This document shows positions 1 through 64,000 of a DNA stretch of 64,000 nt, piece after piece. Under the pieces are notes generated by a model. That model was not told where the DNA came from. It saw only the letters and a program-made list of their open reading frames with translations, and ran no database searches. The DNA lies in contig JAJFKW010000006.1 of assembly GCA_021773015.1 (NCBI GenBank), forward strand, positions 248,001-312,000. Reading direction: 5' to 3'. The translations under genes and the position numbers were made by a program. The DNA is from Woeseia sp. (GTDB taxonomy: Bacteria > Pseudomonadota > Gammaproteobacteria > Steroidobacterales > Woeseiaceae). Position 1 is the stretch's first letter, and each line of letters opens with the position of its first letter.

Positions 1-1307
1 GCTAGCAGTGAATCGAGCGCGTTAAATTGTCGTAGCAGCCTGGTTTCCAATGAAGCAAGGCGCTCGTTTAGTGCAACACGGTCGTCATTGATTCCATCTA
101 TCGTGGTTGACAAGCCCTGGGTTCGAGTTTCGATTATTCCATCACTACCCAAAAAGCTGTCCGCCAAATCAAATAGCCGCACTGCAAAGCCGTCAGTGTT
201 CGCAAATAGTTGACCGAATTTCGCAAAGTCGTCTGCAAGAACAACTGATAGTTCATCGTCGTTCACCTTAAGTTTCCCATCAAGTTGCGCTTCAATACCA
301 ACATCTCGGAGGGTTGAGAACGAGGCTTCTATGCCGAATACCGCGGTACCCAATTCGCGTCTTATTTGATCTCGAATACTGCGGATGGTCGCGTCGCCAA
401 GTAGCGGTGCCGCAAGCTCTGCATCGGCGTCGAAACTTGTCAAGGCGTCGAATGTTGAAATGAGCTCGTTGTAGCTTTCGACAAAGTCGTCGATCGTTTT
501 CCTAGTAACTTCTTCGTCGTTTTCTACGCTGAGTTGATCAGCTGAACCACCCGATTCCTGCAAAATGCTTATCGTTACTCCTTGAATTGCACCCGCAAAA
601 GTATTGCTGGAACTCGCAACGTCAAGACCATCGATACGAATAAGCGCATCTTGAGGTGCGATGGATTCCGTCAGCGATGCCAGACCGTTGCCTGGGTCAT
701 ACTCCAAGGCCGAAAGACCGCCATCTCCGCCACTCTGCGTAATCGTTATCTGCTGCGCCGCCCCGCTATTCTCGCTTGTTAGAATCAAGTAACTGCCGCT
801 GTCCGCGTTGATAATTGTTGCGGCGATGCCGGGATTGTCTTGCGCCGAATTGATCGCGTCACGTATTCCAGAGAGCGTATTGTTTTCGCTTGTTATGTCT
901 ATCGTTGACGTCAGTGCACCTACAGTGACTGATAGTTCGCCGGTACCAACGACGGCGGCGGAATCGGTAAATGCACCCGACGTAAGTTTCTGTGTTTGCG
1001 CCAGCTGAACAACTTCTAAAGAGTAACTCGCAGGCAGTGCCTGCGTATCGGCGACTGCCGTGAAAACGCCGCCGTTACCGGACACTGCCTTTCGCGCAAG
1101 GAACGTATCAAGCGATTTCATGACCTCGAGTTTGTCCCGCAGATCAGAAAGAGCGGATTTCAAACTGCCGAATGCCGACAGCTTAGATTGAGCGCGCACT
1201 TCTTGCAGCCCCAGTCTGGACTCCACAGGTTGAGCCTCCGCAGCCACCAATTGCTGGACGATTCCCGCAATATCCAGGCCAGATCCAATGCCGCTTGAAA
1301 TGATCAT
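1..1307 (-). CDS. fliD: Flagellar cap protein FliD (HAP2), C-terminus cut by window edge
   Basis: FliD caps the growing filament and promotes flagellin polymerisation outside the cell. The frame opens at the ATG whose complement is 1305-1307 (MIISSGIGSGLDI, a typical FliD start) and stays open to base 1, giving 435 visible residues. The N-terminal coiled-coil segment carries LQEVRAQSKLSAFGSLKSAL and the C-terminal one carries LNERLASLETRLLRQF; both are family hallmarks. About 20-30 residues appear to be missing beyond the edge. It follows fliC and flaG on the same strand, the usual order in Pseudomonas and Vibrio. A sigma54-like site sits about 60 bases upstream. fliS and fliT, which often follow, would lie outside the window. 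Confidence 0.93.
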   Translation of the reverse strand, partial: MIISSGIGSGLDIAGIVQQLVAAEAQPVESRLGLQEVRAQSKLSAFGSLKSALSDLRDKLEVMKSLDTFLARKAVSGNGGVFTAVADTQALPASYSLEVVQLAQTQKLTSGAFTDSAAVVGTGELSVTVGALTSTIDITSENNTLSGIRDAINSAQDNPGIAATIINADSGSYLILTSENSGAAQQITITQSGGDGGLSALEYDPGNGLASLTESIAPQDALIRIDGLDVASSSNTFAGAIQGVTISILQESGGSADQLSVENDEEVTRKTIDDFVESYNELISTFDALTSFDADAELAAPLLGDATIRSIRDQIRRELGTAVFGIEASFSTLRDVGIEAQLDGKLKVNDDELSVVLADDFAKFGQLFANTDGFAVRLFDLADSFLGSDGIIETRTQGLSTTIDGINDDRVALNERLASLETRLLRQFNALDSLL

Positions 1308-1362
1308 ATTTGTATCTCGGTGATAATCGTTGTCTGCCAAATTTCGGGTACACCGACATCAC

Positions 1363-1378
1363 TACAAGAAACGTGCCA
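1363..1378 (-). promoter_or_regulatory. Candidate sigma54 promoter for fliD
   Basis: Read on the minus strand the site is TGGCACGTTTCTTGTA. The -24 element TGGCAC is perfect; the -12 element is TTGT instead of TTGC, so this is a near-consensus site. It lies in the flaG-fliD gap and would give a leader of about 45 bases before the fliD start codon. Sigma54 control of fliD is known in polar-flagellated Pseudomonas; its use here is inferred. Confidence 0.5.
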
Positions 1379-1406
1379 CGTTCTCGGGTTTTGGGCCAAT
1401 TGCACA

Positions 1407-1772
1407 TCAAACTTGTTCATCAAATAGTCTCAGTAGGACCGCACCGCTCCCGTCCAAAAAGCGATCCGCTTGTTCTGGCGGTATTTGCCTAATGACTTCG
1501 CCCGTTTCCCGGTCCAATACCTGAATGACGGAGTGTCCGCTGTCGAGATCAACTTCGAAGCGCAATTTACGTCCTATGCTTTCAATCGCCTTGTTGAGCT
1601 TGGCAGCGATTTCACCGATATCCGCTTTTGCCGTCCTGGCGACCGGCACAAGTTCGCCGGTTTTAGGTCTGTCATTGCCGCCCGCAATCTCGTTTACACT
1701 CGATGGCGGTGACTGCAAAGATGGAAATGTCCCGGTACCACCGGAGATTGCTCTGGCGCTTTCGTCAGACAT
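1407..1772 (-). CDS. flaG: FlaG family protein
   Basis: FlaG is a small flagellar accessory protein of uncertain role, often linked to filament length and encoded between flagellin and fliD. The C-terminal half holds the family core: KLRFEVD, then VIQVLDRETGEVIRQIPPEQ. The N-terminal half is low-complexity Ser/Pro/Gly, as is usual. I chose the ATG at 1772 (MSDESARAI, 121 residues) because an AGGAG motif lies about 7 bases before it; the in-frame ATG two codons upstream is almost on top of that motif. An upstream start at 1793 is possible but less likely. It sits between fliC and fliD on the same strand. Confidence 0.85.
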   Translation of the reverse strand: MSDESARAISGGTGTFPSLQSPPSSVNEIAGGNDRPKTGELVPVARTAKADIGEIAAKLNKAIESIGRKLRFEVDLDSGHSVIQVLDRETGEVIRQIPPEQADRFLDGSGAVLLRLFDEQV

Positions 1773-1798
1773 TTTCATTCTCCTATCACCCAAAGCGC

Positions 1799-1816
1799 GA
1801 CGGCATCCCTGCCGCC
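1799..1816 (-). terminator. Weak hairpin in the fliC-flaG gap
   Basis: On the minus strand GGCGGCA-GGGA-TGCCGTC forms a 7-bp stem with one wobble pair and a 4-base loop, in the 72-base gap after fliC. There is no T-tract, so it may only attenuate read-through or protect the fliC mRNA end rather than terminate. Confidence 0.3.
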
Positions 1817-1843
1817 GCCGCCCGGGTTTTTACGCTCGATTTC

Positions 1844-2998
1844 TTACTGCAACAAACTCAATGCCAGCTGCGGCTGGGCATTGGCCTGTGACAACACAGA
1901 TACGCCTGCTTGCTGCAATATTTGTGCTTTTGTCAGCGCTGCCGTTTCAGCCGCGAAGTCAGCGTCCTGAATTCGTCCACGCGATGCTGCCAGGTTTTCA
2001 CTAACCGTCTGCAAGTTGATAATAGTTGACTCAAAACGATTTTGAATGGCACCCAAGTTACCTCGCAGGCCGTTCACGTCACTCAGTGCAGAATCAACGC
2101 GTGCAATCGCAAAGTTTGCGCCAGCAACAGTGTCAACTCCAAGTCCAGCAAGCGTTGTTGCCGTCGCCGCAGTTTCTGCAACAGTTGCAACACCAGCCAG
2201 GCCAGTCGCGTTGCCGCCACCACCTGTGTCAGCTTCAGCTATCGTAACGCCCGCTTCGGCCGACAAAATCTGAATCGCACCAGTGTCATTCACGAATGCC
2301 GAAACACCCGTAATATTGGCACCATTGATTGCGTCAGCAGCCTGCTGTACAGAAGATCCACCAGCAACTTCAACCGTACCGATCGTAGCTGCTGCCGCAT
2401 CGGCAAAGGTCAGTGTTAATAGGCCGGTAACCGGATCTGCATCAGCACCAAGTGCCGCAGCTGCACCAGTAATCGTATTCACGGTACCGATCGCTGCTGC
2501 GGTCACATCTGTAGTCAAGCTCACGGATATCGTTTCACCGACATTCGCACCAACCTGGAACACTGCTGTACCGAATGATCCGTCGAGAACTTTTACGCCG
2601 TTAAAACTTGTTTGCTTAGCGATTCGGTCAACTTCTGCAATACGCTCCGTTACTTCAGCGTTGAGTGCAGCACGATCAGAAGCCGAATTCGTTGCATTGA
2701 CCGACTGTACGGCCAATTCACGAATTCGCTGCAAGTTGTTTGTCAGCTCGCCGAGTGCGCTTTCTGCTGTCTGCGCCAGTGATATACCATCACTTGCGTT
2801 TCGTGACGCTTGGTTCAAACCACGGATTTGAGTGGTAAAACGCTCGGAGATCGCGAGACCTGCCGCATCATCCTTTGCGCTATTAATTCGCAGGCCAGTA
2901 GACAGCCGTTCAAGTGACTGATTTAGCAAACCCTGCGAACGATTCAAATTACGTTGCGCATTTAGCGATGCAACGTTGGTATTAATCGTCTGTGCCAT
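1844..2998 (-). CDS. fliC: Flagellin FliC
   Basis: Major filament subunit of 384 residues, exported by the flagellar type III system. The N-terminal D0/D1 region (MAQTINTNVASLNAQRNLNR, then LSTGLRINSAKDDAAGLAIS) and the C-terminal D0 region (RIQDADFAAETAALTKAQIL...ANAQPQLALSLL) are textbook. The middle, residues about 140-290, is Ala/Thr/Gly-rich and variable and contains a flagellin hook-IN-like stretch (QQAADAINGANITGVSAFV). An AGGAG motif lies 8 bases before the ATG and a consensus sigma28 promoter about 100 bases upstream, so it is probably a late class gene transcribed on its own or with flaG. Only one flagellin gene is present in the window. Confidence 0.97.
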   Translation of the reverse strand: MAQTINTNVASLNAQRNLNRSQGLLNQSLERLSTGLRINSAKDDAAGLAISERFTTQIRGLNQASRNASDGISLAQTAESALGELTNNLQRIRELAVQSVNATNSASDRAALNAEVTERIAEVDRIAKQTSFNGVKVLDGSFGTAVFQVGANVGETISVSLTTDVTAAAIGTVNTITGAAAALGADADPVTGLLTLTFADAAAATIGTVEVAGGSSVQQAADAINGANITGVSAFVNDTGAIQILSAEAGVTIAEADTGGGGNATGLAGVATVAETAATATTLAGLGVDTVAGANFAIARVDSALSDVNGLRGNLGAIQNRFESTIINLQTVSENLAASRGRIQDADFAAETAALTKAQILQQAGVSVLSQANAQPQLALSLLQ

Positions 2999-3095
2999 TT
3001 TTCTAACTCCTAGTTACAAGAAAATACCCGGTCTGCTAGAGCCGCCGGAAGTCGTAATGGCCGCGATATCCATTCAAGACCACCTTACGAAGTGG

Positions 3096-3122
3096 TTATC
3101 GGTCACGACCATCGAACCTTGA
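3096..3122 (-). promoter_or_regulatory. Sigma28 (FliA) promoter of fliC
   Basis: On the minus strand TCAAGGTT, an 11-base spacer, then ACCGATAA. The consensus is TAAAGTTT-N11-GCCGATAA; spacing is exact and the -10 differs at one base. It lies in the 226-base fliC-flgL gap, about 100 bases before the fliC start. Confidence 0.85.
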
Positions 3123-3224
3123 GAATATTTTTTTGACGGGGAGAATTTCGTCCGACAGGAAATTTGAAATCTTTAATTTGAAACTTCGGAAATGTGAACT
3201 GTTTCCGAAAAATATCCGTTTAAG

Positions 3225-4418
3225 CTAGAGAAAGTTAAACAGTGAGAGGCCTTGTGTTCTTACAAATGATTGTTGTGCAGCTTCTAGAACGCTGATTTGA
3301 CTACTCAGGCGGGACAGCGCCTCCGCAAAATCAAGATCTTCCAGTTCGCCAATTGTCTCTTGCAGCGTCAATGAAAATGCTGAGTTGTTGTCCAACTGCG
3401 TTTCAATTGCGGCAAGGCGTGAGCCAACTTGCGTACGAATATCGAGGATATTTCCCAGTGCCTGGTCAACCGCGAGGAGGCCAGAATTCAGACTATTGTT
3501 CATGCGAGTGCGGGACGCGTCATCCGTTACAGGTTGCTCTATGGACGTTATAAGTTGGTCCAGGGTAGTAAACATATCCTGATTTACGCTTGGGGAAACG
3601 ACAAACTGATCGCCAACTGCCGGTTGACCGTCAATTGAAAATTCGATTCCCCGAAATGATACTGTGTCACCATCCTGAAAAGTACTTACGCTAATGACTG
3701 TGCCGCCAGAATCCGCGACTTCGTAATTACCACCAGCAACGAATGTGACCGTATATTGATCTTGGTCGTAGGCGGTAGGGTCCACTACGCTTCCCGCACC
3801 GAATTTTCCGGTACCATTATTGGCCGCGCCGGCTTGAACCGAAAAAGTACCGTTACCGTTGCGAATCGCGAAAAACACGTCTGCCCCAGAATTATTGTCT
3901 GCTACGGTCCTACCCGGGCCGATTTGGATCTGTCTTTGCCCCTGGTCTCCGTTGTATACGAAGTTAGCACCACTCCTTGAGACCGGCTGTGTGTCGCCGA
4001 GATTACCCGCAAACAAGAATTGTCCGTTGCCATCTTGCTGATTAGCTATTTGCACGAGATGGTCAAGGTGTTGCCGCATTTCAATGGCGATTAAGCCTCT
4101 GGTCTCGTCGCTCTGGGTCGCGTTGTTGGCCTGCAATGTCAGTTCGCGAACTCGTTGCAGCAAATTATTTGCAGTCGTAAGCGCCGACTCCTCGAAATTC
4201 AGCCTGTTTTCCGCAATACCGGCATTCCTATCGAACTGCTGAAGCTTTGACAGCGACTCCCGAAACTCTATGGTGCGCGCAGCAGCGATAGGATCGTCCG
4301 ACGGTGAGAGTATCCGCCGACCACTCGCAATTTGCTTTTGCGCGTGACCTACAGAAGATTGTAGTTGCTGCATTAATGATAGTCCCTGCAAATACGCACC
4401 CTGCGTTGATATTCTCAT
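3225..4418 (-). CDS. flgL: Hook-filament junction protein FlgL (HAP3)
   Basis: FlgL forms the second junction layer between hook and filament. The 397-residue protein starts MRISTQGAYLQGLSLMQQLQ and contains QKQIASGRRILSPSDDPIAAARTIEF, the conserved N-terminal D0/D1 segment shared with flagellins. The C-terminus (DLDFAEALSRLSSQISVLEAAQQSF...LSLFNFL) is also typical. The central part (residues about 170-290) is variable. It starts two bases after the flgK stop, so the two are co-transcribed and probably translationally coupled. Confidence 0.96.
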   Translation of the reverse strand: MRISTQGAYLQGLSLMQQLQSSVGHAQKQIASGRRILSPSDDPIAAARTIEFRESLSKLQQFDRNAGIAENRLNFEESALTTANNLLQRVRELTLQANNATQSDETRGLIAIEMRQHLDHLVQIANQQDGNGQFLFAGNLGDTQPVSRSGANFVYNGDQGQRQIQIGPGRTVADNNSGADVFFAIRNGNGTFSVQAGAANNGTGKFGAGSVVDPTAYDQDQYTVTFVAGGNYEVADSGGTVISVSTFQDGDTVSFRGIEFSIDGQPAVGDQFVVSPSVNQDMFTTLDQLITSIEQPVTDDASRTRMNNSLNSGLLAVDQALGNILDIRTQVGSRLAAIETQLDNNSAFSLTLQETIGELEDLDFAEALSRLSSQISVLEAAQQSFVRTQGLSLFNFL

Positions 4419-4420
4419 GA

Positions 4421-6310
4421 CTAACGCCTCGTCGCGTTCAACAGGCTATCGAATAACGTATTTGCAACGCCAAGCACCTGCGCAGAAGCCTGGTAAGCCT
4501 GTTGAAGTCGAATAAGGTTCGCAGCTTCCTCATCGAGATTGACACCGGATGTCGAGAGATACGCGTCTTCGGCACTTGCCAGAACCGCATTTTGCGCATC
4601 CAGGTTAGCCTGAATCTGTCGTGTTGTGCCGCCAACACTGGATACCAGACGCCCGTAGTTTTCGTTAATGCTGATAGTGCCACCGTCCAGAATGCCAACA
4701 GACTGTATGCCTGCTAACAGCAATCCGTTGCCATTGTCACCAGACGCGCCAAAGTTCGCTTCAATAGTGAACTGATCGCCCACCGAAGGCGCACCGGATA
4801 TGTTAACGCTTGAGCCACTAACGACTATCGGATCGCCAGCAATGTAAGCGAACGCTCCGGCGCCGTTTATGGAGTAAGTATTTGGGGTTGTAAATTCAAT
4901 CACAGTTGACGTCAACAACGCTGGATCGCTGACATCGACAATAGTGCTGGCGGAAATACTTCCGCTGCCTATATTCGCCAGCGACGCCTGACTGCGCGTC
5001 GGAGCAGCCATAGCGATACTCTGCGGATCGGTAATTACGCTGCGCAGCGAATTAGCCGCATCCTGACCAGAGCGAATCAATAGGCTGTCACCTGCGGCGG
5101 GCGCACCGCTGACAGTAATACTAATCCCATCGGCGACGAACGGGTCAAGCGCCGTTCCAGTACCACTCATACCGATAACCTGGTTGGTATCGACACGACG
5201 CAATTCATACGCGGCACCATCAAATTCGAGAACATAATCTGCACCGGTAAACTGGGTCAGATCAGAAATATCCGCGCTGGCCGCTCCCGTTCCTGAGTTA
5301 TTTGAAGAAAAGAGGATTGTCGGCGACGCGACGCTGAAAAAGTCTCCGCCGAGATTGCCACGCAGATCCATTCCAGCAGCATGCTGTTCGTTTAACTGCT
5401 GAGCGAAGGCGACTGCTGACTGACCCAAGGCCTGCCGCGACGGGTCAAGAATACTCGCACGAAACTCGAGAAGTCCGCCCATATTTCCACCCGTCAGCGA
5501 GGTATCTAGTCTGGTCGCCCCACCTGTCCCTTCATATGTGATCGTTGTCCGTGTCGGGTCAAACTCACTCCCAAGCACGGAAAGCCGCCGTGCATCGGTA
5601 CCAATCACTAACGTTTGGCCACTACCGATGAAGACATTCATCGCGCCGTCATCTTGCAATGTGGTCGACACCGAAATCTGCTCTGATAATTGGCGAACCA
5701 AATGGTCTCGTTGATCCAACAAATCGTTGGGTTGCTGGCCGTTTCTGCCATTGGCGAGCGCAATACGGTCATTGACTTCCGCGATAGAACTTGCGAGTCG
5801 ATTAATATCGTCCACAGACTGCGACAAACGCTGGCTTACCTCCGAGTCGAGATCGTCCAAGCGTTGATCCAATGCAGCAAAGCGGCTTGCGATGCCGGTC
5901 GCCTCACCCAGTAGGGCCTGTCTACCCGGGATCGACGCAGGATCGTTTGCAACGTCCTGCATCGAATTAAAGAACGACTGCATACTGGTGTTGAGACCTG
6001 TATCAGTATCGGCCAGCAATGAATCGATTCTACCTGCCATTGTATTTAGCGTACCGAACCTTGCCTGACCGGTCGTTGATGTGCGCAGTTGCTCGCCGAG
6101 CATTACGTCATAGATTCGTTTGATGTTGGATATTTGCGTACCGCTGCCAATGAACACATTATCCGCGCCAAAGCCAACGCGAGTAGAAAACGAGGCAACC
6201 TGCCGGTTGTAACCTGGTGTATTCGCGTTTGCGATATTGTGACTGGTCATTGCCAATGCACGCTGGAATGCCTGCATGCCGGAAAGACTCGTTGAAAGGA
6301 TATCAACCAT
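4421..6310 (-). CDS. flgK: Hook-filament junction protein FlgK (HAP1)
   Basis: FlgK forms the first junction layer on the hook. It has 629 residues, within the usual 550-690. The N-terminus carries the rod/hook signature (LSTSLSGMQAFQRALAMTSHNIANANTPGYNRQ) and the C-terminus the matching helix (GVNLDEEAANLIRLQQAYQA...LFDSLLNATR). The middle (about 330-530) holds variable Ser/Gly/Ala-rich beta domains with repeated GAPAAGDSLLIRSGQ / GAPSVGDQFTIEANF-like motifs. It lies directly upstream of flgL and downstream of flgJ. Confidence 0.96.
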   Translation of the reverse strand: MVDILSTSLSGMQAFQRALAMTSHNIANANTPGYNRQVASFSTRVGFGADNVFIGSGTQISNIKRIYDVMLGEQLRTSTTGQARFGTLNTMAGRIDSLLADTDTGLNTSMQSFFNSMQDVANDPASIPGRQALLGEATGIASRFAALDQRLDDLDSEVSQRLSQSVDDINRLASSIAEVNDRIALANGRNGQQPNDLLDQRDHLVRQLSEQISVSTTLQDDGAMNVFIGSGQTLVIGTDARRLSVLGSEFDPTRTTITYEGTGGATRLDTSLTGGNMGGLLEFRASILDPSRQALGQSAVAFAQQLNEQHAAGMDLRGNLGGDFFSVASPTILFSSNNSGTGAASADISDLTQFTGADYVLEFDGAAYELRRVDTNQVIGMSGTGTALDPFVADGISITVSGAPAAGDSLLIRSGQDAANSLRSVITDPQSIAMAAPTRSQASLANIGSGSISASTIVDVSDPALLTSTVIEFTTPNTYSINGAGAFAYIAGDPIVVSGSSVNISGAPSVGDQFTIEANFGASGDNGNGLLLAGIQSVGILDGGTISINENYGRLVSSVGGTTRQIQANLDAQNAVLASAEDAYLSTSGVNLDEEAANLIRLQQAYQASAQVLGVANTLFDSLLNATRR

Positions 6311-6339
6311 GACTCTGTTTACCTTTACATCAGCTCATG

Positions 6340-7314
6340 TTACAGCTGAAGATGACTTGGTTGCTTTGCAGCTTCGCGGTACTCCGCAACTGCATCGCGC
6401 ATTGTTGGACTATTAAATACTGCTGTTATTTTCTGGGCATAGTTTGGATCCGTCGCGTAATTGGACGATTGGAGTGCATGCGCAAATCCGCTGACATCGT
6501 TGCCCTTGTTTTTCACGCTGTCGTAGCGTTGATTGCTGCTTAGAAACTGAAAATAGTCGTCGAATGTGGCAGCAAGACTGTCGTAAGAGCGAAATTGAGC
6601 GATCTCCTTCTTGGCAACGCCCGCGCTTACTTCCACAGTTGATTTGCTCACACTATCACCGCGCCACGCACTCCCAGTCTTTATCCCAAATAGATTATTG
6701 CTGCTTCTGCCATCCGCACGTAGCGCGACATGCGCGCCCCATCCCGTTTCCAGCGCCGCTTGCGCGATTACAGCCTCCGTTCTAACACCAAGTTCGCCAG
6801 CAACCTTTTCAGCATGTGGCCAAATTTCCATCACAAATTCTTTTGCACTGGTCCAAGCAGGTGATTCCTTTGCAACTTCACTGACGACTTGTAATTTTGC
6901 CGTTTCATTAATAGGCGGAGGGCTTGAGTTGACAGGTCCCGCTTTAGGGAGCTGCTCACTGGTCGATTCCAGCTTTGCAATTGGCGCATCGTTTGATGTT
7001 GGCAATTCGCTTGGCGTGTAATTGGCGTTACCACCCAGTTGCCGTACCAGCATTTCCGCCAGCCCAATGCCGCGCCCGCTGGACATTTCCAGCGATAGCT
7101 GTTTGTCCATCATGTCCTGATACATATCATGCTGATCGCTCTGCCCAAACAATGGGTCAGCCAATTCACTGTCACGCATATTTTTAAGGATCGATTGCAC
7201 AAATAGCGCCTCAAATTGCCCCGCAACCTCGCGTAGAACTTCTGGATCATTGTTCTGCGTGTCGTGACGCAGAGCGCTGAACTGAGAAAAATCGGTAATG
7301 GACGCAGTCATCAT
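6340..7314 (-). CDS. flgJ: Rod assembly protein and peptidoglycan hydrolase FlgJ
   Basis: Dual-domain periplasmic FlgJ of 324 residues. The N-terminal rod-binding domain (residues about 25-110) has LREVAGQFEALFVQSILKNMRDSE and MYQDMMDKQLSLEMSSGRGIGLAEMLVRQL. After a Ser/Pro linker (about 120-160) comes a glucosaminidase domain (about 165-315) with AVIAQAALETGWGAHV, which holds the likely catalytic Glu, and NNLFGIK. It opens the peptidoglycan for the rod and assists rod assembly. The two-domain form is usual in gamma- and betaproteobacteria. It is followed by flgK after 29 bases and preceded by flgI with a 7-base gap. Confidence 0.96.
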   Translation of the reverse strand: MMTASITDFSQFSALRHDTQNNDPEVLREVAGQFEALFVQSILKNMRDSELADPLFGQSDQHDMYQDMMDKQLSLEMSSGRGIGLAEMLVRQLGGNANYTPSELPTSNDAPIAKLESTSEQLPKAGPVNSSPPPINETAKLQVVSEVAKESPAWTSAKEFVMEIWPHAEKVAGELGVRTEAVIAQAALETGWGAHVALRADGRSSNNLFGIKTGSAWRGDSVSKSTVEVSAGVAKKEIAQFRSYDSLAATFDDYFQFLSSNQRYDSVKNKGNDVSGFAHALQSSNYATDPNYAQKITAVFNSPTMRDAVAEYREAAKQPSHLQL

Positions 7315-7321
7315 TCGATCC

Positions 7322-8455
7322 CTATATGACTACGAGCTCCGCACGCAGCGCTCCGGCCTGTTTTAGCGCTTCAAGTATTGCAACGAGATCGCCCGGCGCC
7401 GCGCCAACACGATTCACCGCCTGCACTATCTCGTCCAAATTTGTTCCTGATTCAAACAAGAACATGCTGGCTTGTTGTTGAGTAACCTCGACGTTTGAGT
7501 CAGGAAGTACGACTGTTTCTCCTGCATCGCTGAACGGTGCGACGGGCTGACTGGCGAATGGTCGTTCGCTAATCGTCACAACCAGTGATCCGTGTGAGAC
7601 TGCCGCCGGCGTAACCCGTACATTTGCGCCAATTACAACAGTACCGGTGCGAGAGTTAATAATGACCTTTGCAGATACTTGTCCGGGCTCAACCTGCAGA
7701 TTTTCCAGCGCCGATATAAAGGCGGTTCTTTGCATTGGATCTGCCGGCGCGCGAACTGCCACGGATACCGCATCAAGTGCCTCAGCGCTTCCGGCACCCA
7801 ATGCACCGTTAATCTGTGCACAAAGTCTGTTTGCAGTGGTGAAATCTGGAACGTGCAGATTCAGCACAATCGCCTCACTGGTGAGGAAGTCGTTCGGCAC
7901 TGACCTTTCAACGATCGCGCCATTCGGAATTCTGCCCGCACTCGGAATGTTAACGGTAACACTCGAACCATCTGCGCCGGATGCACCGAATCCACCTACT
8001 ATCAGGTTACCTTGAGCCAACGCATAGACGTTTCCGTCAGCACCGCGCAACGGCGCCATTAACAAGCTGCCACCACGAAGGCTCTTTGCGTTGCCAATAG
8101 ACGCCACCGTGACATCGATGGTCTGTCCTGGTTTGCTAAACGGCGGCAGGTCGGCGTGGATAGTGACCGCCGCGACGTTTTTTAATTGCAAACTCACGCC
8201 CGGCGGAATAGTAATTCCAAACTGTGTCAGCATATTGATAATACTTTGCACAGTGAAGGGCGTTTGTGTTGTTTGATCGCCCGTTCCATTCAAGCCAACC
8301 ACCAGACCATATCCAGCAAGCTGATTCTTTCTAACGCCGGCAACGGACGCGAGATCTTTGATTCGTTCCGCAGATGCATCGACAATGAATAGGCAACTGA
8401 TCGCGCAATACAATGTCAGTCGCTTGACTTGTCTTTTTAACTTTCTACTATTCAT
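7322..8455 (-). CDS. flgI: Flagellar P-ring protein FlgI
   Basis: FlgI builds the periplasmic P ring around the rod. The 377-residue precursor starts with a basic n-region and hydrophobic core ([17 protein letters not shown]) and likely cleavage before [20 protein letters not shown], the family's mature start. The family core [15 protein letters not shown] and the C-terminal [20 protein letters not shown] are present. It lies between flgH (upstream, 13-base gap) and flgJ in one transcription unit. FlgA, its periplasmic chaperone, is encoded divergently at 13926. Confidence 0.96.
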
Positions 8456-8468
8456 GCAGCTATGACCT

Positions 8469-9164
8469 TCAATAGGGTGACAGAATCGAGTGGAAGAAAC
8501 GCGAAATTAGGCCCATGCGGTTCGCTGCCGCAAGGACGCCGCGATTGCTATAGGTTATTTGCGCATCCGCAATGCGGGTTGAGTTAATTGAGTTGTCTGG
8601 CTCGATGTCATACGGACGAATAATCCCTGACAGACGAATAAATTCTTTTCCTTGATTCAAGTGAACCCACTTTTCGCCGCGAATTCGCAAGTTCCCGTTG
8701 TGCAGCCGTTCGGAGACCGTTACGGTAATATCGCCAACCAAGCTGTTGCTTTGACTGCTGGATCCGGAACCATCGAATCCTTGTTCGCCATTCAATGCCC
8801 CATCCAATAGTGGACTGCCATTGCGGGTGATCGGGCGACCGAGGACTGTCGGATTGCCAAGTGTGGCTTCCGTCGCTTTGCTGGTCGATGTTTGCGAATT
8901 TTTACTTGCGTCGGTTCGTTCGACCAAACGCACTGTCAGAATATCGCCAACACGCCCAGCTTTTAGGTCTTCAAAGAGCCTAACCTCGCCACCTGCATTG
9001 TAAATCGCGCCGTTGCTTGGTGGTGTGTACGTCGGCTCGACCGGTGTGGGCGATGAATAGCGGTCCTGAAAATTTTTGACCGTAGTGCAGCCGGAAGCAC
9101 CGATAAAAGTCACAGCAATTATCGACAGCGCAAATAGTTGACGAATTCTCATTAGCTGCCTCAC
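8469..9164 (-). CDS. flgH: Flagellar L-ring lipoprotein FlgH
   Basis: FlgH forms the outer-membrane L ring. The 231-residue precursor has a lipobox (VTFIGASGC) for lipidation at the Cys near residue 26. The mature protein shows the expected [23 protein letters not shown] region and the C-terminal [24 protein letters not shown] segment. It overlaps the end of flgG by 4 bases, so translation is probably coupled. Confidence 0.96.
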
Positions 9165-9946
9165 AAGTTGTTGTTGACGTATTGCATCATCTGATCGCTT
9201 GTAGAAATGGCTTTCGAGTTCATTTCGTAGGCACGCTGCGTTTCGATCATGTTGACGAGTTCAGAGACGACGTTAACGTTAGATCCTTCAAGCGCTCCTT
9301 GCACAAGCGCGCCGAATCCGTTGAGGCCCGGTGTTCCCGATTGCGCGCTACCGCTGGATGCTGTCTCAATAAACAGATTTTCACCGACGGCCTGTAAGCC
9401 GGTCGGATTGACAAAGTCGACGGTTTCCAAGGTGCCGACCTGTGTTGGCGTTGGTTGGCCGGCCAAGCGGACAGACACCACACCGTCGGTACCAATCGTA
9501 ATACTCTGCGCACCATCTGGAATAGTTATTCCAGGTTGCACGACGTAACCACTGGCGGTGACCATTTCGCCCTGATCGTTCACTTGGAACGTTCCGTCTC
9601 TCGAGTATCCGAGATCTCCATCTGGCTTCAATATCTGGAAAAAACCGCGACCCTTAATCGCGACGTCTAAGGAGTTTCCCGTTTGTAACATGCTGCCTTG
9701 CGTAAACAATTTTTCCGTTGCAACGACACGCACGCCGGTGCCCACGTTCATGCCCGACGGCAACAAAGTATCCTGGGAACTTTGACCGCCCGACTGGCGA
9801 ATATTTTGATACAACATGTCTTCGAACACCGCTCGATCTTGCTTGAATCCTGTTGTATTGACGTTGGCTAAGTTATTGGACACAACCGCCATGCGCGTTT
9901 GCTGCGCATCCAGTCCAGTTTTAGCAATCCATAACGCCTGACTCAT
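9161..9946 (-). CDS. flgG: Distal rod protein FlgG
   Basis: FlgG makes the distal rod. Its 261 residues match the family norm. N-terminal signature [32 protein letters not shown]; core [24 protein letters not shown]-terminal helix [29 protein letters not shown]. It lies between flgF (28-base gap) and flgH (4-base overlap). Confidence 0.97.
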
Positions 9947-9974
9947 TACTTTCTCCTATCCCTCATACAATTAA

Positions 9975-10715
9975 CTAGCTCATCCGCATCAATTGCGCGG
10001 CCGCGTCGGCATTTTCTTTCGACGCTTTCATAAGATTTACGTGCATTTCGTAGTTGCGCGAAAGCTCGATCATGTTGACCATCGCTTTCGCCACATTGAC
10101 GTTGCTTTGTTCCAGTACACCGGTGGTTAATGAGACGCTTGCGTCGGCGTCCAATGATTGTCCGTCTGCCATTCGGAACAGACCATCACCGCCTTTCTGC
10201 AGCAATGCGTTATCTGGATTAACGAGTTTGATGCGATCCACAATGGACAATGACTCTGGGCCCTGACCGAGCGGCTGTACAGAAATCGTGCCGTCTCTAC
10301 CGATCAGCAAGCTGCTGTTGGGTGGAATCGCTACAGGACCGCCATCGCCGACGATTAGATGACCAGTGCCGGTCGTCAACAAACCGCCCGCATCGATCTT
10401 GAGATCACCTGCGCGAGTGTAGGCTTCCTCACCATCCGCAGTTTGTACCGCGATAAATCCACGGTCTTGTATCGCAACATCAAGATCCCTGCCCGTCTGC
10501 GATATTGGTCCACTCGTATAGTCCGTACCGGCGTTCGCGATAACAGCATTGACGCGAGTTTCCAGCCCGGGGCCCTCAACAGGCGCCGAAGTCAATGCGT
10601 GTAGGTCCGCTCGAAACCCGGTTGTCGACACATTCGCCAGGTTATTACTGTTGATCGCCTGTGCCATTTCGGCTTGCTTGGCACCGGTCATTGCGACATA
10701 GATCATCTCGTCCAA
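9975..10715 (-). CDS. flgF: Proximal rod protein FlgF
   Basis: FlgF makes part of the proximal rod. It has 246 residues with the N-terminal MTGAKQAEMAQAINSNNLANVSTTGFRAD, the central DRGFIAVQTADGEEAYTRAGDL and the C-terminal LEQSNVNVAKAMVNMIELSRNYEM. A 155-base gap separates it from flgE; no clear promoter was found there, although a GGAGTT motif precedes the start. It probably begins an flgFGHIJ segment of the larger flgB-L unit. Confidence 0.96.
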   Translation of the reverse strand: MDEMIYVAMTGAKQAEMAQAINSNNLANVSTTGFRADLHALTSAPVEGPGLETRVNAVIANAGTDYTSGPISQTGRDLDVAIQDRGFIAVQTADGEEAYTRAGDLKIDAGGLLTTGTGHLIVGDGGPVAIPPNSSLLIGRDGTISVQPLGQGPESLSIVDRIKLVNPDNALLQKGGDGLFRMADGQSLDADASVSLTTGVLEQSNVNVAKAMVNMIELSRNYEMHVNLMKASKENADAAAQLMRMS

Positions 10716-10870
10716 GGTCGGAACTCCTCTTTTATCTCAGCTTGCAAAGGGTGTAGAGCCAAGATCGAGTACGTGCACGCCTCCGCCACCGGATAATAGT
10801 TAGCATCGAACGCCATCGCGGTTCGTTGAAAAGGAAATGATTTTAGAATCGCCATCTGTTTTTCAGTTGA

Positions 10871-12088
10871 TTAACGAATGTTGATCACGGTTTGGGTCAC
10901 GGTATCCGCAGTGGAAATCATCTGCGCGTTCGCCTGGAAATTTCGTTGTGCGGTAATCATCTGCACAAGCTGGGCAGTCAAATCGACATTCGATGCTTCC
11001 AAGGCACCGGATTGAATATTGCCAAACGACGCGGTGCCCGCTTCACCCAGCAACGCGTCGCCGGATTGAAACGATTCACCCCATGTGGTGTCACCCAATT
11101 GCTGTAAGCCCTGCGGATTTACGAAATTTGCCAACGCTAATTTGCCTAGCGACGCTGACTGCCCGTTGGTAAAGCGCGCAAAGACGACGCCTTCTGCGTC
11201 CACGCTAACGCCTGTCAAGCGACCCGTGGTGAAGCCATCCTGAGACAACGAGTTGACACCAAAGTTTTCGCCAAATTGTGTGGCGTCCGCGAAATCCAAT
11301 GAGAGAGTGATATCTGCCGCACCAGTAGGTGGAGTGTAAGCACCAAGCGGCATAAGACCGCCGGCTGGAAGCTGCAGGCTGCCGTCGGGATTGAATACGA
11401 CTTGCGCTGCGCCCGCTATCGATGTTCCGTCGATTTCAACTTGCGTGTTCCAAGTATTGGGTACGGCATCTTTGATGAAATAAACTGTTGCTGTGTGTGC
11501 GGCACCAAGCGAGTCGTAGGTCGTTACTGACGTCGTATGATTAAAACTGCTTGGATCGTTCGCATCGAATACCGGATTAACCGGCGCTGGTGAATTCGCT
11601 GGCAAGTTGATACCGAACGATGCGCGCGTTGATGCAGACGGTGGACTGGCGCCCGTCGTCAATTGCAGGTCATTCGGGGTGCCGGTATTGAACAAACCAT
11701 TTCCCGCAAACGGATAAGCCTGCAACCGCTGGCCCTGCGCATTTACCACATTACCTTGATTATCTACACCGAATGCGCCGGAACGCGTGTAGCTCCTCGC
11801 ACCATTGTCGCTCAACACGAAAAAGCCCTCACCGCCGATCGCAAGATCGAGTGCATTGTCCGTAAAATCGATGTTACCTTGGGTAAATTGCTGCGAAATA
11901 GCGGATAAACGTACACCGCTACCTGCAGCACTTGAACTAACGCTCTGTGTGCCTACCGCAAAAACCTCGGCGAACTGTGCCCGCGACATCTTGAACCCAG
12001 TGGTATTCACGTTCGCGACATTGTTGGCGGTAACTCCAAGATCCGCCGATGCTGCATTCAATCCACTTAGTGCTATTGCAAATGGCAT
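10871..12088 (-). CDS. flgE: Flagellar hook protein FlgE
   Basis: FlgE polymerises into the hook. It has 405 residues: N-terminal [29 protein letters not shown], central hook core (FGINLPANSPAPVNPVFDANDPSSFNHTTSVTTYDSLGAAHTATVYF), and C-terminal ALEASNVDLTAQLVQMITAQRNFQANAQMIST. The start at 12088 follows a GAGG-like ribosome-binding motif. It is separated from flgD by 29 bases and depends on FlgD for assembly. Confidence 0.97.
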   Translation of the reverse strand: MPFAIALSGLNAASADLGVTANNVANVNTTGFKMSRAQFAEVFAVGTQSVSSSAAGSGVRLSAISQQFTQGNIDFTDNALDLAIGGEGFFVLSDNGARSYTRSGAFGVDNQGNVVNAQGQRLQAYPFAGNGLFNTGTPNDLQLTTGASPPSASTRASFGINLPANSPAPVNPVFDANDPSSFNHTTSVTTYDSLGAAHTATVYFIKDAVPNTWNTQVEIDGTSIAGAAQVVFNPDGSLQLPAGGLMPLGAYTPPTGAADITLSLDFADATQFGENFGVNSLSQDGFTTGRLTGVSVDAEGVVFARFTNGQSASLGKLALANFVNPQGLQQLGDTTWGESFQSGDALLGEAGTASFGNIQSGALEASNVDLTAQLVQMITAQRNFQANAQMISTADTVTQTVINIR

Positions 12089-12117
12089 TTTTCCAACTCC
12101 TCATAAACTCTTAGTTG

Positions 12118-12783
12118 CTAAATAATTTGGTAAACCTGGTTGAGTGACAGTTCTTCGCCACCTTGAAGATTGAGCGTCATGTCCTGGCCGAGCAGCCCGA
12201 GTGTTACGCTTTCAATCTGTGCCTCGACGAACGGAAAAGTGCTTTCAACGTTCGCGCCGCGTACTACACGCGCTTCGATACGGTAGTGACCGGTGTCGGC
12301 TTGCTCGCCGGACGCATCATGTCCATCCCAGCTGAATCGAACGGTCCCCGGCGCGCGCTCACCAAGGTCTAGCCGCTGCACCAATTGTCCAGACTGATCA
12401 ATAATGTCGACCTGCACATTGCTCGCCGAACTGTCGAGTTCAATGCCGCCGCGAAGCGTGCCGCCGTCTGCCAGGTAACCGGTATCGGTCGCCGCTAACA
12501 CAGACTGTCCAACTAAATTAGCGGCCTGCAACGCTTGTTCGTTCTGCAATGCGCCCGACAATCCGGCAAACGAGGCATTCAACGAATCTATGCCGTTGAC
12601 AGTGCTGAACTGCGCCAGCTGTCCAAGAAACGCACCGTTGTCCAGCGGCTCGAATGGATCCTGGTTTTGAAATTGGGTAATCATTAAAGTCAGGAAGTCC
12701 TCTTGGCCGAGGTCTTCTTGCGCATTTCTTACCGGTGGTGGCGCCAGGCCGGAAAAATCGTCGTTTGCCGAAACGGGTAGCAT
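12118..12783 (-). CDS. flgD: Hook cap / hook assembly protein FlgD
   Basis: FlgD is the hook scaffolding cap, lost after hook completion. The 221-residue protein has the conserved N-terminal segment LGQEDFLTLMITQFQNQDPFEPLDNGAFLGQLAQFSTVNGI and a C-terminal FlgD Ig-like region (VRFSWDGHDASGEQADTGHYRIEA). It lies between flgC (19-base gap) and flgE. Confidence 0.96.
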   Translation of the reverse strand: MLPVSANDDFSGLAPPPVRNAQEDLGQEDFLTLMITQFQNQDPFEPLDNGAFLGQLAQFSTVNGIDSLNASFAGLSGALQNEQALQAANLVGQSVLAATDTGYLADGGTLRGGIELDSSASNVQVDIIDQSGQLVQRLDLGERAPGTVRFSWDGHDASGEQADTGHYRIEARVVRGANVESTFPFVEAQIESVTLGLLGQDMTLNLQGGEELSLNQVYQII

Positions 12784-12802
12784 GTTTGTTCTCCAGTAAT
12801 CC

Positions 12803-13216
12803 CTAGCGACCTAGTGAAAGCGTCTGCAGCAGTAAATCTTTGGTTGTATTAATCAGTTCGATATTGTTCCGGTACGAACGCGATGCCGACATCATATTCA
12901 CCATCTCATCGATGGCATTGACGTTGGATACGTAGACATTGCCCGCTTCGTCCGCTTCCGGGTGGTCTGGCTGGAAACGCATTTGTAACGGTGCTTCGCT
13001 CTCTACAATTCGCTCGACCCGAACGCCATAGCCGCCACTTTCGTGTGAAAATGTATCCTGAAAGGTTTCAAACACCGGCTGTTTCGCGCGGTAAACCTTA
13101 TCGGGATCGCCATTGACGCTGCCGGCGTTTGCCAAATTGCTGGCAGTGACGTTGAGGCGCACGGATTGTGCGTTCATCGCAGTTCCTGCGACGTCGAATA
13201 CGTCAAGCAGAGTCAT
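12803..13216 (-). CDS. flgC: Proximal rod protein FlgC
   Basis: FlgC is a proximal rod subunit. Its 137 residues include VAGTAMNAQSVRLNVTASNLANAGSV at the N-terminus and VYVSNVNAIDEMVNMMSASRSYRNNIELINTTKDLLL at the C-terminus. The start codon overlaps the last base of the flgB stop, indicating coupled translation. Confidence 0.97.
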   Translation of the reverse strand: MTLLDVFDVAGTAMNAQSVRLNVTASNLANAGSVNGDPDKVYRAKQPVFETFQDTFSHESGGYGVRVERIVESEAPLQMRFQPDHPEADEAGNVYVSNVNAIDEMVNMMSASRSYRNNIELINTTKDLLLQTLSLGR

Positions 13217-13605
13217 TAGTCTCCTCCTTTCAAGGCGTAACGCAGTGTTTTGATTTGGCCATCGATGAACGTAAGGCTCGCTCGGTACTGCAGAGCGTTC
13301 TCAGCGAATTGCGCTTGCTCGACATCCGTCTGCACGGTATTGCCGTCCATACTGGGCTGTGTCGGTACGCGATACTTCAGTTGCGCCCCACTGGTTGTTG
13401 TGGACCAGGCTTGTTGGTGCAAAGCACTGGTTCGTTGCAAATTAAAGCTGCTGGTTTGTACCGCCTTCATGGTGTCAGCAAAATCAATATCGCGCGCTTT
13501 GAAATTCGGCGTGTCTGCGTTGGCAATATTCGATGCCAAGACCCGGTTGCGCTGCGCGCGCACCTGAAGTGCTTGCTCGTGATATCCCAGCGATTGAAAT
13601 TTCAT
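13216..13605 (-). CDS. flgB: Proximal rod protein FlgB
   Basis: FlgB is a proximal rod subunit of 129 residues with LQVRAQRNRVLASNIANADTPNFKARDIDF at the N-terminus. It is the first gene of the minus-strand hook-basal body unit and stands opposite flgA across a 320-base gap that carries a sigma54 promoter for each direction. Confidence 0.96.
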   Translation of the reverse strand: MKFQSLGYHEQALQVRAQRNRVLASNIANADTPNFKARDIDFADTMKAVQTSSFNLQRTSALHQQAWSTTTSGAQLKYRVPTQPSMDGNTVQTDVEQAQFAENALQYRASLTFIDGQIKTLRYALKGGD

Positions 13606-13643
13606 TACTTGCGGGTCCTAAGTTCTGTTCCTGCAATCTCCTA

Positions 13644-13659
13644 TGCAACTGGCGTGCCA
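13644..13659 (-). promoter_or_regulatory. Sigma54 promoter of the flgB operon
   Basis: On the minus strand the sequence is TGGCACGCCAGTTGCA, a full match to TGGCAC-N5-TTGC with GG-N10-GC spacing. It lies about 40 bases before flgB and faces it. Expected to need an RpoN activator of the FleQ/FlrC class (inference from related flagellar systems). Confidence 0.85.
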
Positions 13660-13786
13660 AAAATCAATTCCACCGTATAACCTTGATATTTCGCACTGCT
13701 GGCAACGATTCCCCTCATTAGGTGGCAAACACTTGCCTCCTATCGGCAACGAATTGCATACGAATCGCCTTTGCCTTAAGCAGCAC

Positions 13787-13802
13787 TGGCACGTCAATTG
13801 CA
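13787..13802 (+). promoter_or_regulatory. Sigma54 promoter of flgA-flgM-flgN
   Basis: The plus-strand sequence TGGCACGTCAATTGCA is a full match to TGGCAC-N5-TTGC (GG at 13788-13789, GC at 13800-13801). It faces flgA, giving a leader of roughly 110-125 bases. Together with the minus-strand site 130 bases away it makes this gap a two-way sigma54 control region. Confidence 0.85.
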
Positions 13803-13807
13803 TTGAC
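13793..13807. promoter_or_regulatory. FleQ-like palindrome overlapping the flgA -12 element
   Basis: GTCAAT-TGC-ATTGAC is a perfect 6-3-6 inverted repeat. Known FleQ sites follow GTCA-N6-TGAC; this one has N7, so assignment is tentative. It overlaps the -12 element of the flgA sigma54 promoter, where binding would be expected to repress or modulate. A second short repeat, GGCAA-N4-TTGCC, lies in the same gap near 13723-13737. Confidence 0.4.
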
Positions 13808-13925
13808 CTGTGTAGAACCCGTGTTTCGCGTAGATGATTTGTCCCGAGTTCGAGCTCAAGACCCGCTGATCATCCAGCAAATACAGGCCACACATTGGGA
13901 AACAGGACTTTTGGACGACGAATAA

Positions 13926-14774
13926 ATGACACATGAAACACCCACACACGTCGGAAATTTGACACTAAGTCAGACGATCTCGCGAAAATTTGGCACAAAT
14001 TCACGTTTCGCACGACGACTACTATTGCTCGTTGTCTGTCTGCTGCTTGGCTTACCGGCGAAATACGCATCATCCGATGACCGCTGGCAGGCACACCAGG
14101 AAATCAGAGGTGCTGCGGAATCTTACTTAAGCGAATTAGTTGGCGACGGACAAACTAGTGTGGTTGCCGGGCAACTGGATCCAAGGCATAAAATGGCGAA
14201 TTGCGATCAGGCCTTGCAACCATTCCTTCGCCGCGGCACCAAAATTGGTGCCCGAACTATTGTTGGCGTGCGTTGCAACGGAACAAAACCGTGGAAGGTC
14301 TATTTGCCAGTTGATGTCGTTTCGAATCGGCAAGTGATGATCGCAAGTAGGACACTGCCCCGAGGACATCTAATTGCCGCTACGGACCTTACTGCGGATA
14401 TCCGTGATGTATCCGGCTTGACGGCGGGTTACCTGGAAAATGCACAGCAGTTGGTCGGCCAGCGCCTCAAGCATCAAATCATCTCGGGTCGCATCATTAC
14501 GCCGTCCATGCTGCTCGCAAATAACATCGTTCATCGCGGTCAAAGCGTCACATTGCTAGCCAAAAGCGGCGGCCTACAGATAAAAATGAACGGTAAAGCG
14601 CTGACTGACGGCGCGCTTGGACAGAGGATTCGAGTAGAAAACGCCAGTTCTGGGCGGATTGTCGAGGGTCTTGTGCGCTCGGCCGAATTCGTAGAAATCG
14701 TGGTTTCCACGCCCCTAATTTCCCCCCACGCTACGGCTAAAGTATCGGCAAATGCCGCCGATACTAATAAGTAG
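13926..14774 (+). CDS. flgA: Flagellar P-ring chaperone FlgA
   Basis: FlgA is the periplasmic chaperone for P-ring (FlgI) assembly. The 282-residue product has a long basic n-region (about 35 residues) before a hydrophobic signal core (RLLLLVVCLLLGLPAKYASS). The mature part ends in a SAF/ChapFlgA domain (about 135-275) with SRTLPRGHLIAATDL, GQRLKHQIISGRIITPSML and GQSVTLLAKSGGLQIKMNGKALTDG. The long n-region means a later start, such as the TTG at codon 12, is possible; I kept the ATG. It is first in the plus-strand unit flgA-flgM-flgN. Confidence 0.93.
   Translation: MTHETPTHVGNLTLSQTISRKFGTNSRFARRLLLLVVCLLLGLPAKYASSDDRWQAHQEIRGAAESYLSELVGDGQTSVVAGQLDPRHKMANCDQALQPFLRRGTKIGARTIVGVRCNGTKPWKVYLPVDVVSNRQVMIASRTLPRGHLIAATDLTADIRDVSGLTAGYLENAQQLVGQRLKHQIISGRIITPSMLLANNIVHRGQSVTLLAKSGGLQIKMNGKALTDGALGQRIRVENASSGRIVEGLVRSAEFVEIVVSTPLISPHATAKVSANAADTNK
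14738..14764 (+). promoter_or_regulatory. Sigma28 promoter of flgM inside the end of flgA
   Basis: TAAAGTAT, an 11-base spacer, then GCCGATAC: one mismatch in each element against TAAAGTTT-N11-GCCGATAA with exact spacing. It overlaps the last codons of flgA, about 40 bases before the flgM start. Dual control of flgM (read-through from flgA plus a sigma28 promoter) is known in enterics. Confidence 0.8.
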
Positions 14775-14801
14775 CAACAATGATTGTTGAGGTTCAATAT
14801 T

Positions 14802-15131
14802 ATGACAAATAGGATCGGTCCAGTGGATCAGGCGTCAATCGGCAAGGTCGGCAACAAAATCGACGATACCAGCACGACGAAAAAGGTATCCGGCGATCAG
14901 GCGTCGGCAGCCAGTTCCGCGGCAGGAAAATCGTCGTCGAACGACACGGTTGAGTTAACCAGCAGCGCGAAACTGCTCGAGCGGCTGGAAAAAACCCTCG
15001 CAACCTTGCCAGAAATCGACGCGTCCCGCGTTTCAGAGGTCAAATCGGCCATAGCCAATGGCAACTTCGAAATTGATGCCGGTGCGATCGCCGATGCAAT
15101 GATCAAATTTGAACGATCGCTGGGCGACTAG
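14802..15131 (+). CDS. flgM: Anti-sigma28 factor FlgM
   Basis: FlgM binds and inhibits FliA (sigma28) until it is exported through the completed hook. The protein has 109 residues from the ATG at 14802 (MTNRIGPVDQ), preceded by GAGG at 9 bases; an upstream TTG at 14784 is less likely. The N-terminal half is Ser/Lys-rich and probably disordered. The C-terminal half has DTVELTSSAKLLERLEKTLATL and EVKSAIANGNFEIDAGAIADAMIKFERSL, the sigma-binding helices typical of the family. It lies between flgA and flgN. Confidence 0.93.
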   Translation: MTNRIGPVDQASIGKVGNKIDDTSTTKKVSGDQASAASSAAGKSSSNDTVELTSSAKLLERLEKTLATLPEIDASRVSEVKSAIANGNFEIDAGAIADAMIKFERSLGD

Positions 15132-15148
15132 CTGAATTGGCCATCACG

Positions 15149-15637
15149 ATGCAAACCTCAGAAAGTCAAACACGCAACCAAATCGTCGCTATCGTCAGCG
15201 ATAGCGTGGACTGTGCCGTCGGCTTGAAAGAATGCCTTGGCGAAGAGCGAGCCGCTTTAACGAGCCGCAGCGCCGAAGCCTTGACCGAAGCCGTTCAGAG
15301 CAAACGCGCGCTTCTCGAGAAATTACAACAGCTGGAAAGCGAGCGTAATCGTATCAGTGAAGCTGCTGGATTCTCTGCAGGATCGACGCAGATGGACGAC
15401 CTGGTTGTTTGGTGCGACGACGATTCCATCATCGCGAACCGTTGGCAGCACCTATTGCAAGTTGCAAGCGAATGCAACGATCTCAACGCCGCTAACGGCG
15501 CAATTATTCGTGTCACCAAACAACACGTTGAAACCAGTCTCGCAATATTGAGAAATGGCGACGCGGAATCCGAAAGCTACAACCCAGCAGGTAGTGAGTA
15601 CCGGGAATTGGGCCAGCGAACGCTGGCCGAAGCTTGA
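15149..15637 (+). CDS. flgN: Flagellar export chaperone FlgN
   Basis: FlgN is the cytoplasmic chaperone for FlgK and FlgL. The protein (162 residues from the ATG at 15149) is mostly alpha-helical, with the helical core CLGEERAALTSRSAEALTEA then SKRALLEKLQQLESERNRIS, as in the family. A TTG four codons upstream is an alternative start; neither has a clear ribosome-binding site. The position directly after flgM is the classic flgMN pair. Sequence conservation in FlgN is low, so the call rests on helical pattern, length and location. Confidence 0.85.
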   Translation: MQTSESQTRNQIVAIVSDSVDCAVGLKECLGEERAALTSRSAEALTEAVQSKRALLEKLQQLESERNRISEAAGFSAGSTQMDDLVVWCDDDSIIANRWQHLLQVASECNDLNAANGAIIRVTKQHVETSLAILRNGDAESESYNPAGSEYRELGQRTLAEA

Positions 15638-15664
15638 AACGTAAACTATAGAGGTAACTGAATC

Positions 15665-15868
15665 ATGTTGATTGTAAGTCGAAGAGACGCCGAATCCATT
15701 TTGATCAGACCAAGCGAAGATATTGATCCGAAAATGACGCTCGCGGACCTATTCAAAACCGGCCCTATTGAGATAACTATTTTTTCGTCGGCCGGAAACC
15801 GCGTGAAAATGGGCGTCCAGGCACCGGAACAGTTATCAATTTGGCGGAAAAATACCGCCGCCGCGTAA
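15665..15868 (+). CDS. Divergent CsrA/RsmA-like protein with an internal insertion
   Basis: The 67-residue protein starts MLIVSRRDAESILI, matching the CsrA N-terminus, and ends IEITIFSSAGNRVKMGVQAPEQLSIWRKN, matching the CsrA beta3-beta5 region including the conserved GNxVxxGVxAP motif and an Arg at the RNA-contacting position (WRKN). Between them, residues about 16-33 form an insertion (DIDPKMTLADLFKTG) absent from standard CsrA, and the C-terminal helix is very short. CsrA proteins are dimeric RNA-binding regulators that act at GGA motifs in mRNA leaders. An AGAGG motif precedes the ATG. The location 27 bases after flgN suggests a role in flagellar post-transcriptional control (inference). 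It resembles insertion-bearing variants such as RsmN in concept but not in sequence. Confidence 0.75.
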   Translation: MLIVSRRDAESILIRPSEDIDPKMTLADLFKTGPIEITIFSSAGNRVKMGVQAPEQLSIWRKNTAAA

Positions 15869-15913
15869 ACACCTCTAAACACTCACCCCTTTCAACGGAC
15901 AGACGGATCTGCC

Positions 15914-15982
15914 ATGAAAATTGAACGCTATGGATTGGCCAGTAATTGCTACACCTGGCACATTGGATTCCCCGGATCATGA
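15914..15982 (+). CDS. Possible 22-residue small ORF coupled to the next gene
   Basis: ATG at 15914 reads 22 codons (MKIERYGLASNCYTWHIGFP...) to a TGA that overlaps the ATG at 15979 of the lipoprotein gene (ATGA). No clear ribosome-binding site was seen. It could be a leader peptide, a translational coupler or chance. Function unknown. Confidence 0.25.
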   Translation: MKIERYGLASNCYTWHIGFPGS

Positions 15983-16809
15983 AGATGCGGCGGGCAATCA
16001 GCACATTCGTGCCACTGCTTATTCTGACAGCTGCTTGTGGCGGCTCCGCCGATATTGAGCAGGAAAAACCGTTTGAGGTCACGTCCAGTGCGCCAACATC
16101 GCGCCCAATGCCGGACGACACTAAAATCATGGGTATGGTGTACGACAATCTGTATAGAGTGCCAGACGGCTTCTTTGTTGACGATCGTGCATCTACTCCT
16201 CGTAGTTTTTCGCTCTATCACGTTAAAGATGCATCCAATTCATTCGAGCTTTGCAGCGATAATGTTGACGAGGCACGTGGCTGGGAAGATGCGGACAATG
16301 CTTCACGATCGGTGCAAGGCGTTTATGTCGGATCGATTGAAACAAACCGCTATTTCGAATTCGTTCGGGAATTGTCGTTCGACAATGACATTGGCAACAT
16401 CGACGAACTAACGTCCCCTGGTTTTGCGCGCGTATTCAAATGCAACCACACCAGCCGGGATGGCGTCGATAGAAGTATTCTCAGCGGCTTTGCTGGGCAA
16501 CTCAACAAACGACCGCTGACCGCAAACGACATTACTGTATTCGCGGAGTACTTGTGGCAATTCACGTTCTTCCCGCAAGCACGCAAGAAAGTGCTGGAGA
16601 GTTACAACACAGAAGATGCCGATAGCTTTAAACAAACTCTGTTATTGGCTTTCAGCACCAATCAGGGTACTGGTAGATGCGATCTCATCGAGGTTGTTGA
16701 ATGGACGTTCTCTGCAGATAAGACAACGGGCAACGTCAGCAAATCATTCGAAACAATGCATACGTTTGAGGCCGAATTAGTTAGCGCTACGCCGCGGATC
16801 TGCGATTAG
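15979..16809 (+). CDS. Putative lipoprotein of unknown function
   Basis: I do not recognise the family. From the ATG at 15979 the product has 276 residues with a basic start, hydrophobic core and lipobox (FVPLLILTAAC), so it is probably a lipid-anchored outer-membrane or periplasmic protein. The mature part is acidic with no transmembrane segments. Four Cys in the mature part (in ELCSDN, FKCNHTS, GRCDLIE and the C-terminal RICD) could form disulfides. The start codon overlaps the small ORF at 15914. It ends the plus-strand run that begins with flgA; whether it has any flagellar role is unknown. Confidence 0.75.
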   Translation: MKMRRAISTFVPLLILTAACGGSADIEQEKPFEVTSSAPTSRPMPDDTKIMGMVYDNLYRVPDGFFVDDRASTPRSFSLYHVKDASNSFELCSDNVDEARGWEDADNASRSVQGVYVGSIETNRYFEFVRELSFDNDIGNIDELTSPGFARVFKCNHTSRDGVDRSILSGFAGQLNKRPLTANDITVFAEYLWQFTFFPQARKKVLESYNTEDADSFKQTLLLAFSTNQGTGRCDLIEVVEWTFSADKTTGNVSKSFETMHTFEAELVSATPRICD

Positions 16810-17131
16810 GCGGCCGTGTGATCCAACAATAACTAGGCTTAAATAAAGAGGGGTCGAACCGTGTTTTGGCGTCGAATCGAATAAGCCCCGAAATCGTCGG
16901 CCGGCAACGAGCGCAAAAGGGACACCCTCCTTCGCGATGCCGAAATCCTCAAAATTGCTGCCAACAACGCGATTTCGCTCGACCCTCCCTACAAGAGCGT
17001 CTCAATCTCGTCGAAACCGTTCGATCCATCAAGACCCGTGCGCTGTGCTAGCGCACTAACTTATTGTTTATAAAGGTCTTTCTTGGAATCTACTCAGGAA
17101 CCAACAGTCTAATATTTCTCGCAAATACCTG
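16810..17131. other. Intergenic region before the phasin gene
   Basis: No convincing gene. An open stretch on the plus strand (about 16866-17051) has no recognisable motif or ribosome-binding site. At 17038-17056 GTGCGCT-GTGCT-AGCGCAC forms a perfect 7-bp hairpin followed by an AT-rich run without a clean T-tract; it may be a weak terminator for the upstream lipoprotein gene. Confidence 0.5.
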
Positions 17132-17160
17132 TTGACATGTTACATCAGAGTGTTTATTGT
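17132..17160 (+). promoter_or_regulatory. Sigma70-type promoter of the phasin gene
   Basis: TTGACA (perfect -35) at 17132-17137, a 17-base spacer, then TATTGT at 17155-17160. It predicts transcription starting near 17167, about 33 bases before the phasin ATG. Confidence 0.7.
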
Positions 17161-17165
17161 GCACC

Positions 17166-17178
17166 GCAACAATGTTGC
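17166..17178. promoter_or_regulatory. Palindrome at the phasin transcription start, candidate PhaR-type operator
   Basis: GCAACA-A-TGTTGC is a perfect 6-1-6 palindrome flanked by TGCAC half-sites on both sides (from 17160 to 17185). It overlaps the predicted start point. Phasin genes are commonly repressed by PhaR at TGC/GCA-rich sites near the promoter; that link is inferred because no phaR lies in the window. Confidence 0.45.
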
Positions 17179-17199
17179 ACTGCACAAAGGACAATATCA

Positions 17200-17736
17200 A
17201 TGAACGCAAAAATTCAAGAAGCGATCTCTACGATCTCTAAGCGCGCGCGAGCACGATATGCAGATTTACTCGCAAACGCCCGCCAAACCACGCAAAAAGC
17301 GGCAGGCACAGTCAAAAAAGGCAAAGGACCGGTCAAATCGGTATCCAAATTGGGCCTCAAAGTGACTGCGATTACCCATCGCACAGCCGATAAGCTGCTC
17401 AAGCAGCAAACCAAATTGGTCGAAAAGCAGATTGACGCCTTCGCCGGTGGCCTGCGTGCCGCAGCGGATGCTGCCGACGTGCGTAGCTTGCTGCGCAGCC
17501 AGGTAGAAATGGTGCCAGCTGGCGCAGCTCGGCTTGTCGACAACGCGCGCGAGAGCCTCCGAATCATCGGTATTGGCGGTAGCGAAATTGGCTCCGTAGC
17601 TAAAGAAACCGTTGCTGAGCTTCGTGGCATACGATCTACCGCCAAAAAAGCCGCAGCGAAATCGACCACTGCCAAGAAAAAAGTGGCAGCAAAGAAAGCA
17701 CCTGCAGCCAAAGTGGAAACATCCGCAGCAGCCTGA
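17200..17736 (+). CDS. Phasin family protein (PHA granule-associated)
   Basis: Phasins coat polyhydroxyalkanoate granules in the cytoplasm. I start at 17200 (MNAKIQEAIST, 178 residues), with AAGGA 8 bases before; an upstream ATG at 17137 lies within the promoter and is rejected. The middle is amphipathic-helical (TAKTAD-like: THRTADKLLKQQTKLVEKQIDAFAGGLRAAADA, then RSLLRSQVEMVPAGAARLVDNARESLRI), fitting the phasin core. The C-terminal 30 residues are Lys/Ala-rich (KKAAAKSTTAKKKVAAKKAP), like histone H1, as seen in phasins that also bind DNA (PhaM- or PhaF-like). It is monocistronic between its own promoter and the terminator at 17871. Confidence 0.75.
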   Translation: MNAKIQEAISTISKRARARYADLLANARQTTQKAAGTVKKGKGPVKSVSKLGLKVTAITHRTADKLLKQQTKLVEKQIDAFAGGLRAAADAADVRSLLRSQVEMVPAGAARLVDNARESLRIIGIGGSEIGSVAKETVAELRGIRSTAKKAAAKSTTAKKKVAAKKAPAAKVETSAAA

Positions 17737-17870
17737 AGCTGATCGACGACTGGAATTTCCAAACGGAGCGATTCTCGGATCGGTTTGTGCGCCTTTCACA
17801 ACACTCGCTGCGCGCGTAATCTGGTTGAACGATAGGTTTACGAAACAGGGTCAGCGCAACAGGCGTTGAC

Positions 17871-17907
17871 AAAAAAAGCCTCAGACTTGCACCTGAGGCT
17901 TTTTTTT
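17871..17907. terminator. Strong bidirectional Rho-independent terminator
   Basis: AAAAAAAGCCTCAG, loop ACTTGCAC, CTGAGGCTTTTTTTT: a GC core of 7 bp extended by A-T pairs, with a T-tract in both directions. It lies after the phasin gene and isolates it from pckG. Confidence 0.92.
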
Positions 17908-18056
17908 GGCAATTATTTGTAGCAGGTCTATCGTTTCAACGGCAACATTGAGTACAATGCCGCGGCCAATTTCAAGCGGGTCCCTGCCCGACCTATCCTC
18001 AAAACGGCGTGATCGCTCATTCGCGACTTTACGTAATATAAAAAAGTGAGTACTCG

Positions 18057-19847
18057 ATGACTCCGACAAATTCGGTGCCGGCACCCGGTGGCCAAACCGC
18101 AAAAACGACATTAGCTGCCCTGCAACAATGGGTAAATGACAGCGCCAGTTTGTGCAAGGCCGATAGTGTCCATTGGTGCGACGGAAGTGAGGAGGAAAAC
18201 CAACGACTTACTGAGATGATGTTGGAAACGGGTGACCTTTCGGAGCTCAATCAAAACAAATATCCAAATTGCTATTTGCACCTCTCGGACCCCAGCGACG
18301 TCGCAAGAGTCGAACACCTGACTTTCGTTTGCTGTGAAAACGAAGACGATGCCGGTCCAAATAATCATTGGATGGCTCCGACCGATGCCCACCAAAAAAT
18401 CGACGCGCTTTTTGACGGCGCGATGCAGGGTCGGACGATGTACATTATTCCGTACTGCATGGGTCCCATCGACTCGCCCTATTCACGACTTGGTGTGGAA
18501 ATTACCGATAGCCCGTACGTTGTGATCAATATGCGCTTGATGACACGCATGGGCAGTCAAGCCCTCGCACGAATCGAGCAAGAAAAGACGTTCGTTAAAG
18601 GCCTGCATTCCACTAGCGATCTGGATCCAAATAAAAGATTTATCATGCACTTCCCGGAAGAACTCAGCATTAAGAGCATCGGCTCTGGCTACGGTGGCAA
18701 CGCGTTGCTTGGCAAGAAGTGCCATGCGTTACGCATTGCCAGTTGGCAGGCACGGCAAGAAGGCTGGCTCGCCGAGCATATGTTGATCGTCGGCCTGGAG
18801 AGTCCAGAAGGCGACACTCACTATGTAGCCTGCGCATTCCCATCGGCCTGCGGCAAGACGAATTTGGCAATGCTCATCCCGCCGGCGTCGCAACCCGGAT
18901 GGAAAATCTGGACACTCGGTGACGATATCGCGTGGCTGCACTTGGATGACGAAGGTGTGTTGCGTGCCATCAATCCCGAAGCTGGATATTTTGGTGTCGT
19001 CCCAGGAACCAATGCAAAGACGAACAAGAATGCGTTCGACATGATCACGAGCGACACGATTTTTACTAACGTCGCTCTCACTGCTGACAATCAACCTTGG
19101 TGGGAAAACAAAGCGGAAGGCGAACCCGTTACCGATTGGCAGGGTCGAGAATACGATCCGGCCAACGGCAAAGCCGCCCACCCCAATTCGAGATTCACCG
19201 TAGCGGCAAGAAAAAATGCAAGTTACTCTTCATTAGCTGACGCGCCGGACGGCGTGCCAATTTCTGCAATCGTTTTTGGTGGCAGACGCAAGGAACTTGC
19301 TCCGCTGGTCTACGAGGCGAAGAGTTGGCGCCATGGTGTGCTTGTCGGCGCGGGCGTAGCGTCTGAAACGACGGCCGCCGCAACCGGTAGCGTTGGCGTT
19401 GTGCGACGCGATCCGATGGCCATGAAACCATTTTGCGGCTACAACTTTGCCGATTATTGGAACCACTGGCTATCTCTCGATAACGGCACGAATAAGCTGC
19501 CTAAGATTTTTCATGTGAACTGGTTTCGCCAGGACAAAGAAGGCAATTTCTTGTGGCCAGGCTTCGGTGAAAACCTGCGCGTACTCCGCTGGATCATTGA
19601 TCGTTGCGACAGCAATGTTGCGGCAGTAGAAACACCCATCGGTTTGCTGCCGAATTCCAAAGATATCGATATAACGGACCTGGATCTTTTGGACGGTGCC
19701 ATCGATGCGCTGACTTCAATTGATGTCGCGCAGTGGCAGGCGGAAATGGCTAGCGTTGCTGAATATCTGGAAAGTTACGGCGACCGACTGCCGAAAGCGT
19801 TGCAGGAAGAGCTGGAAACTGTAGTCAAAGCGCTGCGAGCTGCATAA
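18057..19847 (+). CDS. pckG: Phosphoenolpyruvate carboxykinase (GTP)
   Basis: Converts oxaloacetate and GTP to PEP, GDP and CO2, the first committed step of gluconeogenesis. The 596-residue length fits the GTP family (about 600), not the ATP family (about 530). Visible motifs are the P-loop FPSACGKTNLAML (residues about 262-274) containing the hyper-reactive Cys, the metal/nucleotide motif TLGDDIAWL (about 290), the PEP-site PYCMGPIDSPYSRLGVEITDS (about 135-155) and CGYNFADYWNHWL (about 460). It stands alone between the terminator at 17871 and the converging cyclase gene. Confidence 0.97.
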   Translation: MTPTNSVPAPGGQTAKTTLAALQQWVNDSASLCKADSVHWCDGSEEENQRLTEMMLETGDLSELNQNKYPNCYLHLSDPSDVARVEHLTFVCCENEDDAGPNNHWMAPTDAHQKIDALFDGAMQGRTMYIIPYCMGPIDSPYSRLGVEITDSPYVVINMRLMTRMGSQALARIEQEKTFVKGLHSTSDLDPNKRFIMHFPEELSIKSIGSGYGGNALLGKKCHALRIASWQARQEGWLAEHMLIVGLESPEGDTHYVACAFPSACGKTNLAMLIPPASQPGWKIWTLGDDIAWLHLDDEGVLRAINPEAGYFGVVPGTNAKTNKNAFDMITSDTIFTNVALTADNQPWWENKAEGEPVTDWQGREYDPANGKAAHPNSRFTVAARKNASYSSLADAPDGVPISAIVFGGRRKELAPLVYEAKSWRHGVLVGAGVASETTAAATGSVGVVRRDPMAMKPFCGYNFADYWNHWLSLDNGTNKLPKIFHVNWFRQDKEGNFLWPGFGENLRVLRWIIDRCDSNVAAVETPIGLLPNSKDIDITDLDLLDGAIDALTSIDVAQWQAEMASVAEYLESYGDRLPKALQEELETVVKALRAA

Positions 19848-19899
19848 GCAAGAAATGAGCATCCGCGGGTCATGGAGGACGCGCGCCGACGAAGGACGT

Positions 19900-20799
19900 C
19901 TACTCTTTGGTAACGTAGCGGATGGCAAGGGGCGCATCCGGCGTCGCTAGCTTGCCCAAACCAATAATGCCGGACCCGTGCAATTCAGTGCTGTCGCGCC
20001 GAACAAACGATTCTTCGCCCGCATCGCTGCGCAAAAAAGTGCCGTTGGTGCTTTGATCGACCAAAAAGAATTTGCCGCGGCGCATTTCGATCTTGGCATG
20101 AATACGCGAGATCAAATTGCCTTTGACGACTAAATCGTTATCATCTGCTCGGCCAATATTGGCGTTTTTCTTCTTGTCGTCAATGACGACGTTAGCTCCA
20201 CGAAACGACAGCGTCATGCGCGTGGCGACTTTACCTTTGTTTTCCCATCCGATCGTCGGCAACATGCTGGTGACTTCGTCGGGCTGCCAAATCAACTCAA
20301 ACAATGCAACTTCATCCAAGCGACCGCGAACTGTAGCGACATCGATTTGTCGCGTCTGACCGCGAATTTCGTCGCTCATCCGCTCAACAGTCGTGCCGGA
20401 TATGATGATCTGCCGCGCTTTTGCCTGCGATGTCATACGATTCGCGGTATGTACGGCGGCGCCGAAAATATCGTTTTGTTCCTGCACAACGGGGCCGAAA
20501 TGACAGCCGATCCGAATAGACACCGGAATCGTGTCCTCGCCGCGCGCCTCGTCGCTGCTAAGGCGTTTTTGCATCATCCCGGCAGCAAACATTGCTTCGT
20601 CCACGGTCGGAAATGTAGACATGACCTCGTCACCGATTGTCTTGATCACCGTACCGTTGAATTGATGAGTCGCGTCCTTCATAACATCGAGGCAGAGCGC
20701 AACCGTCTCGCTGGCTTTGGTATCGCCGAATTCGTCATATAGCTGTGTGCTGCCAACAACATCAGCAAACAGTATTGCGACTTCTAGATCCTTGACCAT
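19900..20799 (-). CDS. Class III adenylate/guanylate cyclase with C-terminal FHA domain
   Basis: Predicted cytoplasmic nucleotide cyclase with a phosphothreonine-binding module. From the ATG at 20799 it has 299 residues; an upstream start would add 21 basic residues unlike the family. The catalytic domain (about 1-185) shows the metal-binding Asp in ILFADVVGSTQLYDEFG and the second in IKTIGDEVMSTF, plus GCHFGPVV and FGAAVHTANRM. The FHA domain (about 205-290) has ANIGRADDNDLVVKGNLISRIHAKIEMRRGKFFLVDQSTNGTF with the conserved Gly-Arg, Ser-Arg-x-His and Asn-Gly. Output (cAMP or cGMP) is unknown. FHA on a cyclase suggests activity gated by a Ser/Thr kinase. Confidence 0.88.
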   Translation of the reverse strand: MVKDLEVAILFADVVGSTQLYDEFGDTKASETVALCLDVMKDATHQFNGTVIKTIGDEVMSTFPTVDEAMFAAGMMQKRLSSDEARGEDTIPVSIRIGCHFGPVVQEQNDIFGAAVHTANRMTSQAKARQIIISGTTVERMSDEIRGQTRQIDVATVRGRLDEVALFELIWQPDEVTSMLPTIGWENKGKVATRMTLSFRGANVVIDDKKKNANIGRADDNDLVVKGNLISRIHAKIEMRRGKFFLVDQSTNGTFLRSDAGEESFVRRDSTELHGSGIIGLGKLATPDAPLAIRYVTKE

Positions 20800-20978
20800 A
20801 TCAACTCTATCGCGCCATGGCCGCCAGATGCCGCGACGTAGCGACAGGCGTGACCATGCCAATGTAAGTTCAGCGAATCCCCAATGATACTCGGAAACGC
20901 GCGGAATCTATGAGAATTAGGTATCAGCTACAGCCTAAAGGCGATATTCACCATGTGCGGCAACTATATAATTTTTAA

Positions 20979-21812
20979 CTACTTTTCCGCGACAATATAC
21001 GCTATCCAGGCAAGATCCGCCTCCCCTTTCTCCTCGGGCGTAAATTCGCCGTTACCGTCACCATCTTCGTCCGAACCCTCCCAGTAGATCGTCGCTTTCG
21101 AGAAACCAGCTTCTGTAAGCAACTCGAGTATCTCTGGCGCTGTCCACAACCTCCATTCATACGTAAAGGCCTTTTTCATTTTCGAGCCGTCGCGGAAATT
21201 GAAGTGTATGTGGCAGCGGATGAAGTGCGTTACCGGATGAAATGTCTCCTGGTGCCAAACATAACTAAAGCCATGTTTTTTGTGCTTGGTCTTTTCCCGG
21301 GTTTCCTCTTGCGCTTCTGGCCCACCGAACATATCGAGGAAGAACACACCGTCGTCAACCAGGGCAGCGTGCGCCTTTTCGAAGTAATTCCGTAGGCTAT
21401 CGCGGGTGTCAAACGTGAAATAACTGAAATTGAATGCTGACAAGAGATCGACTTTTGGCGTCTCTGCCTCTAAAACATCCGACTCTATCAAGCTGACCCT
21501 GGTCCGCTCGGTAGTATCCAGCTTGGACAGCCGGTTGGTCCGTCCCCAATCCAGTACCGAGGCGTCGATATCGACGCCTATCGCCTGATAGTCATCGCCT
21601 TGCTTCACCCATTCGCAGCATGCACTCGCCGTACCGCAAAAATCCTCACGTAGCAGCTGCGCGTTTCTGCCGCGCAATTGCTTGAACGTATCCTGCAGAA
21701 ATACGATCTCATTTTCGACGTTTTGCACCGACAACTCGTAGAGTTCGTGCCTGTCCGCCTGCTCTGCCATGGTTTGGCCGGTTTCTATCACCGCCGATTC
21801 GTTCGAACTCAT
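20979..21812 (-). CDS. Class I SAM-dependent methyltransferase
   Basis: Rossmann-fold methyltransferase of 277 residues; substrate unknown. Motif I is LLREDFCGTASACCEW (about 52-67) followed by the acidic end of beta2 in AIGVDIDASVLDWG. Motif post-II is DLLSAFNFSYFTFDTRDSLRNYF and the segment DDGVFFLDMFGG fits motif III. The C-terminal part (about 170-277) is less typical and includes an acidic stretch (EGSDEDGDGNGEFTPEE). It is a single gene on the minus strand, upstream of nothing obviously related. Confidence 0.85.
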   Translation of the reverse strand: MSSNESAVIETGQTMAEQADRHELYELSVQNVENEIVFLQDTFKQLRGRNAQLLREDFCGTASACCEWVKQGDDYQAIGVDIDASVLDWGRTNRLSKLDTTERTRVSLIESDVLEAETPKVDLLSAFNFSYFTFDTRDSLRNYFEKAHAALVDDGVFFLDMFGGPEAQEETREKTKHKKHGFSYVWHQETFHPVTHFIRCHIHFNFRDGSKMKKAFTYEWRLWTAPEILELLTEAGFSKATIYWEGSDEDGDGNGEFTPEEKGEADLAWIAYIVAEK

Positions 21813-21935
21813 ATCTTGACTATACTCCTGCGCACGCGTTCATTGGGTCTGCAAGCGGATATTGTAACCACAGGGCCGCGACCAAGCTACGACAAAATCC
21901 TCTGCGCCTGGGTCGCCGAGTATCAAGCCTTATTG

Positions 21936-22904
21936 CTAAGCCGCTGCCGGGAATTTCAGCGCAACCTCGATAACCTCCGGACCCGCCCCGCTTCGATGCG
22001 CATTTTCGCTTAGGTGACGACGCCAAGCACGAGCACCAGGTTGGCCAGCGTACAGCCCCAACATGTGACGTGTGATTTGATGTAAGCGAACGCCGCTAAG
22101 CAATTCGCTCTCGACATAGGGGAGCATTCGGCGCACGACAGCATGTCGGTCAGTAACCAACGATTCAGATGGGACTACAAACGCCTGCTCCAGTTCCGCA
22201 AGCAGCCATGGATTTTGATAGGCCTGCCGTCCGATCATCACACCATCGACACGTTGCAAATTTTCCGCGGCCTGAGCAACCGAGTGAATACCGCCATTCA
22301 GCACAATTTCGAGTTGCGGAAACTCTTGTTTTAGTCGATACACCCGATCGTAATTCAATGGCGGCACTGTCCTGTTTTCCTTCGGGCTGAGTCCGGCAAG
22401 AAGCGCGATGCGTGCATGGATCATAAACGTCTTACATCCCGCCGCAGACACTATCTGTACAAAGTCACGCAGAAAATCATAGCGATCCAAATCGTCGATA
22501 CCGATTCGTGTCTTGACAGTCACTGGGGCATTCGACACAGACTGCATGGCCGAAAAACACTCGGCGACAAGCGCCGGCCGCGACATTAAACACGCACCGA
22601 AAGCGCCGCTTTGAACCCTATCGCTTGGACAGCCCACATTAATATTGATTTCGTCATAGCCGACGTCACACCCCAACTTTGCGGCCGTTGCCATTTGTAG
22701 CGGATCGCTACCGCCAATTTGCAACGCTATCGGATGTTCGCTTGCGTGATATTTGAGCAACCGATCGGCATCCCCGTGCACTAGCGCGGCCGCTGTGACC
22801 ATTTCTGTATATAAGCCTACACTCGGGCTCAAAATACGCATAAAGTATCGGCAATGTCTGTCGGTCCAATCCATCATTGGCGCGACTGAAAATTTATGGT
22901 TCAT
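21936..22904 (-). CDS. dusA: tRNA-dihydrouridine(20/20a) synthase DusA
   Basis: FMN-dependent reductase that makes dihydrouridine in the tRNA D-loop. The 322-residue protein begins FSVAPMMDWTDRHCRYFMRILSP, the DusA-specific start (APMMDWT), and has INVGCPSDRVQSGAFGACLM with the catalytic Cys, VTVKTRIGID, the basic GVMIGRQAYQNPWLL and the C-terminal HQITRHMLGLYAGQPGARAWRRHLS typical of DusA rather than DusB or DusC. Monocistronic. Confidence 0.95.
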   Translation of the reverse strand: MNHKFSVAPMMDWTDRHCRYFMRILSPSVGLYTEMVTAAALVHGDADRLLKYHASEHPIALQIGGSDPLQMATAAKLGCDVGYDEININVGCPSDRVQSGAFGACLMSRPALVAECFSAMQSVSNAPVTVKTRIGIDDLDRYDFLRDFVQIVSAAGCKTFMIHARIALLAGLSPKENRTVPPLNYDRVYRLKQEFPQLEIVLNGGIHSVAQAAENLQRVDGVMIGRQAYQNPWLLAELEQAFVVPSESLVTDRHAVVRRMLPYVESELLSGVRLHQITRHMLGLYAGQPGARAWRRHLSENAHRSGAGPEVIEVALKFPAAA

Positions 22905-23021
22905 AGGTCGGTTGTGTAGATCACACGGCGATACTCGAATCCTATTTTAGCTTGCCTGGCAAAACAAGAACTAACCGTCGCCTGTATACTTCCACACTCT
23001 GTATCTTGCGAGGCTGGGCAA

Positions 23022-24431
23022 TTGATTATCTCTGTGTCTTATTGGGGCAGTTCTACAGCAAGCTTGTTGCCGAATATTCGATGGCAGCAAGTGTTCGCAC
23101 TGACTGGGCTGCTCGTGGCAATGCTTTATCTAGCGTCACCTAGCGATGCCGACTCTCGCAGAAAGCACCATAAACCGAACATTGTCGTCATTCTCGCCGA
23201 TGACTTAGGTTTTGGCGACATCGGCGTCTACGGCGCCACAAGAATTAAAACGCCCAATATTGACGAACTCGCGGCGAACGGTATGCGTTTTGCCGAAGCA
23301 TATGCCAGCGCAAACGTATGTTCGCCCTCACGCGCGGGTTTGTTGACGGGTCGCTACGCAATTCGGTCCGGGCTTGCTTGGAAAGTCGTTACCGCAAAAT
23401 CAACCAACGGCCTGCCTGACAGCGAAGAAACGATCGCTGAATTGGTACAACGCGCAGACTATCGGACTATGCTGATCGGCAAGTGGCATCTCGGCAATCA
23501 ACCACAGCACTTTCCGCTTCGGCATGGTTTCGAACAGTTTTACGGGGTTCTACATAGCAACGACATGCCCGACTTCGTGTTGTACAACAATAAATCTGAA
23601 ATAGAGAAACCCGTCATACAGTCGACCTTGACCAAACGTTACACGGAAAAAGCAATTGACTTCATTTCAGCAAACGCCGAAGCGCCGTTTCTGTTATTCA
23701 TGTCACACACATTTCCACACATTCCTTTGTTTGCATCCGAAGATTTTCATGGCAAGTCCGATGCTGGACTTTACGGCGACACGGTAGAGGAATTGGATTG
23801 GAGCGTAGGGCAAATCGTTGATGCCCTGGATAGTAGCGGGTTGCTCGAAAATACATTCATCGTTTTTACCAGCGACAACGGACCATTCTTTGAGGGCAGT
23901 ACGGCTGGATTGCGTGGCGGCAAGGGCAATTCATGGGAAGGCGGTTACCGGGTTCCCTTTGTCGCGTCGTGGCCTGCGGCAATTCATTCTGGACAGGTCA
24001 CAGATTCCGTTGTCAGCAACCTCGATCTGCTGCCCACTATTGCCAAAATAGTTAACCTAAAACCGGCGGCCAAAACACTCGACGGTGCAAGCCTACTGCC
24101 AGTTTTTCAGAATACAAGTGCAGCGGTACATGAGTACATTTACTACTTTAACAATGAGAACATTGTCGGTGTCCGCTCTCCCGACTGGAAGCTTGTTACC
24201 CATGCTTATTACACGGGAAGTCTCGGCGCATTCGAAAAATTCGATCAACTTCCCGGCTTCGATACAGACTATCCGCTGCTTTTCGACGCCAACGGAATTG
24301 ACGGCGAAGCTTATAGTTACGCAGACCGTCACCCAATCATCGTAAAAGAATTGCAAGACGCGCTGGAAAACGCCAGAAATACGTTTTACCCGCTTAGAAA
24401 ACGACCCTCCGAAACGACTTATCCTGAATGA
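23022..24431 (+). CDS. Exported sulfatase (formylglycine-dependent)
   Basis: Arylsulfatase-type hydrolase of 469 residues. I use the TTG at 23022 because GAGG precedes it by 8 bases and it gives a plausible signal segment (WQQVFALTGLLVAMLYLASPSDA). The alkaline-phosphatase-fold N-terminus is PNIVVILADDLGFGDIGVYG with the metal-binding Asp pair. The key motif is CSPSRAGLLTGR with Cys100 as the residue matured to formylglycine by an FGE-type enzyme not seen here. IGKWHLGN and FTSDNGPFF supply further active-site residues. It overlaps the following oxidoreductase by 4 bases (ATGA). Substrate unknown. Confidence 0.93.
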   Translation: MIISVSYWGSSTASLLPNIRWQQVFALTGLLVAMLYLASPSDADSRRKHHKPNIVVILADDLGFGDIGVYGATRIKTPNIDELAANGMRFAEAYASANVCSPSRAGLLTGRYAIRSGLAWKVVTAKSTNGLPDSEETIAELVQRADYRTMLIGKWHLGNQPQHFPLRHGFEQFYGVLHSNDMPDFVLYNNKSEIEKPVIQSTLTKRYTEKAIDFISANAEAPFLLFMSHTFPHIPLFASEDFHGKSDAGLYGDTVEELDWSVGQIVDALDSSGLLENTFIVFTSDNGPFFEGSTAGLRGGKGNSWEGGYRVPFVASWPAAIHSGQVTDSVVSNLDLLPTIAKIVNLKPAAKTLDGASLLPVFQNTSAAVHEYIYYFNNENIVGVRSPDWKLVTHAYYTGSLGAFEKFDQLPGFDTDYPLLFDANGIDGEAYSYADRHPIIVKELQDALENARNTFYPLRKRPSETTYPE

Positions 24432-25600
24432 ATCCGCAAGGCAAGGACCGCGGAATCGTGGGCTCAACAATCGAATACGATTATGTCGTCATTGGCGGCG
24501 GCATCGCCGGCGCTTCAATAGGATACGAGTTGAGCGAATCAGCGCGTGTCTTACTGCTCGAACGCGAAGCGAGCTACGGATTTCACACAACGGGAAGCTC
24601 AGCGGCAACTTACATTGAGTTACTTCACAATCAGACTATTTTTTCACTAACTCGCGGCAGCCTGAGTTTTTTGCACAATCCACCTGCCGCTTTTACAGAA
24701 GCGCCTTTGGTAACCGACTGTGGATGCATCATAACCGGCAACGCATCAGAGCAAGCATCGTTGCAGTCGGCGTTTGAGCAAGCGATGTCATTTGGCATTG
24801 AGACCCGACTGCTGGTTGCCGAAGAGATTAAGCAATTAGTCCCTATTGTAAAAACCGGACCCGATACGATTGAAGGCGGGTTGTTTGAGCCGCAAGCGAA
24901 AAGAATCGACGTCGAACGTCTACTTCAAGGATACCTAAAAGGTTTACGGTCGCGCGGAGGTATGACCACGCTGAATTGCCAACTTGAAAGCATTCAGCGA
25001 ATCGCTGGCGTGTGGCATATGCAAATCGGCGATAAAGAAATTCGAACACAAACAATCGTAAATGCGGCAGGTGCATGGGTTGACGAGATCGCAGAACTGG
25101 CCGGCATCCAAGCCATTGGATTCGAGCCTTTGAAACGGACGATGATCACATTCGATGGACCCGAAAATGAGGATACTTCTACTTGGCCCCTGCTAGGCAA
25201 TATTGGCCGTGGCTTTTACTTCGTACCTGAAATCGACCAGTTTATTGGATCGCCTGCAGACGAGACACTTTCGCTTCCCGGCGATGCATTGCCGGACGAT
25301 TTAGACGTCGCGACGGCAGCGTACAACATTGAACAGCACACCAATTTGCAGGTCAAGAAAATTAACCACCGATGGGCTGGGCTGCGAACGTTTGCTCCAG
25401 ACCGTCTTCCGGTTATCGGTTTCAGCACTGATGCCAGCGGATTTTTTTGGTTTGCCGGTCAGGGCGGGTTCGGTATTCAGGCAGCGCCAGCTATGGCAAA
25501 ACTCGGTGCCGCACTTGCACAGCAGAATGAAGGCGAGAATGTCGCGGCAGCGTTAGGCATTGATTTGGCAAACGTATTGCCGGGTCGCTTTTTCGACTGA
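24428..25600 (+). CDS. FAD-dependent oxidoreductase, D-amino-acid/sarcosine oxidase family
   Basis: A DAO-family flavoenzyme of 390 residues. The dinucleotide-binding motif is YVVIGGGIAGASIGYELSE (about 16-34), followed by a Glu in LLLEREASYG; NAAGAWVDEIAELAG and the C-terminal FFWFAGQGGFGIQAAPAMAKL complete the FAD site. The ATG overlaps the stop of the sulfatase gene, so the two are co-translated. The pairing with a sulfatase is unusual, and the substrate cannot be told from sequence. The first 12 residues may not be native if a later start is used. Confidence 0.88.
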   Translation: MNPQGKDRGIVGSTIEYDYVVIGGGIAGASIGYELSESARVLLLEREASYGFHTTGSSAATYIELLHNQTIFSLTRGSLSFLHNPPAAFTEAPLVTDCGCIITGNASEQASLQSAFEQAMSFGIETRLLVAEEIKQLVPIVKTGPDTIEGGLFEPQAKRIDVERLLQGYLKGLRSRGGMTTLNCQLESIQRIAGVWHMQIGDKEIRTQTIVNAAGAWVDEIAELAGIQAIGFEPLKRTMITFDGPENEDTSTWPLLGNIGRGFYFVPEIDQFIGSPADETLSLPGDALPDDLDVATAAYNIEQHTNLQVKKINHRWAGLRTFAPDRLPVIGFSTDASGFFWFAGQGGFGIQAAPAMAKLGAALAQQNEGENVAAALGIDLANVLPGRFFD

Positions 25601-25616
25601 CACCTGTAATGCGACG

Positions 25617-25784
25617 TTAGCAACCATCCGAAGTAAACGCTCGTAACTCTCGAATTACCATCTGAATTTTCCGCTCGCGGAGCACCAGACGCTGAATCAA
25701 ATCGGTAATTTGCGCAAGGTCACTATCGATGTTTTTATCTGGTAACGCATACGATGATAATTCCAAGCATCTTTCCACATCCAT
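25617..25784 (-). CDS. Possible small protein of 55 residues
   Basis: Minus-strand frame in the 256-base gap between two larger genes. From the ATG at 25784 the product runs MDVERCLELSSYALPDKNID and then a helical stretch (DLAQITDLIQRLVLRERKIQ) to a TAA at 25617-25619. The helix is amphipathic and the composition protein-like, but no ribosome-binding site is seen. No function can be assigned. Confidence 0.3.
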   Translation of the reverse strand: MDVERCLELSSYALPDKNIDSDLAQITDLIQRLVLRERKIQMVIRELRAFTSDGC

Positions 25785-25856
25785 CACATTTGTTCGCGCA
25801 CAGCGCGAATCCGTCTGCGCTAAGGTGTTGCGCCGAATCTACTCTCAATTGCTGAT

Positions 25857-26834
25857 CTAGAGTTCAACTTGGCGGATTTCAAATATCTCATCGATTTTTC
25901 GCATAACCTCCGGAGTAAATTTATCGACAAATTCAGTCGCGCGCATATTGTCGTGAACTTGCTCCAACCGACTCGCACCCGTAATCACGGAGCTCACATA
26001 AGGGTTCTGCAAACACCATGCAAGCGCAAACTGCCCAAGCGTCGCACCCATGTCATCTGCAAGAGGCTGCAAAGCATTCACCTTGGCGATTTTGCTGGCG
26101 TTTTCGATATCTGCGTGCAGCCAAGTCATTTCCTCACGCGTTGCGCGGCTGTCCTTCGGGATACCGTCTTTGTACTTGCCGGTCAGAAAACCAGACGCCA
26201 ATGGGCTCCAAGTCGTGGAGCCATAACCGTATTCCCGATACATACGCTGATATTCCTCAGAAAAACGATGTCTATCGAAAAGATTAAATACTGGCTGCTC
26301 AACGATTGGCTTATGTAGATGGTGACGTTCTGCAATCTCGATTGCAGAAATAATCTCCGCTGCCGACCATTCGGATGTACCCCAATACAGCGCTTTACCT
26401 TGTTCGATGATGTTGTGCATCGCCCAAACCGTTTCCTCGATAGGCGTTGTAGGATCGGACCGGTGACAATACAACAGGTCGACATAATCCAATTCCAGCC
26501 GCTTGAGCGAGCTGTTAATGCCTTCGATCAGATACTTTCGATTCAGCGTATTCTGTTGATTGGGCCCGTTGCCTAGACCCCAATACAGTTTTGTCGACAC
26601 CAGATAGCTGCCGCGTGGCCAAGCTAACTGACTCAAGGCTGCGCCCATCACCTCCTCTGACTTACCTTGTGCATAAATCTCGGCATTATCGAAGAAATTT
26701 ACGCCTGCATCGTAGGCAGCAGCCATCATCTCACGCGCGCTTTTGACCGGCGCCTGATTGTGAAACGTAACCCAGGAGCCGAACGATAACTCGCTGACCT
26801 GTAGGCCGGCTTTGCCCAAATGACGGTACTTCAT
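25857..26834 (-). CDS. Aldo/keto reductase, voltage-gated K+ channel beta-subunit type
   Basis: NADPH-dependent oxidoreductase with a TIM-barrel fold, 325 residues. Catalytic tetrad candidates: Asp and Tyr in [14 protein letters not shown] (about 49-62), Lys in [10 protein letters not shown] and His in [10 protein letters not shown]. The start [21 protein letters not shown] and the segment [12 protein letters not shown] are typical of the KvBeta/YghZ-like subgroup. The C-terminal [14 protein letters not shown] binds the cofactor. Substrate is unknown. It stands alone. Confidence 0.92.
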
Positions 26835-26952
26835 GAGATGTCCTGTGGTTGTTTCGACCGATAGCGAAATCTATCAAGTTACTACCGAACGTGCTTGACC
26901 ATTTCACTGTTGCAGACGATTTATTTGGTCGTCGCTGGCAGCGCCAGTGTCG

Positions 26953-26982
26953 TTAGATCCGCGGGGGCTGCCCCGCTATAAT
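26953..26982 (+). promoter_or_regulatory. Promoter abutting the cobU start codon
   Basis: A perfect -10 TATAAT at 26977-26982 with a weak -35 TTAGAT at 26953-26958 (18-base spacer). The predicted start point falls on or next to the cobU ATG at 26988, implying a leaderless or near-leaderless mRNA; no ribosome-binding site is present. A GCGGGG-GCTG-CCCCGC hairpin (26961-26976) fills most of the spacer. Confidence 0.45.
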
Positions 26983-26987
26983 AGCTG

Positions 26988-27518
26988 ATGACCTCGAATT
27001 CCAACTGTCACACAACAACACTCATTCTTGGCGGTGCGAGATCCGGCAAAAGCCGCCTCGCGCACGCACTAGCCGAGACGGCCAGGTCCCAAAGAGTTTT
27101 CGTAGCGACTGCGGAAGCCCTGGACGCGGAAATGACCGAGCGAATTCGCCGTCATCAGTGCGAGCGCAACGCATCATGGGAAACTGCCGAGTCGCCGTTG
27201 GAACTGTGTGCAGCTATCGAGCGATTTTGCGAGCGTGATTGCGCCATCGTTGTTGACTGCATGACACTTTGGCTCTCGAACCTCCTGCACGCGGGCCGAG
27301 ATATTGACGCCGAGACGGGCCAATTCGTCACGACGATTACGACTTCAACCGCCCCATTATTTATTGTGTCCAACGAGGTTGGATTGGGTATCGTGCCGGA
27401 AACGAAGCTTGGCCGGGAATTTCGCGACCTGCAAGGCCGATTGAATCAAGAATTAGCACGAGCCTGCGACTGCGTTGAATTTATTGCCGCGGGACTGCCT
27501 CTGCGCCTAAAAGGCTAG
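26988..27518 (+). CDS. cobU: Adenosylcobinamide kinase / adenosylcobinamide-phosphate guanylyltransferase
   Basis: Bifunctional CobU/CobP enzyme: phosphorylates adenosylcobinamide and then forms the GDP derivative for CobS. The 176-residue length fits. P-loop LILGGARSGKSRLAHALAE (about 12-30), the segment RIRRHQCERNASWETAE with the His that is guanylylated in the family, VVDCMTLWLSNLL and IVSNEVGLGIVPETKLGREFRDLQGRLNQELA are diagnostic. It is transcribed toward the end of the cobD gene, convergent with the rest of the cobalamin cluster, and lacks a ribosome-binding site. Confidence 0.95.
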   Translation: MTSNSNCHTTTLILGGARSGKSRLAHALAETARSQRVFVATAEALDAEMTERIRRHQCERNASWETAESPLELCAAIERFCERDCAIVVDCMTLWLSNLLHAGRDIDAETGQFVTTITTSTAPLFIVSNEVGLGIVPETKLGREFRDLQGRLNQELARACDCVEFIAAGLPLRLKG

Positions 27519-27543
27519 CGAAAGTGAATCGGACATTGGGCGC

Positions 27544-28491
27544 CTAAAAGTATTGCAATGCGGCGATCGTGGCCAGTATTGCCACCGCAAGCCCAACGAC
27601 ACGGATATACAGGTGCAGCGCTTCTGCCAGCGAATTCGCATCCGGGTCGCGTGCTTGCGCATTGATCCATGGTTCGTTCAAATCGACATCACCATAACGT
27701 CGTGGCCCCGATAATCGCACGCCCAATGAAAAAGCCAGCGCACTTTCCGGCCAGCCGGCATTGGGCGAACGATGCGAGCGAGCGCCATTAATGAGCGCCA
27801 CAACATTCGAACGCTTGCCGCTGACCAGCACAATCATCAATGCGGTAACACGCGCTGGAATTAAGTTAACCAAATCATCCAATCGAGCGCTGAATCTTCC
27901 AAACCAAAGGTAGCGCTCAGTTCTATGTCCGATCATTGAATCCAGTGTGTTGATGGCTTTGTAAGCAGCGATGCCGGGCAAGCCTAAGATCGCGCCCCAG
28001 AATAGCGGCGCGATAACGCCGTCAGACGCATTTTCCGCCAGACTTTCCAGACTTGCCCGGCCTACGGCGGGCGCATCGAGCAGAGAAGCGTCACGACCGA
28101 CAATGTGTTTGACGGCAGCACGGGCAACCGAAACGTCTCCCTCGCCTAATGGCTTTTGAACGGCCGCGACATGGACATACAAACTACGTGCGGCAATCAG
28201 GCTAGCGGCAATCGCAATCTCTAACACAAAAGCCCACCTTACATTCGGTAGTGCTTTCGAGATCCAATGCGCTATTGTGGTGACAATTGTAACCACAATT
28301 ATTCCCGTCAACATCCCAGAGCAATATTTGGCTGCGTTAGATGCGGATTTTCGATTGAGCGTACGCTCCAGCACGTTGATCAAAGCACCAATCCAAACGA
28401 CAGGATGTCGGATACGCGTAAATAACCAGTGTGGCCATCCGACGGCAATTTCCGTCAGCAGTGCAAGCAACAATAATAGTGCGGCTGTCAT
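27544..28491 (-). CDS. cobD: Adenosylcobinamide-phosphate synthase CobD/CbiB
   Basis: Membrane enzyme that attaches aminopropanol (or its phosphate) to cobyric acid. The 315-residue protein has several hydrophobic segments, the first at residues 3-20, and the family motif SLESLAENASDGVIAPLFW (about 150-170), then KAINTLDSMIGHRTERYLWFGRFSARLDDLVNLIPAR. SPNAGWPESALAFSLGVRLSGP is also typical. It overlaps the end of cobQ by 4 bases and is last in the btuB-led unit. Confidence 0.95.
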   Translation of the reverse strand: MTAALLLLLALLTEIAVGWPHWLFTRIRHPVVWIGALINVLERTLNRKSASNAAKYCSGMLTGIIVVTIVTTIAHWISKALPNVRWAFVLEIAIAASLIAARSLYVHVAAVQKPLGEGDVSVARAAVKHIVGRDASLLDAPAVGRASLESLAENASDGVIAPLFWGAILGLPGIAAYKAINTLDSMIGHRTERYLWFGRFSARLDDLVNLIPARVTALMIVLVSGKRSNVVALINGARSHRSPNAGWPESALAFSLGVRLSGPRRYGDVDLNEPWINAQARDPDANSLAEALHLYIRVVGLAVAILATIAALQYF

Positions 28492-29975
28492 TCGTCATCC
28501 GGGTGCCAACCGATGGGCCGCGACGATCCAAGTAGTAGATCGATATCCAACGCAGCCTCCAAACCATCGGCAAGTGAATCTAGGGCACGTTCCACCGCAG
28601 CTGAATAATTTACCGCGGTGTGGAATCCCTTGCCTTGTCGCCGCAGAAAGCGCTGCCGATATGCATCGCTGTTGAGCAATCCATGCACATACGTTCCTTC
28701 AACGCGCCCGTCTGCGCTACGCGCCCCTTCCGGATGCCCGGCAATTTCCAATAGCGGGCGCGCGCAGTCTGCTCCAGTCGTCTCACCGACATGAATTTCG
28801 TAACCATTGACCTCTGCGCCGGTACTTGCGCAAACGCCGGCAACCGGTCGAACCGATTTCGTTGAAGACATCACTGTCTCAACATCCAACAGACCTAGGC
28901 CTTCCGCCTCGCCAGCAGTGTCATCGATTCCCGCAATGTCAGTGATTTTCTTGCCTAACATCTGGTAGCCACCGCATATTCCCAATACACGGCCGTTGTT
29001 GCGGTTGTGCGCGATGATGTCATGATCCCAACCTTGCTCGCGCATAAACTGCAAATCTCCCAACGTCGATTTGCTACCGAATAGAATAATAAGGTCGACA
29101 TCGGTGGGTAGCGCCTTTCCGGGAGGCACAAATTGAAAGTCAACTTCTGGCTCCATCTTAAGTGGGTCGGCATCGTCAAAATTCGCCATCCGTGACAACA
29201 TGGGCGCGGCCACCCGTAGCGGGCGTCCAACGGATGCTGGCATAGACGTTACGTTGACGGCATCTTCGGCCGGTAGCTGCGATGTTGCCGTCAGCCACGG
29301 AATGACGCCGTAGTTCCGCCAGCCTGTCGCGCGTTCTATCGTTTTGACTCCGTCATCGAACAAAGACACGTCACCGCGAAATTTATTGATCGCGAAGCCA
29401 CGAATCATGGCTGCATCGTCAGGATCGATAACAACATGCGTACCAACGACACTGGCAATAACGCCGCCACGTTCGATATCACCAATAAGACAGACTGGCA
29501 CACCGGCTGCGCGTGCAAATCCCATATTCGCGATGTCCCGCTCGCGCAAGTTTGTTTCAGCTGGACTCCCGGCACCTTCGACAACGATCAAATCGTAACG
29601 GGTGGTCAACCTGTCGAAACTCTCCAAAACAGACGGCAAAAGTGAATCTCGGCTGCCCATATATTTTGCGGCGCTAAGCGCCGAACGAGCATGGCCGTGA
29701 ACCACTACTTGGGCAATCTTATCGGTCTGCGGCTTAAGCAAAACTGGATTAAAGTCAACTTGCGGTGGCAAGCCCGCTGCCATCGCTTGCAACGCCTGCG
29801 CACGGCCAATCTCTCCGCCATCAGCGCAAGCAGCAGCGTTGTTCGACATGTTTTGCGGCTTAAATGGTGCGACGCTGATATTTCGCCGCTTCGCAATGCG
29901 GCATAGGCCCGCAACGATGACAGATTTTCCAACATCGGAGCCGGTGCCCTGAATCATGAGAGCACGTGCTGTCAC
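28488..29975 (-). CDS. cobQ: Cobyric acid synthase CobQ/CbiP
   Basis: ATP- and glutamine-dependent amidation of four side chains of adenosylcobyrinic acid a,c-diamide. The 495-residue protein has an N-terminal DTBS-like domain with the P-loop variant MIQGTGSDVGKSVIVAGLCR, then APFKPQNMSNNAAACADGGEIGRAQALQA, and a C-terminal glutaminase domain with nucleophile Cys in VLGICGGYQMLG (about 330) and the catalytic His in GTYVHGLL. Start and stop overlap btuD and cobD by 4 bases each. Confidence 0.96.
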   Translation of the reverse strand: MTARALMIQGTGSDVGKSVIVAGLCRIAKRRNISVAPFKPQNMSNNAAACADGGEIGRAQALQAMAAGLPPQVDFNPVLLKPQTDKIAQVVVHGHARSALSAAKYMGSRDSLLPSVLESFDRLTTRYDLIVVEGAGSPAETNLRERDIANMGFARAAGVPVCLIGDIERGGVIASVVGTHVVIDPDDAAMIRGFAINKFRGDVSLFDDGVKTIERATGWRNYGVIPWLTATSQLPAEDAVNVTSMPASVGRPLRVAAPMLSRMANFDDADPLKMEPEVDFQFVPPGKALPTDVDLIILFGSKSTLGDLQFMREQGWDHDIIAHNRNNGRVLGICGGYQMLGKKITDIAGIDDTAGEAEGLGLLDVETVMSSTKSVRPVAGVCASTGAEVNGYEIHVGETTGADCARPLLEIAGHPEGARSADGRVEGTYVHGLLNSDAYRQRFLRRQGKGFHTAVNYSAAVERALDSLADGLEAALDIDLLLGSSRPIGWHPDDE

Positions 29976-30745
29976 AGTGCGCTCTTGATCCTCACGTCGA
30001 ATCCCTCGTTGTCCAATTCGACCCGAGCATCGACACCGTAGATATCACGCATTCGTTCCGCCGTTAGCGTGTCTTTCGGTGAGCCATCAGCGACAATCCG
30101 CCCGTCGCGCATCCATAAAAGTCGATCAGCGAAACGCGCTGCCAAAGAAACCTCATGCAATACAACCAATGCGCCGCCACCGCCGTCAACGTAGCGCCGT
30201 ATCAAGTCTGAAATACTCAACTGATGCCGTGGATCCAAAGCGGCAACGGGTTCATCGGCGACAAGCAGTGGCGTTTGCGCAGCGAGCGCGCGCGCAAAAT
30301 GTACGCGCGCCAATTCACCACCAGAAAGATTGTCGGTACGTCTGTTCGCTAGAGCCACCAAATTACATGCTTCGATCGCATCATCTACCGCGTGAGCGTC
30401 AACGTTACCCAAGCGGCCCAGCGCTGCTCCATGTGCGAAGCGCCCAAGCGAGACAACATCTCTGACACTATTCGGCCAAGCCAGCGGACGTTGCTGTGGT
30501 AAATAGGAAATACGCCGAGCGCGCTGCATCGGCGACAAATCGGCTATGTTTTCACCATCAACAACGGATTTTCCGCTGACCATCGGTGTCAACCCCAGCA
30601 ACGCGCGCAACAACGTTGTCTTGCCCGCGCCGTTCGGACCGAGGATTGCCACGAGCTCTCCACTGCCAAGCGACAAAGTTGCGCCCGACAGCAACGCCAC
30701 ATTGTCGACATTGACGGAGAGACCCGTAGCAGTCAGTTCAGTCAT
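29972..30745 (-). CDS. btuD: Cobalamin ABC transporter ATP-binding protein
   Basis: FecE/BtuD-type ATPase energising import through the permease encoded upstream. From the ATG at 30745 (MTELTATGL) it has 257 residues; a frame extension to 30790 runs back into the permease gene and is rejected. Walker A is LGPNGAGKTTLLRALLG, the signature LSGGELARVHFARALA, Walker B LLVADEPVAALDP and the switch His is in VVLHEVSL. The start overlaps the permease stop by 8 bases. Substrate assignment to cobalamin is from context; haem or siderophore ATPases look alike. Confidence 0.92.
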   Translation of the reverse strand: MTELTATGLSVNVDNVALLSGATLSLGSGELVAILGPNGAGKTTLLRALLGLTPMVSGKSVVDGENIADLSPMQRARRISYLPQQRPLAWPNSVRDVVSLGRFAHGAALGRLGNVDAHAVDDAIEACNLVALANRRTDNLSGGELARVHFARALAAQTPLLVADEPVAALDPRHQLSISDLIRRYVDGGGGALVVLHEVSLAARFADRLLWMRDGRIVADGSPKDTLTAERMRDIYGVDARVELDNEGFDVRIKSAL

Positions 30746-31727
30746 GAATTGCACGCCGTTGAATGGCAATCCAGACAAAAGCCGGCGCACCGATGAGTGC
30801 GGCCACGACGCCCAACTTCAACTCCGCATTGGTCGGCAACAAGCGGACACCAATGTCGGCTACAACCAATATAAGACCCGCCAGAAGCGCGGACGGGACC
30901 AGGCTGCGCGCCGGATCATGATTCACAAATGGCCGCACAATATGTGGCGCAACGATACCCACAAAACCAATCGCGCCGGCCAACGCCACTGCAGCGCCTG
31001 TCGCAAGACCGGCACCGAGTACAACAGCAATTCGTTGCCGGCGAAGATTGAGCCCGACGCCGCTGGCGGCTTCTTCACCCAGTGTCAGCGCGGATAGTCC
31101 TCGTCTCGATAAATAAAGTATGGCGATGCCAGCAGCAATAAACGGCGCTGTGATTTTTAGGTCTTCAAAACTGCGGTTGGCAACGGAACCGAGCAACCAA
31201 TTGATCATATCCGACAAAGAAAATGGATTAGGCGCCAGGTTTAGCAATAAGGACATTGCCGCCGCAGCGAAACTCGACAATCCCACGCCGAGCAAGATCA
31301 AGGTAACCACAGATTGAATTCGCATGGCAGCAGCCGCCAATAATGCTGTGGCGGCTAAGGCACCTGCAATTGACGAGACCGGGAGGGTGTACGGCCAAGT
31401 AGATGCGACGCCATAGTACAGCGTAAAAGTCGCGGCAAGGGATGCCGTGGCAGTGACACCAAGCACGCCGGGTTCCGCCAACGGATTGCGCAACAAACCT
31501 TGCAAAGCTGCGCCGCTTGCGCCCAGCGCCGCGCCTACAACGAATGCAGCTAAGGCACGCGGCAGCCGGATCTCCCAAACGACAATCATGTCACCGGCGC
31601 TCGATCTACCGAATATTGCAGCAACTACACGCGAGAATTCCATGGGCGTCGACCCAAGGGTCGCCGCGGCAGCAAGCGCAATGATGCTAGCTACGACCAA
31701 AAAAAACGTCAGTCGACTCGCTGTCAT
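30738..31727 (-). CDS. btuC: Cobalamin ABC transporter permease (FecCD family)
   Basis: Ten-helix inner-membrane permease of 329 residues. Family markers: WEIRLPRALAAFVVGAALGASGAALQGLLRNPLAEPGVLGVTATA near residues 50-95, and IGFVGIVAPHIVRPFVNHDPARSLVPSALLAG near 240-275, which faces the ATPase. It overlaps the binding-protein gene by 4 bases and the ATPase gene by 8, so the btuFCD genes are tightly coupled. Confidence 0.93.
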   Translation of the reverse strand: MTASRLTFFLVVASIIALAAAATLGSTPMEFSRVVAAIFGRSSAGDMIVVWEIRLPRALAAFVVGAALGASGAALQGLLRNPLAEPGVLGVTATASLAATFTLYYGVASTWPYTLPVSSIAGALAATALLAAAAMRIQSVVTLILLGVGLSSFAAAAMSLLLNLAPNPFSLSDMINWLLGSVANRSFEDLKITAPFIAAGIAILYLSRRGLSALTLGEEAASGVGLNLRRQRIAVVLGAGLATGAAVALAGAIGFVGIVAPHIVRPFVNHDPARSLVPSALLAGLILVVADIGVRLLPTNAELKLGVVAALIGAPAFVWIAIQRRAIHD

Positions 31728-32542
31728 TGATTTGCGGCCTTCGACAGTGCCTCAATGGCATCCATCAAGAACCAGGCACCGCAAGCAGTCCAGGCACCCT
31801 GAAGCAAGACAGTTGGTCGTTCGCTAAGCTGACGTTGAGCGACGGGATGACGCATCGCACTCCAGACCGATGGATGATTGGTCTTAAGGTCAAAAAATGC
31901 TGCTGCGACAACATCCGGCTGCTCGTAGGCCAGTCGCTCTAGGGGCAGAGAGCGCCAACCCGTGGATTTCTGAAAGTTTGTCAAGCCTGCGGCTAGCAAC
32001 ATTTCGTGTACCAAGGTGTCCGGCCCGCTAGTGACACCTGTCGGCGTCATGTACAAAACATTCTTGTTCTCATTACCTTGTTGAATTGCAGCCAAACGCC
32101 GATTCATTTCCTCGACAACAGCGTTGCCTTCGGCAGTCTTATCTAGACGAGCAGCGACCGTATTAATTGCATTGCGAATTCCCTGCAGATCGTTCGCGAA
32201 TGGAACTTGTAACACCGGAACACCTGCACGTTCGAAAAACGCTGCAGCATGAGGCCCACCTCCATAAGAGCGGACGATAAGATCAGGTCCTATTACCAGC
32301 ACATCTTCAGCGATTGGCCGTACTGACGGCACACCGGCCGCCTCGCGTCGCATGTACGAGAAATCTTTTTCAGCGTCTGGCGATACCGCGAGGATTTGCA
32401 CGCGGTCGAGCAACTTCAATACGAATTGATCGGCGCAAAAATCCAAGCTAACAACTCGATTCGGGCTACTATTGAGCGGACCAGCAGCTGCACAAGACAC
32501 GCAGAGCGCGAACAACGCTGCACTGGAGGTAACTCTTTTCAT
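31724..32542 (-). CDS. btuF: Periplasmic cobalamin-binding protein
   Basis: Class III substrate-binding protein, 272 residues, with a signal peptide (VTSSAALFALCVSCAAA). The mature part has VVSLDFCADQFVLKLL and ILAVSPDAEKDFSYM, then DVLVIGPDLIVRS..., the two-lobed BtuF/FhuD pattern. It lies between btuB and btuC. Vitamin specificity is inferred from the riboswitch and the surrounding cob genes. Confidence 0.9.
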   Translation of the reverse strand: MKRVTSSAALFALCVSCAAAGPLNSSPNRVVSLDFCADQFVLKLLDRVQILAVSPDAEKDFSYMRREAAGVPSVRPIAEDVLVIGPDLIVRSYGGGPHAAAFFERAGVPVLQVPFANDLQGIRNAINTVAARLDKTAEGNAVVEEMNRRLAAIQQGNENKNVLYMTPTGVTSGPDTLVHEMLLAAGLTNFQKSTGWRSLPLERLAYEQPDVVAAAFFDLKTNHPSVWSAMRHPVAQRQLSERPTVLLQGAWTACGAWFLMDAIEALSKAANQ

Positions 32543-32560
32543 TGCGATACTAACGCTAGC

Positions 32561-34411
32561 TCAAAAACCGAGTCGAATACCTACTATCCCGGAGAGATCC
32601 GGCGTCCCGTAACCGAGGATTTGCTGATACTCCTCGTCAAACAGGTTCTCAATACGAGCATAGATTTCAACCGTATCGCTGAGTGCATAACGACCGGAAA
32701 CGTCAATTCTCGTCCACGAATCGACTAGGCCATTCGGGTCTTGCTCCTCTCCATTATGCCGAATCAACACATTACCGGACCATGGTCCTTCAGGATCGAC
32801 AAAAAATGTTACGTCCCCTGAATGTTCCGGGACACGCGACAGCTTCTCGCCAAAGCCATCTTCTGCGTCAATGTACGCGTAGCTCAAACCAACCTCGAGC
32901 CAATCGCTGAACTGGTATTCGCCATATAATTCGAATCCCGACGACAGTGCTCGCGAAATATTCTGATATCCGCCAATAGCGAATGAGAAATCAATTAGGT
33001 CGGTCGTGTCTTGGTCAAAATAGGTAACGCCAATCTCGGCCCGGCCACCGTTGCTACGCAGCACCAATCCTACGTCGAAAGCCTCAGAGGTTTCCGGTCG
33101 TAAATCTGCATTTGCAGTAGTTGCGCCGCAGCAAAAAAACGTCGTCTGGAAAATTGTCGGTGCCTTAAATCCCTCGCCCCAACTCGCACTCAACGTAATT
33201 TGCTCGTGCGGATTATATGCCATCGCCAGTCGACTCGTCGTTTCGCCACCATAGCGTTCATGGTCGTCACGCCGAACACCGGCAGTAACCGTCAAGACAT
33301 CGCTTGGTTTGAACTCGTAGAGCGCAAATACACCATCGATTGAAGTTTCATCACCGTTCGCCTCACTGTCTTCACGCTCGGCACCAAACGCTAGGCGATT
33401 GCTTTCGTTGAATGACACGGTTCCTTGATAGCGAAACGTTTTCCGATCGCCCTCGCTCGAAAAACTCGGCTGCCCATTCGAAAAGTTATTGCGCTCAATG
33501 TCCGAATACCCGACGAGAAACATATTTTCAAATTTTCCGTCAAACAACGGCAAGTTGAGCGACAGATTCGCGGTCAATTCCTCTGTTGCACTTAGCTCAT
33601 CGCCGTCCGCCAAATTGCCCTGATCACCGAATGAGAAGCTATCGAATTCCGCTTCAGCATCGGTCCACAACAATGACGCTTCGAGGCGCCCTTCAGCAGG
33701 TAGGTTTAGTGCGCCGCGCGCTGCTATAACGTTGGACTCGAATTCGTCCTGTTCGCTATTACCATTATCCTCATCGGCTTTTGAAATTCCGTCTGCAGAA
33801 TGGAGCGTACCAGACAGTCGAAAATCATAACGATCAGTAGCGCCGCTCAGGTCGGCGCCCCCTCTAAATGAACCATACGACCCGCCCTGTGCGAAAACAT
33901 TTCCCGCGACACCTTCCTCGGGTCGTTTCGTAATGATATTCACGACACCACCAATCGCATCGGTTCCCCACAGCGTTGACTGAGCGCCTTTAAGAACTTC
34001 GATGCGCTCTATGTTCGTCACGTCTAGGCGCGCAAAATTGAAGCCACCGCCGGGCGAGGTTGGATCGTTGGCAACCACGCCATCAATAATGACCAACGTC
34101 TGTTCACTCGACGCTCCTCGAATACGTACTGCGGCCGATCCGCCGAAAGCACCATTTTGATTGATCGTGACACCCGGCGCCGTCGCTATTGCGTCTACTG
34201 CATAATCGACACCGAACGATTCGATGACGTCGGCAGAAATGATACTTACGCTCGATCCTGTTTCGGTTAGTGGTTGATCTATGCGTACACCGTAAACCAC
34301 AACATTGTCTCTTCCGTAGTGCACAGTAATCGACGTGCCATCGCTATCGTCCGCAAACGATTGCAGCGACAGCAAAGCGCTGCACAAAACGCACAATACT
34401 TTTTTGGGCAT
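32561..34411 (-). CDS. btuB: TonB-dependent cobalamin receptor BtuB
   Basis: Outer-membrane transporter for corrinoids, 616 residues from the ATG at 34411 (MPKKVLCVLCSALLSLQSFA signal peptide), preceded by GGAG at 7 bases. The plug domain (about 45-160) has VSIISADVIESFGVDYAVDAIATAPGVTINQNG, IRGASSEQTLVIIDGVVANDPT and IERIEVLKGAQSTLWGTDAIGGVVNIIT. A beta-barrel follows and ends in a C-terminal aromatic (IRLGF). TonB-box-like residues VVVYGVRI lie just after the signal peptide. The B12 riboswitch directly upstream identifies the substrate. Confidence 0.93.
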   Translation of the reverse strand: MPKKVLCVLCSALLSLQSFADDSDGTSITVHYGRDNVVVYGVRIDQPLTETGSSVSIISADVIESFGVDYAVDAIATAPGVTINQNGAFGGSAAVRIRGASSEQTLVIIDGVVANDPTSPGGGFNFARLDVTNIERIEVLKGAQSTLWGTDAIGGVVNIITKRPEEGVAGNVFAQGGSYGSFRGGADLSGATDRYDFRLSGTLHSADGISKADEDNGNSEQDEFESNVIAARGALNLPAEGRLEASLLWTDAEAEFDSFSFGDQGNLADGDELSATEELTANLSLNLPLFDGKFENMFLVGYSDIERNNFSNGQPSFSSEGDRKTFRYQGTVSFNESNRLAFGAEREDSEANGDETSIDGVFALYEFKPSDVLTVTAGVRRDDHERYGGETTSRLAMAYNPHEQITLSASWGEGFKAPTIFQTTFFCCGATTANADLRPETSEAFDVGLVLRSNGGRAEIGVTYFDQDTTDLIDFSFAIGGYQNISRALSSGFELYGEYQFSDWLEVGLSYAYIDAEDGFGEKLSRVPEHSGDVTFFVDPEGPWSGNVLIRHNGEEQDPNGLVDSWTRIDVSGRYALSDTVEIYARIENLFDEEYQQILGYGTPDLSGIVGIRLGF

Positions 34412-34569
34412 ATTAGGACTCCCGAACGCACCGCAATTTATTGCAGGGTGCATGCTTAACAACAAAATTCGGCACGCAATAAATGTACGAATACGGGCCG
34501 ACTATGTGTCGCTACACGGGAATATAGATTCCGGCCCTGAAGGTTAACCCGACCTTGGACGAACGACGC

Positions 34570-34750
34570 GATGGCAGGTTTCCTGGCTCGCTGATCTTCG
34601 TTAATGACCGCCTTCCCAGGACCCGATGTCCTAGTGGCACGACTGGCCAACAACTCCCAGCTTACAGTTGCGGGTACAACTCCGGATTTTCACCGGATTC
34701 CCTCTTAGCTCCAAAATGCGGAGCACCATCTAGCGCAGAACGTTAGACGA
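34570..34750 (-). ncRNA. Cobalamin (B12) riboswitch upstream of btuB
   Basis: On the minus strand the 5' part includes a stem near 34715-34735 (GGTGCTCCGC/GGAGC), then the core GGTGAAAATCCGG...ACCCGCAACTGTAAGC (about 34660-34700), and the B12 box GCCAGGAAACCTGCC at 34573-34587. These are the canonical elements of the AdoCbl riboswitch. About 160 bases separate it from the btuB ATG, enough for an expression platform. It is expected to shut down the btuB-to-cobD unit when B12 is plentiful. Confidence 0.95.
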
Positions 34751-34782
34751 CCCACTGCGATGTGTCAATTTCTGGATGCGAC

Positions 34783-35385
34783 CTAAAAGTCGATTCCGCG
34801 CTGTGCTTTGATCCCTGATTGGTATGGATGTTTCTGTTCGACCATTTCACTTACAAGATCCGCATAATCCATCAGCTCCGGCTTGGCATCGCGACCTGTC
34901 AGAATTACACTTGTATGATCGGCACGGGCTTTCAGCCCATTAATTACGTCGTCGACATTCAAATAATCGTAGCGAAGCGCGATATTGATTTCATCCAAGA
35001 CGACGAGATCGAAGTCGCCACTACACATCATTTCCGCCGCCTTCTCAAATGCGGCAACTGCCGCGAGGGTATCTTGATCGCGATCCTGCGTATCCCAGGT
35101 AAAGCCATCACCCATGGTAAGCCAAGTGACCGGCTCAGTCAGCTTAGTGAAAAACTGTCGCTCACCAGTGATCCATTTACCCTTAATAAACTGCACCACT
35201 GCCACTTTTTTTCCCCAGCCCAATGCCCTCGCTATAACGCCAAACGCGGAGCTCGACTTGCCCTTGCCATTTCCGGTGTGCACGAGCACCAATGCACGCT
35301 CAGGGTCCACAGCGTCGCGCACCTTCTTGCGGTGCTTAGTTTGCTGCGCTTGCATTTTTTTCTTATGAATTTCCGTGCTCGACAT
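34783..35385 (-). CDS. cobO: Cob(I)yrinic acid a,c-diamide adenosyltransferase CobO/BtuR
   Basis: Adds the 5'-deoxyadenosyl ligand to corrinoids using ATP. I start at 35385 (MSSTEIHKKK, 200 residues) because AGGGA precedes it by 7 bases. The P-loop is LVLVHTGNGKGKSSSAFGVIARALG (about 32-55), followed by VAVVQFIKGKWITGERQFF, the Walker B-like DLVVLDEINIALRYDYL and SVILTGRDAKPEL. It is last in the cobT-cobS-cobC-cobO run and lies just upstream of the riboswitch. Confidence 0.95.
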   Translation of the reverse strand: MSSTEIHKKKMQAQQTKHRKKVRDAVDPERALVLVHTGNGKGKSSSAFGVIARALGWGKKVAVVQFIKGKWITGERQFFTKLTEPVTWLTMGDGFTWDTQDRDQDTLAAVAAFEKAAEMMCSGDFDLVVLDEINIALRYDYLNVDDVINGLKARADHTSVILTGRDAKPELMDYADLVSEMVEQKHPYQSGIKAQRGIDF

Positions 35386-35424
35386 TGCCGATTCCCTTTT
35401 AAACAATCTGTTGCAAGTCACTCA

Positions 35425-35937
35425 TCAATAGCGAACCAGGCCGCCAAAGTCCACTGAGTTGCTCCAGCCATCAGCAGTATCGTCGGTAGCCAAAGCCAAT
35501 CGAATCACGCCTGCGTGCGTCACGATGACAGTATGTTGATCACTATCAGCATATTCCAGGAGCGCTTGATTTGCCCTTTTTTTCAGCATCGCAACACTCT
35601 CACCACCATGGGGTCGCCCATGTAAGAAATCATTCGCCCAAGCATCGAGTTCGCTGCGCGGAATTTCGGACCAAGGAATGCCTTCCCAAGAACCGAAATC
35701 CATCTCCCGAACGCGACTGTCGATATACACGTCAACACCGAAGGTGCCGCCGATTAAATCGGCAAGACGCCTGCATCTTGTCAAGGGGCTTGTGATCAGC
35801 TGCTGCGGTTGCCGAAGCTCAGCGATGAGATCCCGAGCATCCGATTCAAAGGAAGCGTCTAATCCAACATCGCTACTGCCATAACAAATGTCTGCTGCAA
35901 TATTCGGTCGAGTGTGTCTTACGAGTGTAATTGTCAA
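35425..35937 (-). CDS. cobC: Alpha-ribazole phosphatase-like histidine phosphatase CobC
   Basis: Histidine phosphatase family (RHxP variant), 170 residues; predicted to remove the phosphate from alpha-ribazole 5'-phosphate or adenosylcobalamin phosphate. The catalytic motif is LVRHTRPN close to the start, then CYGSSDVGLD, ITSPLTRCRRLADLI, VREMDFGSWEG and the second His in VIVTHAGVIRLAL. I choose the TTG at 35937 because it overlaps the cobS stop as TTGA, a coupled-start arrangement, and puts the catalytic motif about seven residues in. Starting upstream at 35994 would overlap cobS by 61 bases. Confidence 0.85.
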   Translation of the reverse strand: MTITLVRHTRPNIAADICYGSSDVGLDASFESDARDLIAELRQPQQLITSPLTRCRRLADLIGGTFGVDVYIDSRVREMDFGSWEGIPWSEIPRSELDAWANDFLHGRPHGGESVAMLKKRANQALLEYADSDQHTVIVTHAGVIRLALATDDTADGWSNSVDFGGLVRY

Positions 35938-36698
35938 AGCAGTAGAGCCAGGTAAATCGCCACCTCGGTAACTTGTTGCGTAGCACCGAGACAATCACCG
36001 GTATATCCGCCGATTCTGCGTTCGAATATGCCACGGCTCAGCAGGTGGCCCACAATCAGCGCGCCAAATATAAAAAATGCCGCAGCCGATGATATTCCAA
36101 TGTATACGCCAAAAAGACAAGCTACGCCGGTTAACGCTGCAACGAACAAGCTGACGGAATCTACACCGTCTGCCGTGGCCTTGCCTGCCCCTGAGTCGCG
36201 AACATAGCGGCTAGTTGCAATAACAACAACGCTAGACACGCGGCTGAGGCAATGTGCCGCAACTAACGCAATTGCCGCGACTTCCGGCTGAAGTTTTGCG
36301 ATTGCCGCTATCTTCAGCGACAGCATCATCATCAATGATGCCGCGCCGTAAACGCCAATCCGGCTGTCTTTCATGATTTCTAACGTACGTTGCCGATCTG
36401 TGGCGCCACCAACACCGTCGAAAGTATCGGCGAGTCCGTCCTCGTGAAACGCGCCTGTTAGCAACAGCGTACCTGCAGTGCTTAGCAATGCTGCTAACAA
36501 CGCGCCGAAATACTGGGCAGCGAACCAAAATATGCTGGCAGCAACACCGCCGATCGCAAGCCCGACGACTGCGTAATACCGCGGGCCTGCCGCCGCTCGA
36601 GTTTCGGAATAGATATTGCTCGAATCGATCGGCAGCCGCGTTAGAAACTGAATCGCCAACAAAAAAGTATAAAGCTCTTCCTTTACTCTAAGAATCAT
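35934..36698 (-). CDS. cobS: Adenosylcobinamide-GDP ribazoletransferase (cobalamin synthase) CobS
   Basis: Integral inner-membrane enzyme joining adenosylcobinamide-GDP and alpha-ribazole. The 254-residue protein has the N-terminal LLAIQFLTRLPI, the motif AFHEDGLADTFDGVGG...RTLEIMKDSRIGVYG (about 85-120) with its conserved acidic residues, and several hydrophobic helices. It overlaps cobT by 4 bases at its start and cobC by 4 at its end. Confidence 0.95.
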   Translation of the reverse strand: MILRVKEELYTFLLAIQFLTRLPIDSSNIYSETRAAAGPRYYAVVGLAIGGVAASIFWFAAQYFGALLAALLSTAGTLLLTGAFHEDGLADTFDGVGGATDRQRTLEIMKDSRIGVYGAASLMMMLSLKIAAIAKLQPEVAAIALVAAHCLSRVSSVVVIATSRYVRDSGAGKATADGVDSVSLFVAALTGVACLFGVYIGISSAAAFFIFGALIVGHLLSRGIFERRIGGYTGDCLGATQQVTEVAIYLALLL

Positions 36699-37720
36699 GC
36701 GGGCCCACTCACCCCAGCACTTTCAAAACTGGCCATATCGCACAGCATAGCCGCCGCACACTGCAGCAACGGCCACGCGAGCAATGCACCGGTTCCTTCA
36801 CCCAATCGGAGACCGAGATTCAGCAAAGGGCGGACGCCCAGCGCGTCAACGACATACCGGTGACCGGCCTCCGCAGAAAAATGAGCGAATACCATATTTG
36901 TTTTACTCGCCGGTTCGTATGCGATGGCTGCCGCCGCTGCCGCAGACGCAATGAAACCGTCGACGACAATCAGTTTTCCATCTGTCGCAGCTTGCAGCAT
37001 CGCACCGACCATAATTACGATTTCGAAGCCCCCGTACTCCGTAAGTACTTCGTCAACGCTCAAGACTCCCGGTACCCTGTTGGCTGCTGTGTTTAACAAA
37101 GCAGATTTATTTGCCAATCCTGCATCATCCAAACCAGTGCCCCTACCAACAAGGTCTCTGATCGGTAGGCCCAGCAGCTTGTGCCCGATCATCGTCGCTG
37201 CAGACGTATTGCCAATACCCATTTCTCCGAAACAGACAGCGTCAAGGTTGTCCGAACTGGGCAATTCGCGGCCATAGTTCAGTGCTAGTTCACGCTGACT
37301 GCTGGACATCGCGGAAGTCTTAGCAAAATTCTCAGTACCGGCACCAATCCGTCGACTAATGAGGTCAGAGTGTTGAATGGCATCTCCAGCGACACCAGCG
37401 TCAACCACACGCACATCAACGCCTAAAGTATCAGCAAAACTATTTGCGGCAGCACCTCCTGCCAAGAAATTCAGCACCATCTGCGCAGTTACCTCCTGCG
37501 GGTAGGCCGACACACCAGACCTCGCCACCCCATGATCGGCAGCGATGATGGTGAGCTGACATTGCTGCATTCTTGGCGTTGTCGTTTCTTGCACCGCCCC
37601 AATTTGGAAGGCGAGCTCCTCGATACGTCCTAGCGACCCTACTGGCTTTGTTTTTCCATCTATAGCTCGCTGAAGATCAGACAGTGAGAATTCGCTATGG
37701 TCGTGGTTTTTGGAGTGCAT
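36695..37720 (-). CDS. cobT: Nicotinate-nucleotide-dimethylbenzimidazole phosphoribosyltransferase CobT
   Basis: Makes alpha-ribazole phosphate from the lower ligand base and nicotinate mononucleotide. The 341-residue product has DGKTKPVGSLGRIEELA (about 15-35), IIAADHGVARSGVSAYPQEVTAQMV, GEMGIGNTSAATM and the C-terminal LGLRLGEGTGALLAWPLL with the catalytic Glu. It opens the minus-strand cobT-S-C-O run. No B12 box was found in the 282 bases upstream, so this run may not share the btuB riboswitch. Confidence 0.96.
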   Translation of the reverse strand: MHSKNHDHSEFSLSDLQRAIDGKTKPVGSLGRIEELAFQIGAVQETTTPRMQQCQLTIIAADHGVARSGVSAYPQEVTAQMVLNFLAGGAAANSFADTLGVDVRVVDAGVAGDAIQHSDLISRRIGAGTENFAKTSAMSSSQRELALNYGRELPSSDNLDAVCFGEMGIGNTSAATMIGHKLLGLPIRDLVGRGTGLDDAGLANKSALLNTAANRVPGVLSVDEVLTEYGGFEIVIMVGAMLQAATDGKLIVVDGFIASAAAAAAIAYEPASKTNMVFAHFSAEAGHRYVVDALGVRPLLNLGLRLGEGTGALLAWPLLQCAAAMLCDMASFESAGVSGPA

Positions 37721-38002
37721 CTTGCTTCCTCAAAATCGTCACTCGAGTGATGTCTGTGGCAGAGAGGGTGATTTATGACTACCTGGGCCGAATCGCGGAG
37801 AGTAACCAACACGATTAGCAATTCGCCAGACTTATTTTTGGAAATATTGAATTACGCTTGAAAATTCACGCCGCTGCGCGCTCGCTATGCCGCCGCACCA
37901 GGACTCACAAACGTCAGAATGCGCCCTTTAGACAACAAATCAACAACTGCAGCCGTCGACGGCAGCTTTGCAAACTCGGAGTTATGCGGCTAAATTCCTT
38001 AA

Positions 38003-39073
38003 ATGATGAAGCGCATCGCAACGTTGGTCGTGGCAATATTCTGCTCCTCGCCAGATTTAGCCTGCTACGCAAAGGACCAGCCACTTTTTCTCGACGATAC
38101 GATATTGCAGGCAACGCTAACGGCGCCGCTTTCCGTAGCGTATGGACAAAAAGAGCAGGAAGATAGGGACTTCTTGCGCGGTCGTTGGGAATACCTAGAC
38201 GACGCTGGAAAGCCCCAACCGTTAGCGGTATCGATTCGCGCCCGTGGAAATTTTCGCCGGCTTAATTGCGATTTGCCGCCATTACAGTTGAATTTCAAGA
38301 AATCTGAAGTCGGCGACTCCGTCTTTGCTGGCCAGAATAAGCTGAAACTTGTTTCCCCCTGCGCCTATGGCAAGAATCATCAACAGCGACTGATACTCGA
38401 ATATCTTGCTTATCGAACATTAGAAGTACTGACCGAGCACAGCCTGCGCACTCGACTACTAAAGCTGAACTACGTGGATGAGCGCCAATCCTTAAAGCTA
38501 TGGTCACACCTAGCATTCCTAATCGAGGATACTGACGAGATGGCGCGCCGCCTGAGCATGCAGCGTGCTCGTTTGCCGAAAGTTAATTCGGTGCAGTTAG
38601 ACAAATACTCGATGGCGCTTGTTGAGATTTTTCAGCTACTCATTGCCAACAATGATTATTCACTTCTCCGCGGGCAACCGGACGCACCGTGTTGTCACAA
38701 CATTGACATCGTTGGATCCGACGACGCCAGCAACAACCTAATACCAATTCCTTACGATTTCGATTTCTCCGGGCTTGTCAACGCACCGTATGCGCGCCCG
38801 CAGCGCAATATGCGCATTCGTACCGTCCGCACCAGAAAATATCGCGGGCGTTGTGTACCGCCAGATGTATGGGATCAAGTAGTAAAGCACGTTCAATCGA
38901 AACAACTGGAAGTTAACGCCGTTTACGAGGACTCAGCCGAATTGAACGCAAGCATGAAGCGGAAAACATTAAGATATATCCGCGCCTTTTTCGAGACAAT
39001 TGACAATCCACAAAGTTTGCAGCGCAAAGTGTTTTCGCAGTGCCGCGGCCAAAAATATGTTTCTCCCAATTAA
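38003..39073 (+). CDS. Exported CotH-like putative kinase
   Basis: I cannot name a precise family. The 356-residue precursor has a signal peptide (MMKRIATLVVAIFCSSPDLACYA). Features that recall CotH-type atypical protein kinases: an N-terminal beta-rich part with SIRARGNFRR (about 77-86) and NKLKLVSPC (Lys113/Lys115); a helix with LEYLAYRTLEVLTEHSLRTRLL; and near the end ANNDYS (Asn216-Asn217-Asp218), CHNI (232) and PIPYDFDFSGLVNAPYA (Asp252, Asp254), resembling the catalytic Asp and metal-binding DxD of CotH. Kinase function is therefore plausible but inferred. Its end overlaps the next gene by 17 bases, indicating coupled translation with a phosphatase. Cys residues could form disulfides in the periplasm. 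Confidence 0.6.
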   Translation: MMKRIATLVVAIFCSSPDLACYAKDQPLFLDDTILQATLTAPLSVAYGQKEQEDRDFLRGRWEYLDDAGKPQPLAVSIRARGNFRRLNCDLPPLQLNFKKSEVGDSVFAGQNKLKLVSPCAYGKNHQQRLILEYLAYRTLEVLTEHSLRTRLLKLNYVDERQSLKLWSHLAFLIEDTDEMARRLSMQRARLPKVNSVQLDKYSMALVEIFQLLIANNDYSLLRGQPDAPCCHNIDIVGSDDASNNLIPIPYDFDFSGLVNAPYARPQRNMRIRTVRTRKYRGRCVPPDVWDQVVKHVQSKQLEVNAVYEDSAELNASMKRKTLRYIRAFFETIDNPQSLQRKVFSQCRGQKYVSPN

Positions 39074-40943
39074 ACTGAAACCCTGTGTAGCCATCGCGCT
39101 TATTTGCCTGCCGTTTGTATGCATGCAGGCGGTAAATGCTGATCAATGGCGATGGGATGGCGTTGATAGAGTCGTTGCCATTGCTGATATTCATGGTGCC
39201 TATCCAGCCTTCGTCGAATTGCTACATGCGACGGATCTTATCGACGAAGACCTCAAATGGGCCGGCGGCACGAATCATCTGGTTAGTCTTGGTGACTTGT
39301 TGGATCGCGGCTCGCAATCTCGCGCAGTTATGGACATTTTGATCCGCTTGCAGCACGAAGCCGATGCAGCCGGTGGTCGTGTACACGTCGTTGCCGGCAA
39401 TCACGAGTTGATGAATGTAATTGGTGATCTTCGTTACGTATCCGATGCCGAGTATTTAGCTTTTTCTACCGACGAAACCCACGCGATGCGAGATCAAGCT
39501 TACACGAATTTCGTAAATCTGCGATCGCACCTGGACATGGCTGAAAGCACGGATCGCGACAGCTTCGACAAACAATTTCCCGATGGTTTTTTCGCGCACC
39601 GTGCTGCCTTCTCTGCCAAAGGGCATTACGGTAAATGGATATTGTCGATGCCAGCCGTCGTTGTCGTCAATGATATCGCTTTTGTTCACGGTGGCTTACC
39701 GGAGATGGTGAGCAAACAAAGCCTTGAGGCGTTAAACGACGAATACCGAAGCACCGTTAGCGAATTCTTACAGCTTTGGTACGACCTGACCAAAGCGGCA
39801 GTACTGCCAAATAATTTACTTCACGATCCGAGCGACTTAGCTCGCGATGCAAGCAAATTATTGGAGCTGAGTGACTGCCGGCTACCGCACGCACAGCAAA
39901 CTAATTGCTCCCCATCGGAACAGAACGTCTTCACGCACTCACAGAAGCTTGCGAGATTAATTGCGGTGAGCGACTCGCCAGTCCTTGGTTCAAATGGACC
40001 GCTGTGGTATCGAGGGGCAATCTATTGCCCGACAATCCTTGAAGGCCCGATACTTGATGCCGCACTAAAGCGAATTGGAGCAAATGAGGTCATTGTTGGA
40101 CATACACCAACCACGGATTCTCGTGCGCACACGACGTACGGTGGCAAACTCACGACACTCGACACCGGTATGCTAGTAGAGTACTACGCTGGCCGACCCG
40201 CGGCATTGGTCATAGACGACGGCGAACGCTACGTTCAGTATTTGAGCCCGAACGAAAAACGACAAGTCGTCAAAAACGGAAAAATAGAGGCTTACGGTTT
40301 AACGGAGGATGAATTGCAGCAGGCGCTGATGTCAGGATCGATCGTTAGCGGACATGACATCAGGGGGGACTCTCCAAGAATGGTAGAGCTGACTTACAAC
40401 GGCAAGAAACTCGTTGCCCGACATTATCCAGAAAACCGGCGGCAATGGGACAAGCAGGAGATAGCCGCCTATTCACTCAGTCAATCGTTGGGACTCGAAT
40501 TGGTGCCATTGACCGTTCATCGCACGATTGATGGTTCGCCGGGCGCGCTGCAGCTAGTTAAACCAAAGACGATCAGCGAAAGAGAACGTATTCGCAACAA
40601 TATTCACTTTGCTGGATGGTGCTCAATGCAAGCACAATTCAGTTTGATGCACGTCTGGGATTTGTTGATTGGCAATTCGAGACGAACTGCCGACAATCTC
40701 CTCTACGAAAAGCCGCTTTGGCGCCTCAAAGTCGTGCAGCATAGAGAAGCCTTTGGAAACGCAAAAAAACTCCCCAAAGGACTGCGTACAGAATCTATAT
40801 CGCTTGACCATGCCGTACGCAACGTACTCACAAACCTCAACGAGGAAACGTTACAATCAATAATTGGCAAGTATGTGAGCAGGAAAAAGATACTCGCCCT
40901 GCTGAGCCGTCGCGACGCATTGTTAGAACAGCTAGACGAATAA
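39057..40943 (+). CDS. Exported Shewanella-like PPP phosphatase fused to a degenerate kinase-like domain
   Basis: From the ATG at 39057 the protein has 628 residues with a signal peptide (residues 1-28, ending AVNA). Residues about 38-400 form a PPP phosphatase of the Shewanella-like (Shelph) type: ADIHG (43-47), GDLLDRG (79-85), GNHELMNVIGDLRYV (114-128), FVHGGL (209-214) and VGHTPT (347-352); the metal ligands look intact. Residues about 440-628 recall a PI-kinase/Fam20-like fold: a Lys-rich strand (NGKKLVARHY), a possible alpha-C Glu (QEIAAYSL), a hinge-like GALQLVK, LIGNSRRTADN (537-547) and VVQHREAF (559-566). Active relatives, as I recall them, have N-x-D-R and IDH here; R542 and Q561 suggest lost catalysis. 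Coupled to the upstream CotH-like gene. Confidence 0.75.
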   Translation: MFLPIKLKPCVAIALICLPFVCMQAVNADQWRWDGVDRVVAIADIHGAYPAFVELLHATDLIDEDLKWAGGTNHLVSLGDLLDRGSQSRAVMDILIRLQHEADAAGGRVHVVAGNHELMNVIGDLRYVSDAEYLAFSTDETHAMRDQAYTNFVNLRSHLDMAESTDRDSFDKQFPDGFFAHRAAFSAKGHYGKWILSMPAVVVVNDIAFVHGGLPEMVSKQSLEALNDEYRSTVSEFLQLWYDLTKAAVLPNNLLHDPSDLARDASKLLELSDCRLPHAQQTNCSPSEQNVFTHSQKLARLIAVSDSPVLGSNGPLWYRGAIYCPTILEGPILDAALKRIGANEVIVGHTPTTDSRAHTTYGGKLTTLDTGMLVEYYAGRPAALVIDDGERYVQYLSPNEKRQVVKNGKIEAYGLTEDELQQALMSGSIVSGHDIRGDSPRMVELTYNGKKLVARHYPENRRQWDKQEIAAYSLSQSLGLELVPLTVHRTIDGSPGALQLVKPKTISERERIRNNIHFAGWCSMQAQFSLMHVWDLLIGNSRRTADNLLYEKPLWRLKVVQHREAFGNAKKLPKGLRTESISLDHAVRNVLTNLNEETLQSIIGKYVSRKKILALLSRRDALLEQLDE

Positions 40944-40955
40944 GTAGGAATTCAA

Positions 40956-41720
40956 TTAGGTATCTTCAGAGCCCTGCCGAATTGCTGCGCTACGGATTTT
41001 CTCTTGCTTACGCTGCCGTTTTTTTCTTTCGAGGTGCTGCGATTCAAGCCCGTCACCGAATGTACACACGGCGATAGTCGTATAGTTAAAGAACACAGTG
41101 AGCACCACGGCAACTTCAATCGAGTGTATGCCGGCGGCAATACCAACTCCAATGGCTGTCAGAATAAATAGAGTGTCGAATGTATCGCTCAATGTGCGGC
41201 GAAAACGGACACCGGCGACAATTCCGGCCAGACTGAAGGCAAGCGCAAGACTATGTTGTACGACTGTCACAATGCCCGCTACAACGGCTGGCAATACAAG
41301 TGCAGTTTCGTCCAGTGAATGGTCGTGCACAGTATCGTTATGGATTGATTTGTACACCCAAGAGACAGGTAGCATCAGCAGCAATGTTGAGAGCATTGCA
41401 TAGAATAACGATAGCGCGTCACGCAACCAATCGACGTGCAGGCTATTCGCCAGCGGGTTTTGCGCTTCGAGACCTTGCTCTGCACCGACATTATTGGAAT
41501 TGCGGATAATGTCTTGCAAACCGTCAATATGCCGATCCGCAGTCGGTCTAAACTCATTAAGTCCGCCCAGCGGCATGTCGCCGATGAGCTTTGGGAAAAT
41601 CGTCAACAACAGCGTAAACGTAATTGCCAGCACGGCGTAATAAGCCGAGATCCGCCAAAACAGACGAAGCATCAAGCCCTTATCAATGGCGTGACCTCCA
41701 ATGTCGTTACGGTTGGACAT
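40956..41720 (-). CDS. DUF4956-type membrane protein
   Basis: A 254-residue inner-membrane protein. Hydrophobic segments lie at about 20-45, 103-125 and 135-205. The core SLALAFSLAGIVAGVRFRRTLSDTFDTLFILTAIGVGIAAGI (about 155-200) matches the DUF4956 pattern with its RFR motif. The C-terminus is highly basic and cytoplasmic (ERKKRQRKQEKIRSAAIRQ). Function unknown. As I recall, DUF4956 genes often sit near CotH kinases and VTC-type polyphosphate polymerases; here a CotH-like gene is nearby but no VTC domain is present. Its 3' end faces the phosphatase gene with a 12-base gap. Confidence 0.7.
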   Translation of the reverse strand: MSNRNDIGGHAIDKGLMLRLFWRISAYYAVLAITFTLLLTIFPKLIGDMPLGGLNEFRPTADRHIDGLQDIIRNSNNVGAEQGLEAQNPLANSLHVDWLRDALSLFYAMLSTLLLMLPVSWVYKSIHNDTVHDHSLDETALVLPAVVAGIVTVVQHSLALAFSLAGIVAGVRFRRTLSDTFDTLFILTAIGVGIAAGIHSIEVAVVLTVFFNYTTIAVCTFGDGLESQHLERKKRQRKQEKIRSAAIRQGSEDT

Positions 41721-41836
41721 TTTCCAACCATAGATTTATTGCACAAAAATAGCAAAGCCGGCGGACGCAAGGCGACAAACGTCCTGGCAACAATAAGGTC
41801 AGATTCCTACCCCGAAGATGACAATACTGACGGCAA

Positions 41837-42271
41837 CTAAGCGAAATGCCTGCGGGGTAAGAAAGTTCCGTTGAGAGCACCGCTCGGCCGCCGCAACTCA
41901 CTAAGAAATAATGCCTTATCAAACAAAATATCTTTGCTTAGCAATTGAATGCCCGCATTTGCGACCTGTTTCGCCTGCGCGGCCGGTAAGCGGGTTGCCG
42001 ACCAGAGAAAAATACGCGTAGTTGTTAAAGAGCTATTAGCTAATAACTCGTTTACAAGGCCGAGGCTGTCTATCCGCGCCACTAACGGACTGACGAACAG
42101 AATGTCGAGCGAATTTCCCACCAAAAATTCGGTGATCGCATCGCCAGAGAGAAACGAGTGAAATTCGGCTTGGGTTCCACGCAACAAACTTCGCAACAGG
42201 TCTACGGTCATCGGGTCATCATCGAAAGCCGCGACTACGCGTCCAGCGAAGTCGTCTGATGCAACCACCAT
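41837..42271 (-). CDS. Receiver-like protein lacking a clear phospho-acceptor Asp
   Basis: A 144-residue protein (ATG at 42271, with AGGG about 11 bases before; a TTG start eight codons upstream is possible). The layout follows a CheY receiver: an acidic cluster AAFDDDPMTVDLLRSLL, then LDILFVSPLVARIDSLGLVNELL where the Asp at the end of beta3 would be, IFLWSATRLPAAQAKQV for the Ser/Thr position and QLLSKDILFD for the Lys. The expected phospho-acceptor Asp appears replaced by Ser/Pro. It may be a phosphorylation-independent pseudo-receiver. No output domain or partner kinase is adjacent. Confidence 0.5.
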   Translation of the reverse strand: MVVASDDFAGRVVAAFDDDPMTVDLLRSLLRGTQAEFHSFLSGDAITEFLVGNSLDILFVSPLVARIDSLGLVNELLANSSLTTTRIFLWSATRLPAAQAKQVANAGIQLLSKDILFDKALFLSELRRPSGALNGTFLPRRHFA

Positions 42272-42509
42272 CGTTACAAAAGCCCTAATCTGCAAGCGGA
42301 AGATCGGCTAAGGCGGGCCGCTTTATATGCAGCATATGGACTCGCTTTTATTCTTCTCATGCCGGCACCTCCCTATCGATATTTGCGTCACCAATTCGAT
42401 CAACAGCAGCCACTGTTACTGTTGGCCGCAGTCGGCTCGGGTACAGGCGTTTAATAACGGCTACCCTTGGATAGATATCGGCAGAAATCCCGCGATCTTT
42501 AGTAGCGCC

Positions 42510-42538
42510 CGAGGACCTAAATCTCGTTTAGGTCCTCG
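42510..42538. terminator. Perfect 12-bp hairpin between two minus-strand genes
   Basis: CGAGGACCTAAA-TCTCG-TTTAGGTCCTCG is a perfect 12-bp stem with a 5-base loop in the 313-base gap downstream of the TonB receptor gene. There is no long T-tract on the minus side and only a mixed T-rich run on the plus side, so it may stabilise the mRNA end or terminate weakly. The rest of the gap (42272-42584) shows no gene. Confidence 0.55.
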
Positions 42539-42584
42539 TGATCTGGTTGTTTCTGACAAGCGGCGTTGTTAGTTGCAGGCTAGC

Positions 42585-44648
42585 CTAGAAGTGCCAACGA
42601 ATTCCGGCATGAATTGACCGGCCCGGCAGCGGCACAGTGTCTTTCAATGGGGATGCGTGGTGGCGGGCGTCTTCATCCGTTAAATTACTCAGACGAGCAA
42701 ATACGAAAACACCGTGGTCCTCCAATGCGTAGGAAGCATCGAGACTCAAAAGCGTGTAGCTATTCGTCGGTAACTCGCCAATTGCCAAGCGATCTTGTTC
42801 GCTAACATGGACAACATTTGCCGACAACTCGAAGCTATCTACAGAGTAGTGCAAATCCACGCCAAACCGATGCGCGGGAATGCGTGGCAAAGCGTCGCCA
42901 TTGTCTCGCTCGGCACGTACGAAGTCAGTATGTACGCGACCATGAAGATGCCTACCGTCGATATCGAACAGCTCTATTCGCATCTCGGCTTCGATACCGG
43001 CAAATTCAGCGCCGAATTGACTGTATTCGAATATTTGGAATCCATCCGCCTCGCCAGCCGTCGGCAATAGTCCAACGTAGTCGTCAACGTCGTTGAGAAA
43101 CGCCGTCACCGACCAATCTATGCGTTCAGAGTTGCCGCGCCACGTTACATCGACATTTGTCGACGTTTCCTTTCTCAATATACCGTTACCCAATACGATC
43201 GACCCACGCTCGAAACGCTGCACCGCGACATGCGGGCCATCGGCGTATAACTCTGTTGCGTTCGGATGGCGCTCTCCGATCGACAGGTGACCGGCAATGG
43301 ACATGTCTCGCGGCAGCGAGACAATTGCGCCTAGCGACGCGCCAAACGCGTTGTCGCTATAGGACACCGATAACTCAGAACCTGAAATTTTCTGACGCTC
43401 GAGACGGGCGCTGCCCTGCAGTGTTAGCTGATCCGAGACGGCGTATTCTTGGTAGACGAAAGCGCTCAGACGTTCGGTATCGGAAGGAGGAACAAACGCC
43501 TCCTCCCCTATCGCGTCAAACGCGCTGTCGTTGAACTGCAGGCCAAAGACACCCTCCAATCCACGCCACGCTGTTTGTGTTAATTCCAACCGCAGATCGG
43601 TACCGTCTGTCGCCAAAACCGTGCCGATCTCGTCACCCTCCAATTCCACGTGATCGTAATCGCTGGCAACCAATCTAAAGCGCAGCTTGTCGACTATCCC
43701 AGAAAGTTCATATTCACCGGCGAGATCGACGCGAGTCTGCTCGACATCAATTCGTACTGCTTCCGGTTCCGCATTGGGATCATCGCTATGCGACCCCGGA
43801 ACGCCGTAGTTACTGTCAAAAATGCTCGCCGAAATGCCGATATACCCCTTCTCGCCGCGTGCTGTCAGGCCGACAGCACCGCCGTCGGTCATGCTGTCGG
43901 TGTTTTCAATGATACCGAAAGCCTCGTCTTCTATATCGCCAGCGTCTGTTTCCTGTCGCCGAAGGAAGGCCGACTCCGCAAAACCGGGAATTTCTACATC
44001 TTTTGTCTCGCGGCGGAAAAAATCGAAGTGTGCCGATAGATTTCGATTCCCGAATTGGATCCAACCGGCTCCGGCACGCTCCTCGATCGCGCTGTCAGCA
44101 TTGAGCGCGAGTGTGCCCTCAACTGCTTTCTCGGGAACTGATTCGACGATGCGCCGATCAGTTATGTTGACCAACCCACCGGATGCTCCGCTGCCATACA
44201 GCAGCGTAGCCGGGCCTCGCACGATCTCAATGCTCTCGGCGAGTATGCTTTCGACAGTAGCCTGATGATCTTCACTCAGTGCCGATGCGTCCAATGCGTC
44301 CAATCCATTCGATAGAACTTGAACTCGCGGACCAAATTGACCGCGGATCACCGGTCGTGATGCGACCGGGCCAAAATAGCTGGACGAAACGCCCAATTCT
44401 TGCGAGACCGTTTCGCCAATACTGGCAGCAGCCTTCTTCGCCAAATCGTCGCCGAAGAGTACAGATGTCGGTTGCGCAAGTTCTTCAACGGTGCGGCGCA
44501 ACGGCGATGCCGTGACCGTCACTTCTTCTATATCGTGATGCAAATCAGTATCGTCGTCCGGAGTATCCGCCGCAAATAGCGTGTTATTCGTGGTTAGTTG
44601 CAGCGCGACTGCAGACATAGCCATTAAAATCTTGAACCAAGAATTCAT
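42585..44648 (-). CDS. TonB-dependent receptor, ZnuD-like
   Basis: Outer-membrane transporter of 687 residues from the ATG at 44648 (GGAG 6 bases upstream), with a signal peptide (FKILMAMSAVALQLTTNNTLFAA). A TonB-box-like EEVTVTASPLRRTVEEL precedes the plug (about 50-160): SIGETVSQELGVSSSYFGPVASRPVIRGQFGPRVQVLSNG and ESIEIVRGPATLLYGSGASGGLVNITDRRI. This plug is typical of the ZnuD zinc-receptor group. The barrel ends RSIHAGIRWHF. Acidic/His clusters (DTPDDDTDLHHD, GSHSDDPNAEPEA) fit metal binding. Zinc as substrate is inferred; no Zur box was recognised. A small Cys/His protein is encoded just upstream. Confidence 0.85.
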   Translation of the reverse strand: MNSWFKILMAMSAVALQLTTNNTLFAADTPDDDTDLHHDIEEVTVTASPLRRTVEELAQPTSVLFGDDLAKKAAASIGETVSQELGVSSSYFGPVASRPVIRGQFGPRVQVLSNGLDALDASALSEDHQATVESILAESIEIVRGPATLLYGSGASGGLVNITDRRIVESVPEKAVEGTLALNADSAIEERAGAGWIQFGNRNLSAHFDFFRRETKDVEIPGFAESAFLRRQETDAGDIEDEAFGIIENTDSMTDGGAVGLTARGEKGYIGISASIFDSNYGVPGSHSDDPNAEPEAVRIDVEQTRVDLAGEYELSGIVDKLRFRLVASDYDHVELEGDEIGTVLATDGTDLRLELTQTAWRGLEGVFGLQFNDSAFDAIGEEAFVPPSDTERLSAFVYQEYAVSDQLTLQGSARLERQKISGSELSVSYSDNAFGASLGAIVSLPRDMSIAGHLSIGERHPNATELYADGPHVAVQRFERGSIVLGNGILRKETSTNVDVTWRGNSERIDWSVTAFLNDVDDYVGLLPTAGEADGFQIFEYSQFGAEFAGIEAEMRIELFDIDGRHLHGRVHTDFVRAERDNGDALPRIPAHRFGVDLHYSVDSFELSANVVHVSEQDRLAIGELPTNSYTLLSLDASYALEDHGVFVFARLSNLTDEDARHHASPLKDTVPLPGRSIHAGIRWHF

Positions 44649-44746
44649 TGGTCTCTCCATTCCAATTCAACAACCGCCGCGGCGTACAGCTACGCTGAAC
44701 GCTTACAGATCCGAGGTGCGGAGCGCGGCGAATACAGTGCGGTGAA

Positions 44747-45022
44747 TTAGCGGTGCGGAGGTGCCCTTGCGGAGAAATGGGAAACGTGGCCCGCTTTGTA
44801 ATTGGGCGTCGTTGTCGCGAACACGAAATCGTGCGTGAGTTCTGCCAGCGACGACTGGCTGGGTTCGAGAACTAGCTCATCAAATCGATCCAACTGCGCG
44901 CAGGAGCCGCAGCTTTCACTGGCCGAATCAAGATCATGTTGGAATTGATGTGCCGCAATTGCGGCCTGCATCCAGGACAGCGCAATAATACAGACGAGAA
45001 CGAGTTTCGAGCTATTTCGCAT
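44747..45022 (-). CDS. Small exported Cys/His protein next to the metal receptor
   Basis: From the ATG at 45022 (AGGG 5 bases upstream) the product has 91 residues: a signal peptide (LVLVCIIALSWMQAAIA) then a mature part with HQFQHD, CGSCAQLD (CxxC) and a His-containing tail (HVSHFSARAPPHR). It resembles DUF2946-like small periplasmic proteins associated with metal uptake genes. It is about 98 bases upstream of the ZnuD-like receptor on the same strand and probably in one unit. Confidence 0.6.
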   Translation of the reverse strand: MRNSSKLVLVCIIALSWMQAAIAAHQFQHDLDSASESCGSCAQLDRFDELVLEPSQSSLAELTHDFVFATTTPNYKAGHVSHFSARAPPHR

Positions 45023-45175
45023 CACAGCCCTATGTAAAGACAATTCATAGTGTGAAGTCAAGCAATAACGGCGCTAATTAGCTCGTTGGTTACGACCGCT
45101 CATGGCCGCCACCCAAGTGCCCGAATTGGCTGTGCAACAGCGTCGACTTTGTTTACAGTCGCCAACCGTGACTAT

Positions 45176-45197
45176 CCATAAGTGATTGTTTTTATGG
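45176..45197. repeat. Inverted repeat upstream of the sigma54-like peroxidase promoter
   Basis: CCATAA-N10-TTATGG, perfect 6-bp arms, in the 285-base gap between the divergent small Cys/His gene and the peroxidase. It ends 23 bases before the -24 element at 45220. It could bind an activator or repressor; no known family fits clearly. Confidence 0.35.
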
Positions 45198-45219
45198 GTT
45201 ATTACTTTTTCGAATGAGA

Positions 45220-45235
45220 TGGCATCGATCTTGCT
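45220..45235 (+). promoter_or_regulatory. Candidate sigma54 promoter of the peroxidase gene
   Basis: TGGCATCGATCTTGCT: GG at 45221-45222, GC at 45233-45234, N10 spacing, one mismatch to TGGCAC-N5-TTGC. It faces the peroxidase gene with a leader of about 60-75 bases. Confidence 0.55.
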
Positions 45236-45307
45236 TAGAAATAGGACAATCGTTCAACAAATTGATGAGTGCGTTGTAGATTTACTGAATGCACTACGGG
45301 GCAAGTA

Positions 45308-47008
45308 ATGAACCTTAATTCACACAGTATTTGTATGTCAGTTATGACACTTGCGTTCGGTATTGGTATTAGCAAGCCAACATTTGCAATTGATGACCAT
45401 CACGGCGCGGCCAATCAGCAAGCATCGAAGGAATCGCCGGTCCGCGGAATCAAAAGGCAGCGACCGCGCCGATCCGAAAAGCCGGAATTCTATTATCGGT
45501 CAATTGACGGTTCCAACAATAATTTTTACATCGCAGGCATGAATGCGGCACACGGCGAATTAAGGCGATACATGACTGTCGAGTATGCTGACTACGTCTC
45601 ACAAATGGCGGGCATAGATCGTCCGAATGCGCGGCAAATAAGTAATATCGTCGCGAGCCAAATCACGTCAATCGAAAATCGACGCCGCGCAAGTGATTAC
45701 CTGTGGCAGTGGGGACAATTTCTCGATCACGATATTGATTTGACCGATGGTTCAAATCCCGCCGAACTCGCAAACATCGCAATTCCAGCGGGCGACAATC
45801 ATTTTGATCCTAGTGGATCGGGTAACGCTGAATTGAGCTTTAACCGGTCACTGTATTCGCCGTCATCAGGCACTGGCGTTGATAAACCTCGCCAACAAGT
45901 CAATGAAATTACTGGCTGGATTGATGCTTCGAACGTGTACGGTTCAGACATTGAACGCGCTAGCGCACTACGAATGAATGATGGTAGCGGCCGCCTACGC
46001 GTCAGTGAGGGAAATTTCCTGCCATTCAATCATGCGGGATTTCCAAACGCCGGCGGTAATAGCAATCTCTTGTTTCTCGCCGGCGACGTGCGCGCGAATG
46101 AACAAGTCGCCTTGACGGCGATGCACACATTATTTATGCGTGAACACAATCGCGTCGCAAAAAAGATACGACGCCGACATTCACGTCTTAGCGGTGACGA
46201 AGTATATCAACGCGCACGCCGTTTGGTTGCCGCGCAAATGCAAATAATCACTTACAACGAATTCATACCTACATTGCTCGGCAAGAAGGCTCTGAGTAGA
46301 TACCGTGGCTACAAACCAAATGCGGATGCAAGGATCATGAATTCATTCTCTACCGCCGCATTTCGTCTCGGCCATAGTTTATTGAATTCGACAATTCTGC
46401 GCGTAGACAGAAAAGGCAGAGAGGTGGATGCAGGCCATTTACCATTGCGCAGTGCGTTCTTTGCACCACAGGAACTGCTCGATCACGGTATTGAACCCAT
46501 TTTGCGTGGCCTGGCTAAACAAAAAAGCCAAAACCTGGATATTTACGTTGTCGATGATGTCCGGAATTTTCTGTTTGGCGAACCCGGTCGCGGCGGGTTT
46601 GACCTTGCTTCGCTGAACATACAACGCGGTCGAGATCACGGTCTGCCAAGTTACAATGCAGCACGCGCACAAATGGGGCTGGCTATGGTAACTAGCTTTG
46701 CCGAAATATCGGTCGACATCACGGTTCAATCTAGACTATCTCAAGCTTACGGGACGCCAGAATATGTTGATCTTTGGGTCGGCGGCTTGGCGGAAGACCA
46801 CGTGTCTGGAGCGATGGTTGGCCCGTTATTTCTTGCCATTCTAAAACAACAGTTTGAAGCACTTAGAGATGGCGATAGATTTTGGTATCAGCGATCTCTG
46901 AGCAGAGCGGAAAAAGCTCAATTACGCGGTCTGCGACTCGCCCACATCATTCGGCGAAACACGTCAATCGGGCGGGAATTGAAAAACGACGTGTTTCACG
47001 TCAGGTAA
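45308..47008 (+). CDS. Exported animal-type haem peroxidase
   Basis: Peroxidase-cyclooxygenase superfamily protein, 566 residues from the ATG at 45308, with a signal peptide (MSVMTLAFGIGISKPTFA region). A basic linker (KRQRPRRSEKP) follows. Active-site motifs: the distal WGQFLDHDIDLT with Gln, His and the haem-linking Asp; the catalytic Arg region DVRANEQVALTAMHTLFMREHNRVA; and the proximal His in AAFRLGHSLLNS. FDLASLNIQRGRDHGLPSYNAAR is another hallmark. It is secreted or periplasmic and may make hypohalous acids or crosslinks; substrate unknown. Bacterial members are scattered, so horizontal transfer is possible. Confidence 0.93.
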   Translation: MNLNSHSICMSVMTLAFGIGISKPTFAIDDHHGAANQQASKESPVRGIKRQRPRRSEKPEFYYRSIDGSNNNFYIAGMNAAHGELRRYMTVEYADYVSQMAGIDRPNARQISNIVASQITSIENRRRASDYLWQWGQFLDHDIDLTDGSNPAELANIAIPAGDNHFDPSGSGNAELSFNRSLYSPSSGTGVDKPRQQVNEITGWIDASNVYGSDIERASALRMNDGSGRLRVSEGNFLPFNHAGFPNAGGNSNLLFLAGDVRANEQVALTAMHTLFMREHNRVAKKIRRRHSRLSGDEVYQRARRLVAAQMQIITYNEFIPTLLGKKALSRYRGYKPNADARIMNSFSTAAFRLGHSLLNSTILRVDRKGREVDAGHLPLRSAFFAPQELLDHGIEPILRGLAKQKSQNLDIYVVDDVRNFLFGEPGRGGFDLASLNIQRGRDHGLPSYNAARAQMGLAMVTSFAEISVDITVQSRLSQAYGTPEYVDLWVGGLAEDHVSGAMVGPLFLAILKQQFEALRDGDRFWYQRSLSRAEKAQLRGLRLAHIIRRNTSIGRELKNDVFHVR

Positions 47009-47031
47009 CTAAAGACCGTCAATCAACGGCA

Positions 47032-47060
47032 GCCGTCCTGCGATAAATATGCGGGACGGC
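47032..47060. terminator. Hairpin between convergent genes
   Basis: GCCGTCCTGC-GATAAATAT-GCGGGACGGC: a 10-bp stem with one wobble and a 9-base loop, between the ends of the peroxidase gene and the converging FAD oxidase gene. No long T-tract, but the position suits a shared terminator. Confidence 0.6.
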
Positions 47061-47085
47061 CATGCGACAAGGCTGAATTGAGCTT

Positions 47086-48453
47086 TTAAATTACCTTACC
47101 CGGGTTCAAAATATTGTTTGGATCGACCGTCTGTTTTAGTGCCCGCATTAACGCGATTTCCGATGCACTGCGAGTTATGGCGAGAAAAGGCTTTTTTTCC
47201 AGGCCGATGCCGTGCTCAGCTGAAATTGCACCTTGATATGGTAGAAGCGAGTTGTAGATATGCGCTTCGACAGCCTTTCGATCCGAGTCCCCGTCGCCAC
47301 CGGCCAAAACTGCAATGTGCAAATTGTTATCGCCAAGATGGCCGAAGGTCGCCACCAGTGCGGACGGAAGATCAGTGTGTATTGCAGTTTCAATGTCCCT
47401 TATGTACGTTTCGACATCTCCGGAGCGGAGGCTAACGTCAAAGTTTTGCGCATCTCTAACCAACCATTCCACCTCACCTCTAATGGCCCAAATTTCATCG
47501 CGCTCTCTGTCTGAATTCGCCATAACCCCGTCTACCACGAGTTCATTTTCCATCAGTATTTCAAGCAGTGACAAGAATTGCGTAGTGTCACTTTCAACTT
47601 GCGTACCCATTGCCTCGATAATGATATAAATCGCGTGTTGCCTGTCAAACGGTGATTTGTGGCGGCCCTCCGGCTGGGTTGCTTTGCAATAAAAGCTGTC
47701 CCACATGACTTCAAATCCACATAGCATGCTACCAAGATGGCGCCGCGATTCCGCCAAAACTTCCAACACCTGAGAGTAACTGTCTACAGCCAGCAATGCG
47801 ACGTTGTGCGATAGTGGCTTCACGTCCAACTTGAATACGACTTTCGTGATAACGCCGAGCACGCCTTCGCTGCCAATGAATAAATGTTTTAGATCGAAGC
47901 CGGAGTTATTCTTGATATATCGGTTCATCGATGAAACGATCGTGCCGTCTGCCAATACTGCCTCCAAACCAAGCACCGCCTCGCGCGTCATGCCGTAGCG
48001 TATTACTTTCGTACCACCTGCATTGGTCGAGACGATGCCGCCCGCCTCGCAGCTATCTTTCGAGCCTATGTCCACTGGAAAGAAAAGCCCGGCAGATTCT
48101 GCAGCTTGTTGCAGCTCTTGCAACGTGGCGCCCGCCTCCACTGTCATCGTTAATTCGGTGGCGTTTACATCCTCAATTGCCTTCATGTTCTCGAACGACA
48201 ACGCTATGTCGGACGGTGTGGTGACACAAGCTCTCACCAAATTTGTGAGGCCTCCGAAAGGTACGACGGATTGACCTTGTGCGTTACAGAGCTTCAGCAA
48301 GTCCGATACTTGTTGCGTATTTTCGGGCCTGACCAGCGCTTTTCCCAAGAATGGCTGGTGTGTATTCCACGGTCGCTCGCCGCGATCTCCAGCGCCAACG
48401 AGAACATTCTTGACCCCAACGAGTCGCTCAATTTGTTCGAGAAAATTTGTCAT
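47086..48453 (-). CDS. FAD-binding oxidoreductase, GlcD/D-lactate dehydrogenase type
   Basis: PCMH-type flavoprotein, 455 residues, oxidising a 2-hydroxy acid (glycolate, D-lactate or D-2-hydroxyglutarate; not resolvable here). FAD-binding N-half: VVPFGGLTNLVRAC (about 65-80), GSKDSCEAGGIVSTNAGGTKVIRYGMTREAVLGLEAVLADGTIV (about 130-175) and KHLFIGSEGVLGVITKVVFKL. The C-half carries FGHLGDNNLHIAVL and GAISAEHGIGLEKKPFL, with catalytic-site His residues. It stands divergent from an aldehyde dehydrogenase gene across 173 bases, which may reflect a shared catabolic route (inference). Confidence 0.92.
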   Translation of the reverse strand: MTNFLEQIERLVGVKNVLVGAGDRGERPWNTHQPFLGKALVRPENTQQVSDLLKLCNAQGQSVVPFGGLTNLVRACVTTPSDIALSFENMKAIEDVNATELTMTVEAGATLQELQQAAESAGLFFPVDIGSKDSCEAGGIVSTNAGGTKVIRYGMTREAVLGLEAVLADGTIVSSMNRYIKNNSGFDLKHLFIGSEGVLGVITKVVFKLDVKPLSHNVALLAVDSYSQVLEVLAESRRHLGSMLCGFEVMWDSFYCKATQPEGRHKSPFDRQHAIYIIIEAMGTQVESDTTQFLSLLEILMENELVVDGVMANSDRERDEIWAIRGEVEWLVRDAQNFDVSLRSGDVETYIRDIETAIHTDLPSALVATFGHLGDNNLHIAVLAGGDGDSDRKAVEAHIYNSLLPYQGAISAEHGIGLEKKPFLAITRSASEIALMRALKQTVDPNNILNPGKVI

Positions 48454-48626
48454 CTAAGCTTCAACAGAGCATTGATCACACCGCGTCGACATGCTGCGCG
48501 GGCTCAGCAGAGACATTATCAGAACCGTGTAGGTGCTTGGGGAAAATGCCTAATTATTTGTAATTCTGGCCCCACAAAGGCGTGATTGCGTTATCATCCC
48601 CGGCTGCTTCAAACGAGGGATATACC

Positions 48627-50066
48627 GTGCGAGAAATGCTGCAATTTTATATCGACGGCCAATGGATCGATCCTGAGTCACCAAATCCTGTGGACGTCAT
48701 TAATCCTGCCACTGAGGAGCCCTGCGGCCGAATCACCTTAGGTGGTGTCGCGGATGTGAACAAGGCGGTCGCCGCAGCCAATCGTGCAGCAGCGGATTTT
48801 GCGACAAGCAGCGTGGAAGAACGTCTGGGATACTTACAGGCAATTCTTGAGGGGCTCTTGGAACGAAATGATGAGATTGCGACCGCCATAATGGACGAAA
48901 TGGGGGCGCCCTGGAAACTAGCACAGGAGTCGCAGGCGCCAAGCGGACCGCAACATTTCAAATACGCCATACGCGCGCTGAAGCAATTTAAATTTGCGGA
49001 AGATAACCGCACCACAATGATTGTCAAAGAAGCCATTGGTCCTTGCGCACTCATTACACCATGGAACTGGCCGATTAATCAGGTTGCAGTGAAGGTTGCA
49101 CCGGCACTAGCAGCTGGCTGCACGATGGTGCTAAAGCCAAGCGAGATCGCGCCGTTCGACGCCATGATTCTTGCAGATATCATTCACACCTCAGGGCTAC
49201 CCAAAGGCGTATTCAATTTGGTTAATGGGGATGGCCCGGTTGTCGGCTCCGCGCTCAGCAGCCACCCCGATATAGCTATGGTTTCGTTTACCGGATCCAC
49301 CAGAGCCGGCGTCGCGGTAGCACAAAATGCGGCACCGAGCGTAAAACGCGTTGCACAAGAACTGGGCGGCAAATCAGCAAATATCATTCTCGACGATGCC
49401 GATCTATCCAAGGCGGTGCGTAATGGTGCGTATGCGTGCTTCAATAATTCAGGGCAGTCCTGTAACGCCCCAACCCGGATGTTGGTTCCACGTGAGCAAT
49501 TGGCGGAAGCAACTGAAATTGCGGCTGCGGCTGCGGCGGCAACGACCGTCGGAGACCCTAAGAGTGAGAATACCCGTATCGGTCCAGTGATATCACAGGC
49601 ACAGTGGGACAAAGTACAGGATCTGATCCAAACAGGCATTGACGAAGGTGCAACTTTGGCCGCGGGTGGAACCGGCAGGCCAGATCACCTAGACAAAGGT
49701 TTCTACGTTCGGCCGACCGTTTTTTCCAACGTTTCCAACGATATGACGATCGCAAGGGAAGAGATATTCGGTCCGGTACTATCCATTTTGCCGTACGACG
49801 ACGAGGATGAAGCAATTCGTATAGCGAACGACACTCCTTATGGCTTGTCTGGTTATGTCAGTTCCGGCGATCTCCAACGTGCACGAAATATTGCGGCACA
49901 AATGCGTACCGGCATGGTCCATATCAATGGTGCACCGCTGGATTCCATGGCGCCATTTGGCGGTTATAAGCAGTCAGGCAATGGCCGCGAGTGGGGCACC
50001 CACGGCATGGAAGAGTTTTTGGAAGTGAAGTCGGTGTACGGCTACGAAGCAATGAAAGCAGGTTAG
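48627..50066 (+). CDS. Aldehyde dehydrogenase (NAD(P)+)
   Basis: Oxidises an aldehyde to the acid; 479 residues from the GTG at 48627, chosen because GAGGG lies 7 bases upstream. Catalytic residues: the general-base Glu in AQELGGKSANIIL (about 250) and the nucleophile Cys in FNNSGQSCNAPTRMLVP (about 285). The NAD-binding VSFTGSTRAGVAVA and FGGYKQSGNGREWGTHGMEEFLEVKSVY at the end fit the superfamily. Specific substrate unknown. Confidence 0.94.
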   Translation: MREMLQFYIDGQWIDPESPNPVDVINPATEEPCGRITLGGVADVNKAVAAANRAAADFATSSVEERLGYLQAILEGLLERNDEIATAIMDEMGAPWKLAQESQAPSGPQHFKYAIRALKQFKFAEDNRTTMIVKEAIGPCALITPWNWPINQVAVKVAPALAAGCTMVLKPSEIAPFDAMILADIIHTSGLPKGVFNLVNGDGPVVGSALSSHPDIAMVSFTGSTRAGVAVAQNAAPSVKRVAQELGGKSANIILDDADLSKAVRNGAYACFNNSGQSCNAPTRMLVPREQLAEATEIAAAAAAATTVGDPKSENTRIGPVISQAQWDKVQDLIQTGIDEGATLAAGGTGRPDHLDKGFYVRPTVFSNVSNDMTIAREEIFGPVLSILPYDDEDEAIRIANDTPYGLSGYVSSGDLQRARNIAAQMRTGMVHINGAPLDSMAPFGGYKQSGNGREWGTHGMEEFLEVKSVYGYEAMKAG

Positions 50067-50125
50067 GCTTCGTCTGTTTTATTACAACTGCTGCAAGAGA
50101 TTTGATTGCACAAACTGAGCACAAT

Positions 50126-51472
50126 ATGAGAACAACGTTATCGATATCAATTGCATTTGTCGCACTGGCAGTTGCGGGCTGCTCCAGTAGCGAACGTGAC
50201 GAGGCTACTGGCAAAGGGTCGATACGCGCCTTGAATGCCGCGGTCAATTCTCCAGAAATCGCTTTCTTGTTGGAAGAGAGGCCACTTAACAGCGTGCAGT
50301 TTAAGCAGGGCACGGCACCCACTGAGTTCGACGATTTAGCGTATATCGCAAATTTCGAATATCGAATTATTGGCGCCGACAGCCCGACCAGACTGGCGTC
50401 AGTGCCATTTGAGATTGAGGTAGATAATGATTACCTGTTCGTATTCACCGGCTCGATAAGCTCACCGAATGCATTTGTGTGGGATCGCCCACAGCGTGAT
50501 TTTGATCCTGCTGAGACGGTATTCGAAATCGAGTTTGGCCACCTCTCACAACTAGGTGAATTCGATTTGTATTTCGCTGTATCGGGGACGCCGCCGGCCG
50601 CTGGGCAGGCGATAGCCACACTGACCAATGGCAACCGCTCAAGTATGTTTGAATTTGAGTCGGGCAATTACGTTTTGACGCTGACAGAACCTGGCATGCC
50701 GGCGACGGTTATCTTTGAGTCATCACCCTTCAATTATTTACCCCGCGTATCACATCTAGCGGCTTCGTTCGATGCCGACGCATCCAGCACATCACCCGTC
50801 AGCATGGGCATTATTACCGCGACCGGTCAATCTGTTGAGTTGGTTAACTCCGCTACAATGCCGACGCTTCGAACGTTCCACGCGGCGTTCGGAACCGGTA
50901 ATGTTGATCTGTTCCGGGACAACGATTTCTCGGCACCGGTTATCCCTGACACTGCCTTCGGGGAAGTTTCCCAGCCGGTGAGCGTCAGCAGTGCAAACGC
51001 TAATCATTCGTTCACAGAAGCGGCGAATGTTGGCAATATCCTGTTGGAAGAAGAGTTTTCTGTGCCCACCCAACTACGAGTCACCAACTTTCTATTGGAT
51101 CAACCGAGCGCATTACAGGCATTGCGGGTCATAGATGATTTTCGCGCTATCGATGTTTTTGCAAAATTTCGTATCATTCAAAGCTCAATCAATCAGGCTG
51201 GGGTTGATATCTACCTTGTTGAACAGGGCGTCGATATTGCAAATGAAAACCCGTTGTTTTCGAACCTGCCGAGCGTCGCGAACTCTAATTATTTGAGTGC
51301 GCGTGCTGACGTATACGAAATGTACCTAACTACGCCAGCGACGAAAGATATTCTTGCTGGTCCTCAAGTCGTCCAGCTAGCGAACGGTGACGTCGTCCAT
51401 TTCGCGATCTTGGATACCGTTGACCCAAATGTTTTGTCCATCGTTGAATACGACCACACAAGTTTGCCGTAA
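50126..51472 (+). CDS. Putative lipoprotein with DUF4397-like repeats
   Basis: From the ATG at 50126 the product has 448 residues with a lipobox (FVALAVAGCSSSE). The mature part repeats a beta-rich unit resembling DUF4397: GSIRALNAAVNSPEIAFLLE, LRTFHAAFGTGNVDLFRDND and FRIIQSSINQAGVDIYLVEQ, each an RxxxAs-like strand followed by a VD(I/L)(Y/F) strand. It is probably on the cell surface or in the periplasm. Function unknown. It follows the aldehyde dehydrogenase gene by 59 bases. Confidence 0.7.
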   Translation: MRTTLSISIAFVALAVAGCSSSERDEATGKGSIRALNAAVNSPEIAFLLEERPLNSVQFKQGTAPTEFDDLAYIANFEYRIIGADSPTRLASVPFEIEVDNDYLFVFTGSISSPNAFVWDRPQRDFDPAETVFEIEFGHLSQLGEFDLYFAVSGTPPAAGQAIATLTNGNRSSMFEFESGNYVLTLTEPGMPATVIFESSPFNYLPRVSHLAASFDADASSTSPVSMGIITATGQSVELVNSATMPTLRTFHAAFGTGNVDLFRDNDFSAPVIPDTAFGEVSQPVSVSSANANHSFTEAANVGNILLEEEFSVPTQLRVTNFLLDQPSALQALRVIDDFRAIDVFAKFRIIQSSINQAGVDIYLVEQGVDIANENPLFSNLPSVANSNYLSARADVYEMYLTTPATKDILAGPQVVQLANGDVVHFAILDTVDPNVLSIVEYDHTSLP

Positions 51473-51532
51473 GCCCCACAACCCTAACCTAGCGGTCGAA
51501 GCCGCGTTCATTGGGCTGAATTATTCGAGTCC

Positions 51533-52198
51533 CTAGCGTTTGGGGAATAGATACTGCGCAAACATCGTGGCAGCGACGGCGCCAATAATTTGCGCAAGAA
51601 CAAATGCCGGGAAATCTGCTGGAGCAATGCCAGAAAAGCTATCAGTGAACGCCCTTCCGAGCGTAACAGACGGATTCGCAAAACTAGTCGATGCAGTAAA
51701 CCAATATGCGGCTGAGATATAAAGCCCAACCGCGACAGCGACAACTTTCTCGCCCATACGTAAGCAACCCAATATCGTCATCACCAACCCGAATGTCGCA
51801 GTCGCCTCGGAAATCCATTGTGGGAAGCCATTTCTCGAATGCGCTGATATCTGTAGGACTGATAAATCGAACATCAAGTGCGCAAGCCATACGCCACAAA
51901 TCGCACCTGTGCATTGCATGACCAAGTATGCCGCCGAATCGCGAAAATTAATCTCGCGACGCAACAAAAATGCTAGCGTCACAGCCGGATTAAAATGAGC
52001 GCCCGATAGCGGTGAAAAAATCCAGATCAGCACAGTGAGAATTGCGCCCGTCGCGAGCGTATTGGCGAGCAATGCGATTGCGACATTACCATCTGCAAGC
52101 GTCTCGGCCATGATTCCCGAGCCTACAACAGTGGCAAGCAAAAAGAGGCTGCCCAGATATTCAGCAAGCAACTTTGCAGCGAGCTTGTTTCTCCTCAA
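51533..52198 (-). CDS. Aquaglyceroporin in the arsenic operon (AqpS-like)
   Basis: MIP-family channel of 221 residues with six hydrophobic helices. The first pore motif is GAHFNPAVTLAF (NPA); the second is SFANPSVTLGRAF, so NPA is changed to NPS. Its start overlaps the arsC stop by 4 bases. In rhizobia an AqpS channel replaces the ArsB pump: ArsC makes arsenite and it leaves by the channel. The same role is likely here because no arsB or acr3 gene is present in the window. Confidence 0.88.
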   Translation of the reverse strand: MRRNKLAAKLLAEYLGSLFLLATVVGSGIMAETLADGNVAIALLANTLATGAILTVLIWIFSPLSGAHFNPAVTLAFLLRREINFRDSAAYLVMQCTGAICGVWLAHLMFDLSVLQISAHSRNGFPQWISEATATFGLVMTILGCLRMGEKVVAVAVGLYISAAYWFTASTSFANPSVTLGRAFTDSFSGIAPADFPAFVLAQIIGAVAATMFAQYLFPKR

Positions 52199-52692
52199 TG
52201 CTCCTTACCTCTTTCTAACGCCGCGTTGTGAATATAGCCGATCTCCGACGCCAAGCCGCTACTTTTCATATCTAGCGCGCATAGCGCTACGATGCGCGCA
52301 TTCAATGCGGCATAGGTCGCTTCGAATGCCGCGTCCACTTGATCCTCGGAGCCCGCCACACTTGCCGGGTCCGGTAGCCCCCAATGCGCGCGCAATGGGG
52401 CACCGGGCCAAATTGGGCACGATTCACCAGCTGCTGAATCACACACGGTAATGACAATATCCATAGGCGTGGCTTGCGCTCCACTAAATTTCTGCCACGA
52501 CTTAGATTTCACTCCGGCAACAGAGTAGCCGTGCGCCATGAGTACTTTGCGAGCGGCTGAATTGACACGATGCACTGGTCTGCTCCCTGCACTGTAAGCC
52601 TGTATTTGCCCTTTTCCGAGCGCATTCAACAGGACTTCCGCAATAATGCTGCGCGCCGAATTACCGGTACAAAGAAACAATACATTTGTCAT
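52195..52692 (-). CDS. arsC: Arsenate reductase, low-molecular-weight phosphatase type
   Basis: Reduces arsenate to arsenite. The 165-residue protein has the P-loop FLCTGNSARSIIAE (CX5R) at residues about 6-20, further Cys in TVCDSAAGESCPIWPG (about 85-100) suiting the thioredoxin-coupled disulfide cascade, and the Asp in GLPDPA. It overlaps arsR by 4 bases and the channel gene by 4. Confidence 0.93.
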   Translation of the reverse strand: MTNVLFLCTGNSARSIIAEVLLNALGKGQIQAYSAGSRPVHRVNSAARKVLMAHGYSVAGVKSKSWQKFSGAQATPMDIVITVCDSAAGESCPIWPGAPLRAHWGLPDPASVAGSEDQVDAAFEATYAALNARIVALCALDMKSSGLASEIGYIHNAALERGKEH

Positions 52693-53087
52693 GTTAGAAG
52701 TTGAAATCCGCCGACTTGTCTGGCTTGTTTTTTGTCGGCTTTCGAATCGCTCATTGGGATTTTGTCAGGCGCCGAATCTGTCATCTGGTCCGGTTTCGCA
52801 AACACTCCGGCGCAACAGTCATCCGCCAAATATGCCGTCAAATCGGCGATTGGACCAAGGTTGGCGCTATACATCACGCTGCGGCCAGCCCGACGGCCTG
52901 TCACCAATCTCGCGGCTGCAAGCTGCTTTAGATGGCTGGACATCGTATTTTGACGCGAGCTCAAGGTATCAGCGATCTCTCCTGCCGAAAGGCCTTGCGG
53001 TCCCGCTTGAGCCAATATTCGAAATGCCCAGAGTCTGGTCTCATGCGAGAGCGCGCTGAGTAATACTGTTGCTTGTTTTTCATCCAT
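52689..53087 (-). CDS. arsR: ArsR family transcriptional repressor
   Basis: Winged-helix metalloregulator, 132 residues. DNA-binding region: LSALSHETRLWAFRILAQAG and GLSAGEIADTLSSRQNTMSSHLKQLAAARLVTGRRAGRSVMYS. The vicinal Cys pair in LADDCCAGVF (about 92-93) at the C-terminal side is the usual As(III) site in this subgroup, not the alpha-3 ELCVC site of plasmid ArsR. First gene of arsR-arsC-aqp; its ATG lies inside the operator-like inverted repeat. Confidence 0.93.
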   Translation of the reverse strand: MDEKQATVLLSALSHETRLWAFRILAQAGPQGLSAGEIADTLSSRQNTMSSHLKQLAAARLVTGRRAGRSVMYSANLGPIADLTAYLADDCCAGVFAKPDQMTDSAPDKIPMSDSKADKKQARQVGGFQLLT

Positions 53088-53113
53088 CTATCGAGAATAC
53101 CCGATATATGGAT
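53082..53113. promoter_or_regulatory. Operator-like inverted repeat at the arsR start
   Basis: ATCCATCTATCG, an 8-base spacer, CGATATATGGAT: 12-base arms matching at 11 positions. One arm covers the arsR start codon. It is the likely autoregulatory ArsR site. Confidence 0.65.
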
Positions 53114-53199
53114 TCATTAAAAGCAATACTCTCTGAATAATGATTCTGCGGATACCGTTGCTGCCAGTTGAATTCCGACAATGCTGGCCGTGGACCTCG

Positions 53200-55113
53200 C
53201 TATGATGCGATCGCTGCCTCAACATACGCAGCTCTATCGTTAGCTGCCTCTTCTTTGCTAATGGACTTGGCGTTATACATAGCCTGATCTGCAATATTCA
53301 CCAGCTGCCACAGTTCGTTGCCATGCTCCGGCATTAAGGCAATACCGACGCTGGCCGCACACTCAATTTCTTGCCCCTGAATGATGTAGGCCTCTGACGC
53401 GGTTTCGACGAGTCGCTCTGCAATATGCTTTGCATCTTCAATATCGACGCCAGGTAGCACAATCGAGAACTCGTCACCGCCTAGTCGGGCTAGTACGTCC
53501 TCTGGCCGTAAGCAGTATTCCAATCGATGACCAAATGCTTTTAGCAGAGCATCACCCGCTTTGTGGCCAAAACGATCATTGATCGTTTTGAAGTGATTCA
53601 GATCCAAGTACAGTACCGCGCCCTGCTCACAATTCTCGATCGCAGGAATAGCATTTTGCTCAAAACCGCGACGATTCAGCACGCCCGTCAGCGGATCGCG
53701 CAAGGCATCCGCTAGTATTTTGTCCTCATTGTGTTTCCGAGCCGTGACATCAATGAGCGTCACGGAAAAATCTTGACCGACCGGCTCACCAACTATTCGC
53801 AGCCAAGTTTCCTGCCCACCTACGGATACGGGCAATTCGTAGCTGATACTACCGGGCGTTGCATTTGTGAAGTTGTCGAGCAACTTATTTGGTTCCAGCA
53901 ACCAAAGTTTTTCGATCGGCATACCGACCAATGTGCCGTTACCATCTTGTAGAAATCGTTCTGACGCTTTATTGGCAAATGTACACCGGTACTTTTCATC
54001 ACCACTCGATGCTTTGGCGAAGCGTAGAATACCGTTTGACGAATGCTCTACTAAAGACCGAATGAGGTGTTCGCTGTCTGCCAACGCCTTCAATGCCTGT
54101 TTTCTCTCGGTAACGTCACGGCAAACGACAACCGTTCCCTGATCTTGCCCCGCCGGGCCAACTAGCGGAGCGCTGTTCAATTCGAAATATCGATTTGTCT
54201 GCATACGCACAGTTTCGGTCAGATCGCCATTCTTTGATTCATCCAACAGCGCCTTAGCTTCAGGGAAATTCTCCCATAGACATTGGCCAATAAGTTCCTG
54301 CTCCGGTGATTTCAATAATCCTTGAGCCGGAACGTTTGCGCTGATGATGCGCTGCGATTTATCCAATACGATAATCGGATCGCGTACATGGTCGAACATG
54401 GTCTGATATGCCAAGGGGCTAAAGTCGTAAACTCGCAGCGCAATGCTCGCCCACCAGTACAAAGGCAGCAGCAGCACCAACGTCGTCGCCGTAAAAGGAA
54501 ACCCAATTGGTCCGATGTTCAATACATTGTTTGCCAAACTAACGCCGAATGGCAGCACCGCACAGACCAGTAATACCAAAACCTTTCGTCGGTGAGCAAA
54601 AGCAATAGTAGGTGTCCGACCCGCAAGCGCCACGACCGAATAACCGAAAAGTCCATAAGCGTAGGGATAGAAGACCTGGCGTATCCAAACGTGCTCATTG
54701 CCCGACGTAAATTGAAGTCCGGTGGACGTTTCGACTGACGTCCACAACAGGTGATGGAGTGGATTGCTTATGGCCAACGCGAGCGTCGCTAGCGGTACTA
54801 CGGACAAGACGGCCAGTACCAAACCATGCGGTGGCCCAATCGTGTATTGGCGGTAAATGCTGTAAAACACAATAGGTAAAAAACCGCCGCTTAGAAGTAC
54901 CAATACACGACCTATCCCAAACAAGTTCGAATCTGTCGCATTGTAAGAAAATGCGGTGCCAGCAATCATCGCGCCAATTAGGAATAAAAAGTAGCTGATT
55001 GCATTATTCGTAGACTGCGTCGACTCACGGGATACCTTCACAGCCAGCCACAAATAGAGCGTCGCACACAAAGCGAATGTCGTGGGCAAAATTTGATCGA
55101 ACTGCTCTAGCAC
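53200..55113 (-). CDS. Membrane sensor diguanylate cyclase: 7TM-PAS-PAS-GGDEF
   Basis: Predicted c-di-GMP synthase of 637 residues from a GTG start at 55113, which has GGAG 7 bases upstream; a frame extension to 55152 adds only basic residues. Residues about 1-220 contain seven hydrophobic segments of the histidine-kinase N-terminal 7TM type. PAS domains lie at about 225-340 (MFDHVRDPIIVLDKSQRII) and 345-465. The GGDEF domain (about 470-637) has DPLTGVLNRRGFEQN, LYLDLNHFKTINDRFGHKAGD and the intact active site RLGGDEF (about 546). No inhibitory RxxD is obvious. Monocistronic. Confidence 0.92.
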   Translation of the reverse strand: MLEQFDQILPTTFALCATLYLWLAVKVSRESTQSTNNAISYFLFLIGAMIAGTAFSYNATDSNLFGIGRVLVLLSGGFLPIVFYSIYRQYTIGPPHGLVLAVLSVVPLATLALAISNPLHHLLWTSVETSTGLQFTSGNEHVWIRQVFYPYAYGLFGYSVVALAGRTPTIAFAHRRKVLVLLVCAVLPFGVSLANNVLNIGPIGFPFTATTLVLLLPLYWWASIALRVYDFSPLAYQTMFDHVRDPIIVLDKSQRIISANVPAQGLLKSPEQELIGQCLWENFPEAKALLDESKNGDLTETVRMQTNRYFELNSAPLVGPAGQDQGTVVVCRDVTERKQALKALADSEHLIRSLVEHSSNGILRFAKASSGDEKYRCTFANKASERFLQDGNGTLVGMPIEKLWLLEPNKLLDNFTNATPGSISYELPVSVGGQETWLRIVGEPVGQDFSVTLIDVTARKHNEDKILADALRDPLTGVLNRRGFEQNAIPAIENCEQGAVLYLDLNHFKTINDRFGHKAGDALLKAFGHRLEYCLRPEDVLARLGGDEFSIVLPGVDIEDAKHIAERLVETASEAYIIQGQEIECAASVGIALMPEHGNELWQLVNIADQAMYNAKSISKEEAANDRAAYVEAAIAS

Positions 55114-55306
55114 GCGTTGACTCCGTCGACGGCGCGTACCCAAGCGACGCACCCTCTACGATGCTACCGGCAGACTCTCCAGGGCGCTGCGACCTATGCC
55201 GCATTCCCGAATGCGCACTTCTGAGGCGCCGCGAATGCAGACATCGATGCGGGTCTCAATTGAGAAAATAACCCGTATATAGTCGCTTTTCTGTATTTAT
55301 GTGCTG

Positions 55307-56443
55307 CTAGAGACCGTATGCGGTGTCCTCAACCAGCTGGTCGACAACCGCGATGCAACATTCGTGCGGATCTGCTCCGGCTGCTTCCGCGAGTTCATAC
55401 GTCTTCAGCTGCCGGTGCGCACTCGTCCCAACTTGCATGATTCCTTGGACTGATGCTATTTCCTCCTCGCAGCCTAACGCTGCGGCATCATCTGCTGTCA
55501 GATACAAGATCTCTTCGAGTAAATCGGCAAATGGAACAACCTCGCCCTTGCCAAAGTCAATCATGCCCTCGTCAAAACTGTAGCGCATCGCGCGCCATCG
55601 ATTTTCTCGAATTAGCATCGGCGTATAATTGCGCCAACGCTGATTCGATAATCGCAATCGATACATCATTCGTGACAAGCATTGCACTAGTGCCGTCAAG
55701 GCGATCGCATCGTCCAAGCGTGTGCAGACATCCATAATGCGAGTTTCTAGCGTGGGGAATCGGCTGCTGGGGCGCAGGTCCCACCATATCTTGCTTGAAT
55801 CTTCGATCAGTCCGGCATTTATTAGGATCTGCACATGCCGCATGTACTCCGCATAACTTTGAAACCGTTCAGGCAATCCGGTTCTTGGCAGCGCGTCGAA
55901 TATGGTTAGCCGATAGCTTTTCAAACCGGTATCGCGGCCACCCCAAAACGGTGAGGAACACGACAAGGCCAGTAGATGCGGTAAGAAGTATCCCAATTGA
56001 CTCATCAAATCGATACGCAACGCGTCGTCGTTTAAACCGACGTGCACGTGCATACCGCAGATGACCATACGACGGGCGGCCGCCTGCATTTCCGTCGTTA
56101 GCGCGTCGTAGCGTTCTTTAGCGGTGTGCTTTTGCTCTGTCCAATGACTGAACGGATGCGTCGAAGCGGCGATCGGCGCTAAACCATGGCGCGCAGCGAC
56201 CTCGATGACGCCACCACGAAGACGGACTAACTCCGCGCGGGCTTCCTTGACGTTATTACAGACCTTCGTACCAACCTCGATCTGTGACCGCAACAATTCC
56301 GAGGTCACTTGCTCGCCCAACAATTCCTCGCACTCTCCAATTAAGGTTTGCGGCGGCTCGATAACCAGCGCGCGGGTTTCCTTATCGACGAGTAGATACT
56401 CTTCTTCAACGCCAAGCGTGAACGGTGGTTCAGAGCGCTTCAT
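55307..56443 (-). CDS. ybdK: YbdK-type carboxylate-amine ligase (GCS2 family)
   Basis: Weak glutamate-cysteine ligase-like enzyme of 378 residues. FTLGVEEEYLLVD (about 8-20) holds the metal-binding acidic cluster; ELLRSQIEVGTKVC, RMVICGMHVHVGL and FPTLETRIMDVCTRLDD complete the ATP-metal site. Family members condense amino acids in vitro, but the true product is unclear. It is followed upstream by an N-formylglutamate amidohydrolase-like gene 24 bases away on the same strand. Confidence 0.9.
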   Translation of the reverse strand: MKRSEPPFTLGVEEEYLLVDKETRALVIEPPQTLIGECEELLGEQVTSELLRSQIEVGTKVCNNVKEARAELVRLRGGVIEVAARHGLAPIAASTHPFSHWTEQKHTAKERYDALTTEMQAAARRMVICGMHVHVGLNDDALRIDLMSQLGYFLPHLLALSCSSPFWGGRDTGLKSYRLTIFDALPRTGLPERFQSYAEYMRHVQILINAGLIEDSSKIWWDLRPSSRFPTLETRIMDVCTRLDDAIALTALVQCLSRMMYRLRLSNQRWRNYTPMLIRENRWRAMRYSFDEGMIDFGKGEVVPFADLLEEILYLTADDAAALGCEEEIASVQGIMQVGTSAHRQLKTYELAEAAGADPHECCIAVVDQLVEDTAYGL

Positions 56444-56467
56444 ATTCGATCTCCAAATTTCTTGTTT

Positions 56468-57292
56468 TTATGTCGCGGGGGCTTTTTTCCTATGACGCTG
56501 AATGTTTGTCGGAAACAATTGCAGCAATATTCGTTCGATGATTGGACCCAATACATCCGCTATCGCCGTGACGCCTTCGTTGTTTGCGATGAGATCTTGG
56601 CGAATTTCAATGCCAACATGCGGCAATTCATTTGCCTCCGCATGATGGTCTATTGTGAAGTCCTGCGGTGCTTTTCCAGAATAAGGTTCGTTGTCTCCAA
56701 CGACGAAATCCATAGCCCTAAACGCCGCAATCATTGGCTGCGCAATGCGCCCATCGGTGTCCCACAGAATACCAACCTCCCACGGGCGAGCAAGACCATT
56801 CATCACTGGCGTAAAACTATGTATCGCAATTATCGCCGGTCTGATATCACGTTCAGCGAACCGACTAATTTGTGCCGATATCTGCCGGTGGTAGGGCCAA
56901 TAAATTTCATCCGCACGCATTTGTTTATCGACGGCACTTAGATTTCGGTTACCAGCAACGACAACGCCGTCACCGAACTCCAAAAATGCGCCCGGGTCCA
57001 ACAGTTCGCGATTACAGTCAATAACCATTCTAGAATAAGATTGCAGCACCGCCGTCGCGGCGAGCCGTTGCGCCAGTAATTCAGTTAGTGAGCCGGCACC
57101 AATATCGGACGCCAGGTGACAACGTCGCACAGCAGGATCTACGCCAAGTCCATCTAGGGCTGCAGGAATATATCGACTTGCATGATCACAGAGTAGTAAC
57201 AGCGGTTTAACCGCGGAACCGTTTAGTGTTTGGAAGGGCGACGGCTCGTCTGAGCTCAGCAAGCGTTCTATGTTATTGCCTTCTTTGGGCAT
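56468..57292 (-). CDS. N-formylglutamate amidohydrolase-like protein
   Basis: FGase-family zinc hydrolase, 274 residues. Motifs: LLLCDHASRYIPAALDGLG (about 31-50), HLASDIGAGSLTELLAQRL, SRMVIDCNRELLDPG, AIIAIHSFTPVMNG and VGIEIRQDLI near the end. These give the usual His/Glu/Asp ligands. Just upstream of the ligase gene. In histidine degradation FGase releases glutamate, but the absence of hut genes here argues for another role with the ligase (inference). Confidence 0.88.
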   Translation of the reverse strand: MPKEGNNIERLLSSDEPSPFQTLNGSAVKPLLLLCDHASRYIPAALDGLGVDPAVRRCHLASDIGAGSLTELLAQRLAATAVLQSYSRMVIDCNRELLDPGAFLEFGDGVVVAGNRNLSAVDKQMRADEIYWPYHRQISAQISRFAERDIRPAIIAIHSFTPVMNGLARPWEVGILWDTDGRIAQPMIAAFRAMDFVVGDNEPYSGKAPQDFTIDHHAEANELPHVGIEIRQDLIANNEGVTAIADVLGPIIERILLQLFPTNIQRHRKKAPAT

Positions 57293-57358
57293 TCATTCGC
57301 GTAATAAGTAAATTTGTCGATCAAGTGTACCGCATCGTGCGGCTCGACCAAGAAATTT

Positions 57359-60300
57359 TTAGGCATGCAATGTCGAATAGGCCTCATCGGCCCAAGGTTC
57401 GAACGTTTGCACCGATGTTGGTCGTGCGATGTAATATCCCTGTGCGAATTCGACGCCAAGCTCGCTCAATTTCTCCAACACCACACGGGTCTCGACGCGC
57501 TCCGCTATGGTCTCGATTCCCATTGCCTTGCCGACATCGTTAATTGCCCGCACCATGCTTTCGTCAACTGGGTCATCTACAACATTGCGAATAAAGTGGC
57601 CATCGATCTTGAGGTAGTCCACCGGCAGATTCTTCAGATAGGTAAATGAGGATAGGCCGCTGCCAAAATCATCTAGAGAAAATTTGCATCCTAATTGTTT
57701 TAGCGTTTGCATAAAGTGGATAACTCTCGACAAATTGGATATTGCAGCCGTTTCCGTAATCTCAAAGCAGATTGCGCCGTCCGGCAACTTCTCCTTACGC
57801 AATTCATCAATTACAAAATCAAGAAACCGATCCTCGCTGAGTGACGTTCCGGAAAGGTTGATGGCCAACGTAAATCTCGCTTCGTCTGCTTCCGGGTTTC
57901 TGTCGGCAAGTTGAGAAAGCGCTTCGTGGATCACCCAGCGGTCGAGAACCGGCATCAAGTTGTAACGCTCTGCAGCCGGAATAAATGAGTTTGGCTGTAC
58001 CAGGTCACCGTTTTCGTCGCGCATGCGCAGCAGCAGCTCGTAGTGACCACGAGACCTGACGTTTGTCTTTCCGATACCGATAATCGGCTGATAAAACAAC
58101 TCCAGCCTGTTTTCCTCCACGGCACTGGTAATTCGGGAGACCCATTTCATCTCCTCATGACGTACAGATACGTCGCGCCTCTGATAGAGATGGGTCTTGT
58201 TACGGCCCATATCCTTCGCCGAGTAACATGCAACATCCGCGGAGCTCATCAACGCACCAACATCATCGGTATCTTGATTGACAAGCACTACGCCGATTGA
58301 TGCCCGCACACTAAGGAATGCGTCCTTCCAATTAAATCGATAAGACTCAATTTCAGCTCGAATCGCCTCGGCGACTTCCATTGCGCGAGCCTCGTCACAA
58401 TGTTTCAGCAAAATGCCGAATTCATCACCACCGAGCCGCGCCAAAATATCGGTAGACCGAATGTTTGCCTGTACTAAATTTGAGATCTGCCGCAACAACT
58501 CGTCGCCGGCGTTGTGCCCGAATGTATCGTTCACGACCTTGAACTGATCCAGGTCGAGATAAAGCAAAGCATGCTGTTGATCGGTTTTCTGGCGCGACGA
58601 GTCGACAACAGTAACGAGCTGCGTTTCAAATTCGCTGCGGTTTATCAATCCAGTCAGCGCGTCATGTGATGCTTGATAAGATAGTTGCCGAAAAAGCCGC
58701 GACTCCTTGCTGACATCATGAAAGACCATCACCGCACCGATGACATTGCCAATTCGATCTCGAATGGGTGCCGCAGAGTCCTGAATCGGGACCTCTCCTT
58801 CGCCTTGATTGATCAGAACCGAGTTCTCCGCAAGTGTGATAACACGACCTTCCTTTAAGGCTCTTGTTACCGGGTTTTCGACCGACGCGCGGGTATGCTC
58901 ATTGATGATGGTCATGACTTCGGAAATCTGGCGACCGCGCGCACTACGTACATCCCAACCAGTCAATCCCTGTGCGACCGGATTGATGTAGTCGATGCAT
59001 CCTTCTGCGTCGGTTGTAATAACACCGTCGCCGATTGATTGCAGCGTAATCTGCGCGCGTTCTTTTTCTTCAAATACCTTTGTTTCCGCAATTTTACGGT
59101 CCGTAATATCCGTTAACGTTCCCTCGTGCGCGACCAGCACCCCTTCATCGTCGTAAATCGCACGCGAGTTTTCCAGAACAACGATCTCCGCGCCGTCCTT
59201 GCGACGTAATCGGTATTCGAAGTTTTTGACGACCCCTTCGGCCTCCAGTCGTGCGAATACTCGCTCGCGGTCAATTGGATTTACGTAAAGTAACGTCGTC
59301 TTTCCAGCTTTCTTTAGGTCGTCAGCGCTCTCGTAGCCGAGCATATCGACCAACGCCGGATTTACAGTGATAATGTCGCCGTTTCGCGAGGATATATAGA
59401 CGCCGTCGACAACATTCTCGAACAGACCACGGTAGCGTGACTCACTACTCCGCAGTTTTTGTTCGTCGACATGGCGTTTAATTGCAATACCGGTTAATCG
59501 CGCAATTCGCGACAATTTGTCTAGCTCATCAGTCGATGGTTTATGCGGCCGGGACAGATACACATCTAGTGTCCCAATGATGCGGCTTTGCGCACCATAA
59601 ACCGGTAGCGACCAACAAGCAGAAATGCCGAATTCCGCCAGCGCCTTGCGATTCTTAGCCCATCCGGGAGCAGCTCGAAGATCGTCAACGAACTTGTCTC
59701 TCGTGGAATAGACGGCCTCGCCGCATGTCAATCCGACCTCGCTGACTCGCGCGAAATCAAGCAGCAACTTAAACTCATCTGGAAGATTCGGCGCCTGCTC
59801 GACATGCAACGTCTGAGATTTTACGTCCAGCTGCATAATGGCAGCCCGCATACCGCTATCCATTTGTTCAACACACCTGCAAATGGATCTCAGCGTTCGA
59901 TCAAAAGGCGTGCTCGATGCGATCATCTCGAGTATCTTATTTTCCGCATACGTAAAATCATCGCGCCGTTTACGGTCGGTGATATCTGTGATGCTGACGC
60001 GCAATAGACTTCGGTTTCGGTCAGGTAACTGACTGAATCGAACTTCTGTCGGAAACTCATTTCCGCGCGAATCTTTGTGAACCCATTCAAATCTCGGATG
60101 TTCACCTCTAAGCGCGCGATCGATATAACCGCGTTTAACACCGAATGACGGTAACCCATCCGGCTGCATACGCGGGCTAATTGCTTGCGGACCAATACTG
60201 AGCAATCGACCCCGTGATAGGTTGAACAATTCGCAGGCGTTTTCATTCGCATCAACAAATCGGTTGCTTTTGACATCAAGCACAACAATGGATTCTGGCG

Positions 60301-60871
60301 CGTTTTCAACTAAGGCACGATAACGTTCTTCATTCTCACGCAGCGTACGTTCTGCTTCTTTTCGGCCGCTTACGTCTCGCAGACTAATGACGTAGATGCT
60401 ACCGCCAACGGACTCCAGACAACTGGCGTTTATTTCCGCCGTAAATTCGTTACCGCTGATATCGACAGCCTTGATTTCACCGGCAGATATAGAGCTGGCC
60501 ACATCGTCCAGATTCGACATGAATGGGGCAAGATAGTCGGCAATCGAATTCGATCCGATATCTGACAAGAACCGATTTATGCGACTGCCAACAAGCTCTT
60601 CTTTTGGCACACCGAAATAGCGCGCGCAGACTTTGTTGCAATTTCTGATCGATCCCGTTTCGCTAACTGATAGCAACGCATCGGTCACACTATCGAATAT
60701 AACTTCAATCGGGGTTGTTGAGGTTAATGTGTGTGCCAGTGATTCGCTTAGCGTCGCCTCCATTTTGTCATAATGCTCGTCGATGAGCTTCAGCAAGGAG
60801 GAAAAGTCTAGTTGGCTATTCGCTGACTTTTCGGTCGCGCTTTTAATACGTTTTCTTAATTCCGGATGCAT
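57359..60871 (-). CDS. PAS-PAS-GAF-PAS-PAS-GGDEF-EAL c-di-GMP protein
   Basis: Cytoplasmic c-di-GMP turnover protein of 1170 residues from the ATG at 60871 (MHPELRKRIKSATEKS); a frame extension adds 30 unlike residues. An N-terminal helical segment is followed by PAS1 (about 55-170), PAS2 (about 180-300), GAF (about 310-460), PAS3 (about 470-590) and PAS4 (about 595-720). The GGDEF domain (about 730-900) has LYLDLDQFKVVNDTFGHNAGD and RLGGDEF (about 813), so synthesis looks intact. The EAL domain (about 915-1165) has YELLLRM (Glu kept), NLSGTSLSE, CFEITETAAI, LDDFGSGLSSF and DYLKIDG; the main metal ligands are present. No membrane segments. Confidence 0.94.
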   Translation of the reverse strand: MHPELRKRIKSATEKSANSQLDFSSLLKLIDEHYDKMEATLSESLAHTLTSTTPIEVIFDSVTDALLSVSETGSIRNCNKVCARYFGVPKEELVGSRINRFLSDIGSNSIADYLAPFMSNLDDVASSISAGEIKAVDISGNEFTAEINASCLESVGGSIYVISLRDVSGRKEAERTLRENEERYRALVENAPESIVVLDVKSNRFVDANENACELFNLSRGRLLSIGPQAISPRMQPDGLPSFGVKRGYIDRALRGEHPRFEWVHKDSRGNEFPTEVRFSQLPDRNRSLLRVSITDITDRKRRDDFTYAENKILEMIASSTPFDRTLRSICRCVEQMDSGMRAAIMQLDVKSQTLHVEQAPNLPDEFKLLLDFARVSEVGLTCGEAVYSTRDKFVDDLRAAPGWAKNRKALAEFGISACWSLPVYGAQSRIIGTLDVYLSRPHKPSTDELDKLSRIARLTGIAIKRHVDEQKLRSSESRYRGLFENVVDGVYISSRNGDIITVNPALVDMLGYESADDLKKAGKTTLLYVNPIDRERVFARLEAEGVVKNFEYRLRRKDGAEIVVLENSRAIYDDEGVLVAHEGTLTDITDRKIAETKVFEEKERAQITLQSIGDGVITTDAEGCIDYINPVAQGLTGWDVRSARGRQISEVMTIINEHTRASVENPVTRALKEGRVITLAENSVLINQGEGEVPIQDSAAPIRDRIGNVIGAVMVFHDVSKESRLFRQLSYQASHDALTGLINRSEFETQLVTVVDSSRQKTDQQHALLYLDLDQFKVVNDTFGHNAGDELLRQISNLVQANIRSTDILARLGGDEFGILLKHCDEARAMEVAEAIRAEIESYRFNWKDAFLSVRASIGVVLVNQDTDDVGALMSSADVACYSAKDMGRNKTHLYQRRDVSVRHEEMKWVSRITSAVEENRLELFYQPIIGIGKTNVRSRGHYELLLRMRDENGDLVQPNSFIPAAERYNLMPVLDRWVIHEALSQLADRNPEADEARFTLAINLSGTSLSEDRFLDFVIDELRKEKLPDGAICFEITETAAISNLSRVIHFMQTLKQLGCKFSLDDFGSGLSSFTYLKNLPVDYLKIDGHFIRNVVDDPVDESMVRAINDVGKAMGIETIAERVETRVVLEKLSELGVEFAQGYYIARPTSVQTFEPWADEAYSTLHA

Positions 60872-61226
60872 CGACGCCTGTCTGCCTGTCAATCGACCGA
60901 TCCCTGTCAGAAGCTGAATTACGCAGCAGGCCTGGTCGACGATCCTCGAGACATCGCCCAACTGCTACCTAACGCAACCATTCGGACTCCAGAAGAAACA
61001 ATAATTTCTTGCAGAACAAAGGTCTGTGAAGCATCTCTCGTAATCAACATGCGAGCAATAACAAACAGGCTTTTGGGTTTGCAACATTATGGAAAATGGA
61101 GCACGGAACGCATTGAATTTTTGGCAATACATCGGCTGTCGGCGAGGTCGCTGGGGCTTCCCCATTTCTGCCGGCCACGACGCGACAGTTAGCCGCCCAC
61201 CGGCCTCGATTGGCAATTGTGTGCGA
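60872..61226. other. Intergenic region without a supported gene
   Basis: About 355 bases between the c-di-GMP protein gene and a lipoprotein gene, both on the minus strand. Frames exist on both strands but lack ribosome-binding sites and protein-like composition. No hairpin or promoter was clear enough to report. Confidence 0.5.
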
Positions 61227-61829
61227 CTAAGTCTGCTCCGCCGGCATCGATACGACTGTTTCGCCAGCATCCGTTTCCTTTAACTCTCCATTACTTTCAA
61301 GCTCTGGCGGCGCGCTGCCGACCTGGATCGGAATTGCGGCAGTTTTCATAAGCCGGCTATCGGAGCCATCCACAGTAAGCAACTCCGCAGATACGTTTAA
61401 ATAAAGCCGGCCTTCCCGTTGTGGAATTACCGTGATCTGTTGGCTTCGAAGTGCATTTTCAGCACCCGCATCAAACTCAGTCAGTCTTACCTGTGATTCA
61501 GGAAACAACATGCTTGTCGCATCGTTGACACGATAGTGCACGGTGAGTGCTCGATTGTGCATGTTTGAAGAAACAAAAACGTTCACGGCGACAGGCTGTC
61601 CAACGATCGGTGTACCTTGTATTTCGTAACGAATCGAAATTGGCGCAGATGGTTTGACGGTACCCTGTACACCGTTCTTTACTGCAGCATCAACAGTCGC
61701 CACCGCGATAATGCTGTCATTATTCGGCGTTGTCGCGGTCGCCTCGGATTGTTCTTCGCTGCTGCATGCGAAAACCATTGCAAGAAGACTCACACCAAGA
61801 GTGATTCGGAATATTTTGAATTGGATCAT
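61227..61829 (-). CDS. Putative lipoprotein of unknown function
   Basis: The 200-residue precursor has a signal with lipobox (LLAMVFACSSEEQ). The mature part is beta-rich (ISIRYEIQGTPIVGQPVAVNVFVSS, LTVHYRVND, QQITVIPQREGRLYLNVSAEL), suggesting an Ig-like periplasmic domain. It starts 12 bases after the stop of the large metallopeptidase-like gene on the same strand and may be co-expressed with it. Family not recognised. Confidence 0.75.
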   Translation of the reverse strand: MIQFKIFRITLGVSLLAMVFACSSEEQSEATATTPNNDSIIAVATVDAAVKNGVQGTVKPSAPISIRYEIQGTPIVGQPVAVNVFVSSNMHNRALTVHYRVNDATSMLFPESQVRLTEFDAGAENALRSQQITVIPQREGRLYLNVSAELLTVDGSDSRLMKTAAIPIQVGSAPPELESNGELKETDAGETVVSMPAEQT

Positions 61830-61841
61830 ACTAGGGTGCCC

Positions 61842-64000
61842 TTATGGTGCAGGTGTGACGGAAATGTCAAAACAGGTTCTCGGTGGATAATTGGCATCTG
61901 TATCCGTGTCTTGATATCGAAAATCGACCAGATCAATGATGTACAAACCGGCTGGAATCACGTTCGCGGAGGTGAAATTCTCCACATTGGCATCACCACT
62001 GAATCCTTCAGCGTTCCCACCCACGATAAGATTCTGTATTGCGCCTGAGCGATAATAAAATAAATCGGGGTCCGATTGATCAATATCGCTGTTCGGATCG
62101 TCCGGCGGCAAGGATGCGATGGTCGCTGCGTCGGCTTGCATGTTAAATGTATAACGAGATGCAGTGACAATATTCAAGGTAAGCAGCCGACGCTCACCGA
62201 GCTTGTTACCGTCTGCGTTTGCACCAATATTGTCGAATTGGCTATTGCTGCAGATATTAATTGGATTACTGTCGGGTGCAATCGGCGCATAAATAGGCAA
62301 CACATCAGTGGCTCCTGGCAACGAGGCCGTTGCGTCATTGAGCTCATTGCTGCCGAAACGATCGATACCTGCGGCGGTAACAGACTCGGAGGCTAGAATT
62401 GAGTCGATAAGCGCTTGTTGCCCAGTTCCTGCGGCATTTAAGCCTTCAATAAAGGAGAAAATCGTCGTTGTTGCATCGGTGGTCGCTTGTGAACCTGTCA
62501 GAACGTTGAATATCGGCGCAAAACCGATACTGCCTGTATCGGCGCCATCGTCATCGGTATCCCACAGATCGTAGATTACTTTCCACATACTGGCTTCGTT
62601 ATACCAGCCGGCAAAGTTGCCAGTTGCTTCGTCCTCGATTCGCAGTTGGAAGCCACGCTGCTCACCATTAAATCTAAACGTGTCGCAATAAATCGGATCG
62701 TTTAGCGCCATGCCAGATAAAGCGGTCGCAAATCCTTCGCCAAATGACAATCGTGGGTCTAGGCGATCGTTAATTGCATGCGAACCACCGATGCTATCGG
62801 ATCGGGAAAACGTGTCTTCAAAATAGTGCCCCCATTCGTGCACGATGACATGGTCATCAAATTCGTCCGTATCGTCTGCGTCCAAGCCGCGCAAAAACAG
62901 CGAGTCGATTCCGCCATTGTAGAAGGCGCTGCCTAATTCCCCGACTGCGATATCACCAGACACGTTGCTGTTATTCACACTCCAGAAAACGTCTAGCGGA
63001 ACGAAGTTTGCCTGCTGGGAAGCACTCAATACCAGCTGCATTGCGGAATAAATGGAATCCAGAATCGCGAAAGGCGCGGCAGAACGCATGCTGTTGTCAA
63101 AAGCATTACCTGTCCAGCCGGTTGTTGCCAACAGATTTCTGATTTCAGCACCGCCGGTCGGCACGCTGGCTGCGCCGTCAAGTACATAAAGTGGCCGCAA
63201 GTTCAGCGGTTGCCCGGTATCGGACGTATTGTCCCGTACCTCAACATCCCAAGCAGGTGCACCGAGTTGTTTCAGCTCGGCACGAGCCCGAACGAAAACC
63301 GAAGCTTGACCTGGGTTGGAGAATGCATAGCTGCCATCCTCACCTGACACAACGCTATTCAGCACGGCATTAGAATTCGCGTCGATTAGTTGTACCGTCA
63401 CTTGTCGAATCGGTAACACACTGATGGCCGCAAAATCCGGCCGATTGCAATTGTCGCTTACGTTTGGCGTTTGAAATTCAATGACACCAGAAATCGAATC
63501 TGCAACTGGAACATCCATGACCGTCACCGATACGTCGTCGCTCGCACTGAGATTTCCTTGATCCGAAACCGTTAGACGAAATACCAGAACCTCATCCGCT
63601 GCGACATCCGGCGCAGTGAAATTGGCAACGGCCATATTGGCGTTGTTGATGGTGACGACGGTGCCAGAAACTTGCGTCCAAGCGAAGCCGAGCGTGTCGC
63701 CTACATTCGGATCGGTCCCGCTCCCCGCAAACTGGGCGACCGTGCTCTCGGCGACTGTCTGGTCCACGCCTGCGTTTGCTGTCGGCGGCATATTTACGAC
63801 GACGGTAATTGATACATCGTCGCTGGAAGTGAGATTGGCCTGATCAGAAACCGTTAAACGAAACACCAGAACTTCATCAGCGGCCACACTCGGAGTGGTG
63901 AAATTCGCCCCCGCCATGTTAGCATTATTGATGGTAACTGCCGTTCCAGTGACCTGTGTCCAGGCGAAGCTGAGCGTGTCACCAGCATTAGCATCACTCC
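61842..64000 (-). CDS. Large secreted metallopeptidase-like protein with tandem PKD-like repeats, N-terminus cut
   Basis: The frame enters from the right edge and ends at 61842, giving about 719 visible residues. The first 175 or so hold at least two beta-sandwich repeats of the PKD/K319-type (ANAGVDQTVAESTVAQFAG and DTLGFAWTQVSGTVVTINNA...VLVFRLTVSD). A linker with a carboxypeptidase-regulatory-like unit (VTVQLIDANSNAVLNSVVSG, DGSYAFSNPGQASVFVRA) follows. Then comes HEWGHYFED with FGEGFATALSG downstream, a HExxH zinc site with a likely third ligand Glu. The C-terminal 140 residues look like a beta domain. Acts outside the cell, probably as a protease; substrate unknown. Confidence 0.8.
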   Translation of the reverse strand, partial: SDANAGDTLSFAWTQVTGTAVTINNANMAGANFTTPSVAADEVLVFRLTVSDQANLTSSDDVSITVVVNMPPTANAGVDQTVAESTVAQFAGSGTDPNVGDTLGFAWTQVSGTVVTINNANMAVANFTAPDVAADEVLVFRLTVSDQGNLSASDDVSVTVMDVPVADSISGVIEFQTPNVSDNCNRPDFAAISVLPIRQVTVQLIDANSNAVLNSVVSGEDGSYAFSNPGQASVFVRARAELKQLGAPAWDVEVRDNTSDTGQPLNLRPLYVLDGAASVPTGGAEIRNLLATTGWTGNAFDNSMRSAAPFAILDSIYSAMQLVLSASQQANFVPLDVFWSVNNSNVSGDIAVGELGSAFYNGGIDSLFLRGLDADDTDEFDDHVIVHEWGHYFEDTFSRSDSIGGSHAINDRLDPRLSFGEGFATALSGMALNDPIYCDTFRFNGEQRGFQLRIEDEATGNFAGWYNEASMWKVIYDLWDTDDDGADTGSIGFAPIFNVLTGSQATTDATTTIFSFIEGLNAAGTGQQALIDSILASESVTAAGIDRFGSNELNDATASLPGATDVLPIYAPIAPDSNPINICSNSQFDNIGANADGNKLGERRLLTLNIVTASRYTFNMQADAATIASLPPDDPNSDIDQSDPDLFYYRSGAIQNLIVGGNAEGFSGDANVENFTSANVIPAGLYIIDLVDFRYQDTDTDANYPPRTCFDISVTPAP
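63559..64000. repeat. Tandem DNA repeat encoding PKD-like domains, period about 282 bases
   Basis: The segment from 63559 recurs from 63841 with most bases conserved (for example TGATCxGAAACCGTTA and ACGAAAxACCAGAAC). The shift is 282 bases, or 94 codons. The second copy runs off the window, so the copy number is unknown. Such arrays change length by recombination. Confidence 0.8.

Follow-up and report, generated by a model that had tools for sequence, protein, structure and literature searches.

CotH-type kinases, Shewanella-like phosphatases, gene clusters that combine CotH with DUF4956, and the control of kinases by pseudokinases are all known. CotH has no known phosphatase and the phosphorylation it carries out may be irreversible, while the source of ATP for secreted kinases of this type is an open question (PMC7821199). 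Pel operons of Gram-positive bacteria have an accessory cluster that encodes CotH, a polyphosphate polymerase and DUF4956 (PMC7112168), and the pseudokinase Fam20A activates the secretory kinase Fam20C (PMC4421857). Here we describe a cassette, found in a 64,000-nucleotide stretch of DNA from Woeseia sp. (the window), in which a putative CotH-like kinase is encoded beside a phosphatase. What is new is this phosphatase partner, the predicted pseudokinase domain that it carries, and the way in which fused and separate kinases replace one another among its relatives; in our search of the open-licence literature, no description of a CotH kinase paired with a PPP phosphatase came up.

The original prediction, made from the window sequence, described two overlapping genes for exported proteins, and both reading frames (P1 and P2) with their 17-base overlap were confirmed (Table 1). 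The start of P2 is the ATG at 39057, which gives 628 residues; an alternative, longer start at a TTG (39000) is possible. As to the signal peptides claimed for both proteins, both N-termini are Sec signal peptide-like under a simple home-made rule, which also accepts 50 of 54 P1 relatives and 87 of 101 P2 relatives; on the strength of these N-termini, P1 and P2 are predicted to be exported and may be periplasmic. A third gene of the cassette, missed in the original prediction, lies on the opposite strand with 12 bases between its end and P2. Its product scores just below the curated cut-off of PF16316 (29.9 bits, E 5.4e-7, against 30.6), and an alphaproteobacterial relative reaches 35.4 bits. 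The P1-P2 pair is present in a single copy in the window genome. A second P2, with a degenerate kinase domain, is encoded elsewhere on contig C4 (145000-160500; locus L083, 7122-9245, minus strand); it has no P1 nearby, adjoins a TonB-dependent receptor gene and belongs to a clade of 15 such proteins. The window also carries an animal-type haem peroxidase gene at 45269-47008 (PF03098, E 1.8e-153).

Table 1. Features of the P1-P2-DUF4956 cassette, in window coordinates.
Feature	Position	Strand	Evidence
P1, exported CotH-like kinase (putative), 356 aa	38003..39073	+	ORF, ATG start
P1 catalytic-loop motif N216-N-D218	38648..38656	+	N216 83/84, D218 81/84 relatives
P1 CCHN (230-233), N233 the presumed Mg-binding Asn	38690..38701	+	N233 84/84; C230, C231 81/84
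P1 Y-D-F-D (251-254), equivalent of kinase DFG region and CotH PWDYD	38753..38764	+	D252, D254 84/84; profile alignment
P1/P2 overlap, 17 nt	39057..39073	+	sequence
P2, 628 aa, exported PPP phosphatase with a degenerate kinase-like domain in the same chain	39057..40943	+	ORF; AF2 pLDDT 92.0
PPP phosphatase domain of P2 (Shewanella-like), residues 34-405 approximately	39156..40271	+	Metallophos 1.1e-12; PDB 2z72 1.7e-31
P2 C-terminal PI4K/Fam20/HipA-like domain, predicted pseudokinase, about residues 425-628	40329..40940	+	TIGR03843 4e-6; PI4KII-alpha Foldseek 5.5e-7
P2 degenerate catalytic loop NSRRTADN (540-547)	40674..40697	+	intact relatives: N-x-D-R-x-x-x-N
DUF4956 multi-pass membrane protein, third cassette gene, convergent with P2	40956..41720	-	PF16316 5.4e-7

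Structure prediction returned the kinase fold proposed for the first protein. An AlphaFold (AF2) model of P1, built from 37 relatives, has a mean pLDDT of 90.9, and its top Foldseek match is CotH of Bacillus cereus (5jda, E 1.3e-9). Alignment to CotH 5jd9 by VIA-align gave a Z score of 19.9 over 268 residues (rmsd 3.4), compared with about 12-13 for the next-best kinases and about 11-12 for Fam20 structures. The similarity in sequence is remote, and sequence searches with the window protein returned next to nothing. It had no CotH match in Pfam up to E 5, the CotH family (PF08757) was absent from a search of the window's own genome, and 9 of the 37 relatives matched it (best E 2e-6). No match came from a PDB profile search with the P1 alignment or from a plasmid search with P1, and profile-profile comparison with CotH gave a local, low-probability match that was confined to the surroundings of the alpha-C Glu. 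Global alignment of the two profiles pairs N-x-D...N...P-Y-D-F-D of P1 with N-G-D...N...P-W-D-Y-D of CotH. Since P1 has the CotH fold but misses the Pfam cut-off, we call it CotH-like and do not file it as a member of PF08757.

The CotH-like features from which the kinase was first proposed (NKLKL, NND at residues 216-218 and DFD at 252-254) are present, and the active-site residues are almost invariant among 84 P1 relatives. NKLKL occupies residues 112-116, with K115 kept in 81 of the 84; E133, N233, D252 and D254 are invariant, and C89, C120, C284 and C347 are also fixed. D218 is likewise kept in 81; the three relatives in which Glu replaces it are all solo paralogues (L195, L202 and L203). 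P1 has the catalytic Asp, the presumed Mg-binding Asn and the DFG-type Asp of CotH kinases.

The phosphatase assignment of the second protein also stood. The P2 model aligns with 2zbm (Z 31.6, 271 residues, 29% identity), and the full set of Shewanella-like PPP motifs (DxH, GDxxDRG, GNHE and two later His) is complete in P2 and hardly varies across 101 relatives. The solved Shewanella relative is deposited as a protein-tyrosine phosphatase, so that the specificity of the pair may be for Ser/Thr or for Tyr. A plain phosphatase is ruled out by a second, PI4K/Fam20/HipA-type domain at the C terminus, which among P2 relatives matches HipA_2, PI3_PI4_kinase and Fam20C. In the window protein Arg542 takes the place of the catalytic Asp, Gln561 that of the DFG Asp and Tyr457 that of the beta3 Lys, so this domain is a predicted pseudokinase. 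Our comparison set of 101 distinct P2 proteins comprises 20 in which all three residues are present (intact) and 81 with a degenerate kinase domain; Lys457, which was not a criterion in this sorting, is found in 20/20 of the intact group and 7/81 of the rest. The degenerate domain is unlikely to be decaying junk, since its mean pairwise identity among the degenerate proteins is 41% (49% for the PPP domain) and many of its residues are fixed.

The adjacency of P1 and P2, on which the original prediction depended, is conserved within the order and in another, distant class. In an order-level sample of 196 genomes, 42 carry both genes, and the two lie within 5 kb of each other in 38 of these (23 divergent, 8 tandem, 7 convergent). 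A random-placement simulation gave an expectation of about 0.3, and chance adjacency was rejected. A phylum sample of 398 genomes added one further genome with both genes; together with nine more of its family it forms a set of ten, which on the basis of rpoB we regard as sphingomonad-like Alphaproteobacteria. The phosphatase, P1 and DUF4956 genes are side by side in all ten, and the phosphatase there is without a kinase domain. Across the P1-P2 pairs, 49 of 58 have a DUF4956 gene within 6 kb, as do 0/20 intact fusions and 2/23 degenerate P2 genes without P1. Some P1 paralogues are solo or accompanied by DUF4956 only, hence P1 is not always dependent on P2. The folds and the gene linkage are, in our assessment, well supported. 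Among other neighbourhoods, P1 orthologues at L186-L193 and L198 lack P2 and are convergent with a DUF4956 gene, and several of them adjoin genes that by inspection resemble inorganic-phosphate transporters. In 44 loci of the order, the 6 kb around P2 also include a gene for a protein of unassigned function with a weak LCAT match (L125, 7899-8894).

Presence of P1 differs with the state of the fused kinase. Where flanking sequence was sufficient for assessment, P1 adjoins none of 13 intact fusions, whereas it adjoins 58 of 72 degenerate ones (14 are without it). Behind this contrast stand only some five switches in kinase state and three in adjacency; with so few evolutionary changes we claim no p-value, and an independent-pairs test, with only 2-4 pairs, had no power. 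In relatives without P1 the fused P2 domain is predicted to be an intact kinase, in which case the two opposing activities would reside in a single chain.

The intact fusions also have neighbours of their own. Among intact fusions, 11 of 20 adjoin a gene resembling TLC ATP/ADP transporters, compared with 3 of 81 among the degenerate proteins, and the five such neighbours of intact fusions that were scanned all exceeded the Pfam cut-off. ATP is not known to be present in the periplasm, which counts against a kinase acting there; the TLC-like neighbour suggests a possible ATP route for an extracytoplasmic kinase. Examples are the loci L072 (5363-8625 and 8790-12459), L115 (9902-13518) and L160 (1269-4973); some of the adjoining TLC-like proteins carry a C-terminal Ig-like domain. 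Other intact fusions adjoin a gene for an OmpA-family outer-membrane protein (loci L063, 3987-7237; L067, 3907-7136; L177, 9902-13183), which suggests a candidate substrate; those of the OmpA-family proteins that were scanned contain thrombospondin type 3 repeats.

In a phosphatase tree rooted with the alphaproteobacterial proteins, intact fusions are deepest within the Gammaproteobacteria and the degenerate P2 proteins with P1 are nested, several nodes being weak. It is possible, though we hold this scenario only tentatively, that the ancestor of this Gram-negative extracytoplasmic system was a single protein with opposing kinase and phosphatase domains, often encoded beside an ATP/ADP-transporter-like gene, and that in one branch the kinase domain decayed to a pseudokinase and the role of writer passed to a separate CotH-like kinase.

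The match to a kinase fold and the conserved adjacency make a matched writer and eraser the leading reading. To this extent the module originally predicted stands; its anatomy was incomplete, as the degenerate kinase domain of P2 and the DUF4956 gene had been missed. We propose that the cassette serves reversible phosphorylation outside the cytoplasm and give this reading, in which the enzymatic activities are predicted, a probability of roughly 0.6. The target of P1 would be a protein that is exported or lies at the cell surface, and the phosphate that P1 adds would be taken off by the PPP domain of P2. For the pseudokinase domain of P2, docking or control of either P1 or the substrate is the probable role, by analogy with Fam20A and Fam20C. 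DUF4956 would probably be the link between the system and the inner membrane, and perhaps a link to a phosphate donor.

Alternatively, P1 might phosphorylate a surface glycan, a lipid or a small molecule, or handle polyphosphate, with P2 reversing or trimming the product. In favour of this, the C-terminal domain of P2 is similar to lipid kinases (PI4KII), and enzymes of the PPP type can be promiscuous. The occurrence of CotH, DUF4956 and a polyphosphate polymerase beside Pel operons in streptococci and clostridia points the same way (PMC7112168). However, P1 matches the fold of CotH, a protein kinase, better than any other, and no glycan genes (Pel included) or polyphosphate polymerase genes were found among the ORFs neighbouring the window cassette; we consider a non-protein target unlikely, if the most credible of the alternatives. 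It is improbable that P1 and P2 are merely co-regulated, for example in a phosphate or stress response, and act on different substrates: some P1-DUF4956 loci without P2 do adjoin phosphate-transporter-like genes (by inspection), but P1 and P2 stay neighbours whether their order is tandem, divergent or convergent, and the presence of P1 tracks the loss of the fused P2 kinase. Least probable is a CotH-fold P1 with another chemistry, such as AMP transfer, and a P2 that is not its direct eraser, since the catalytic Asp, Asn and DFD pattern is as in CotH and the pairing with a phosphatase persists in two classes, even though kinase-fold enzymes can AMPylate or glutamylate and the catalytic loop of P1 is longer than that of CotH and contains a Cys-Cys pair.

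As a proposed cassette for reversible phosphorylation, the locus provides a candidate eraser for a CotH-type kinase, encoded beside that kinase in two bacterial classes, and its relatives offer a candidate ATP/ADP transporter. One phosphatase occurs in a natural series, with an intact kinase, with a pseudokinase and with no kinase. Reversible phosphorylation outside the bacterial cytoplasm thereby becomes directly testable in cultivable sphingomonad-like relatives.

Each part of the cassette has a described counterpart. The accessory cluster of Gram-positive Pel operons likewise places a CotH-type kinase gene next to DUF4956, but here the partner is a PPP phosphatase, and polyphosphate polymerase and Pel genes are not adjoining. 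P2 shares its PPP domain, with all metal-binding and catalytic motifs, with the cold-active Shewanella phosphatase (1v73/2z72) and the eukaryotic SLP/Shelph phosphatases; unlike these, it adds a C-terminal kinase-like domain and is encoded beside a kinase. The combination of an active secreted kinase (predicted for P1) with a partner of kinase fold in which the catalytic residues are missing recalls Fam20C and Fam20A, although the pseudokinase here is fused to a phosphatase and the partnership is a predicted one. P1 itself is closest to the spore-coat kinase CotH of Bacillus (5jd9/5jda), with which it shares the fold and the catalytic pattern N-x-D...N...P-[WY]-D-[FY]-D. It differs in being 13% identical, with conserved cysteines and a longer, Cys-Cys-containing catalytic loop, and in being a protein predicted to be exported in Gram-negative bacteria and paired with a phosphatase.
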